Positions 1-35,593 of a stretch of DNA of 35,593 nt are shown here, in pieces. The DNA is from a virus. Within the stretch, counting starts at the first letter, position 1, and each line of letters opens with the position of its first letter. A program made the translations under genes and the position numbers. Location of the stretch: IMG/VR virus record IMGVR_UViG_3300037502_002275, positions 1 through 35,593 of that record; one strand, 5' to 3'. The notes under the pieces were generated by a model. It worked only from the letters and a program-made list of their open reading frames with translations. It was not told the DNA's origin and did not search any database.

Positions 1-942
1 GTTATCCGGATCGCTGTAAAGCAATGTTGCTAACTGCAGATCTGCGTAATCTGACTGGCCTGCGCTTAACCGGGACTGTATGTCGCTCTCAAACGCTGTT
101 GGGGCGTAATATGATTTGCTATACCCGCCCAGAGCTGTTTGTATCTCTTCTGGCGTAATGCCGTATTTTTCAGCCGCTGCGTACAACAGAATAGGATCGC
201 CAGTTGTATACAACTTGGCAAGATCCTCGTACGTCATGCCATTGGCACGGGCTGAGAAGTCTTCCGGTGTTGTGCCAGTGTAAGTTGCGGGGGCAAAGTA
301 AGACTCTCGTGTTCCGAGGTCAGCCATACCCAAAAACTTATCAAGCTTGTTTAACTGGCCCGGACGAAGATCTTCACCTGCGGCATACATACCGGCAAAC
401 TTGTTGAACTTGGCCTCTTGGTTGGGGTTTAGGTTCTGGTACAGATCGCCCGCAGATGCCTCCCAGGGGTTCTCAACCATGCCACCTTGGGGCTGAGCTC
501 CGTATTGAGCCACAGCTGTTACATCGCCACTGCCGCCACTGTCTGCAGTCCGAATGTCATTACCTGTATAGTTCTGTGCTCGAACTCCGGCCGGATCCGG
601 AGTAGGGGCGTATGTGTAGCGTCCGGAAGTTGGTGTGTATCCAAGATCAGAGGCGAAATCAAGACCCGCTTTAGTGCTAATATTTGAAAGTTTAGCCTCT
701 TGGCTTGGTGTCAGCGTACCGCCAGATTGGATAATACCGGCAAACTTTTCTAATTTGTTTTGAGCGCCGCCACCTAAACCGTATGAGTCAAACGCATTTA
801 GACCTGGCGATGGTGTGGATGGAGCCGGCGCTCCAGCGGGGGTCGCGGCATTTGATACAGCAGTCGAAAGAGCGCCACCGCCGGAAGACGACCCGCCAAA
901 AGCGCTTTTGCTTGTATCGAAGTTATTGAAACTAAATGCCAT
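1..942 (-). CDS. Repeat-containing phage protein, N-terminal part (cut by window edge)
   Basis: An open frame of 314 codons runs from the ATG at 942 off the left edge with no stop, so the C-terminus is missing. The start follows an AGGA ribosome site and lies 25 nt after promoter-like element P1. The N-terminus is rich in Gly, Ser, Ala and Pro. Two related segments of about 30 residues follow, near residues 60-95 and 170-205, each with a pattern like Q-x-K-(L/F)-x-K-F-A-G followed by (L/P)-x-P-x-Q-x-x-K-(L/F). I do not recognise the family. Lying after the nozzle gene, it could be an ejection or internal virion protein, as in P22-type gene order, but that is inference from position only. Confidence 0.75.
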   Translation of the reverse strand, partial: MAFSFNNFDTSKSAFGGSSSGGGALSTAVSNAATPAGAPAPSTPSPGLNAFDSYGLGGGAQNKLEKFAGIIQSGGTLTPSQEAKLSNISTKAGLDFASDLGYTPTSGRYTYAPTPDPAGVRAQNYTGNDIRTADSGGSGDVTAVAQYGAQPQGGMVENPWEASAGDLYQNLNPNQEAKFNKFAGMYAAGEDLRPGQLNKLDKFLGMADLGTRESYFAPATYTGTTPEDFSARANGMTYEDLAKLYTTGDPILLYAAAEKYGITPEEIQTALGGYSKSYYAPTAFESDIQSRLSAGQSDYADLQLATLLYSDPDN

Positions 943-967
943 TTAATTGGGTCCTGTAGTTCTATAT

Positions 968-1001
968 CTACTTATGCAAAAGTATTAGGAAGTTGGCCCG
1001 T
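968..1001 (-). promoter_or_regulatory. Promoter-like element P1
   Basis: On the minus strand ACGGGCC (1001-995) is followed by exactly 16 nt and then TGCATAAGTAG (978-968). It is one of six such elements in the window and lies 25 nt before the ATG at 942, in the only gap between the gene ending at 985 and the next one. Confidence 0.7.
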
Positions 1002-1242
1002 TGACAAGGCCAATGATGGCTGAGACCCAGCTCTGCCACGTAGGAAAACCCTCTGGTGAGGGCAGTCCGTAGGCTGAAAAAGTGGGCAGGCCAATCATGT
1101 AATAAGCAAACTCTTGCCAGCGATCTTCAGACAAGTACGGTAGAGGCTCCTCGCCAAAGTAATGCAGCATGTTGCCGTTCCAGTTCTCCCACGTCGTGTT
1201 TCCGGACAGGAAAGGTATGTCTTCGCGGATTGGATCTGACAT
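985..1242 (-). CDS. Small conserved phage protein downstream of the nozzle
   Basis: This 85-residue protein starts at an ATG that overlaps the TAA of the preceding nozzle gene (TAATG), so it is probably translationally coupled to it. It is acidic and rich in aromatic residues, with several Trp and Tyr (for example TTWENWNGNMLHYFGEE), and has no membrane segment or signal peptide. I recognise this type of protein as a companion of gp10-like nozzle genes in environmental podoviruses, but no function is known to me. A small tail-associated protein or assembly helper is possible. P1 lies immediately downstream, so this gene closes its transcription unit. Confidence 0.75.
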   Translation of the reverse strand: MSDPIREDIPFLSGNTTWENWNGNMLHYFGEEPLPYLSEDRWQEFAYYMIGLPTFSAYGLPSPEGFPTWQSWVSAIIGLVNGPTS

Positions 1243-3419
1243 TACGGACGCTCGTCGCCGAACTCGGCGGTGACAAGAATACGGCCCATCTCGTAGTTTC
1301 CGTCAAGCGTATTGGACCCAAACTTAATTCGGGCCTCGCGGTTCTCAATCCGCAGGTCTACTTTTCCTGTATCTTCCTCAAACGTAAAGACCGGGGACAA
1401 AGCCTCCTCGCCTCTAGCAAACTTACTTCCAACAATCTGCAGGGTCATCTCGCCACCCTGAACAAAATCGGGCTCGATACGACGAAGATGAATCCGCCGG
1501 TTCACGCCTTTCAGCGAGTCCTGTGACGGATCCCCTCCCACCCAGCTGATATCGCAGGTCGTGAACGATGAATCAATGGCAAACTGGCCGTCCTGTGTGA
1601 TCTCGTTCAAACCAAATTCATGCTGCCAAATACCGTAGCCGTTGCTGACAAGGTAGACTGGCGTCCCTGCCGACACGGCCGGACTAAACTCTTGCGTGGC
1701 AGTGACCAGTGTAAAGTTACCTGTAACGTCAAACACCGCGGAGGAAACCTCGTAGAACGGATCCTCGGGGTTGATTGAGAACTGGAAGTTACTGCCTGGT
1801 GTAAACGTTGGCGTCTGGTCGCCGCTCAGATAGAACTGGTCTGGATCCGGAGCTGGCTCCCCGCCAGGGGTTGCAATAATATTGGCCTGGGTGCCGTAGG
1901 TGGCATAAAACTCCCAGCCGCACCAGATTGGTGTCGGGAACACCTCGGTGGTGTATCCACAAGACCTGCGCGCCCCAGATGCCTGGCCGGCGTCGTACCA
2001 GATCTTATCTTTGACATTGTATATAATCGCGTCCGTACATTCCGTGTTCGTGCCGCGAGGATAGAAAAACCAGATCTCATTATATCTGGGCACTTTTGTT
2101 GCCCAAACTTTTTGGCGCTGTTCAAAGTTCAGATTGTCAAACAGCCAGTTTACGTTCTTATCATTATCTAGCACCTGAACCGAACCGTTGTATAGGTAAA
2201 AACGGTCAACACCCATCCAGTAATAAATGCCGTCCATTTCAACGACGGCATTTGATGACATAATAGAAGTCTGGCTGGAAATAATATCGTACTTCCAATA
2301 CTGGGCAGAGTTGCCCGTAAAGGATACACGAATCAAACTGTCTGTCGCCCAGAACAAACCAGACGGGGAGTTAGTACCGCCTCGCACTGGCATACCCTTG
2401 ACCACTTTACCTGCGGCCATGTTGACCCGGTTAGCCAGTGGGCCGTTCCAGTTATTAAAGTTCTGGTCTGCGTAGATTGTATCTACGTGGTTGTTTGCAA
2501 TAAACCCGTTGGATCCGTACACAAAGATGAACGGGTATAGTACGCAAACACCACCATCAACCTCAATGACTTCGTTCGTTGGGTTGTTGCCGGCTGTGTC
2601 AGCCAGGGGGTTAAACGTCCACTGGTTGTTGGACCCCGGCAAAATGTTGCCGGCGTAAACAGGAGATGGTATACCGTTGTCAATGTTATCCAGGTTTAAC
2701 CCAGGGTGCGCAATTACCTGTAGCGCCGCGCCTTGTGGGTTGTATTGAATGTCAAACTGCCACGTAAGTCTGTTTGAGCCAACGGGGAAGGTTGAGTCTA
2801 CAATCCAAACCGTGGAGGGGATTGTAACCGGCATGCCGGGCGACACTGTGACTGTGGTCAGGATGTTTGCCGGAACAGCAACGATAGGGTCATCCGCCTC
2901 AGTAGCTATAACGTCGCCGCTTTCTGCCTCGAGTAACTCCTCGGCTACTGCTGAGTTGGATGTTACGGCGGTAACTGTATAAACCGTAGATCCCGGTGTC
3001 TGGCTGAATACTACCTGCGTCCCAACGGGGTACTTAGATACCAAGTCACCGAGAACCGTGAAGCTTGTTGCATCGCCAAACTGAATGCTTGACGGGGCGT
3101 AGCCCTCGTTCATTATAGCCTGGAAGGGGCCACTACCTAAACCCAGTGAGGTTCCAGTGGTAAAGGCATCGATGCCCGTCTGGTTGCCCACAAACATGTA
3201 ATTTAAGCTGTTGTAGGCGTTAATGATCATCCCCCGAGGGATACCATTAGGGTCGCGGAACATCTGCTTGTAGCCGCCCATTTTCTTTGGCGTGCCACGC
3301 TGGAACCGGCACCAGACGCCGTCAGTGCACTCTCGGGACTCAAACGTGGTCCCGTCTCGCTTTATGCCAGGTCTTACACCAAGGGTGTAAATGGCAATAA
3401 GATTTTCATCCAACGCCAT
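1242..3419 (-). CDS. Tail nozzle / head-stabilising protein, P22 gp10-like
   Basis: The 725-residue protein has the N-terminal signature of the P22 gp10-like family (packaged-DNA stabilisation, tail nozzle): residues 34-50 read GVWCRFQRGTPKKMGGY, followed by beta-rich sequence. In P22 this protein sits below the portal and adaptor, closes the DNA channel and carries the fibres or needle. It is longer than P22 gp10 (about 470 residues); the extra length is beta-rich and Gly/Thr/Asn-rich and may be inserted domains. It starts 1 nt after the fibre-like gene upstream and its stop overlaps the next start. The upstream adaptor genes support the assignment. Family is fairly sure, exact position in the tail is inferred. 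Confidence 0.8.
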   Translation of the reverse strand: MALDENLIAIYTLGVRPGIKRDGTTFESRECTDGVWCRFQRGTPKKMGGYKQMFRDPNGIPRGMIINAYNSLNYMFVGNQTGIDAFTTGTSLGLGSGPFQAIMNEGYAPSSIQFGDATSFTVLGDLVSKYPVGTQVVFSQTPGSTVYTVTAVTSNSAVAEELLEAESGDVIATEADDPIVAVPANILTTVTVSPGMPVTIPSTVWIVDSTFPVGSNRLTWQFDIQYNPQGAALQVIAHPGLNLDNIDNGIPSPVYAGNILPGSNNQWTFNPLADTAGNNPTNEVIEVDGGVCVLYPFIFVYGSNGFIANNHVDTIYADQNFNNWNGPLANRVNMAAGKVVKGMPVRGGTNSPSGLFWATDSLIRVSFTGNSAQYWKYDIISSQTSIMSSNAVVEMDGIYYWMGVDRFYLYNGSVQVLDNDKNVNWLFDNLNFEQRQKVWATKVPRYNEIWFFYPRGTNTECTDAIIYNVKDKIWYDAGQASGARRSCGYTTEVFPTPIWCGWEFYATYGTQANIIATPGGEPAPDPDQFYLSGDQTPTFTPGSNFQFSINPEDPFYEVSSAVFDVTGNFTLVTATQEFSPAVSAGTPVYLVSNGYGIWQHEFGLNEITQDGQFAIDSSFTTCDISWVGGDPSQDSLKGVNRRIHLRRIEPDFVQGGEMTLQIVGSKFARGEEALSPVFTFEEDTGKVDLRIENREARIKFGSNTLDGNYEMGRILVTAEFGDERP

Positions 3420-4688
3420 TTAGAACGATCCGCCGGTGATCTTGCCCGCGGTAAATGTGGCAGGGGTTGAGACCTGCAGGTTGCCAAGGTTTGTTGCGTC
3501 CACGATTAACATGTCCGTGGCGTTTGCCGCCAGGCGCAAGTTGTTGGTTGCATTCAGATACATACCGGTCTCGCTGTCAGACAGGAACGAGAACGTCGGG
3601 GCCGCGGCGCTGCCGTTAGCTCCAAGGAATGTCGTCGTAGATGTCTGCGTCAGGATGTAGAGGTTTACGCCGTCGCTAAGCAAGATGGCTGTTGTGCCGT
3701 TTGCAAACGCAACCGGAGCCTGAGTGCTGCCAGAGATCTGAAACGTGATGTCGTACCCGCTCTGACCGGTGGCGTTGTTAATTGCGTAGATCTGAGTAAT
3801 GGCAGGCAAAACTACGTCAAGGTCCGTGGTGCGCGTGCCTGACGGCGCAACATATGTCTGAATAGAAGGCGCAAAAGTAACAAGACTTAGCGTGTTTCCA
3901 ATAATCGCGTCCACGTCGTACGTGGCGGATGTGTAGGAAATAGCAGCCTGCCGCGGCAAACCGACGGTAAAGAAGTTGCCGGTTGTGTGCTCGTAAATAA
4001 TGACAGCTGAGTCAGAAGGGTAAAAAGCCTCTGAGCTGTTGCCGTTGATTGTCTTTGTGGCCGGGGCTGCAACGGAAAGCGTACCAGTGCCGCCGTTGCG
4101 GATCATCATGTACCAACCTGGCGTCAGTGAGCTGACTGTCGGCAATGTAAAGGTGCCTGCTCCACCAGTCCATACATAAGCCTCGGCGCGGTTAGCTTCT
4201 GTAAACGTCGTGTTCAGCGATGTCTGGATAACAGTGGTTGAGGTCGCAAGCTGTCCCGCAATATCTACCAGCCCGCTGCCAGCCAAAGCTGCAGCATCTG
4301 CCGCAGAGGTGCCGGTACCGTACGTGAAGTTGCGGTATACGCCGTCCTCGGTGCTGTTATCGACAAGGTAAAAGTATCGTGCCGTGCCGGCTGCAAGTAC
4401 GACCGCCTGCCCGCCAGACTGATCCTGGATGGTAAACGACTCAGCGCCAAGGTTGCGGAATAGAATGTCCGTTCCCACAGACTGCTGGTTGCCGGGAGGC
4501 AATGTGATCGTAAGCCCAGCCGCGGTGGCCGTGCAGTCCATGATACGGGCGGCTGCTACGGTCGTGGCGCCGGACACGGTATAGTCAGGCCAGGAGAGCT
4601 CCTGGCTGGTGGAGAACGTCAGAGCATAATAGCTGACGTCTGTAGGCTGAACTACGTCGCCGGTGAATGGTGAGGTATAGGTAGGCAT
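3420..4688 (-). CDS. Fibre-like structural protein between adaptor and nozzle
   Basis: This 422-residue protein is low in charge and rich in Thr, Ser, Ala and Gly, with repeated short beta segments such as LTITLPPG and GTFTLPTVSSL, typical of phage fibre or decoration proteins. The C-terminal part contains SFLSDSETGMYLNATNNLRLAAN, cut here as SFLSDSETGMYL and NNLRLAAN, a pattern I associate with fibre domains preceding a host-binding tip or chaperone. It ends in GGSF, the same tetrapeptide that ends the large collagen-like fibre at 19802-21418. The ATG overlaps the TAA of the adaptor gene. A short fibre attached to the tail is the best guess; the binding target is unknown. Confidence 0.7.
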   Translation of the reverse strand: MPTYTSPFTGDVVQPTDVSYYALTFSTSQELSWPDYTVSGATTVAAARIMDCTATAAGLTITLPPGNQQSVGTDILFRNLGAESFTIQDQSGGQAVVLAAGTARYFYLVDNSTEDGVYRNFTYGTGTSAADAAALAGSGLVDIAGQLATSTTVIQTSLNTTFTEANRAEAYVWTGGAGTFTLPTVSSLTPGWYMMIRNGGTGTLSVAAPATKTINGNSSEAFYPSDSAVIIYEHTTGNFFTVGLPRQAAISYTSATYDVDAIIGNTLSLVTFAPSIQTYVAPSGTRTTDLDVVLPAITQIYAINNATGQSGYDITFQISGSTQAPVAFANGTTAILLSDGVNLYILTQTSTTTFLGANGSAAAPTFSFLSDSETGMYLNATNNLRLAANATDMLIVDATNLGNLQVSTPATFTAGKITGGSF

Positions 4689-5311
4689 TACGGCTCCAGC
4701 ACGCTTGTGTTGCGGTCAACCAGGCGTCCTTCGTTTTCTTTCTTCAGAGCGGCCATGGTGGTGTCGTACATCTGTTTCCAAGTTTGCAGCTTATCCGGGC
4801 TTTTCAAATAACCCTGGGCCTGCAGCAAGGTACCAAAGAGAAGGGCCTGGGGCGCCTCTCTGGTGATCAAGTTTTCTTGATTCGTTGAATCAAGCGGTTG
4901 AATCCGGCTGAAATAGATGATTTCAACTTGGTAATCATCGTCAGGAATTGGTGCCAGATTCCAGTGATTGTAGTCATAATCTGCATAGTATTTTGGTTTC
5001 CCCTGAGGAAATTCGCTCTGGTACTGTGCTACGTACTCTTGCGAACGGTGAAGTACGGGCTCGCCGTTTATCTTCATAGAGACTGTTTTTCTCCAGCGAG
5101 CCGGCTTTGTTAATGTTGCGCCCTGTGATCCTACGACCAGCGTTGTCTCAACTACGTTTAACTCCCACAGCGTTTTGACCTGAGCTGCAATCTCCTGCTC
5201 GGCCATAGCAATAAGGCGCGGGATCTGCTCAACGAATGAGGTATCATCGCGCTCGGAGTACCTGATCACATCTTGGACCAGGCTGTCATACGTCATTACA
5301 TAGGCTGACAT
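4688..5311 (-). CDS. Head-tail adaptor protein (SU10-adaptor-like)
   Basis: The 207-residue protein has a helical N-terminus (YDSLVQDVIRYSERDD, then a helix containing MAEQEIAAQ) and a beta-rich centre ending in the PIPDDDYQVEIIYF pattern, followed by a C-terminal helical part. This layout matches phage adaptor proteins that form a ring below the portal in P22/SU10-like viruses. It sits between another adaptor-like protein and the nozzle pair, as expected for neck genes. No catalytic residues are visible. The start ATG lies 2 nt before the end of the upstream stop, so the two adaptors are co-translated. Assignment rests on pattern memory and gene order, not on a search. Confidence 0.7.
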   Translation of the reverse strand: MSAYVMTYDSLVQDVIRYSERDDTSFVEQIPRLIAMAEQEIAAQVKTLWELNVVETTLVVGSQGATLTKPARWRKTVSMKINGEPVLHRSQEYVAQYQSEFPQGKPKYYADYDYNHWNLAPIPDDDYQVEIIYFSRIQPLDSTNQENLITREAPQALLFGTLLQAQGYLKSPDKLQTWKQMYDTTMAALKKENEGRLVDRNTSVLEP

Positions 5312-5313
5312 AA

Positions 5314-6369
5314 TTATTTAGTGTAGTAACTGATTACTGGTGCGTAATAGATGGGCGACTTGTCGCGCTCTTCGTTCTCGGCCTGAGCCAGCCAGATGTT
5401 GGCCTGAGCTTCCAAGTACTGGATCCGATCCAAAGGAATGCTGGGGAACTGCATCGCCATCTGGTGGGAAAGCATCTTTTGAATCGCCGCAATCCAGCGG
5501 TTGGGAACGTAGAGTTCGTTTGACATGTTGCCAACGTCCGGCAGTTGCTTCTCAATAATTAGCTGGAAGAGCTGGAAATCATTGTCGGGAATCGGCCACA
5601 GGTACATCTGCGGCGTGATCTGACGATCAAACCAGTACTGCAAAGAACGTTGACTCTCAAACTGCTTGTTAGGCAGGTTCCAATAATCGTCGCGGTTTAG
5701 TCGCGCCAAAGGAATATCTTGCTGGGTGTATGAGAACGACAGCTCGCGAAGGGAGAACGTGGAGGCCACGGTCTCACGGATACGGAAAAAGCTGTACTCG
5801 GGCGTGGGGTCGAACGTGAAGTAGTACCATTCACGGTCAGCCAAAGTAATTGTTGGCAGAGTTTTGCGAACGGTCCATGTCACGCCGTCAGCGCTGGTCT
5901 CAAATACCAGGTTGAAGGTCTGCGTGCCGTATGAGTTAAAGCCAACCTGATAGATTCGCTCGCCGTCTGTAAAGCCAGCACCAAACCAGTTGGCGCCAAC
6001 CTGAGACGTGGCAAAGGTTGACAGATCGCTGTCAAACAGGTTACTTGCGCTGGTATTGCTGGCTGGTAGCGCGGCGCTGATGTCAGGCGTGACAATGTAA
6101 CGCCAGTTGGCCTCGCGCACATCCACCGTGCCCTCTGGCAGGGTGATGATGGTCTGGTCCTTGACCGTACCGATCAGTTTGTTTTCCAGCATCCACAGGT
6201 TTACTCCGCGGTTGGAGAGGTTCTGCAGGATGTAAAATAGGGCGAGCTTGGCCGCCTCAACGTACTGGGAGGTCTGCTCTTCCGCTGTCTTACCACACTC
6301 GCGGAAGGAGTACTCGATCAGCTGACCAACGTTGACCTTTGTCTGGTTAGTCGTGCCTGAATATGCCAT
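5314..6369 (-). CDS. Adaptor / neck protein with inserted discoidin-like beta domain
   Basis: The 351-residue protein begins with an alpha-helical region (about residues 10-60, NVGQLIEYSFRECGKTAEEQ and a following helix) like adaptor proteins of P22-type necks. It resumes adaptor-like sequence after about residue 215 (PLARLNRDDYWNLPNK, then MYLWPIPDNDFQLFQLII). Between these, residues about 105-212 look like a discoidin or F5/8-type galactose-binding fold: NLFDSDLSTFAT near its start, FETSADGVTWT in the middle and YSFFRIRET near its end. Such domains usually bind sugars. The insert would project from the neck and could hold the virion to host or environmental glycans. The fold is inferred from pattern only. 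Confidence 0.65.
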   Translation of the reverse strand: MAYSGTTNQTKVNVGQLIEYSFRECGKTAEEQTSQYVEAAKLALFYILQNLSNRGVNLWMLENKLIGTVKDQTIITLPEGTVDVREANWRYIVTPDISAALPASNTSASNLFDSDLSTFATSQVGANWFGAGFTDGERIYQVGFNSYGTQTFNLVFETSADGVTWTVRKTLPTITLADREWYYFTFDPTPEYSFFRIRETVASTFSLRELSFSYTQQDIPLARLNRDDYWNLPNKQFESQRSLQYWFDRQITPQMYLWPIPDNDFQLFQLIIEKQLPDVGNMSNELYVPNRWIAAIQKMLSHQMAMQFPSIPLDRIQYLEAQANIWLAQAENEERDKSPIYYAPVISYYTK

Positions 6370-6371
6370 GG

Positions 6372-6551
6372 TTATCTACCCCGGCCAGCGGCCCTTTTCG
6401 GAGCTGCGGATTTAACCCGCTCTGGAAGGTTTTTCTTCTCGCGGCCAGCCTTGATGTACTCCTTGCCAACCTTTTTCGGGATGTCAAGGGTGCTCTTTCC
6501 GGCGGCTGCGGCGTACATTGCGCGCTCTTGCGCTTTGGATTTGATGGGCAT
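6372..6551 (-). CDS. Small basic protein, DUF3008-like
   Basis: A 59-codon gene starts at an ATG overlapping the TAA of the preceding gene (TAATG) and ends 2 nt before the next start, which is strong positional support. The protein begins [20 protein letters not shown] and continues with a Lys/Arg-rich, Pro/Ala tail. The start resembles small phage and bacterial proteins of the DUF3008 type (MPAKSKAQ, then K-A and a short helix). The function of that family is unknown to me. The charge suggests nucleic-acid binding or a small packaged protein. Confidence 0.7.
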
Positions 6552-7219
6552 TAGCAGCCAACCTTTCCGCCGCCCATGTACTTACCAACGGCCTCAAGGC
6601 CACGCATTACGTCGCCATCTGATGCTGCGCCCTCGCCGGGACCGCCTTGAAACATATCCATGATGCTGCGACGCTCTGCGTCAGACACGGCGCCAGATCC
6701 TGCAAAAGGTGCCGGTGCCGGCATCGGGGTAACTTTCTTGATTGCCGGGCGTGCGCGCTTGGGCGGGGGAGCGGTCATGTCGTCCGGCTCCTCGTTAAAA
6801 AAAGGCTTGGTCGAGCGGCCCTTTGCCATGTTCTGAACGCCTTCGGCCTTGGGGGCCTTGGCGGCTGCCGAGGGAGCCTTGGGCTTGGGCGTGGGGGTCT
6901 TCTTAATCGAGGCGATCTCTTTCTTGTCCTCTTTGTCCTTCTTCATGCCAATGGCGCCGCCGGCCTTGTACCGGCCCACGGGTCCGCCGTCTTTCTTGCA
7001 GCGGCCGCCGTTTTTAAGCTTCAGCTCAGTCTTCTCTTCGCCCTTGTGCTTAGCTGCCTCATGCTGACCAACGGCCTTCTTGACGACCTTCTTATCCATC
7101 TCGATGTCGCTGTGGGCCTCTGCCTTAGCCTTCTTTTTGAAGGGCATGTTAGTGGAACCGCCCTCTTTAAAGCAGGCAATGTCCGATTTCATCTTCGGGT
7201 TGGCTTTAAAACCTTCCAT
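6551..7219 (-). CDS. Very basic Lys/Pro/Ala/Gly-rich phage protein
   Basis: The 222-residue protein is dominated by Lys, Ala, Pro and Gly. It has a histone-tail-like middle section ([18 protein letters not shown]) and a Lys-rich N-terminal part ([18 protein letters not shown]), with Cys residues scattered (for example [11 protein letters not shown]). No catalytic motif is visible. I have seen similar proteins in environmental podoviruses without known function. A DNA-condensing internal protein is plausible from the charge but unproven. It is the first gene of its block: an ATG preceded by CGGAG, 33 nt after promoter-like element P2. It overlaps the following small gene by one base. Confidence 0.7.
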
Positions 7220-7252
7220 CTGTATCTCCGTTTAAATAAGGTGGTTCTGTTA

Positions 7253-7286
7253 CTACTTATGCAAAAATAGGTCTCTCTCTGCCTTA
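7253..7286 (-). promoter_or_regulatory. Promoter-like element P2
   Basis: On the minus strand TAAGGCA (7286-7280), 16 nt, then TGCATAAGTAG (7263-7253). The last three codons and stop of the endolysin gene (Leu-His-Lys-stop) are spelled by this element, so the promoter is embedded in the gene end. The next ATG is 33 nt downstream. Confidence 0.65.
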
Positions 7287-7702
7287 CGGCGGAGCACTAA
7301 TCCAGGCAGTTTGACGCCTTGGGCGTACACCCAGCGCATAAACTCGTCCGATGCGCCAATAAAATCTTTCCTGTTTACCCGGCGCCGCAGGGTGCTAATT
7401 TCGAGGTTGCCAGCGCCGCAGTTAAATGTGAAGTCTGTGAGGGCCGCAAGCTGCTCGGGGGTCTCTACCCCAGGACATAACCTCATCGTCGCCCTCATGG
7501 CCTTCATAATGTCTTGGTGCAGCCATTCCTTGGCCGTGGCCTGATCGATGTCCGGATACTTGTCCAGAGGCTCCCACTTTTTGCGGGACAGTAGCCGGCC
7601 GTAGCCCTGGGTTGGGAAGCCTACCGGATCGTGGTAGGCTTTTAAGTAAAGTCCTTCAAAGGGTTTAGCCAGCTCTTCAACCAGCTTTACCACTTCATCC
7701 AT
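7253..7702 (-). CDS. Endolysin, GH24 (T4-type) lysozyme
   Basis: The 149-residue enzyme carries the GH24 catalytic triad in the right spacing: Glu16, Asp25 and Thr31 in FEGLYLKAYHDPVGFPTQGYG, matching Glu11-Asp20-Thr26 of T4 lysozyme. The later segment ALTDFTFNCGAGNL is the usual second signature. It hydrolyses the beta-1,4 bond between N-acetylmuramic acid and N-acetylglucosamine. The length is normal for a single-domain phage lysozyme. There is no N-terminal signal or SAR membrane segment, so it should depend on a holin for release. It overlaps the holin-like gene by 8 nt, which completes a compact lysis cassette. Its 3' end doubles as promoter-like element P2. Confidence 0.93.
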   Translation of the reverse strand: MDEVVKLVEELAKPFEGLYLKAYHDPVGFPTQGYGRLLSRKKWEPLDKYPDIDQATAKEWLHQDIMKAMRATMRLCPGVETPEQLAALTDFTFNCGAGNLEISTLRRRVNRKDFIGASDEFMRWVYAQGVKLPGLVLRRKAERDLFLHK

Positions 7703-8252
7703 TGGCTCTAGCTGTCTGCGTAGACCCGCCTAGCACGGCCTTAGCCGCACGCTGGCCGAAGAAGAAGCCCAGTACCATCAGCAGGACGGCCCAGTCGTTC
7801 TCTGTCCACGTGGCGTTGATAGCGGCCACGGTATCCAGCTTTGCTTTGGCGATCTCAAACACGGACCATTTATAAACGGCATAGAAGCCAAACGCTGCGT
7901 AGGCAATCGTGGGCCGTACCATGCCATTTACAAAATCCAGGAAGGCGAACATGGCAAAGGCAGGAGTCACTAGGATCTTGCCCCAGAGCGTATCTGCCCA
8001 CTTGTCTGCAGCATCCAGGAGCTGCACGCCAAAGGACGGTGTGGGTTTGTGGAGAACGCGGGCCTCTTCAATGTCGGCCCTGGCATTCATCTCTTCCATC
8101 CGCCAGAGGTGCTCCTGCGCCGCGTACTTCATCCGCATCTCCAGCATCTGCAGCTCAAACTTGCGATCTTGCCAATCGCGAATGAGATTGATTACCGATG
8201 GCAAAAGGGGTCCAAGGACCCCAGTCAGAAATGCTGCCAAGAGGGTTAGCAT
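7695..8252 (-). CDS. Holin-like membrane protein (3-TM type)
   Basis: The 185-residue protein has an N-terminal hydrophobic segment (about residues 1-20, LLAAFLTGVLGPLLPSV), a charged helical stretch (about 25-70), a hydrophobic region at about 95-132 (PAFAMFAFLDFVNGMV and IAYAAFGFYAVYKW) and a last one at about 152-170 (AVLLMVLGFFFGQ). This fits the three-transmembrane holins found next to phage or gene-transfer-agent endolysins. It lies directly before the lysozyme (8-nt overlap) and after another small membrane protein (TAATG overlap). Holins form the inner-membrane lesions that release endolysin. The role is inferred from topology and position. Confidence 0.7.
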   Translation of the reverse strand: MLTLLAAFLTGVLGPLLPSVINLIRDWQDRKFELQMLEMRMKYAAQEHLWRMEEMNARADIEEARVLHKPTPSFGVQLLDAADKWADTLWGKILVTPAFAMFAFLDFVNGMVRPTIAYAAFGFYAVYKWSVFEIAKAKLDTVAAINATWTENDWAVLLMVLGFFFGQRAAKAVLGGSTQTARANG

Positions 8253-8473
8253 TACTTGTCTACCTTGTCATCAAGACGATCAAATATGCGGACTAACATG
8301 GCTTTGATCTCGTCGATGTCGCGCTTGTAGTCGTCCTTTGTGACATACAGGAGCGGCAGCTCAGAGATCCGGTCTTCGATCCGGATGATTGATTTGGATA
8401 TGCTGTTGATTACCCAGCCGCCAAAAAAGCCTGCCAGACCAAATGCGATGTTGATTAAGGCCTGCGGATCCAT
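8252..8473 (-). CDS. Small membrane protein of the lysis cassette
   Basis: The 73-residue protein starts at the ATG at 8473, one base after the upstream TAA; a longer version starting at 8539 would overlap the upstream gene and is less likely. Residues about 5-20 are a hydrophobic segment (INIAFGLAGFFGGWVI), followed by a charged helix with heptad character (IRIEDRISELP and later IKAMLVRIFDRLDDK). One membrane anchor plus a soluble coiled coil is common among second holins, antiholins and spanin-like proteins. No lipoprotein partner is seen, so a complete spanin pair is not supported. It is co-translated with the holin-like gene. Confidence 0.65.
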   Translation of the reverse strand: MDPQALINIAFGLAGFFGGWVINSISKSIIRIEDRISELPLLYVTKDDYKRDIDEIKAMLVRIFDRLDDKVDK

Positions 8474-8474
8474 T

Positions 8475-8873
8475 TTATTCCAGGGCGTCCAAATCGTCGT
8501 GGGTGTTTGCCGAATTAATTGCACCCATTTCAGTCTCAAACACTACTCGGGCTGCGTCAACAACATCTGCATCGTATTGAGTTTCCGGGTACTGGTCGGT
8601 TTGCTTGCGGATCTCAGCCTGAACAATCTGGGAAAACTTAAACTTTGCCTGCTCTTGTAAACCGACTTTACGCTCATCAACAGTGACGTCGCGGACGCCC
8701 CAGACAATCTCGACCGGGTCTTTTGTCAAATCAAATGAGTGTGAAGTGTACTGCTGGCGGTTAGTAATGGCAGGGCGAACCTCAACAGCAGATTTCCATC
8801 CGGCTTCACCAGCAGGAGGCTGCGTATCCCAAACTTGAATTACTTCGTTGTTAACAATTTTTACAAATAACAT
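8475..8873 (-). CDS. Hypothetical protein at the end of the fibre module
   Basis: The 132-residue protein starts at an ATG with a good AGGAG site 8 nt upstream. It begins MLFVKIVNNEVIQVWDTQPP, a short beta N-terminus, and has a C-terminal helical part (FKFSQIVQAEIRKQTDQYP). The build, a small beta start plus helical tail after a fibre gene, resembles phage fibre-assembly chaperones, and it directly follows the second RCC1 fibre. I cannot name a family. Neither a membrane segment nor a catalytic motif is visible. Confidence 0.65.
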   Translation of the reverse strand: MLFVKIVNNEVIQVWDTQPPAGEAGWKSAVEVRPAITNRQQYTSHSFDLTKDPVEIVWGVRDVTVDERKVGLQEQAKFKFSQIVQAEIRKQTDQYPETQYDADVVDAARVVFETEMGAINSANTHDDLDALE

Positions 8874-8886
8874 AATAATCTCCTAG

Positions 8887-10101
8887 TTAGGGTGTTTTTA
8901 TTGCTGATGACGAATATGCCACCGGTGACTTGGGAAGACGTAACCACGTTGTTAATGATCCAACTTGTTTGGGAGATGAATAACTAGTACTGTTTCCTAA
9001 ACCAAGCACTCCACTTTGTCCGGTTCCAAAATCCCACAATGTTCCATCTGTTTTAATAGCAAATGTTGAAGATCTTGTTGCCGAAACTTTTGACCAATTA
9101 GCTAATGATCCAACTTGCACTGGGGATGATTGATTGGTTGTACTGTTAATACCAAGCTGCCCAACATCATTATGTCCCCACGCCCACAATGTCCCGTCTG
9201 TTTTTACTGCAGCCATATGATTAAGGCCGCAAGCAACATTTGCCCAATTAGTTAATGATCCAACCTGAGCCGGAGATGAACGGTAAATGGTGGAATTTAG
9301 TCCTAATTGACCATATGCGTTATAACCCCAAGTCCAAAGAGTTCCATCTGTTTTTATTGCCGCAGAAAATCCAAAACCGCAAGCAACATTTGCCCAATTA
9401 GTTAATGATCCAACTTGTTTGGGTGACGAATAATCAGTTGAGTTATTAAACCCAAGTTGACCATATTGATTTTGGCCCCAAGCCCATAAAGTTCCGTCGG
9501 TTTTTGTTGCTATAGCAAAATTAAATCCACAAGCAACTTGAGACCAACTGGTTAAAGAGCCAACTTGAACTGGAGAGTTATATTGAGTTGTGTTTCCAAG
9601 ACCTAATTGACCATTAGAGTTACGGCCCCAAGACCAAAGCGTTCCGTTTGTTTTAACAGAAACAACATGCCCATATCCACAGGCAACATATAACCAATTT
9701 GTTAAAGCGCCAAGTTGAGTCGGAGATGATCTGTCTCCCGGACCGCCGGTTCCAAGCCTTCCATTTCCGTTATAACCCCAAGACCAAATAGTTCCATCTG
9801 TTTTTGTTGATACTGAAAAATATGTTCCAGAGGCAATATTTAACCAATTGGTTAAAGTTCCTACTTGTTTTGGAGAGTTATATTGCGTAGTGTTTCCAAG
9901 ACCTAATTCTCCGTAAAGATTAGAACCCCAAACCCACAGCTGTTTTTCTAAAACCGGTTTAGGCCACAACCCCTGTTTTGAATACGCCAATGCCTGGTCC
10001 ATTGTCCAGACACCGGGAGCGGATCCGCCCTCTCCATCTATAGGGCCAGTAACCGTTGGCGGCGATTTAGTAATAAACCCGCCGATGTATTGCTGACTCA
10101 T
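8887..10101 (-). CDS. RCC1-type seven-bladed beta-propeller, virion-linked (copy B)
   Basis: After an N-terminal segment of about 55 residues containing PIDGEGGSAPGVW, a motif I associate with virion-attached phage proteins, the 404-residue protein is made of seven RCC1 repeats. Each carries W-x-W-G-x-N-x-x-G-x-L-G and a T-D-G-T-L-W hinge; the last blade is degenerate (DFGTGQSGVLG). RCC1 propellers bind proteins, DNA or lipids and have no fixed enzymatic role. The gene overlaps the sulfotransferase fusion by 4 nt (ATGA). It is richer in A+T (about 38% G+C in 9361-9420) than the lysis genes (about 53% in 7861-7920). A receptor-binding or decoration role is inferred. Confidence 0.85.
   Translation of the reverse strand: MSQQYIGGFITKSPPTVTGPIDGEGGSAPGVWTMDQALAYSKQGLWPKPVLEKQLWVWGSNLYGELGLGNTTQYNSPKQVGTLTNWLNIASGTYFSVSTKTDGTIWSWGYNGNGRLGTGGPGDRSSPTQLGALTNWLYVACGYGHVVSVKTNGTLWSWGRNSNGQLGLGNTTQYNSPVQVGSLTSWSQVACGFNFAIATKTDGTLWAWGQNQYGQLGFNNSTDYSSPKQVGSLTNWANVACGFGFSAAIKTDGTLWTWGYNAYGQLGLNSTIYRSSPAQVGSLTNWANVACGLNHMAAVKTDGTLWAWGHNDVGQLGINSTTNQSSPVQVGSLANWSKVSATRSSTFAIKTDGTLWDFGTGQSGVLGLGNSTSYSSPKQVGSLTTWLRLPKSPVAYSSSAIKTP
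9227..9414 (-). repeat. Near-identical blade-level DNA repeats in RCC1 gene B
   Basis: A 38-bp segment at 9227-9264 recurs exactly at 9377-9414, 150 bp away, the length of one RCC1 blade. The shared core includes GCCCAATTAGTTAATGATCC. Other blade boundaries show shorter matches of the same kind. Such repeats allow blade gain, loss or exchange by recombination. Confidence 0.8.
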
Positions 10102-11867
10102 TTAACCCTCCGTAGTGCTTGCTTTTCAACAAGCCTGTCTTTTATTTTTGCAAACGGCTCGTCCCATTTACCAAAAACTTCCTGCCTGATTAACTTCATG
10201 GAATCATAGTATGGGCACGTTTCTCCATCCATGGCATACAGAAAATACGGCATAACTGGAGTGACAACCCAAGTCTCTACGCCCATGGCTGCAGATAAAT
10301 GGCTGACCGAAGTGCACGAAGAAATTACCAGATCGCATGAAGCTACGGCCTGTCTTGTATCTTCCCAGCTGTCGAGAGGTACCTTACGCACCCAAGCCGG
10401 GCAGGCTTCGGAACCTTCGTCACGCTGCAAAGATATGAATTCGGCGTCTGCATCTTTGACAGCATCAAACATTAGCTCGTAAGGAAATTTTTTATTGTGC
10501 TCGGCTTCAAATTGGCTGTTGCCCTGCCAGCGCAATCCGATCCGTTTACGCTTGCTCTTGATGACCGTTGGCTTGGGCAGATAGGGTTTACCCGACAGGT
10601 CAGACAGCTCAAACCCCAAAGGTACAACAGCCGACATGCCCTGAACGTAAAAGTCGTGGTAAATGCCAAAGCTGGCCTCGTGCTGGATGACCGCGCTAAC
10701 CCCCTCTACGCCAACGAACAATGACGCCAGCGGGCCTGTGCATGAGACAATCACTTTGCACCCGCGGTCTGCAATTGCCTTGGCATAGCGCACCTGATGT
10801 ATCTGGTCCCCAAGGCCGCCCTCAAGGTACAACATTACGACACCTTTACTTTTGCCATCCCACGGGGGTGTGGGTACATCGGGGGCTTTATTACCAAACA
10901 CGCCAACAATACGGCCTCGGTCCATGAGCTGGTAACCCTTTTGGATTTGGCCCTGACGCAGCAGGTACCAACCACGGTTGTATGCAGCTCGGTGGTTCTG
11001 CGGCTCTTCGCGCTCTAATTTTTTAGCCAGCTCCCATCCTTGCTCAAAATCACCCATTGTGGATGCAGTAAGCTGTAGATCTAAGTCGTGCAGCTCAGGC
11101 GCCGTCTTCGGTGTGTCTAACCAAAACTCCGGCTGACAAAACGTTGAGTAGTGATGTTTTAGTAATTCTTTTGGGTTGTCTGAGTGCTGTTTTGCTAGGA
11201 CCGGCTTAATGTCGTGCATGCCGCCGTAGCCGTGCAAATTCTCATCGTCCTCTTTAACACTGGAGCCATCAATGTTTGCAAAGTCATAATTAAATTCCGG
11301 CAGACCAAGAAAGTCATGGATACGGGCAAGCTGGGCTTTTGGGTCGTTTAGTAGATCGTCATAATCTACAATACAAAAACACTCTGGCATGTATTCGTAA
11401 CCGCTTCTTAAAGAGATATACGAAGCTTTAAGATGGTCCGCCAGCTGACCGTTGTACATAAAGTCATCTAAATCTGCCGGCTTGGCTACTCGCACAAAAG
11501 ACGCCATGCAATCTGGTATTGAGCGAACAGTGGCAATTATTTTGGGGGCGCGGCCAAGAACCTGAGTCATGGCCTGCATAATCACCGGAATAGGCCATCC
11601 ACGGCCTTTGTCAATAATTACAGGTTTATCGGTGCTTTCGTAAAATGCGTCAATTGCGCCACGCATAGTCTGAGCAAGAAGTTTTCGCTCAGGGTCATTC
11701 TCATTTAACAATCCAGCAGAGTGCCAGGTATTAGCCAGCCCATCCAAAGCATGAACCAAACCCGACGTGGTTGAGACATGCGTCATCGGGTTTTGGTTCA
11801 AGATTGCCGCAAGCACCGTTGAGCCGGATCGCGGTACACCAGAAAGAAAATGAAGTTGTTTGTTCAT
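10098..11867 (-). CDS. Sulfotransferase / GT9-like glycosyltransferase fusion
   Basis: The 589-residue protein has two enzyme halves. Residues 1 to about 255 are a PAPS-dependent sulfotransferase: the 5'-phosphosulfate loop GVPRSGSTVLA at 10-20 and the 3'-phosphate segment TVRSIPDCMASF at 113-124 are clear. Residues about 265-330 look like TPR-type helices. Residues about 340-589 resemble GT9 or heptosyltransferase-like enzymes: GGLGDQIHQVRYA at 350-362, IGLRWQGN at 443-450 and CDLVISSCTSVSHLSAAMG at 511-529. It would move sulfate and possibly a sugar onto a glycan or protein. It starts in the stop of RCC1 copy A (TAATG) and overlaps RCC1 copy B by 4 nt, so the three are coupled. Targets are unknown. 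Confidence 0.85.
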   Translation of the reverse strand: MNKQLHFLSGVPRSGSTVLAAILNQNPMTHVSTTSGLVHALDGLANTWHSAGLLNENDPERKLLAQTMRGAIDAFYESTDKPVIIDKGRGWPIPVIMQAMTQVLGRAPKIIATVRSIPDCMASFVRVAKPADLDDFMYNGQLADHLKASYISLRSGYEYMPECFCIVDYDDLLNDPKAQLARIHDFLGLPEFNYDFANIDGSSVKEDDENLHGYGGMHDIKPVLAKQHSDNPKELLKHHYSTFCQPEFWLDTPKTAPELHDLDLQLTASTMGDFEQGWELAKKLEREEPQNHRAAYNRGWYLLRQGQIQKGYQLMDRGRIVGVFGNKAPDVPTPPWDGKSKGVVMLYLEGGLGDQIHQVRYAKAIADRGCKVIVSCTGPLASLFVGVEGVSAVIQHEASFGIYHDFYVQGMSAVVPLGFELSDLSGKPYLPKPTVIKSKRKRIGLRWQGNSQFEAEHNKKFPYELMFDAVKDADAEFISLQRDEGSEACPAWVRKVPLDSWEDTRQAVASCDLVISSCTSVSHLSAAMGVETWVVTPVMPYFLYAMDGETCPYYDSMKLIRQEVFGKWDEPFAKIKDRLVEKQALRRVK

Positions 11868-13078
11868 TAAGGGGTTTTTATTGCGAATGACGAAAAATTA
11901 TCGGTGTTTGTTTTGGGTAGTTTTATCCAAGTTGTTAAAGCCCCAATTTGAACCGGGGATGACCGATCAGTTGTGTTTCCGGTTCCCAATTGTCCTAAAT
12001 TATTTCTACCCCATCCCCATAATGTTTTGTCTGTTTTTGTAGAAATAACATGGTTTGCCCCGCAACTTACCTGATACCAGTTTGTCAAAGCGCCAACCTG
12101 TTTTGGGGAGGAGTAATAAGTGGCGTTATTTAAACCAAGTTCACCATATACATTACGGCCCCAAGTCCACATTGTTCCGTCTGTTTTGACTGCGGCGGAA
12201 GAAAAAGTAGTTCCACCCATAAAATACCAATTAGTTAAAGCTCCAACTTGATTCGGAGATGAGCGATATGTTGTGTTTCCGGTTCCAAGTTGCCCGTAAT
12301 CATTCCGACCCCAGGCCCATAATGTTCCATCGGTTTTTGTAACAAGCGCGTGATACGGCCCACACCCAAGTTTGTACCAGTCTGTTAAGGCACCAATTTG
12401 TTTTGGAGAAGAATAGTATGTTGTGTTATTAAGCCCAAGCTGGCCGTATACGTTATTTCCCCACGCCCACAATGTCCCGTCTGTTTTTAAAGCCATTGTG
12501 TAGCTGTAGCCACAAGAAACGCTAGACCAGTTTGTTAATGCGCCAACTTGCACAGGTGATGATCGATTTGTTGTATCACCAAGACCTAATTGACCGGAAT
12601 TGTTTCGGCCCCAAGCCCATAATGTGCCGTCAGTTTTAACTGCTACGGTATAAGCGTAACCGCAGACAACGCTTAGCCAATTGGTTAATGCCCCAACTTG
12701 TATTGGCGAATCTTGGTCGGTTGTGTTTCCAGTTCCAAGCTGCCCAGAAATATTGTTCCCCCACGCCCAAAGAGTGCCATCGGTTTTAATAGCTGCCGAA
12801 AAACTAGCTGAAGCGGACAGGGTCGTCCAATTTGTTAAAGACCCTACTTGTTGTGGGGAAGAATAATTGGTGATATTGCCTATGCCCAATTGACCAAAAC
12901 TGTTTCTGCCCCACGACCACATTTGGCCTTGTAAAATAGGTTTGGGCCACACGCTTGAATTTTGAAGCTGTTGCTCTATCGTCCATATACCAGACGCCGA
13001 TCCCCCTTCGCCGTCAACAGGCGGCGTGATTGTTGGGGGCGTCGCTGATATTACGGCGCCTTTATATCTCATCGACAT
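11867..13078 (-). CDS. RCC1-type seven-bladed beta-propeller, virion-linked (copy A)
   Basis: The 403-residue protein has an N-terminal linker with PVDGEGGSASGIW, closely related to that of copy B, then seven RCC1 blades. Each has a W-x-W-G-R/N-N-x-x-G-Q-L-G segment plus a K-T-D-G-T-L/M-W hinge. The blades are very similar to each other, which indicates recent internal duplication. ATG follows AGGAG by 6 nt; the first codons, ATGTCGATGA, are shared with two other fibre genes (23045 and 15482). It is a paralogue of the gene at 8887-10101, and the sulfotransferase fusion lies between them. Likely a fibre tip or decoration; ligand unknown. Confidence 0.85.
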   Translation of the reverse strand: MSMRYKGAVISATPPTITPPVDGEGGSASGIWTIEQQLQNSSVWPKPILQGQMWSWGRNSFGQLGIGNITNYSSPQQVGSLTNWTTLSASASFSAAIKTDGTLWAWGNNISGQLGTGNTTDQDSPIQVGALTNWLSVVCGYAYTVAVKTDGTLWAWGRNNSGQLGLGDTTNRSSPVQVGALTNWSSVSCGYSYTMALKTDGTLWAWGNNVYGQLGLNNTTYYSSPKQIGALTDWYKLGCGPYHALVTKTDGTLWAWGRNDYGQLGTGNTTYRSSPNQVGALTNWYFMGGTTFSSAAVKTDGTMWTWGRNVYGELGLNNATYYSSPKQVGALTNWYQVSCGANHVISTKTDKTLWGWGRNNLGQLGTGNTTDRSSPVQIGALTTWIKLPKTNTDNFSSFAIKTP

Positions 13079-13090
13079 GAGACGCTCCTA

Positions 13091-13468
13091 TTACGAAGAG
13101 ATTTCTTCGTAACTAATTGTGTATGCAATTCCGCTAGATGTTCCGCTTGTCACAACAATTGACTTGTCCTCTTCCAAATAAATGGCCGTGGTTTTGTCGG
13201 TGACAATCAACGATGCGTCAGCAGGCACAGAGATAGTCGAGGCAATCGGGTAGCTTGTGCCCGACCCAGCTGCTGCTGTGTTGATTGAAATCGTTGTATC
13301 AACAGCGCTAGAACCGTTGACGTTGGCGGCAACAATCTGGTTAATTTTTAAAACCTTGCCGCTTGCGGCTGAGTTAGCCAGCAAGACGTTTGCCGTCGTA
13401 TTAGCCGGTGTTAAATAAGTCGTCTTACCATAAATGGTTGTGACGTTTACTATATTGGGGGCTGCCAT
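13091..13468 (-). CDS. Small beta-rich virion protein
   Basis: The 125-residue protein is rich in Thr, Ser, Ala and Val and has alternating beta-type sequence (for example TIYGKTTYLTPANTTANVLL). It lacks Cys, signal peptide or catalytic motif. ATG is preceded by AGGAGC. The small size, composition and location in a run of similar fibre-associated genes suggest a decoration or fibre-base protein. I recognise the general type from environmental phage genomes but can name no function. Confidence 0.65.
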   Translation of the reverse strand: MAAPNIVNVTTIYGKTTYLTPANTTANVLLANSAASGKVLKINQIVAANVNGSSAVDTTISINTAAAGSGTSYPIASTISVPADASLIVTDKTTAIYLEEDKSIVVTSGTSSGIAYTISYEEISS

Positions 13469-13477
13469 AATTGCTCC

Positions 13478-13747
13478 TTAAAAACCGAAGATCATCGCCA
13501 TAGCGATGGATTTGCCTGTTGAGATACCTGCGCTGCCAAATGACAAACTGCCGGAGCCGTTTGTGACTATAGCCTGACCGCTTGTCCCATCCGTTGTTGG
13601 GTAGGCGAGCCCGCTAATGTTTACACCAGAGGCACTTACCGTAAGTTTGGTATTGCCGTCCGATTGTAATTGTAATGTTGCTGAATCATCTCCGGTGCTA
13701 ATTAAGCCACCAGACCCGACCGACGTTGCGTTGATTGATGATGCCAT
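13478..13747 (-). CDS. Small fibre-like protein
   Basis: The 89-residue protein is Gly, Ser and Thr-rich with short beta strands (DDSATLQLQSDGNTKLTV) and a GQAIVTNGSGSLSF segment of the type found near the C-terminus of trimeric phage fibres. The start has GGAGTAAAAC before ATG. It lies between two other virion-associated genes with only 3 to 9 nt gaps. It probably is a stand-alone fibre segment that oligomerises with neighbours. It is too short for a complete fibre. Confidence 0.6.
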   Translation of the reverse strand: MASSINATSVGSGGLISTGDDSATLQLQSDGNTKLTVSASGVNISGLAYPTTDGTSGQAIVTNGSGSLSFGSAGISTGKSIAMAMIFGF

Positions 13748-13750
13748 GTT

Positions 13751-14110
13751 TTACTCCGCTAATTTCCAAGAGGTTGTTGGTTCGTCCCAAATGTATGATT
13801 TGCCGTCTGTTGGTCGCGGTACTGGCGGATCCCATTGACAGGTAGTCTCATTTAAAATCCACGAACTGTAAGGTTTTGGCGCTATAAAAGCGTCGCGACT
13901 ATCATCATAAAGATATCCTACGCCCGCATAGTTTTTACGAATGCTGCCGTTATAGCTGGTTTGTTTCCAATTTCCGCCAAATAACGATTGGCAAAACGCA
14001 AGCCCTTTTAATTCTTGCTCAACGCCGTTTTCATCAAGCAGTTCGTTATTGTGGACAACAATTACTTGAGTTACAACGTTGTTTTCATCTAACCGTGCAA
14101 AATGAGCCAT
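13751..14110 (-). CDS. Conserved environmental-phage protein of unknown function
   Basis: The 119-residue protein begins MAHFARLDENNVVTQVIVVH and contains the strongly patterned KQTSYNGSIRKNYAGVGYLY and a Trp/Pro-rich end (YSSWILNETTCQWDPPVPRP). I recognise this family from many marine and freshwater phages, where it sits in structural regions, but its function is not established to my knowledge. It is probably a virion or assembly protein. The start has only a weak Shine-Dalgarno signal. Confidence 0.75.
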   Translation of the reverse strand: MAHFARLDENNVVTQVIVVHNNELLDENGVEQELKGLAFCQSLFGGNWKQTSYNGSIRKNYAGVGYLYDDSRDAFIAPKPYSSWILNETTCQWDPPVPRPTDGKSYIWDEPTTSWKLAE

Positions 14111-14118
14111 GTTTTATC

Positions 14119-14934
14119 TCAAAACGTAATTGAACCAGAGCCGGTCCACGTATAAATTCGGTAGCCGCCGGATGTTGTAACGGTTGGAGATCCTGTAGTG
14201 GCAGCTGCCGCCGGAAGCGTACTGGGATAACGAATTATAACAATACCAGATCCTCCGTTACCGCCGGCGGTATCTCGTCCACCTCCGCCGCCACCGCCCG
14301 TGTTTGCAGTGGCCGCATTCGGGCCACTACCACTTGCGCCACCACCTAAGCCGCCAGAGCCGGCGCTGTTACTCGAACCCGCGCCGCCGCCACCGGCGTA
14401 ATATGTTGCGGTTCCGGAAATAGATGTTTGGAGTCCGTTGCCACCATTACCACCACGGCTACTTGATCCATCTTCACCAACGGCACCCGCACCGCCGCCA
14501 CCGCCACCTGGAGAACCATCCGCGCCAGAGCCTGCGCCACCGGCATTACCTTGTCCAGAAGTGCCACTTCCGCCGGAGTTGCTATTTTTACCGCCGCCAC
14601 CACCGCCAGATCCACCGGAAAGTCCGGCATCTCTAGGGGGCGCGCCACGGCCACCTGAAACGGTTGTGATTAAGCCAAACTCAGAAGAAGTGCCCGCACC
14701 GCCGTAAGAACCCCTGGCTCCACCAGCACCGCCAGCACCGACGGTCACAGTAACAGGAGAACCTCCGGCTACTTTATAGTTTGCTGCAGTAAGGTATCCG
14801 CCCGCACCGCCACCGCCTGCCCCTCCGAAGTCAGTACTACCCCCACCGCCACCACCGCCGGCAACAACAAGGTACTCAATCTCAATGGAAGAGCCGTAAG
14901 ACCCCCCAGCAAAAGCAAGAGCTATTCCGCTCAC
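14119..14934 (-). CDS. Glycine-rich tail adhesin-like protein
   Basis: The 271-residue protein opens with a short beta region (IEIEYLVVAGGGGGGG), followed by about 180 residues of Gly-rich sequence. It ends with a beta region (SGIVIIRYPSTLP and later YRIYTWTGSGSITF). Runs of G separated by small residues are typical of polyglycine-II folds seen in phage adhesins such as the gp38 type. The start is a GTG at 14934 overlapping the upstream TGA (GTGA), so it is co-translated with the upstream fibre gene. Receptor binding is likely; Gly-rich loops of this kind vary quickly in related phages. Confidence 0.75.
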   Translation of the reverse strand: MSGIALAFAGGSYGSSIEIEYLVVAGGGGGGGSTDFGGAGGGGAGGYLTAANYKVAGGSPVTVTVGAGGAGGARGSYGGAGTSSEFGLITTVSGGRGAPPRDAGLSGGSGGGGGGKNSNSGGSGTSGQGNAGGAGSGADGSPGGGGGGAGAVGEDGSSSRGGNGGNGLQTSISGTATYYAGGGGAGSSNSAGSGGLGGGASGSGPNAATANTGGGGGGGRDTAGGNGGSGIVIIRYPSTLPAAAATTGSPTVTTSGGYRIYTWTGSGSITF

Positions 14935-15482
14935 GACACGTTTCCTGTGATTACACAGACCGTGCCGCTAATAAACAGCACGTTTGCCACACCGCGGGTT
15001 GCCAAAGTTACTGTTGCCTTGTCAGTATCTGTTCCTGCGATATAGGCGGTTGTAATTGAGCAGGTTATCGTTATTCCTCCGGACGTGTTGTTAAAAATTA
15101 CAACAGCGTCGCCCGTGCTAAATGTAGCGTCAGGGATGGTGATCGACCCGCTTGCACCAACCTCAATCAGCTGGCCCACGTCGGTTGTTGCCAACTGGTA
15201 ACTTGTCGTTTTAGCTGACCCGGAACGGGGGATGTTCAAATATCCCATCGTAGCGGTTGTTTGAGCCGAAGGGGCGGTAAGTGTGACATTTGATGAGATG
15301 CTATCAGGGGCTTTAATTGCAACGTAATTGCTTCCATTATCCGTATCTTCCGGAAGACGAATTTCAGCACCAGCTGTGGAATTTCCGGTAATAGCGAAAG
15401 GCGTGGCCTTGGATGCCGCTGTAGTCTGCGTGGTTGAATCCGGGAAAGTAGCTCCGCCGCTACCGCTGATAATCATCGACAT
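14931..15482 (-). CDS. Fibre-like protein
   Basis: The 183-residue protein begins MSMIISGSGGATFPDSTTQT, a start common to phage fibre proteins, and continues as beta-rich sequence with VTLTAPSAQTTATMGYLNIP. The ATGTCGATGA start sequence is shared with genes at 23045 and 13078. It overlaps the glycine-rich adhesin by 4 nt and follows the fibre-chaperone-like gene by 3 nt. The pair may form one fibre, with this protein as the shaft and the Gly-rich protein as the tip. That pairing is inference. Confidence 0.7.
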   Translation of the reverse strand: MSMIISGSGGATFPDSTTQTTAASKATPFAITGNSTAGAEIRLPEDTDNGSNYVAIKAPDSISSNVTLTAPSAQTTATMGYLNIPRSGSAKTTSYQLATTDVGQLIEVGASGSITIPDATFSTGDAVVIFNNTSGGITITCSITTAYIAGTDTDKATVTLATRGVANVLFISGTVCVITGNVS

Positions 15483-15485
15483 GTT

Positions 15486-15962
15486 TTACTCCGGTTTGTT
15501 GGGCCATGTTACGTTGTGGGGGAATCCTGCCTGCGCGGGGACGTCCCGAAGGGCTTGACGATAGGCTGCCATCTCTGCAGACATCGTAACGTCTGACAGG
15601 GCCGTCCAGTCTGTCTCAGCCAGCTTAGAGTCGCGGGTTGCGCGTACGCTCTTAGCCACTTCGGCGTCTTTGGCTGCCTTGTAGGCCGCCTCTTGTTGGG
15701 CTGCTGTTGCCTCAGCGTTGTCCGTGAAGATAGGACCGAGGACATATTTCGTGTACCACTTGCCGCCAATCTGCTCCACGCCTTGACGCATGGAGAACTG
15801 ATAGGGGGTAGTCGGGGTTGCCTGTGGGCCCTCAAATACTGGGTCGATACCCAGGGCATCACAGACATTCTCATCCCATACTTTGGGCAGGGAGGTGTTG
15901 GGGAACATTGCACGGACTTCGCCTTGAGTTTTGAGCGAACCGTCTTGACGTACTCGATACAT
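15486..15962 (-). CDS. Phage tail assembly chaperone-like protein
   Basis: The 158-residue protein carries the C-terminal signature of phage tail or fibre assembly chaperones (Phage_tail_APC type): RDSKLAETDWTALSD, then AAYRQALRDVPAQAGFP and a final WP-x-x-P. These proteins help fibres fold or trimerise and are usually encoded beside the fibre gene, as here, between a large fibre and a smaller one. The N-terminal half (MYRVRQDGSLKTQGEVRAMF) is more variable. The ATG has a GGAAAC ribosome site. A good-quality family call; which fibre it serves is unknown. Confidence 0.8.
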   Translation of the reverse strand: MYRVRQDGSLKTQGEVRAMFPNTSLPKVWDENVCDALGIDPVFEGPQATPTTPYQFSMRQGVEQIGGKWYTKYVLGPIFTDNAEATAAQQEAAYKAAKDAEVAKSVRATRDSKLAETDWTALSDVTMSAEMAAYRQALRDVPAQAGFPHNVTWPNKPE

Positions 15963-15975
15963 GGTTGTTTCCTTT

Positions 15976-17919
15976 TTAGGCTATTGCCAAGTAGATAAAT
16001 GTCCCACCGTTTTCATTGATGGCGGCGGGGGCTGTACTGCTAATTTCAAAACCTGCGCTGTAGGTATCTACGTAATCAGTGTTAGTGACTTCTGCTGCCG
16101 TAGAGTTAAGAAGCAGATAGGGGTCGTTACCAGCTACGATTCCACGTGCTGAATCCCATACATACCAATTGCCTGTGCTGTCTGTACGTTTAATTAAGAC
16201 AAATCGACTACCAGCAGTAAACCCGCAGTTGACTTGTAGCGTTGTGCCAGTGCCTGTGTAGGAGCCTACTTTTGATACGCCCGGACAAGTTGCAAAAAGA
16301 TAGGCAACATAAGTATCTCCGCTATTATTTACATCTCCATCGTTTCCAACAGAAAAAACCGTAGAAGTTGGAGATGTGTTATTCCAATAGGCGGAACTTG
16401 TTGTCGCTGCCGCTGTTGTGTTTAGGCGGATAACTTTTGTATTTCCTAAAGATGCGTGATAAACAGCCCAAGCCGCTCCTATTTGATTTCTGATTTTTAC
16501 AATCATTAACTCAGGCGCAACACCCAAGTTATGGTTAAAAGTCGCTCCGGATGATCCTGTGCCTGTATAGCAGACTACATCAAAGAAACCAGGAGCACGG
16601 CTAAAAGTCCAGTTTGCGTATGTGTAACCAGAACGATTGATTCGATCTGTTCCGGAGTCTCCACCAAGAACATAGGATGTATTGTTCATGGCAGTAACGG
16701 AATCGGCACTTGTGGATTCTGAGGCTGTTCCTGTTGTTTCTAAATATTTTGAAAAACCCCTCAATCTATCCCAAACACCAGAAGAAATTCCTGTTGTATT
16801 TCTGGTCATTGAAATAATGAGGTCGGTCGTAATCCCATTGCTTACTGTTGCGGTGGTTCCGGTTCCGCTTCTAGCAACAGGCGTAAATATACTTGTCCCA
16901 CTCTCAGGCGTCTTCATCGGCCCACGGCGAATGGCAATATAAATATAGGTTACACCGCTATCTCCATATCCATTAAAACCAGTTGCCTTTGGTGCGGCAA
17001 CGGTGCCATTGCTTTCTGCGTTTGATAAATTTGGATATAAATTTGGGCCGCTTCCACTAACTGGCATGCCGCGCATATTGTCAATAATTGCCCAGTTGTA
17101 TCCAGCGGCGCTTGATGCTTTACGCAAAACCCACTGCGGTTCCCATCCGAGATTAACATCAACAGCAGTTGATGATCCGGCGCCAACGTAAGACCCACAC
17201 GCTATAACACTCTGATCGCCATCATCGCCAAAGCCGCCAGCGTCGTGGGCGAAGAGATAGGCGACAAAAGAAGCGCCATTAGAATTTACTGCGTTTGATG
17301 TTCCAACCGTAAAATTTGTGCTTGTTGGCGTTGTATTATTCCAAAGAGTCGATGCAGATGCTGTTGCTCCAGTTGTGTTTAATCGAACGTAATCGGTATT
17401 ACCAAGACTTCGGTGGTAAACAATCCAATCTCCTGCGGAAAGATCTCTTACAATAATGCAGCCAGGGACAGAACCTAAATTGTGACTTACTGTTCTTGCG
17501 CTACCTGTACCTGTATATGTCACCACATCAAAGAACTTCTCTGCCTTACGGAAGGTCCAGGAAACCCAAGATCCAGTATTTATATTTACATACGAACTAT
17601 TACCTAAAGTAAATCCATCTGCGTTAAAAGAAGTTAACCGGTTGTATTCGTTTGTTTGTGCGTTGCTAGAATCTGAACGAAGTTGGTATTCATATCCACG
17701 CGCCGTATCGGTCAATTGATGCCCAATTGAACCGGCAACAGACGTTCGTTCTTTGATCCAAACAAGACCGCCTTCACCAGCGAGATCAACTCCATTGTTG
17801 ATAGACTGTGTTGCACCTGTACCTGTATACAAATACGTTGAGAACACATCCTCAATGTATGTAGCCTCACCCGCCGCACCTGCGGCGCCCATCTGTAGCA
17901 GTTTGGTGGTAGCAGTCAT
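15976..17919 (-). CDS. Large fibre / tailspike-like protein with duplicated beta domains
   Basis: The 647-residue protein contains a domain that recurs about three times: (D)VV-x-YTGTG, then HNLG-x-x-P, then W-x-VYH-x-SLGNT, then RLNTT and YVAYLFA. Copies lie near residues 135-225, 445-540 and partly 240-330 and 550-640. I associate this pattern with tail fibre proteins of environmental phages (DUF7483-like), of unknown ligand. N-terminal residues up to about 130 are a separate beta region. The A+T content is raised relative to the head genes. It is the longest non-collagen protein of the fibre block and a good candidate for the main receptor-binding protein. Confidence 0.75.
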   Translation of the reverse strand: MTATTKLLQMGAAGAAGEATYIEDVFSTYLYTGTGATQSINNGVDLAGEGGLVWIKERTSVAGSIGHQLTDTARGYEYQLRSDSSNAQTNEYNRLTSFNADGFTLGNSSYVNINTGSWVSWTFRKAEKFFDVVTYTGTGSARTVSHNLGSVPGCIIVRDLSAGDWIVYHRSLGNTDYVRLNTTGATASASTLWNNTTPTSTNFTVGTSNAVNSNGASFVAYLFAHDAGGFGDDGDQSVIACGSYVGAGSSTAVDVNLGWEPQWVLRKASSAAGYNWAIIDNMRGMPVSGSGPNLYPNLSNAESNGTVAAPKATGFNGYGDSGVTYIYIAIRRGPMKTPESGTSIFTPVARSGTGTTATVSNGITTDLIISMTRNTTGISSGVWDRLRGFSKYLETTGTASESTSADSVTAMNNTSYVLGGDSGTDRINRSGYTYANWTFSRAPGFFDVVCYTGTGSSGATFNHNLGVAPELMIVKIRNQIGAAWAVYHASLGNTKVIRLNTTAAATTSSAYWNNTSPTSTVFSVGNDGDVNNSGDTYVAYLFATCPGVSKVGSYTGTGTTLQVNCGFTAGSRFVLIKRTDSTGNWYVWDSARGIVAGNDPYLLLNSTAAEVTNTDYVDTYSAGFEISSTAPAAINENGGTFIYLAIA

Positions 17920-18405
17920 TTATGATGCGTAATTAACCAGCGACGAGCCACGCCATGTGGTGCCACCGTTAGAGGTTGAAAAGATAAGCAAATCCACTCC
18001 GGCAGCTGTCAACGTCGGGGCGGTAGCCGCAGGCCATACAACCGTACCCGGCCAGTTCACCGTAGCCGATCCACCGTTAGTCAGCTGGAGCACAAAAGCA
18101 TAGTCCCGGCTTGATGGCACGTTATCAAACGTGAAAGTCGTTGTGCCAGAGATTGTTTTCGTGAAGTAGTTGCCGGTGTTACATGTAATCGAGGATGCTG
18201 CAACGGCAGTCACGGGACCCGCCAGTGCACCTCCCAAGTCTAGCTTTGTGTTGCTTGCCGGGGTGACACCCACACCAACCCGCTGGCTGGTGTCGATCGT
18301 GACCGCTGTAGTCGTGCCGTTTGTTTTGAGGACTAACTCACCGGTCGTGTCGCCGGTGTTGACCAGCGCGGTGCCTGTTGTCGTTCCTGCTGCAATCGAA
18401 CTCAT
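17920..18405 (-). CDS. Fibre-like protein
   Basis: The 161-residue protein starts MSSIAAGTTTGTALVNTGDT, then GVGVTPASNTKLDLGGAL, a pattern found at the junction of many phage fibre proteins, and a beta-rich C-terminal part with a WPGTVVWP segment. ATG is preceded by GGAGC. It directly abuts the large fibre gene downstream (stop and next start adjacent), which suggests that they are translated together and form one appendage. No enzymatic motif. Confidence 0.7.
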   Translation of the reverse strand: MSSIAAGTTTGTALVNTGDTTGELVLKTNGTTTAVTIDTSQRVGVGVTPASNTKLDLGGALAGPVTAVAASSITCNTGNYFTKTISGTTTFTFDNVPSSRDYAFVLQLTNGGSATVNWPGTVVWPAATAPTLTAAGVDLLIFSTSNGGTTWRGSSLVNYAS

Positions 18406-18415
18406 TTATTGCTCC

Positions 18416-18739
18416 TTAAATCACGACCCAGCGCTGGCCGGCCGAAATAGTGATTGTCACGCCGCTTGCCACCGTGATGGGGCCAACAGAAAAGCCGTTA
18501 GTCCCGACCGGCATCGTGTAGCTTTCGTCCGCGGTGGTCTCGTTAATTACAATCGCACCACCCGCCACCGCGCCGCTACCGCCAACAGACACGACCGCAC
18601 CCGCACCGTTCTTGGTGTAGATTAGCCGGTCGGTTACGTTGACCGCGAGCTCACCGACCAGAAGTTGGCCGGCCGTAGGCGCAGCCCCAGTCGTGGAGCT
18701 GTAGAATGTCTGGATTGGTGTGTAGCCAGCCTGTGCCAT
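18416..18739 (-). CDS. Small fibre-associated protein
   Basis: The 107-residue protein begins with GYTPIQTFYSSTTGAAPTAG followed by LLVGELAVNVTDRLIYTK, which resembles the N-terminal attachment region of several phage fibres. The remainder ends in a beta stretch (ITVASGVTITISAGQRWVVI). It is too short to be a full fibre and probably acts as an attachment or tip module with the next two genes. It starts 2 nt after the glycosyltransferase gene, with which it is likely co-translated. Confidence 0.65.
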   Translation of the reverse strand: MAQAGYTPIQTFYSSTTGAAPTAGQLLVGELAVNVTDRLIYTKNGAGAVVSVGGSGAVAGGAIVINETTADESYTMPVGTNGFSVGPITVASGVTITISAGQRWVVI

Positions 18740-18741
18740 GG

Positions 18742-19788
18742 TTACAAGTCCTTATAAAACTTTAAGTTTGTTTTTAATCTTTCAATTTCCGGGGCCATCT
18801 CTACTGCTATCTCCCCGTGTTTAACTGCTTCATCTTTTAACTTCAAATTGTAGGCGCAGAGCGCCAAAATATCGTGGGGTAGGTATCCCCATGCTGCTGC
18901 GTTACGAGTGTGCTGTGATAGGTTGTTATTTATCCCCAGCGCGGTCTTTGCCGCTGCGTAACCCTCTGCCCACACGCTGTGTTTGTAGCAGGAGTACGCC
19001 AGCTCGTACCAGTTCTCTCGTATCTCCGGAGCCTCTGCGCAGGCTAGTCGAAACCACTTCAACCCGTCTTCGTTCAGATTCTCCGTCGCACCGCCAATCA
19101 TGCGCATCGCATGACTTCTTTCCAACGACCAGATTGCATTTGGCAGCGTTAGGTACCGCTGCAGCTCCGTGATCGCTTCCTTCCACTTCTGGTGGTAGGT
19201 ATACTCGCGACCAAGGTAATACGCCATCCGGTAGCAGCTTGGGTCATTCTTTGCACCAAACTGCAGTAAATCTAAGTAGCTTCCCCGCGACTTGGTAGGG
19301 TCCGGGTGGTGCTCCATCAGCACATCGTTTGTGTGCGCTACCTTGTCCAACATGCGCGGATCGGGTGTTATGTACTCGTGGCAGGGATACTTCCAGTGGT
19401 ACCCCATCCGGGCATGTATCCTTGAAGGATAAAATATAAGCCCGTTGCCTGCATCAAACCCAAAACTTAAACGCGTGTGTCCGTCACCAAAAATCCGCTC
19501 AACGTAGTCTCGCCAACCTGGTTTTAAGACCTCATCCAGGTCCATCGAGACGCACACATCGACATCTCTTGGCACCAGGGCCAGGGCTGTGTCGCGAGCC
19601 TTATCGAAACGCCATGGCACTACAGTTATTTCATAAACCTGCGCGCCACACTCTTTTGCTATCTCGACTGTTTTGTCTTCCGATCCAGTGTCCGCTATGA
19701 CAATTAGGTCTGCGTCCTTGGCTGAATCACAAAATCTTTTTACGTGCTTTTCTTCGTTTTTACTGATCGCATATACCGCAATCTTCAT
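18742..19788 (-). CDS. Family 2 glycosyltransferase with C-terminal TPR-like repeats
   Basis: The ATG at 19788 is chosen over a TTG one codon upstream because AAGGGG lies 5 nt before it. The 348-residue protein begins MKIAVYAISKNEEKHVKRF, a GT2 nucleotide-sugar site start, then DTGSEDKT, and has the metal-binding D-x-D as MDLDE near residues 82-86. Helical TPR-like repeats fill about residues 165-345. GT2 plus TPR is typical of bacterial protein and glycan glycosyltransferases. It follows the large collagen-like fibre gene by 13 nt. Gly-Pro-Thr collagen is a known O-glycosylation substrate in Bacillus BclA, so glycosylation of the neighbouring fibre is a reasonable inference. Confidence 0.85.
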   Translation of the reverse strand: MKIAVYAISKNEEKHVKRFCDSAKDADLIVIADTGSEDKTVEIAKECGAQVYEITVVPWRFDKARDTALALVPRDVDVCVSMDLDEVLKPGWRDYVERIFGDGHTRLSFGFDAGNGLIFYPSRIHARMGYHWKYPCHEYITPDPRMLDKVAHTNDVLMEHHPDPTKSRGSYLDLLQFGAKNDPSCYRMAYYLGREYTYHQKWKEAITELQRYLTLPNAIWSLERSHAMRMIGGATENLNEDGLKWFRLACAEAPEIRENWYELAYSCYKHSVWAEGYAAAKTALGINNNLSQHTRNAAAWGYLPHDILALCAYNLKLKDEAVKHGEIAVEMAPEIERLKTNLKFYKDL

Positions 19789-19801
19789 CAAAACCCCTTA
19801 G

Positions 19802-21761
<1,960 letters not shown>

Positions 21762-21762
21762 A

Positions 21763-22305
<543 letters not shown>

Positions 22306-22307
22306 AT

Positions 22308-22610
22308 TTACTTAACGCCGGCTTGGATTACGGTCAGCGTATCACCGGCGGTGCCGCCAGTTAAACGAATCGCTGTGTAAGGTTGTCCTAAAGACGTAGG
22401 TCCGTTAGGAGCTGCAGTGGGTGCTGTAATCCACGTAAATGTAGGAGCTACAAAGTCACCATTGCTGACAGGAAACGGATCTGTGACCGTCACCTCAACC
22501 GTACCGCTACCTGTCTTGGCATAAGTAACCTGAAACGGTGTCAGGTACTTATCCAAGACAACAGGATCCGTCGCGCCGCTTACGTCTACACCTACTGTTA
22601 CTTGGCGCAT
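22308..22610 (-). CDS. Small beta-rich virion-associated protein
   Basis: The 100-residue protein (start [20 protein letters not shown]) is composed mostly of beta-type sequence with a [18 protein letters not shown] linker. It has no Cys and no membrane segment. ATG is preceded by AAGGAAC. It stands between two structural genes in a tight operon; a decoration or fibre-base role is likely. Family not recognised. Confidence 0.6.
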
Positions 22611-22622
22611 GCTAGTTCCTTA

Positions 22623-23045
22623 TTAGAGCGGGGTTGCGAGGGTGTTGACAATAGCCACCCAGGGAGCTGCCTGGTTGCCGTTGCCGCCCCACTGAACGAT
22701 AGAGTTCGGGGGAATCTCAACGCCAGTAACCGAGCCGTTGATGGGCTGGGTGCCGTAGCCTTTGAGCGTGCCGGTAACAGCACCTTCGTTAAACACTGCG
22801 CCCTGAGCGCCGTCGTAACGGTAGTCAGCAGGCTGTGAAGTCGTGCTGAACGAGCCGCTCTCAACTTGGGGCAGGGTCAGGGTAACAGCGCCGGTGGGGC
22901 CACCGTTGGTGGAGGAGAGGATTACATAGCTACCGGTGGCAGAGATGTCTGCTGCGGTAACACCAGCGCCAATAACGTAGCTGGTGGTTGCGCCCATGAA
23001 GCCGCCAATGGAGCGGACTGGGCCGGAGAAAGTCGTCATCGACAT
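22623..23045 (-). CDS. Fibre or head-decoration-like protein, first gene of fibre block
   Basis: The 140-residue protein begins MSMTTFSGPVRSIGGFMGAT, a start seen in phage head-fibre or decoration proteins, and continues with Gly/Thr/Ser-rich beta sequence (SYVILSSTNGGPTGAVTLTL) and an IPPNSIVQWGG turn. ATG is preceded by GGAACC. It is the first gene after promoter-like element P3, with an unusually long leader of about 96 nt. Its location next to the capsid block fits a capsid-surface fibre. Function inferred. Confidence 0.7.
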   Translation of the reverse strand: MSMTTFSGPVRSIGGFMGATTSYVIGAGVTAADISATGSYVILSSTNGGPTGAVTLTLPQVESGSFSTTSQPADYRYDGAQGAVFNEGAVTGTLKGYGTQPINGSVTGVEIPPNSIVQWGGNGNQAAPWVAIVNTLATPL

Positions 23046-23141
23046 GTTAGGTTCCTTAACTTAGAGGTTGCCCCAAACCGTCGCTAAGCCGTCAGCCGGG
23101 AAGTGTTCGGCTGTCTGAGTGGGGCTGTATTCTTCCTATCA

Positions 23142-23175
23142 CTACTTATGCAAAATGAGGTAAAACCACGCCCTA
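23142..23175 (-). promoter_or_regulatory. Promoter-like element P3
   Basis: On the minus strand TAGGGCG (23175-23169), 16 nt, then TGCATAAGTAG (23152-23142). It lies between the HNH gene and the fibre block, 96 nt before the ATG at 23045. It would drive the whole 16-kb fibre and lysis unit. Confidence 0.75.
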
Positions 23176-23184
23176 ACAGGGTAA

Positions 23185-23640
23185 TCAGGCGTACTTATTA
23201 CTCTTTTTGACGTTTTCAGATCCGGGGATGACCTGGATGTTTTTAGGCACATGGAGCCCAGACACAAGTTTGCCTTGTAGGGGGATGATATGGTCTACAT
23301 GCCAGGCAAACCCCAGCATTTTTGTTCTGAGGGCTGCCAGATCGTATGCCTGCTCAATAATCCACAGGTCGTCTTCAGTCAACCATTTTGGGGTGCGCTG
23401 CAGAATAGCTGCGCGGCGTTTAGATTGCAATGCGGCCTTTTTAGGCTTGTTGTTTTTGTTCCAATTTCTATTTGTGGCGTTATGCTGGTCTCTATTGTCT
23501 TCGCGCCACTTGTCAATTGCCTGTTTGCGTTTATCTGGGTTTGCCAAAGCCCATTCGCGAGCTCGCTGTTTAGTAAGCTCTTTGTTGCGCTCATACCATT
23601 CTTTACGAAGGCGTTTTGCGTTTTCTAAATCTCGTGGCAT
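23185..23640 (-). CDS. HNH homing-type endonuclease
   Basis: The 151-residue protein has a very basic N-terminal helical half and a C-terminal HNH motif: AWHVDHIIPLQGKLVSGLHV followed by PKNIQVIPGSENVKKSNK, with the paired His-Asp-His and the Asn typical of phage HNH nucleases. The ATG at 23640 is preferred; a TTG at 23658 lies within the terminator hairpin. Its ribosome site is weak. It lies after the terminator that follows the capsid gene and before P3, so it is not essential to either operon and looks like a mobile insertion. It would cleave an intergenic or capsid-region allele that lacks it. Confidence 0.85.
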   Translation of the reverse strand: MPRDLENAKRLRKEWYERNKELTKQRAREWALANPDKRKQAIDKWREDNRDQHNATNRNWNKNNKPKKAALQSKRRAAILQRTPKWLTEDDLWIIEQAYDLAALRTKMLGFAWHVDHIIPLQGKLVSGLHVPKNIQVIPGSENVKKSNKYA

Positions 23641-23656
23641 TTTGTAAGTGTAAAAC

Positions 23657-23686
23657 AAAACGGCCAGTTTCTCAACCGGCCGTTTT
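23657..23686 (-). terminator. Intrinsic terminator after the major capsid gene
   Basis: AAAACGGCC at 23657-23665 pairs with GGCCGTTTT at 23678-23686, with three more base pairs inside and a 4-base TCTC loop. On the minus strand the stem is followed by a T-rich run. The A-rich left flank makes it usable in both directions. It lies 18 bp after the MCP stop and ends the head-gene unit. Confidence 0.85.
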
Positions 23687-23703
23687 GACTACATCAATGG
23701 TGC

Positions 23704-24621
23704 TTAGACACCAGCCGTGCCGTAAATATTACGGGCATCGTGCCAGCCGGTAGCATAACGCTCAGTTGCCTTATAGCGCATGCTATCAGTCTCAAAGTCC
23801 CCCTCCATAGATTTTTCAAGAGGACGACGCATCACCAGCATCAGACCGTTTTCTGCATCGGTCTGTACCCACCATGCCTTCGTGGAGCTCAGACGGGTCA
23901 CAACGTGTGCGCCCTTCGGAAGCATACCAGTCGACTTGATCGGGTTCAGATCGTTGTCAGCGGTACCGGAACGGAGAACAGACTTCAGAATAACTTCAGC
24001 CTGGAACTCTTGTGCCGGGGGAACGATCAGCTGCTCTGCCTTCAGACGGATACGCTTGCCATTGTTGTCAATAGCGCCGCGGATCTGGATGAGCATCTGC
24101 TCAACCGAGGTCTGGGACAGGTTAGCCGGGGTTGCCAGCGTGTTGCTATAGGTCAGACCGTTAGCAACGGGGTGTGCGCTGTTTACCAGTGTCACGCCAT
24201 CGCCACCGACATAGCCGGGGGTGAAAGCGAAGTTCAACAGGTTAGCACACAGGGTTTCCTTGGTCTCAATCATGGACTGAGCAAGGTGCTTTGCGAAGGT
24301 GCTGCCGATACGGATATGATCGCCGTCTTCCATCAGCACTTTGGTCAAAGCATAGGCCAGACCGTAGATTTGATAAATGAAGCGGGTGATATACAGCGTA
24401 CCGCCCTGATCGTACGAAACCGGGGTTCCGTCGGGCATTGCAGGAGCTGCATTCATACCGAAGAGCATTACTTCTTCGTGATAGTTACGGGGAATACCTT
24501 GGATCTGCTCAACAAACCCTTTCCACTCGTCATCACGTTGTTCGTAAACACCATCAAAGACTTCGTTGATAATCGGCTCGACTACCGCACGAAAGTCTGT
24601 ACTACGCATTGGGGCTGCCAT
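23704..24621 (-). CDS. Major capsid protein
   Basis: The 305-residue protein fits an HK97-fold major capsid protein in size and sequence character: N-terminal MRSTDFRAVVEPIINEVFDG, a long loop and helix region (YQIYGLAYALTKVLMEDGDH), then ETLCANLLNFAFTPGY and the C-terminal GWHDARNIYG. It follows the scaffold and two small head genes and is followed by a strong terminator, a layout typical of the most abundant protein of the block. ATG has a GGAAAC site. No scaffold domain or protease site is fused to it. Confidence 0.9.
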   Translation of the reverse strand: MAAPMRSTDFRAVVEPIINEVFDGVYEQRDDEWKGFVEQIQGIPRNYHEEVMLFGMNAAPAMPDGTPVSYDQGGTLYITRFIYQIYGLAYALTKVLMEDGDHIRIGSTFAKHLAQSMIETKETLCANLLNFAFTPGYVGGDGVTLVNSAHPVANGLTYSNTLATPANLSQTSVEQMLIQIRGAIDNNGKRIRLKAEQLIVPPAQEFQAEVILKSVLRSGTADNDLNPIKSTGMLPKGAHVVTRLSSTKAWWVQTDAENGLMLVMRRPLEKSMEGDFETDSMRYKATERYATGWHDARNIYGTAGV

Positions 24622-24645
24622 TTGCTAGTTTCCTTTCGTTGTTAA

Positions 24646-25314
24646 TTAAGCCTGTGAAGCCTTGGGGGCCACAAACGAGTTATTGGCGATCTTGACCTGA
24701 ACGATCGTGTAGGTATCGCCCCACTGGTTTGTTTCACCGGGAGGATAAGCCACTTCACGTCCGAGACCAACAACGCGGACCTGACCTTGCGAACCGGAAG
24801 CAACCGGGGTTGCGTTCAGTGCAGTAGTCGAGAATCCAGCGCCACCGTTTCCAATTGACGTACCGCTGGTGGTAGCATACCCAGACGAGGTGCTGAAGTT
24901 ATACTGACGACCAAGATATGCCGTGGTTGCGGAACCTTCAACTTGAGCTTCGTATACAACTTCAGGATCAGAGAAGATCCAGAAAACGATGTCAGTTGAT
25001 GCGTCCAGAGTGGCTTTTGACGCCCACTTGGCCACAGAGCGACGGCCCTGCGAATCAGTGAACTCAACGCCATCAAAGACACCAAAGACAGGCGAGGTTG
25101 CTGCAGCGGGGGCTGCAATGGTTAATTGGCCAGAAGCATTAAGACCGACAGGCTGATACTGGTAGAAAGACTGACCAGCGCTCAGCGAGTACGGTGCCGT
25201 GTAAGTGCCGCTTCCAGGACCGTAGGTGTTCGTGCCAATAAAGGGGGTAGCACGATCCAGGCCGCTGGGGTGGTATACAGGCTTCAGACCAAAGGGTTTC
25301 AATGTTGTTGCCAT
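24646..25314 (-). CDS. Head decoration-like structural protein
   Basis: The 222-residue protein is Gly, Ser, Thr and Ala-rich and beta-type throughout (start TTLKPFGLKPVYHPSGLDRA, centre GVEFTDSQGRRSVAKW, end WGDTYTIVQVKIANNSFV). It lies directly upstream of the capsid gene, the usual place of decoration or stabilisation proteins. ATG is preceded by AAGGAAA. No catalytic motif or Cys pair. I regard it as a capsid-associated protein of a family common in environmental podoviruses, with function inferred. Confidence 0.7.
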   Translation of the reverse strand: MATTLKPFGLKPVYHPSGLDRATPFIGTNTYGPGSGTYTAPYSLSAGQSFYQYQPVGLNASGQLTIAAPAAATSPVFGVFDGVEFTDSQGRRSVAKWASKATLDASTDIVFWIFSDPEVVYEAQVEGSATTAYLGRQYNFSTSSGYATTSGTSIGNGGAGFSTTALNATPVASGSQGQVRVVGLGREVAYPPGETNQWGDTYTIVQVKIANNSFVAPKASQA

Positions 25315-25341
25315 TTGATTTCCTTTGTTTTTGAAGAAATG

Positions 25342-25893
25342 TTATCGAAAACGAACATTACTGTTCGCCTTGTTGGCCTCTTTTTCCATTTCCAAAATGC
25401 CACCTTCAAGAATTGAGCGGCCGCCTTTACCCTCTTGCGAAGTGCTACGGACTTGAGCGGTGATGTTCCGCTGGTGGTCCAATGGATCTTCGAGGTGCAG
25501 CATACGCATTACTTCCTGATAGATTTCTTCTGGTAACTTGAAGAGAACCATCTCATTACAGCTAACACAGCCTTCAAACTTGCCTGAACTCATCTTGCCT
25601 AGTGCTTCAAAGCCTTTACCTAACTCCCCGGCTTTCACTGGCTCATAGCCTAGTGCTAAACGTTTGTCGATACTGTCGTACTGGTTCGTGGTACTTAACC
25701 AGCACAAATGGAACCCAGGGATTGCTCCCTCGGGTAGGTCGGGCAGTGCGCTATTTGCCCATTTGTCACGGAACGCTTCCAACCGTTCCCGGCGCTTGAT
25801 ATCTTCGTCGCTCGCTGTGGTGCGATTTTTAACTTCCTGGACGCGGTCCTCAAGACGGTCATCCAAGTCGCGTTTGATTCGTGTATTTGCCAT
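25342..25893 (-). CDS. Conserved head-region protein of unknown function
   Basis: The 183-residue protein has a charged helical N-terminus (IKRDLDDRLEDRVQEVKNRT) and a central block with IPGFHLCWLSTTNQYDSIDK, ALGYEPVKAGELGKG and FEGCVSCNEMVLFKLPEEIY, then a charged C-terminus. I recognise this central block from proteins located between scaffold and capsid genes in uncultured phages; the function is not known to me. Three Cys residues are present but do not form a clear zinc motif. An assembly or minor capsid role is likely. Confidence 0.75.
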   Translation of the reverse strand: MANTRIKRDLDDRLEDRVQEVKNRTTASDEDIKRRERLEAFRDKWANSALPDLPEGAIPGFHLCWLSTTNQYDSIDKRLALGYEPVKAGELGKGFEALGKMSSGKFEGCVSCNEMVLFKLPEEIYQEVMRMLHLEDPLDHQRNITAQVRSTSQEGKGGRSILEGGILEMEKEANKANSNVRFR

Positions 25894-25896
25894 TTT

Positions 25897-26901
25897 TTAT
25901 CCCCGGTTTTGTTTGTCGTAGTTGGCATAGGCCCTGATCATTGCATTTCGCTTTGAGAGATCATCCCACGCGCCTGCATCTTTGATCGCCTGTACTCGCT
26001 CACGACTTAGCGTGATTGAGGTACTAGATTTTGCCGCTGCGTTAGCCGTCCTACTCGAGGCAGTCGGGGTCACACGTTTGGCGCTAGTGCCATTTCTCGC
26101 CGCATACCGATGTGGCAAACGTGCCGACAGGCGGTTGTCTAGCTCGTCCCAGTACTCCGGGTCGGCGGGATCCCATCCATCAGCCGCTAACTCTTGGTCG
26201 ATCACCTTGGCAATACGGCTGTCCGTATCGCGAGCCTGCGGATCGTACCATTTATTCTTTTGCAACCAGTTCTTCGCATTGTCCTGAACCTGGTTTGATA
26301 CCGGATCCGGAACGTTTTGCTTGGGCCGTTTTACTTGCTCAATCTGGTGCTTCTTGTAACTCTGCAGCTGGGCCAGTCGATTCTTAGCCTCTTGAAGCTG
26401 CTCCAGGTACTCAACTTGGGTCACAGCGTCACCGCTTTGAACCGCCTGAGTTACCTTCATCTTGGCGTACTCTACACGAGTCGCCTCGTCTTCAATCGCC
26501 TTGTCTACTTGAGCAAACTGGTAAGAAACGGCTGTGTTTTCTACTGCAGCAAGGCGTCTAGCCAGTTCCTCATTTTTACGCTCAAGTGCGCTGATCTTGT
26601 GTTTAGCAGAGGCCTCGCGCTGTTTCGCCAGCTCTTTTTTAAGCCTACGCTCTTCGCGACGAGCTTCGCGAATCTTTTCTCGGTCGTCGTCGGTCTCGTC
26701 ATCATCGTCGGACCCACTTGCCACCGCGTCGGATTCTCCATCCTCGTCAGCACCGTCATCGGCCGCAGCCTCAACTTCGGTATCCTTCTCTTCGTCTTCC
26801 TTATCTTCAACGAAGGGGTCCTCCTCGGTGCTTACAGCCGCTACTACACGGCCGTCTTCCAGTTCCTTGACTGGGATATTCTTTTCTTTTTCGTCTGCCA
26901 C
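25897..26901 (-). CDS. Scaffolding protein
   Basis: I choose the GTG at 26901 because GGAG lies 6 nt before it; a TTG 4 codons upstream has no ribosome site. The 334-residue protein has a very acidic region (about residues 30-70, with DDDDETDDD), a long Lys/Arg/Glu-rich coiled coil (about 70-220, EEELARRL-like heptads) and a basic C-terminal part. Acidic plus coiled-coil proteins upstream of the capsid gene are internal scaffolds that guide procapsid assembly and then leave. The basic C-terminus would touch the capsid shell, as in P22. Position and build make the call firm; no sequence family is needed. Confidence 0.85.
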   Translation of the reverse strand: MADEKEKNIPVKELEDGRVVAAVSTEEDPFVEDKEDEEKDTEVEAAADDGADEDGESDAVASGSDDDDETDDDREKIREARREERRLKKELAKQREASAKHKISALERKNEELARRLAAVENTAVSYQFAQVDKAIEDEATRVEYAKMKVTQAVQSGDAVTQVEYLEQLQEAKNRLAQLQSYKKHQIEQVKRPKQNVPDPVSNQVQDNAKNWLQKNKWYDPQARDTDSRIAKVIDQELAADGWDPADPEYWDELDNRLSARLPHRYAARNGTSAKRVTPTASSRTANAAAKSSTSITLSRERVQAIKDAGAWDDLSKRNAMIRAYANYDKQNRG

Positions 26902-26915
26902 AACTTTCTCCAAAG

Positions 26916-27356
26916 TTAATCAACAAATGCTTTCATCCGCTGAGCGAACTCAAAATTGCGGATGCGTGAGATAATTTCGCGCGCCTGGATTGTGATAAAC
27001 ACTACCGGTGCTCCATCATCATCGGGGTTGACCACAAAGCGATCGCCGCCGTACTTGATGGTTCGTACTAAATCTCCCACTTGGCACCACGGCCCCTCGG
27101 GCCATGCTTCCAGGTTATCCGGGCTTTTGTATGCCAGGGGTCCAATCTGGCGGACCTTTGCAACCGTCTCGTTGAACCGCAACGTTGCCTTAGTCTCGTC
27201 TACCAGAATAATCCCGCCCTTGCTTGTAGTCTTTTCCCTACGCAGCTGGACAAGGACTCGGTCTCCTGCCACATCAATTCCAGGATCAATCTCCGGGAAA
27301 CACTCGAGCTCGGTCCGTAGATCCGGCTCTTCCTTTTGCATCATGTCAATAGCCAT
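26916..27356 (-). CDS. GroES-like co-chaperonin
   Basis: The 146-residue protein has the Cpn10 beta-barrel start GDRVLVQLRR (31-40), the mobile-loop segment EKTTSKGGIILVDETKA (41-57) with the GroEL-contacting GGIIL, and the closing VGDLVRTIKYGGDRF (93-107). N- and C-terminal extensions add about 50 residues to the usual 95. Phage co-chaperonins such as T4 gp31 and lambda-like equivalents cap host GroEL so that large capsid proteins can fold. It is encoded next to the scaffold and capsid genes, which supports that role. No phage GroEL is seen in this window. The start has AGGAGG 10 nt upstream. Confidence 0.9.
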   Translation of the reverse strand: MAIDMMQKEEPDLRTELECFPEIDPGIDVAGDRVLVQLRREKTTSKGGIILVDETKATLRFNETVAKVRQIGPLAYKSPDNLEAWPEGPWCQVGDLVRTIKYGGDRFVVNPDDDGAPVVFITIQAREIISRIRNFEFAQRMKAFVD

Positions 27357-27377
27357 ACCGGCTATCCCTCCTTTAGG

Positions 27378-27569
27378 CTATTCAGCCTCGTCGTTTTCGG
27401 TTAAGATGTCGTCAATGATTGTGAGCGCCTTTTGTAGGCCCTCACCTTTACCCACCATCGAGCGATATTGCTCGAAACTGTGGATTCCTGTCCCCGACGC
27501 TATAGCAGCGTCAAGTAAAGTCTTTTCTTCTTTTACGCGGCGAATTATCTCGCTCACAATGTCTCTCAT
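27378..27569 (-). CDS. Small helical head-region protein
   Basis: The 63-residue protein is helical and charged (MRDIVSEIIRRVKEEKTLLD, then SFEQYRSMVGKGEGLQKALT). I recognise short proteins with an F/YE-x-Y-x-x-MVG-x-x-x-GL pattern near the co-chaperonin of environmental phages, with unknown function. The ATG at 27569 lies only 4 nt after promoter-like element P4 and has no Shine-Dalgarno site. The transcript may be leaderless, or translation may start at the in-frame GTG at 27557, which has GAGAG just upstream. Expressed as the first gene of the head block. Confidence 0.7.
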   Translation of the reverse strand: MRDIVSEIIRRVKEEKTLLDAAIASGTGIHSFEQYRSMVGKGEGLQKALTIIDDILTENDEAE

Positions 27570-27573
27570 AGTC

Positions 27574-27607
27574 CCACTTATGCAGGACTAGAGACTTGTC
27601 CGCCCTA
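27574..27607 (-). promoter_or_regulatory. Promoter-like element P4
   Basis: On the minus strand TAGGGCG (27607-27601), 16 nt, then TGCATAAGTGG (27584-27574). TAG is the stop codon of the preceding gene. The -10-like motif sits between 6-bp inverted repeats (27569-27574 and 27585-27590). It precedes the co-chaperonin, scaffold and capsid genes. Confidence 0.75.
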
Positions 27608-27823
27608 GTACTTGGGACCGAACTGATCTTTTACGTTGCTGTAAGGACCGACTTTGCCGGCGTTACGCATTTTGGACTGGGCTGCGCCCTTCTTCCAGTT
27701 GTTGTCACGGTGTGAGCCCGATGCGCCCGGATCAATGTCCGTTGCGCCGTTGCCGCCGCCGTAACCCATTTTGCCGGTCTCCTGGTACGTCTGACGGAAA
27801 CCTTTGAGGTTATTGTCTGCCAT
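27605..27823 (-). CDS. Small protein after the portal
   Basis: The 72-residue protein (start MADNNLKGFRQTYQETGKMG) is Gly, Asn and Lys-rich and hydrophilic (GYGGGNGATDIDPGASGSH in the middle). The ATG directly follows the portal TAA, and its own stop TAG is part of promoter-like element P4. There is no recognisable domain. Its tight coupling to the portal gene suggests a small accessory protein of the vertex or assembly. Function unknown. Confidence 0.65.
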   Translation of the reverse strand: MADNNLKGFRQTYQETGKMGYGGGNGATDIDPGASGSHRDNNWKKGAAQSKMRNAGKVGPYSNVKDQFGPKY

Positions 27824-30625
27824 TTAAATTGCTCCTGTTGGTGGTTGCATTGGTGGTTGTTCTAAACTTGCCTGTTGCTCGTTGAGAGCTGCCTGTTGTT
27901 CTGCCTCGATGGCTGCCTTGACTGCATCAGCCTGGTTGCGGAAGGCTTCCTGCTCCACAGCGATACCATGCTTGCGGATGTCGTCGTCGGCTGCGTTGAT
28001 TGCATCGATTGCCGACATGATCTGCTCCTGTTGGAGCTGGGCCTGCATGCCGTCGACCTGCGCGCCAACCTGCATGGCCGCGATGCGCTCGCGCGATGCG
28101 TTGTTGATGTTGGCTGTGACGATGTTGGTCGAGTTTTTCTGGCTGTCGATGTCGCTCTGGGTCTCGTACTTCGTAAGAAGCTCCGTAACCTTCTGCTGGA
28201 GCTCGGCCACGCGCAGCTGGAAATCCTGCTGCTGTTTGGCAGATTCCTGCTGCATCTTGCTCTGGAACTCCTGCATCTTGCGCTGGGTCTCGGCCGTCTG
28301 CGTCTTCAAGAGCGCCTGAGCTGCCGGGTCCTGCATCATGGCATTCTGCATAGCATTCTGCTGAGCTTGTTGCACTTTCTGCAACAGGCCCTGAATTGCA
28401 GGAAGCTCTGCCTGGAACGTCTGCTGGGCGTCCTGAGATACCATCTGAGCCGCCAGGGCAAGAGCCTTCTGGTCTTCGGGCGTCAGTGGGCGCTCTTCGT
28501 TCAGCTTCAGCGTGTCCTCTCCGCCGGCTGCCTCTGCCACGTACGAGCGCATAGACTGCAGGTAGTGCAGAGTTAAGTGCTGCTTGATGTGCTCCAGTGC
28601 CTTCGGAGCAAACATCGGGCCAATAAGGGGGCTGCCACCATAATTGGGGTCGTTTGCATACGCCAAATGAATCTTGATGTGTGCCACATGGTCCTGGTCT
28701 GGGTAGGCCGCCGCGGGGCGACCCATGGACATTGCAACGTTCTCCAGCGCTGGGTTGGCTTCTTTTATGCCGTCTGGATCGGGCAATATCTCACTAATTG
28801 CAGGAACTTTCAGCTGCTTCAAGACCCTCCGGTGTGCAGCGCGAAGGTCGTATAATTGCGGCGCAGCGTTTGCCATCTGTAATACTGCCTGAGCCTGAGC
28901 CAGTCGCTGCGTTTCAGAAAAGATGTTCGGATCAGATACGGGCCTAATGTCGTTGTTCGACGCAAAGTCGCGTACTTCGATCTCTGTACCAGACTGGTTG
29001 TCCATCTCCTCGAGGTACCAGTGGTTGATACGAGAGAGGATCTTGAGCGACTTGGCTTGGGAACGATGGAGACGAGCATGAATGCTCGAGAAGACTTTGG
29101 CCCCCTGTTCAATAAGTGCTTGGGTGGTGCCCACCGGTGTGTTAGCGTTTGCGTCACCAATTTTCTCCTCGGCTGTAGTGACAACGCCTTTCGCAGCATC
29201 TGTCAACCAGCCCAGGAGGTTATATAAAACGCTCGAGGGTGGGTTGAAAGGCAACGGCATAGCCAACTTGCGGACATCGTCCACGCCGGGGGCACCTTCG
29301 ATCTCTAGAACCTGCGTCGGCTCAATTCGGTCACTTTGTCCAGAAATGCGCCCACCTTTGAGCTTAAGCATTGTCTGGCTGTTGTTAATATGTGCAGCAT
29401 CGAGTAGAGCACGTAGAGCCCCAGTAAGGGCGGCAGACAGACCGCCAATAAGATGAGGTAATCCAATCGCATACGCTCCGCGCCACGGGATAAACTTGAA
29501 CTCAACGATCCAGTCAAGTTTCGTAAGCTTCTCGTCGTTTGCTTCCCAGTTGCGGTACAGCGATAGGACTTTGTCTGTGCTCTCATCGATTGTCAAAATG
29601 TAAGGCGCGCGGCGGCCCTGGGTTACGGGATCGTCATCTAAGCGCAAAAAGCAAGTAATCTCATACACACGTCGAACACCGTCGATGTTCTTTGTGGGGA
29701 TTGTCTTGCCTTCAATCTTGTCGTTTGCCTTCTCTGCTTGTGTCTGCTTATCAAGCTCAATCTCAGACACCGACATAACTTCAATGTCGCGGTAGATACC
29801 AAGCTCAACACGCTGCTTAAACGTGTCCTCCGTGATATCCTGCTGCTCGGTTATGCGAGGCGATGTGTAGAAGTTGGTGGTGGAGTACGGAAGGAAAATG
29901 TTGTCGATCGGAATCCACTCGCAGGTGGGACGACGCTGCTCGTTATCCCAACGCCACTTCAGGTACTGCGAGCCACCGAGCGGCACCTGTGTCAGGAGCT
30001 GCTCCATCTCGTCGCGGTACTCTTCTACCTGCTCCGAGAGCTGCCAGTTTAAGAAAGTCGTCTTGCGGTCTGCAACCTCTACCTGCTGGCGGTCTGCGTC
30101 ACCTTTTATTTCCGACTTGACAATGCCGTCAGGTGGCAGTAACTCCCGTGAGCTAGACGCAGCAAAGTCAACGCAAGCCTCTGCCATAACAGGGTGTACC
30201 ACTTTACTAGCACCGTCAAACGTGGCCCCGCCGGGTGCATCCTTGCCAAGTCCGGTACGTCGTAGACCCTCTTCGTATTGCTTGTCACGCTCTTTTCGAG
30301 CCTCGCGATCAACTTCGATGTATTCAAGATATTCCGTTGCTAAGTTTTGCAGTACCGATTCATCAAATACTTCTGCCAGGTTTGTGTAAAACTCTGGGTT
30401 CTCGTTGGGTCCTTCGATAGGCTTGTAGTTGATAACAACCGAGCCATCTTCCAGCTCAATAACTTCCTCTTCGGCCTCACCAGGCTCAAGATCGAGCAAT
30501 TCTTCAACGTGCTCAACCTCTTCCTCTTGCATCATCTTTTTTTCAAAACTTTCCTCTTTCTCCAGATCAAGAGAGGGAAGGTTTTGGCCCATTTGCATAG
30601 GCATTTGAGGTGGTCTGCGTGCCAT
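27824..30625 (-). CDS. Portal protein (large, P22/SU10-like)
   Basis: At 933 residues this is a large portal. The N-terminus is acidic and helical, the core includes GATFDGASKVVHPVMAEACV, LTQVPLGGSQYLKWRW and WIPIDNIFLPYSTTNFYTSP, and a long Gln/Ala-rich coiled coil fills about residues 730-930. Portals form the dodecameric channel through which DNA is packaged and ejected. The long C-terminal helical region resembles the P22 barrel. It begins in the stop of the upstream gene (TAATG) and lies between terminase and scaffold, the expected place. No intein or frameshift is seen. Confidence 0.88.
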   Translation of the reverse strand: MARRPPQMPMQMGQNLPSLDLEKEESFEKKMMQEEEVEHVEELLDLEPGEAEEEVIELEDGSVVINYKPIEGPNENPEFYTNLAEVFDESVLQNLATEYLEYIEVDREARKERDKQYEEGLRRTGLGKDAPGGATFDGASKVVHPVMAEACVDFAASSSRELLPPDGIVKSEIKGDADRQQVEVADRKTTFLNWQLSEQVEEYRDEMEQLLTQVPLGGSQYLKWRWDNEQRRPTCEWIPIDNIFLPYSTTNFYTSPRITEQQDITEDTFKQRVELGIYRDIEVMSVSEIELDKQTQAEKANDKIEGKTIPTKNIDGVRRVYEITCFLRLDDDPVTQGRRAPYILTIDESTDKVLSLYRNWEANDEKLTKLDWIVEFKFIPWRGAYAIGLPHLIGGLSAALTGALRALLDAAHINNSQTMLKLKGGRISGQSDRIEPTQVLEIEGAPGVDDVRKLAMPLPFNPPSSVLYNLLGWLTDAAKGVVTTAEEKIGDANANTPVGTTQALIEQGAKVFSSIHARLHRSQAKSLKILSRINHWYLEEMDNQSGTEIEVRDFASNNDIRPVSDPNIFSETQRLAQAQAVLQMANAAPQLYDLRAAHRRVLKQLKVPAISEILPDPDGIKEANPALENVAMSMGRPAAAYPDQDHVAHIKIHLAYANDPNYGGSPLIGPMFAPKALEHIKQHLTLHYLQSMRSYVAEAAGGEDTLKLNEERPLTPEDQKALALAAQMVSQDAQQTFQAELPAIQGLLQKVQQAQQNAMQNAMMQDPAAQALLKTQTAETQRKMQEFQSKMQQESAKQQQDFQLRVAELQQKVTELLTKYETQSDIDSQKNSTNIVTANINNASRERIAAMQVGAQVDGMQAQLQQEQIMSAIDAINAADDDIRKHGIAVEQEAFRNQADAVKAAIEAEQQAALNEQQASLEQPPMQPPTGAI

Positions 30626-31995
30626 TATTTGTAATCTTCCATTACGGAGCGGTACTGCGGTAACGCATTCTCGCTCTCGGTTTTATACAGCGGGTTGGCC
30701 GAGGCCAATGTCTGCTCCAAGTCTGACACATCTACGCCCATGTCGCGCAACATGTTAATCAAGTCGGCCGTCAATCCTACACCTGTGCCGAGGAAACCAG
30801 CACCAGGAAGAGAACCAGCGCCATAACCAGCACCAGCAATGGTGCTGATTGCCGCACCGGGATAGTCTCCCTTTTCGGAGCGCTCTTTGATGTCTTTGCC
30901 TGTTTCATAAAGCTGATACACGTTAAATGCAGGGTTGACAACGCCCATGGCCTTACCTGCTAACCGGCCAGGGATCGAGGCTGCCGCGGCGCGCTTTACA
31001 TCACCAGCTTTCTCAGCGCCACGTTTTAACATATCTTTGGTGCGGCTTAGATATTTACCGGGCTCGTAACCACGCACGGCCATAGCTACACGCATATCAT
31101 CCGCTGTCATTTCGGCGGGTCCGCCGCCCTTGCGCGAGATACGATTGGGGTTGGGCATTGACTCTGGCGTTACCTTTGTGCCGGGCTGACGACCCTGGAG
31201 AATCTCCAGCTCGTCTTTTAAATATTTCGGATACTTGCGGGGGCTGTCGATGAGGTATGCCTCCTCGATGCCTTCCGTACGAGCTTGTTGGCGCCAATCT
31301 TCCAGGCCCCTGGCCGTGGGTGGGCGTTCGCCTACGATTGAGGTTCCCTTGGCGCCGTACTGATGACGGACGGGGTTGAACTCCGCGATGATGACATCCA
31401 TCTCTTCATCTGTCGGGAACCGCTTGTAGCGCTCGTAAAATGCCGCCTTCAGTTTGTCAATCAGCGGCATGTCTTTGCCGGCTGCCAAAGCCTGGTTCTC
31501 AATCGCGGTACCCATGCGGCCAATGTAGTCCGCGCTGGGTGTGATTGACTCGGGCAGAATGTCTTCCAGCTCACCGGCCTGCTGCTTCATCTCAATGTTC
31601 TTCTGCACATTGGGATCTGCAATGTCCTGGACCTTGGGTCTCAGGTATGTGCCACGCACCGTGCGCCCTGTCGTTGCCTGCGTGAGGAACGGGTCTCGGG
31701 AGATGTCAGGTGCCATCGTCGAGCTAATGTTGGGGTCCGTCGCCAGCTGATGTCGAGCACGGGCTTGTGTCACGGGGTCGGTCTTAATTTCAGGCTTTTT
31801 GCCCAGACTCATCACATGTTCACGCAGAGCTTGCACATCGGCGGGGTCGGGATCTTTACCATGAATCTTTTTGTACTGCTGCAGTGCTCTAGCAATCTGA
31901 CCGGCAAATTGCTTCATCAAGTCCCCGCCTGCCGCCATCGCTGGCACGCCTGCGTACTCGAACAACAATTCGCGTGGTGATTTGATTAAATTCAT
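30625..31995 (-). CDS. Unknown protein between terminase and portal, with Gly-rich hydrophobic tail
   Basis: The 456-residue protein is mostly charged and helical (for example KLKAAFYERYKRFPTDEEMD) up to about residue 370, with Pro-rich disordered parts. Around residues 385-430 there is a Gly/Ala-rich hydrophobic stretch (GAAISTIAGAGYGAG, then GTGVGLTADLINML) that could insert into a membrane. Such segments occur in ejection and internal virion proteins. It is the first gene of its block, behind P5 and a GGGAG site, and is coupled to the portal by a TAATG overlap. I do not recognise the family; a packaged or portal-associated role is inferred. Confidence 0.6.
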   Translation of the reverse strand: MNLIKSPRELLFEYAGVPAMAAGGDLMKQFAGQIARALQQYKKIHGKDPDPADVQALREHVMSLGKKPEIKTDPVTQARARHQLATDPNISSTMAPDISRDPFLTQATTGRTVRGTYLRPKVQDIADPNVQKNIEMKQQAGELEDILPESITPSADYIGRMGTAIENQALAAGKDMPLIDKLKAAFYERYKRFPTDEEMDVIIAEFNPVRHQYGAKGTSIVGERPPTARGLEDWRQQARTEGIEEAYLIDSPRKYPKYLKDELEILQGRQPGTKVTPESMPNPNRISRKGGGPAEMTADDMRVAMAVRGYEPGKYLSRTKDMLKRGAEKAGDVKRAAAASIPGRLAGKAMGVVNPAFNVYQLYETGKDIKERSEKGDYPGAAISTIAGAGYGAGSLPGAGFLGTGVGLTADLINMLRDMGVDVSDLEQTLASANPLYKTESENALPQYRSVMEDYK

Positions 31996-32010
31996 GGTAT
32001 CTCCCTAGCA

Positions 32011-32044
32011 CTACTTATGCACAAAGGCAGGGAGGCGCGCCCTA
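32011..32044 (-). promoter_or_regulatory. Promoter-like element P5
   Basis: On the minus strand TAGGGCG (32044-32038), 16 nt, then TGCATAAGTAG (32021-32011). TAG is the stop codon of the terminase gene. CTCCCT and AGGGAG (32001-32006, 32029-32034) bracket the -10-like part. It lies 15 nt before the ATG at 31995. Confidence 0.75.
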
Positions 32045-33478
32045 TACCGCATAGGGGTTGTAACGCTGCTTTTTGTCGTCCGCGTAAGAGTAGTCCCTTG
32101 CCGGCAGGGGGTCTAGCTGCAGCCATCCAGAATCGCGCAGCACACGCAAAGCCTGTGACAGGCTGTCCACGTAGTCATCATGCCCACCCGACTCTGGGAA
32201 CGAACACACCTGGCGCATAAATCTCTTCGTCCACGAGGCAAACTCTCCCGTCTTCTCCAGGTCCTCGGGGATGTAGACCTTACCCTTAGCTATCAGCGGC
32301 GCGACGATGTTCATACGCTGCACCTTATCCGCGCGGCCTGGGTTGTATGCACGTACAGGCACCCCAGCACTTTGAAGCTCCTGGATGAGCGAGATACCTG
32401 CCGACTTATCCTCCATCAGGATCAGGTCTGCCTTCCTGCCTTTAGCGAATGTGTTGTCCGCTCCGTAGACGACCTCCTTGAAATCGTTGATTACCTTCTT
32501 TCGCAGCTCGGGGTATGAGAGGTGGGCATCCCACGCATCTAACAAGATGACACACGTCCCGCCATCTGTCTGTTCAAACACGCCCCAGACCTCGCAAGCC
32601 GTTGGGTCGTTGTGTGTCTTCTCGCTGGTAGCCGGATCGTATGAGGCAATCACATATTCAAGCGTCGGGGTCTCCTTTTTGGCCGGCCACATGCGGAACC
32701 ACTTACGCTTCACAATACCAGTATCCTCTGGGTCCAGGATCTCACCATAAATCTCCTGCTTACCCAGGTCGGTGCCTTCATACGTCTCCAGCTGCTTGAA
32801 GAACGTGGCCGAGAGGTTTGACTTGTTGTCGTACGATGAGGCGTTCACGACATACACATCGCCACCAACCTTGCCCTCGTTCAAGTCCACGATCAACTCC
32901 CGCGGTTTGGGGGTGGTCGTGATGATCTGCTGCACTCGCTTGATCTTTGGGTCCTTCAAACGCAGCGTAAACTGCACGCCATCATAAGCATCGTCCAAAT
33001 ACTCAAACGCGCACAGCTCGTCGAACCAGGCTCCATGAAACTGCTTACCACGATAACGCTCCGGCTCCGATCCAGGTATGCCCTGGATAATCGAGTCGTT
33101 GATTAACGTGATCTCAAACAGCGATTTGTTGTAATCCCGAATCAGGGACTGCGGTATGATGTTAAGCAGCCCAGAATCACCCTCAAAACACGTCGCCCGT
33201 ATGTCGTTTGATGTCGGTGCCGTCACCAACCACCGAGTTCCTGGATATTTCCAAGCCCGGATCCCAATCCAGTGGCTCGCGGTGTGCGTTTTGCCTGATC
33301 CTCGGCCGGCAAGCATCAGGAAGGTGTCGTACTCGCCATCTTCCGGCTCCCTTTGGTGCGGAAGTGCCTCAATTTCCCACTTTACCTGCCACAGGGCCGC
33401 ATCAAGCTGCGGTTTGGGCCAGTGCTTGTTGTTTTTCGCAAAGTCCGCGAGGACTTTCTCTTGTTTTTTGGTCAACAT
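32042..33478 (-). CDS. terL: Terminase large subunit
   Basis: The 478-residue protein has the full terminase layout. The ATPase part has Walker A LAGRGSGKTHT (57-67), Walker B GAWFDEL (149-155) and the coupling motif ITTTPKPRE (186-194). The RNase H-like nuclease has Asp281 (SYDPATSEK), Glu356-Asp357 (LMEDKSAG) and HDDYVD (433-438). It pumps DNA into the procapsid through the portal and cuts concatemers. The start ATG lies inside the last codons of the upstream intein-like gene (7-nt overlap), so translation is coupled. No inserted intein interrupts the enzyme. No small terminase is recognisable in the window. Confidence 0.95.
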   Translation of the reverse strand: MLTKKQEKVLADFAKNNKHWPKPQLDAALWQVKWEIEALPHQREPEDGEYDTFLMLAGRGSGKTHTASHWIGIRAWKYPGTRWLVTAPTSNDIRATCFEGDSGLLNIIPQSLIRDYNKSLFEITLINDSIIQGIPGSEPERYRGKQFHGAWFDELCAFEYLDDAYDGVQFTLRLKDPKIKRVQQIITTTPKPRELIVDLNEGKVGGDVYVVNASSYDNKSNLSATFFKQLETYEGTDLGKQEIYGEILDPEDTGIVKRKWFRMWPAKKETPTLEYVIASYDPATSEKTHNDPTACEVWGVFEQTDGGTCVILLDAWDAHLSYPELRKKVINDFKEVVYGADNTFAKGRKADLILMEDKSAGISLIQELQSAGVPVRAYNPGRADKVQRMNIVAPLIAKGKVYIPEDLEKTGEFASWTKRFMRQVCSFPESGGHDDYVDSLSQALRVLRDSGWLQLDPLPARDYSYADDKKQRYNPYAV

Positions 33479-34449
33479 ACCGGAATAAAACCCTCTCCGA
33501 CTACAATTTGGTCGTCCGCCACCACATGAACGCAGAATTTCGGACCTATTTTCTCCACTTTTCGCACAAATCTGCGCGTGTGGGGTCCATTTTTGCCATT
33601 TTTCACAAAATAAAGCTTGTAACTAGCCCTATCCTCACGCTTATCGAGCCATGTTTTGTATCCCAGCGACTCCAGCAGCGCCTGGTAGCGCTTTGTCACG
33701 TCCAATCTCTTGTCAATCAGCGCGTACTTCTTGATGTTTGGGTGGTACATGCAGGCGCCGCTTTCCATCAACCCATCAAGAAACTCCTGCCGTTGCTCCG
33801 GTGACGACAGGATGTAATAAAACGGGACGTTTTTCGGTATCTCCGTCCCCGCAAACAGGAAACTGTCCTTCACCGAGGGCCGAAAGTCCAGCACCCTCGT
33901 TCCATTCTTGCGCTTCCTTGTCAGTATCGTGAACCCATGACCGCGCAGGCGCTTTCTGACGCGCTCTACGTCCATAGTCCTGACATAGTGCCGGCCGGTC
34001 AGGCCTAAGCTTCCAAACCATATACCAAACACATAGGGTGGGACGGGCAGGTCAACGTGTGGGAACGCAATCGGATCCACGTTTTGGATGGAGTACTCCC
34101 ATTTCCCATCCATTCTTTTGAGCGGGCCCTTGTGCAGCTCTTTGGTTGTCCTTTGTGCAAGATTGCTCCTGTTAGGTTTTGCATACTTCTTTCCGCGGTT
34201 CTTCAGCCATTTACTGAAAGCATCTCGGTAGTACTTGGTCTGCAGTTTGAGAGTCAGCCTTTTGTCTCCCTCGACTGCCAGGCCATCATCAAACTCCACC
34301 CGGTAGCACGAGTCTGGCATGTAGGTCTGCACGACCTTTATGGTCTGGGCGCCGCCCCTTGGATTGAAGACGACATCCCCCGCTCTTAGGTCCGTTGCCA
34401 GGACCCAACCATTAGCCGTAGGTACCGGTGTGTCGGACGTCAATGCCAT
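33472..34449 (-). CDS. Stand-alone Hint (intein-like) protein with degenerate LAGLIDADG endonuclease
   Basis: The 325-residue protein is intein-like from end to end. Residues 2-24 (ALTSDTPVPTANGW, then DLRAGDVV) match intein block A with Ala in place of Cys or Ser. The block B region (VEFDDGLAVEGDKRLTL, 51-67) lacks the usual His. PYVFGIWFGSLG (138-149) and EFLDGLMESGA (222-232) look like the two LAGLIDADG motifs, the first without its acidic residue. The C-terminus (CVHVVADDQIVVGEGFIPVC) matches blocks F and G but stops at Cys with no His-Asn. It has its own AAGGAA site and overlaps terL by 7 nt, so it is not spliced out of terL. Splicing is unlikely; DNA cleavage is uncertain. Confidence 0.8.
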   Translation of the reverse strand: MALTSDTPVPTANGWVLATDLRAGDVVFNPRGGAQTIKVVQTYMPDSCYRVEFDDGLAVEGDKRLTLKLQTKYYRDAFSKWLKNRGKKYAKPNRSNLAQRTTKELHKGPLKRMDGKWEYSIQNVDPIAFPHVDLPVPPYVFGIWFGSLGLTGRHYVRTMDVERVRKRLRGHGFTILTRKRKNGTRVLDFRPSVKDSFLFAGTEIPKNVPFYYILSSPEQRQEFLDGLMESGACMYHPNIKKYALIDKRLDVTKRYQALLESLGYKTWLDKREDRASYKLYFVKNGKNGPHTRRFVRKVEKIGPKFCVHVVADDQIVVGEGFIPVC

Positions 34450-34636
34450 TTCGGATCTTCCTTTTTCGCAACCTGTCGTTTACCGTAGCCTGCTGTGATG
34501 CGGTTGGACTCAACCATATCTCCTTAAAATACCCATCCAGCTTTAGCTTGTTCGTGTACGCAAAAAAGATGTACCCATCCTGGCGAATGTCTCCCCTTCT
34601 AAACGGGGCGTTGGTAGTCGGATTGTTTCGCTTCAT
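34412..34636 (-). CDS. Small conserved phage protein upstream of the Hint gene
   Basis: The ATG at 34636 is chosen because AGAGGA lies just upstream and P6 lies 16 nt before it; a longer frame to 34765 would run over the promoter. The 74-residue protein contains NPTTNAPFRRGDIRQDGYIF and KLDGYFKEIWLSP, a pattern I recall from small phage proteins near HNH nucleases, with unknown function, and a basic C-terminus (RLRKRKIRNG). It overlaps the Hint gene by 38 nt in another frame. It occupies the usual small-terminase position but is too short to support that call. Confidence 0.65.
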   Translation of the reverse strand: MKRNNPTTNAPFRRGDIRQDGYIFFAYTNKLKLDGYFKEIWLSPTASQQATVNDRLRKRKIRNGIDVRHTGTYG

Positions 34637-34652
34637 CTCTATCCTCTCTATA

Positions 34653-34686
34653 CCACTTATGCAGGTTACAAAAAAATTTCGCCCCA
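34653..34686 (-). promoter_or_regulatory. Promoter-like element P6
   Basis: On the minus strand TGGGGCG (34686-34680), 16 nt, then TGCATAAGTGG (34663-34653), 16 nt before the ATG at 34636. It is the first promoter of the late region, with a Fur-box-like palindrome centred 65 bp upstream of its -35-like part. Confidence 0.75.
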
Positions 34687-34741
34687 ATGGTGTGCGCATG
34701 TTGCCAAGCTGCGGCCAGTTTGCCACCACATTCCAGCGGTA

Positions 34742-34760
34742 AATGAGAATCATTCTCATT
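34742..34760. promoter_or_regulatory. Fur-box-like palindrome 1
   Basis: AATGAGAATCATTCTCATT is a perfect 19-bp palindrome around C34751. It contains TGAGAAT-N-ATTCTCA, the 7-1-7 form of the Fur box with one symmetric change from TGATAAT-N-ATTATCA. It lies upstream of P6. A phage-encoded repressor with a similar site is an alternative. Confidence 0.65.
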
Positions 34761-34813
34761 ATCACAGGGTTACGGGGGTTGCAGGGGTATATTCCATGTT
34801 CTTTCTATTTCTT

Positions 34814-34851
34814 TTTTTCAAAAAAACAAAAAAACCTAATTAAGTAGGTTT
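34814..34851 (-). terminator. AT-rich intrinsic terminator-like hairpin
   Basis: AAACCTA (34832-34838) pairs with TAGGTTT (34845-34851) around a 6-base loop. On the minus strand the stem is followed by a long T-rich run (34831 down to 34825). It would stop minus-strand transcripts entering from the right and insulate P6. The stem is short and AT-rich, so strength is uncertain. Confidence 0.55.
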
Positions 34852-34881
34852 AGACCCCCGTAACCCCCGTAACCCTTGCAG

Positions 34882-34900
34882 AATGAGAATAATTCTCATT
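34882..34900. promoter_or_regulatory. Fur-box-like palindrome 2
   Basis: AATGAGAATAATTCTCATT is a perfect palindrome around A34891, identical to palindrome 1 except at the centre. It directly follows a CCCCCGTAA repeat unit. Two near-identical copies 140 bp apart argue against chance. Confidence 0.65.
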
Positions 34901-34957
34901 TAGAAAATCTGTAAGTCATTGATTTTATTCACTTTGCAAAATTGCCCCCAAACGAGG

Positions 34958-35105
34958 GTATAGAGACAAACAACAAAAATCAAACCCCCGTAACCCCCGT
35001 AACCCTTGCAGATTCCATATACCTGACAAAAGTTATCCACAGGTTATCCACAGTTTTCCAACTTGTCTCTATCCGGTATCTGTCCCTAATAACCTGTCTC
35101 TATAC
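34958..35105. repeat. TGTCTCTAT iterons
   Basis: TGTCTCTATCC at 35064-35074 and TGTCTCTATAC at 35095-35105 are direct copies; GTATAGAGACA at 34958-34968 is the inverted copy. They bracket the two DnaA boxes. Three copies within 150 bp suggest binding sites for a replication initiator or regulator. Confidence 0.6.
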
Positions 35106-35135
35106 CTATTTAGTAGTAAAAAATATAAAAAATTT
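35033..35135. other. Putative replication origin core: two DnaA boxes and AT-rich region
   Basis: TTATCCACA at 35033-35041 and again at 35044-35052 are perfect matches to the strong bacterial DnaA box, in the same orientation and 11 bp apart, about one helical turn. About 55 bp further, 35106-35135 is almost pure A+T (TAGTAGTAAAAAATATAAAA type) and could be the unwinding element. The surrounding iterons fit an origin. No replication gene is in the window to confirm it. Confidence 0.6.
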
Positions 35136-35229
35136 GCAGAACTTGCGGTTTGGCATGGGGCCACCGCCGCCCTCCCGACGGGACCCTAAAAGGGGGACAG
35201 CCTAAACAAGCAAGCCCCCTGCCTGCCGA

Positions 35230-35390
35230 AGTGTGTGCTCACTTACATGCTGCACTGCAATAAGTTAGTAAGCACTCACTAACCTGCATGCTGCACTGCA
35301 CCACCCCCAGTGTGCGCACACTAACCTATATGCTGCACTGCACCACCCCCAGTGAGCGCTCACTTACATTGTGCGGCGCACCAAATAACC
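35230..35390. repeat. ~42-bp tandem repeats carrying palindromes
   Basis: Four units begin at 35230, 35267, 35309 and 35351; the middle two are exactly 42 bp. Each starts with AGTNNGC-type dyad sequence followed by (T/A)AC and, in the first three, TGCTGCACTGCA. The third and fourth dyads, AGTGTGCGCACACT and AGTGAGCGCTCACT, are perfect 14-bp palindromes that differ by a compensated pair. They could bind a dimeric regulator, initiator or partition protein. Confidence 0.75.
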
Positions 35391-35593
35391 ACACTGGCAA
35401 CATGGGTATTAGGCAAGGTGGCATGCCGCATGCCTTAGCAAATTGCATGCCGGCCATAACGCGGCAATTATTGCAGGCCCGCCAATTTGGCTCAGGCGCC
35501 GCCTCCGCATGCTGGTTGAGGGTGCAGTATGGGCAAACAGGGGAGGGGCACAGCGAGCCTATGCGCACGCGAGAATGCCATAGAGGGGTAGCG
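35391..35593. other. Right-edge stretch without a supported gene
   Basis: No frame in this stretch has convincing protein features. It contains several GCATGC hexamers (for example around 35423-35431, 35447 and 35508), and its G+C content is higher than that of the origin-like part. It may continue the control region or lead to a gene beyond the window. Confidence 0.4.

Follow-up and report, generated by a model that had tools for sequence, protein, structure and literature searches.

The window, a virus fragment of 35.6 kb, encoded a portal protein and a terminase resembling those of Caulobacter, Roseobacter and Pelagibacter phages. A near-identity DNA search against deposited phages gave no match to it. 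A sequence-only reading had described three overlapping genes in this window, and the open reading frames (ORFs) were present as described, on the minus strand. The first (11867–13078, 403 aa) and the third (8887–10101, 404 aa) encoded RCC1 proteins, here called RCC1-A and RCC1-B. The gene between them (10098–11867, 589 aa) encoded a fusion of a sulfotransferase (ST), a TPR linker and a glycosyltransferase (GT). At the junction of RCC1-A and the fusion (CTTAATGAAC), the TAA stop and the ATG start overlapped by 1 nt (TAATG), and at the junction of the fusion and RCC1-B (TTAAATGAGT) the overlap was 4 nt (ATGA). The start of RCC1-B was preceded by GGAGG. No Shine-Dalgarno sequence was visible at the start of the fusion gene, so its translation probably depends on that of RCC1-A. 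The cassette was flanked upstream by w14 (13091–13468, minus strand), a small conserved structural gene 59% identical to a 'putative lectin' of phage DSL-LC04, and downstream by the conserved gene w10 (8475–8873, minus strand), both found at these positions in most relatives. w10 had no match in Pfam or PHROG; that it encodes a fibre-assembly chaperone is a guess.

Both RCC1 proteins contained seven repeats (Pfam RCC1, E values of 1e-77 to 1e-82; RCC1-A 9.9e-83, RCC1-B 4.3e-77). The AF2 model of RCC1-A (pLDDT 90.0, pTM 0.85) was a closed seven-bladed propeller with structural matches to RCC1, UVR8 and HERC2 (Z 48–51), including the HERC2 RLD (Z 51.5) and human RCC1 (Z 48). Its first ~48 residues (12935–13078, minus strand; MSMRYKG..SATPPT..GIWT..Q..WPKP) were predicted with lower confidence and carried a motif common to RCC1-B. 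The shared propeller N-termini pointed out from the sequence were supported, as a modular segment. Outside RCC1 proteins, nothing meaningful matched this motif in the first locus set; it was found in phage DSL-LC04 and in the set of loci anchored on w14. In DSL-LC04, the gene following the w14 homologue began with a segment of the RCC1-A type (50% over 34 residues, E 2e-6) and continued with a Gly-rich domain, and this fibre locus contained no ST–GT gene. In w14-anchored loci, similar N-termini preceded several distal domains. Such a distribution would fit a docking part with a swappable tip. The common fibre N-terminus behind w14 headed Gly-rich, FN3-like, kelch-like and RCC1 domains (L446, 2959–5032; L447–L522), and a side reading of the w14 locus is that it is a site of fibre-tip swapping. 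The late fibre operon, the docking N-terminus and the detection of an RCC1 protein in virions of phage GAP32 by mass spectrometry (PMC5259590) suggest that the propellers sit on the virion tail fibre. Many aquatic phages carry seven-bladed propeller proteins, whose place is probably the tail fibre, and the propeller genes are accompanied by genes for enzymes predicted to add sulfate and sugar.

The AlphaFold model of the fusion, built with 68 relatives, had a pLDDT of 92.6 and a pTM of 0.68, which indicates reliable domain predictions but a less certain arrangement of the domains relative to one another. Both halves of the proposed sulfotransferase/glycosyltransferase were recovered in this model. 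Residues 1–258 (11094–11867; this and the following features are on the minus strand) showed the anticipated PAPS-binding fold, with matches to human TPST1 and TPST2 (Z 19–19.6; TPST1 5wrj, Z 19.6, rmsd 3.7 over 241 residues), polyketide-pathway sulfotransferases (Z 15.8) and heparan sulfate 3-OSTs (Z 14.4). Pfam Sulfotransfer_3 matched residues 7–190 (E 1e-14). The 5'-phosphosulfate loop (GVPRSGST, residues 10–17, 11817–11840) was near-invariant in 180 fusions and shared with phage STs, and the 3'-phosphate site (R115-x7-S123, 11499–11525) was invariant both in the 180 fusions and across 10 diverse phage STs. With the fold, the loop and the Arg/Ser pair present, the N-terminal half is best described as a PAPS-dependent sulfotransferase fold, and sulfate transfer is predicted. 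The TPR linker (residues 259–324, 10896–11093) matched the TPR of AspH (Z 11.6, rmsd 1.6 over 66 residues), with a weak Pfam TPR match at residues 270–310. Residues 342–585 (10113–10844) resembled WaaC (2h1h, Z 16.2) and WaaF (Z 15.8) over 230–235 residues, as well as TibC (4rap, Z 15.6), in agreement with the earlier description of a GT9-like half. Since no Pfam GT family, including GT9, matched the fusion at E values up to 0.1, the GT-B fold and GT9-like nature of this domain are drawn from the structure model. Its GGLGD motif (residues 350–354, 10806–10820), in which G351, G353 and D354 were invariant in 180 fusions, is likely the counterpart of the catalytic-Asp loop of WaaC.

The PAPS loop, R115/S123, a D-K-x-R-x-W motif (DK.RGW), H218 and the Asp of GGLGD were invariant or nearly so in the 180 fusions, with an average overall identity of ~80% among 81 fusions. 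Median dN/dS values of 0.04 (ST) and 0.08 (GT) indicated purifying selection. Judged by model and alignments, the ST–GT fusion is real and looks active. H218 was invariant in all phage STs aligned and is a candidate catalytic base. The counterparts of TPST Arg78 and Lys158 were kept as R13 and K87. Glu99 of human TPST2 aligned with Thr34 of the fusion, and Thr occupied this column in all 179 fusions having a residue there. Since the catalytic Glu of TPSTs is replaced, the fusion is TPST-like in fold without being classed as a TPST, its acceptor need not be tyrosine, and tyrosine sulfation was rejected as a claim.

A scan of IMG/VR retrieved 213 relatives of the fusion on more than 200 contigs. 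Around the best 80 of these 213, the order was w14, one or two RCC1 genes, the ST–GT gene, usually one or two further RCC1 genes, and w10; this arrangement recurred in dozens of non-redundant contigs. Among 94 non-identical fusions, an RCC1 gene lay directly upstream in 81 and directly downstream in 44, 38 of the latter with the 4-nt ATGA overlap. The recurrence and the low dN/dS values together indicate that the arrangement is more than chance. The idea of one functional cassette with the propellers was supported, the arrangement being conserved and RCC1 and ST/GT genes co-occurring in the virus database search. A missing PAPS-binding fold or genes that never co-occur, named beforehand as findings against it, were not encountered: the fold is present and the genes occur together. 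Two other statements of the sequence-only reading were not supported. Phage sulfotransferases are not rare, as hundreds of viral contigs carry them, and their genes are common in aquatic phages. The set, for which the reading knew of no description, is not unique either, as its parts recur, unfused, in the deposited genome of cyanophage S-SRM01. A cellular origin of the fusion was considered and set aside: bacterial genomes gave just eight matches, most of them in metagenome bins, and no clear bacterial source; several of the eight adjoined RCC1 genes and are perhaps viral themselves. In some loci, GIY-YIG-type endonuclease genes of differing forms stood exactly between the ST–GT gene and the downstream RCC1 gene (L014, 11776–12330; similar inserted ORFs in L015, L016, L019–L021, L038, L043, L050 and L052).

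Cyanophage S-SRM01, cultured on Synechococcus KCZYC6, carries the same parts in the same neighbourhood, after baseplate wedge and long tail fibre genes, in the order RCC1, TPR-GT, 2OG-Fe(II) oxygenase, RCC1 and sulfotransferase; unlike in the window, its ST and GT are separate genes. The ST, RCC1 and TPR genes were not discussed in the S-SRM01 paper (PMC8557907). The single-cell virus AG-345-E08 had a similar, unfused order (RCC1-GT followed by RCC1-ST), and in BUCT-ZZ01, a phage of S. elongatus PCC 7942, an RCC1 gene was followed by a GT fused to a methyltransferase-like domain, with no ST seen next to it. When 76 GT domains were placed in a tree, the ST–GT fusions formed one clade (support 100). 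A fusion of reverse order, GT–ST, located directly after an RCC1 gene (L223), fell in another clade, which indicates that ST and GT became fused on at least two occasions. Fibre loci often also held GT25, GT2, methyltransferase and 2OG-oxygenase genes. The recurring 2OG-Fe(II) oxygenases (L083, 10941–11399; L200, 5803–6444 and 8277–8909; L446, 5324–5944) suggest that fibre residues may also be hydroxylated. In two loci, RCC1-GT pairs were followed by genes of GT25 (L227, 9707–10390; L221, 6764–7474), a family that includes procollagen galactosyltransferases and LPS enzymes.

RCC1 and enzyme genes were strongly linked whichever of them served as the starting point, and the linkage spanned lineages. 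When GT homologues, mostly of ~30% identity, were retrieved without reference to RCC1, 30 of the 43 non-redundant loci had an RCC1 gene at the position immediately upstream of the GT. No other upstream offset had RCC1 in more than 5 of 28 loci, and the position immediately downstream had it in 2 of 43. Where RCC1 was absent from the position just upstream, a 2OG-type oxygenase-like gene, or another propeller-like or a Gly-rich fibre, often stood there. Conversely, when an S-SRM01 RCC1 protein was used to retrieve loci, 41 of 50 had a GT or ST gene within four genes of RCC1; most of the remaining nine ended at or near a contig edge. The third anchor was w14, a neutral neighbour present whatever the fibre. 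ST/GT genes were found in 13 of 14 non-redundant w14-anchored loci with RCC1, versus 3 of 57 with other distal domains (Fisher p = 1.3e-10, for sequences that are not independent draws). Because this anchor holds the locus position constant, the enzyme appears to follow the RCC1 fibre type. Proximity alone could move enzyme and fibre genes together in one swap, an objection that is weakened by the recurrence across different arrangements.

No ST or GT was annotated beside RCC1 in Littlefix, SP-15, Jenst, LIBA6276, Kaldavass, a Helicobacter prophage, Ppr_SeaP2, PS6, PBECO4 or LIS04. As RCC1 genes of Clostridioides, Pseudomonas, Erwinia, E. coli and Listeria phages occur without the enzymes, RCC1 fibres in general can do without decoration, and the enzyme–propeller module is a feature of certain aquatic phages. 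Some phage STs adjoined other tail proteins. An NxS/T sequon in the conserved loop NTTxYSSPxQVG was considered as the substrate site, being present in 65% of repeats of linked and 25% of repeats of unlinked RCC1 proteins; it was set aside, since the unlinked set consisted of 13 distant proteins and common ancestry explains the excess equally well. In Aphanizomenon phage Yong-DA (L376, ON073792), an RCC1-like match lay among polysaccharide export and sugar transferase genes, an un-phage-like setting.

We propose that the fusion acts in fibre maturation, adding sugar and sulfate to the RCC1 propellers translated together with it, and so makes a decorated tail-fibre tip, a reading to which we assign a probability of about 0.6. 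RCC1-A and RCC1-B would be distal fibre propellers, fixed to the virion via their common N-terminal docking segment. The fusion would be made by ribosomes that have just finished RCC1-A, and would act on the propellers in the host cytoplasm, ahead of assembly. The TPR linker may hold the protein substrate, the GT9-like half would add a sugar, and the TPST-like half would move sulfate from host PAPS onto that sugar or onto a side chain; glycosylation followed by sulfation is the most likely order during fibre maturation. The anionic decoration might then tune receptor binding or protect the fibre. The closest folds include protein-modifying enzymes, namely the TPSTs, TibC and OGT (a TPR plus GT). 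Of the three substrates considered by the sequence-only reading (propellers, other fibres and host surface glycans), the co-variation of the genes appears to favour the propellers. A broader version, held tentatively and at somewhat below even odds, is that a widespread phage system adds both sugar and sulfate to the phage's own RCC1-type receptor-binding propellers by means of a bifunctional enzyme fused at least twice.

The main rival holds that the enzyme modifies a host surface glycan, such as LPS or capsule, late in infection and thereby blocks superinfection or the sticking of progeny to debris; RCC1 genes would then adjoin it because receptor binding and receptor masking co-evolve. The GT half is nearest to LPS heptosyltransferases, heparan sulfate 3-OSTs are among the structural matches of the ST half (Z ~14), and the GT25, GT2 and methyltransferase genes of several loci could build such a glycan. 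We nevertheless consider this rather unlikely, as the enzyme lies within a late fibre operon, is translationally coupled to fibre genes and tracks the fibre type within one locus, and none of the window genes scanned was recognisable as an export or membrane glycan gene. It is also unlikely, and slightly more so, that the substrate is another virion protein, such as the collagen-like fibre, the DUF7483 fibre or w14. Further fibres are encoded nearby in the window, and STs elsewhere among phages come after large tail-spike-like genes, but the w14-anchored relatives mostly lacked the enzyme unless an RCC1 fibre was present, and the collagen-like fibre of the window has its own GT2 gene directly downstream.

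The two halves might instead act separately, with the sugar placed on one substrate and the sulfate on another small molecule or glycan, so that the fusion only secures co-expression. Cyanophage ST and GT genes do occur apart, each beside an RCC1 gene, and one survey counts phage ST among the sulfur-cycle auxiliary genes (PMC13079714). Two independent fusions, both beside RCC1, make this improbable. Least probable by our estimate is that the protein keeps old enzyme folds without catalysis and serves as a fibre chaperone or structural component: the TPR linker and the close pairing with a fibre gene would be compatible with a chaperone, but the PAPS loop, R-x7-S, DK.RGW and GGLGD were near-invariant in 180 fusions against an average identity of ~80%.

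The fusion has counterparts in several known systems. It shares with TPST1/2 (Sulfotransfer_3) the PAPS-binding fold and loops, as its best structural match, and the counterparts of Arg78 and Lys158; unlike them, it has Thr34 for Glu99 and an attached TPR-GT, and is phage-encoded. The GT-B fold and the GGLGD loop with its Asp are common to the GT9 heptosyltransferases WaaC and WaaF and the autotransporter heptosyltransferase TibC, to which the GT half is ~10–15% identical; unlike them, it has no Pfam GT9 match and a TPR in front. O-GlcNAc transferase and SPINDLY (GT41), which act on proteins, likewise have a TPR followed by GT-B, although the TPR stretch of the fusion is short and the whole alignment with OGT poor (Z 10.9, rmsd 14). 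Glycosyltransferases encoded by mycobacteriophages or chloroviruses decorate virion proteins, as proposed here; to our knowledge, neither a sulfotransferase nor an RCC1 propeller takes part in them. We know of no phage with sulfated glycoprotein tail fibres as a class of modification.

In the literature on RCC1, sulfotransferases and phages, no description of this gene set was found. Phage sulfotransferases have been filed as sulfur-metabolism auxiliary genes (PMC13079714) or their role called unclear (PMC10580990), and phage RCC1 proteins were guessed to order DNA (PMC7247149). The strong two-way linkage suggests that the two belong together in a single module for fibre decoration. It merges two open functional questions into one and makes the role of phage sulfotransferases testable. 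Should the proposal hold, glycosylated fibres with post-translational sulfation can take part in the recognition of hosts by phages, and predictions of receptor binding from sequence would miss them.

Two further features of the window were observed. At 18742–19791 and 19802–21418, the collagen-like fibre gene is immediately followed downstream by a gene for a GT2 glycosyltransferase, forming a second fibre-plus-glycosyltransferase pair. Two adjacent overlapping ORFs (32042–33478 and 33472–34449) both matched terminase large subunit families, and are possibly a split or duplicated terminase.
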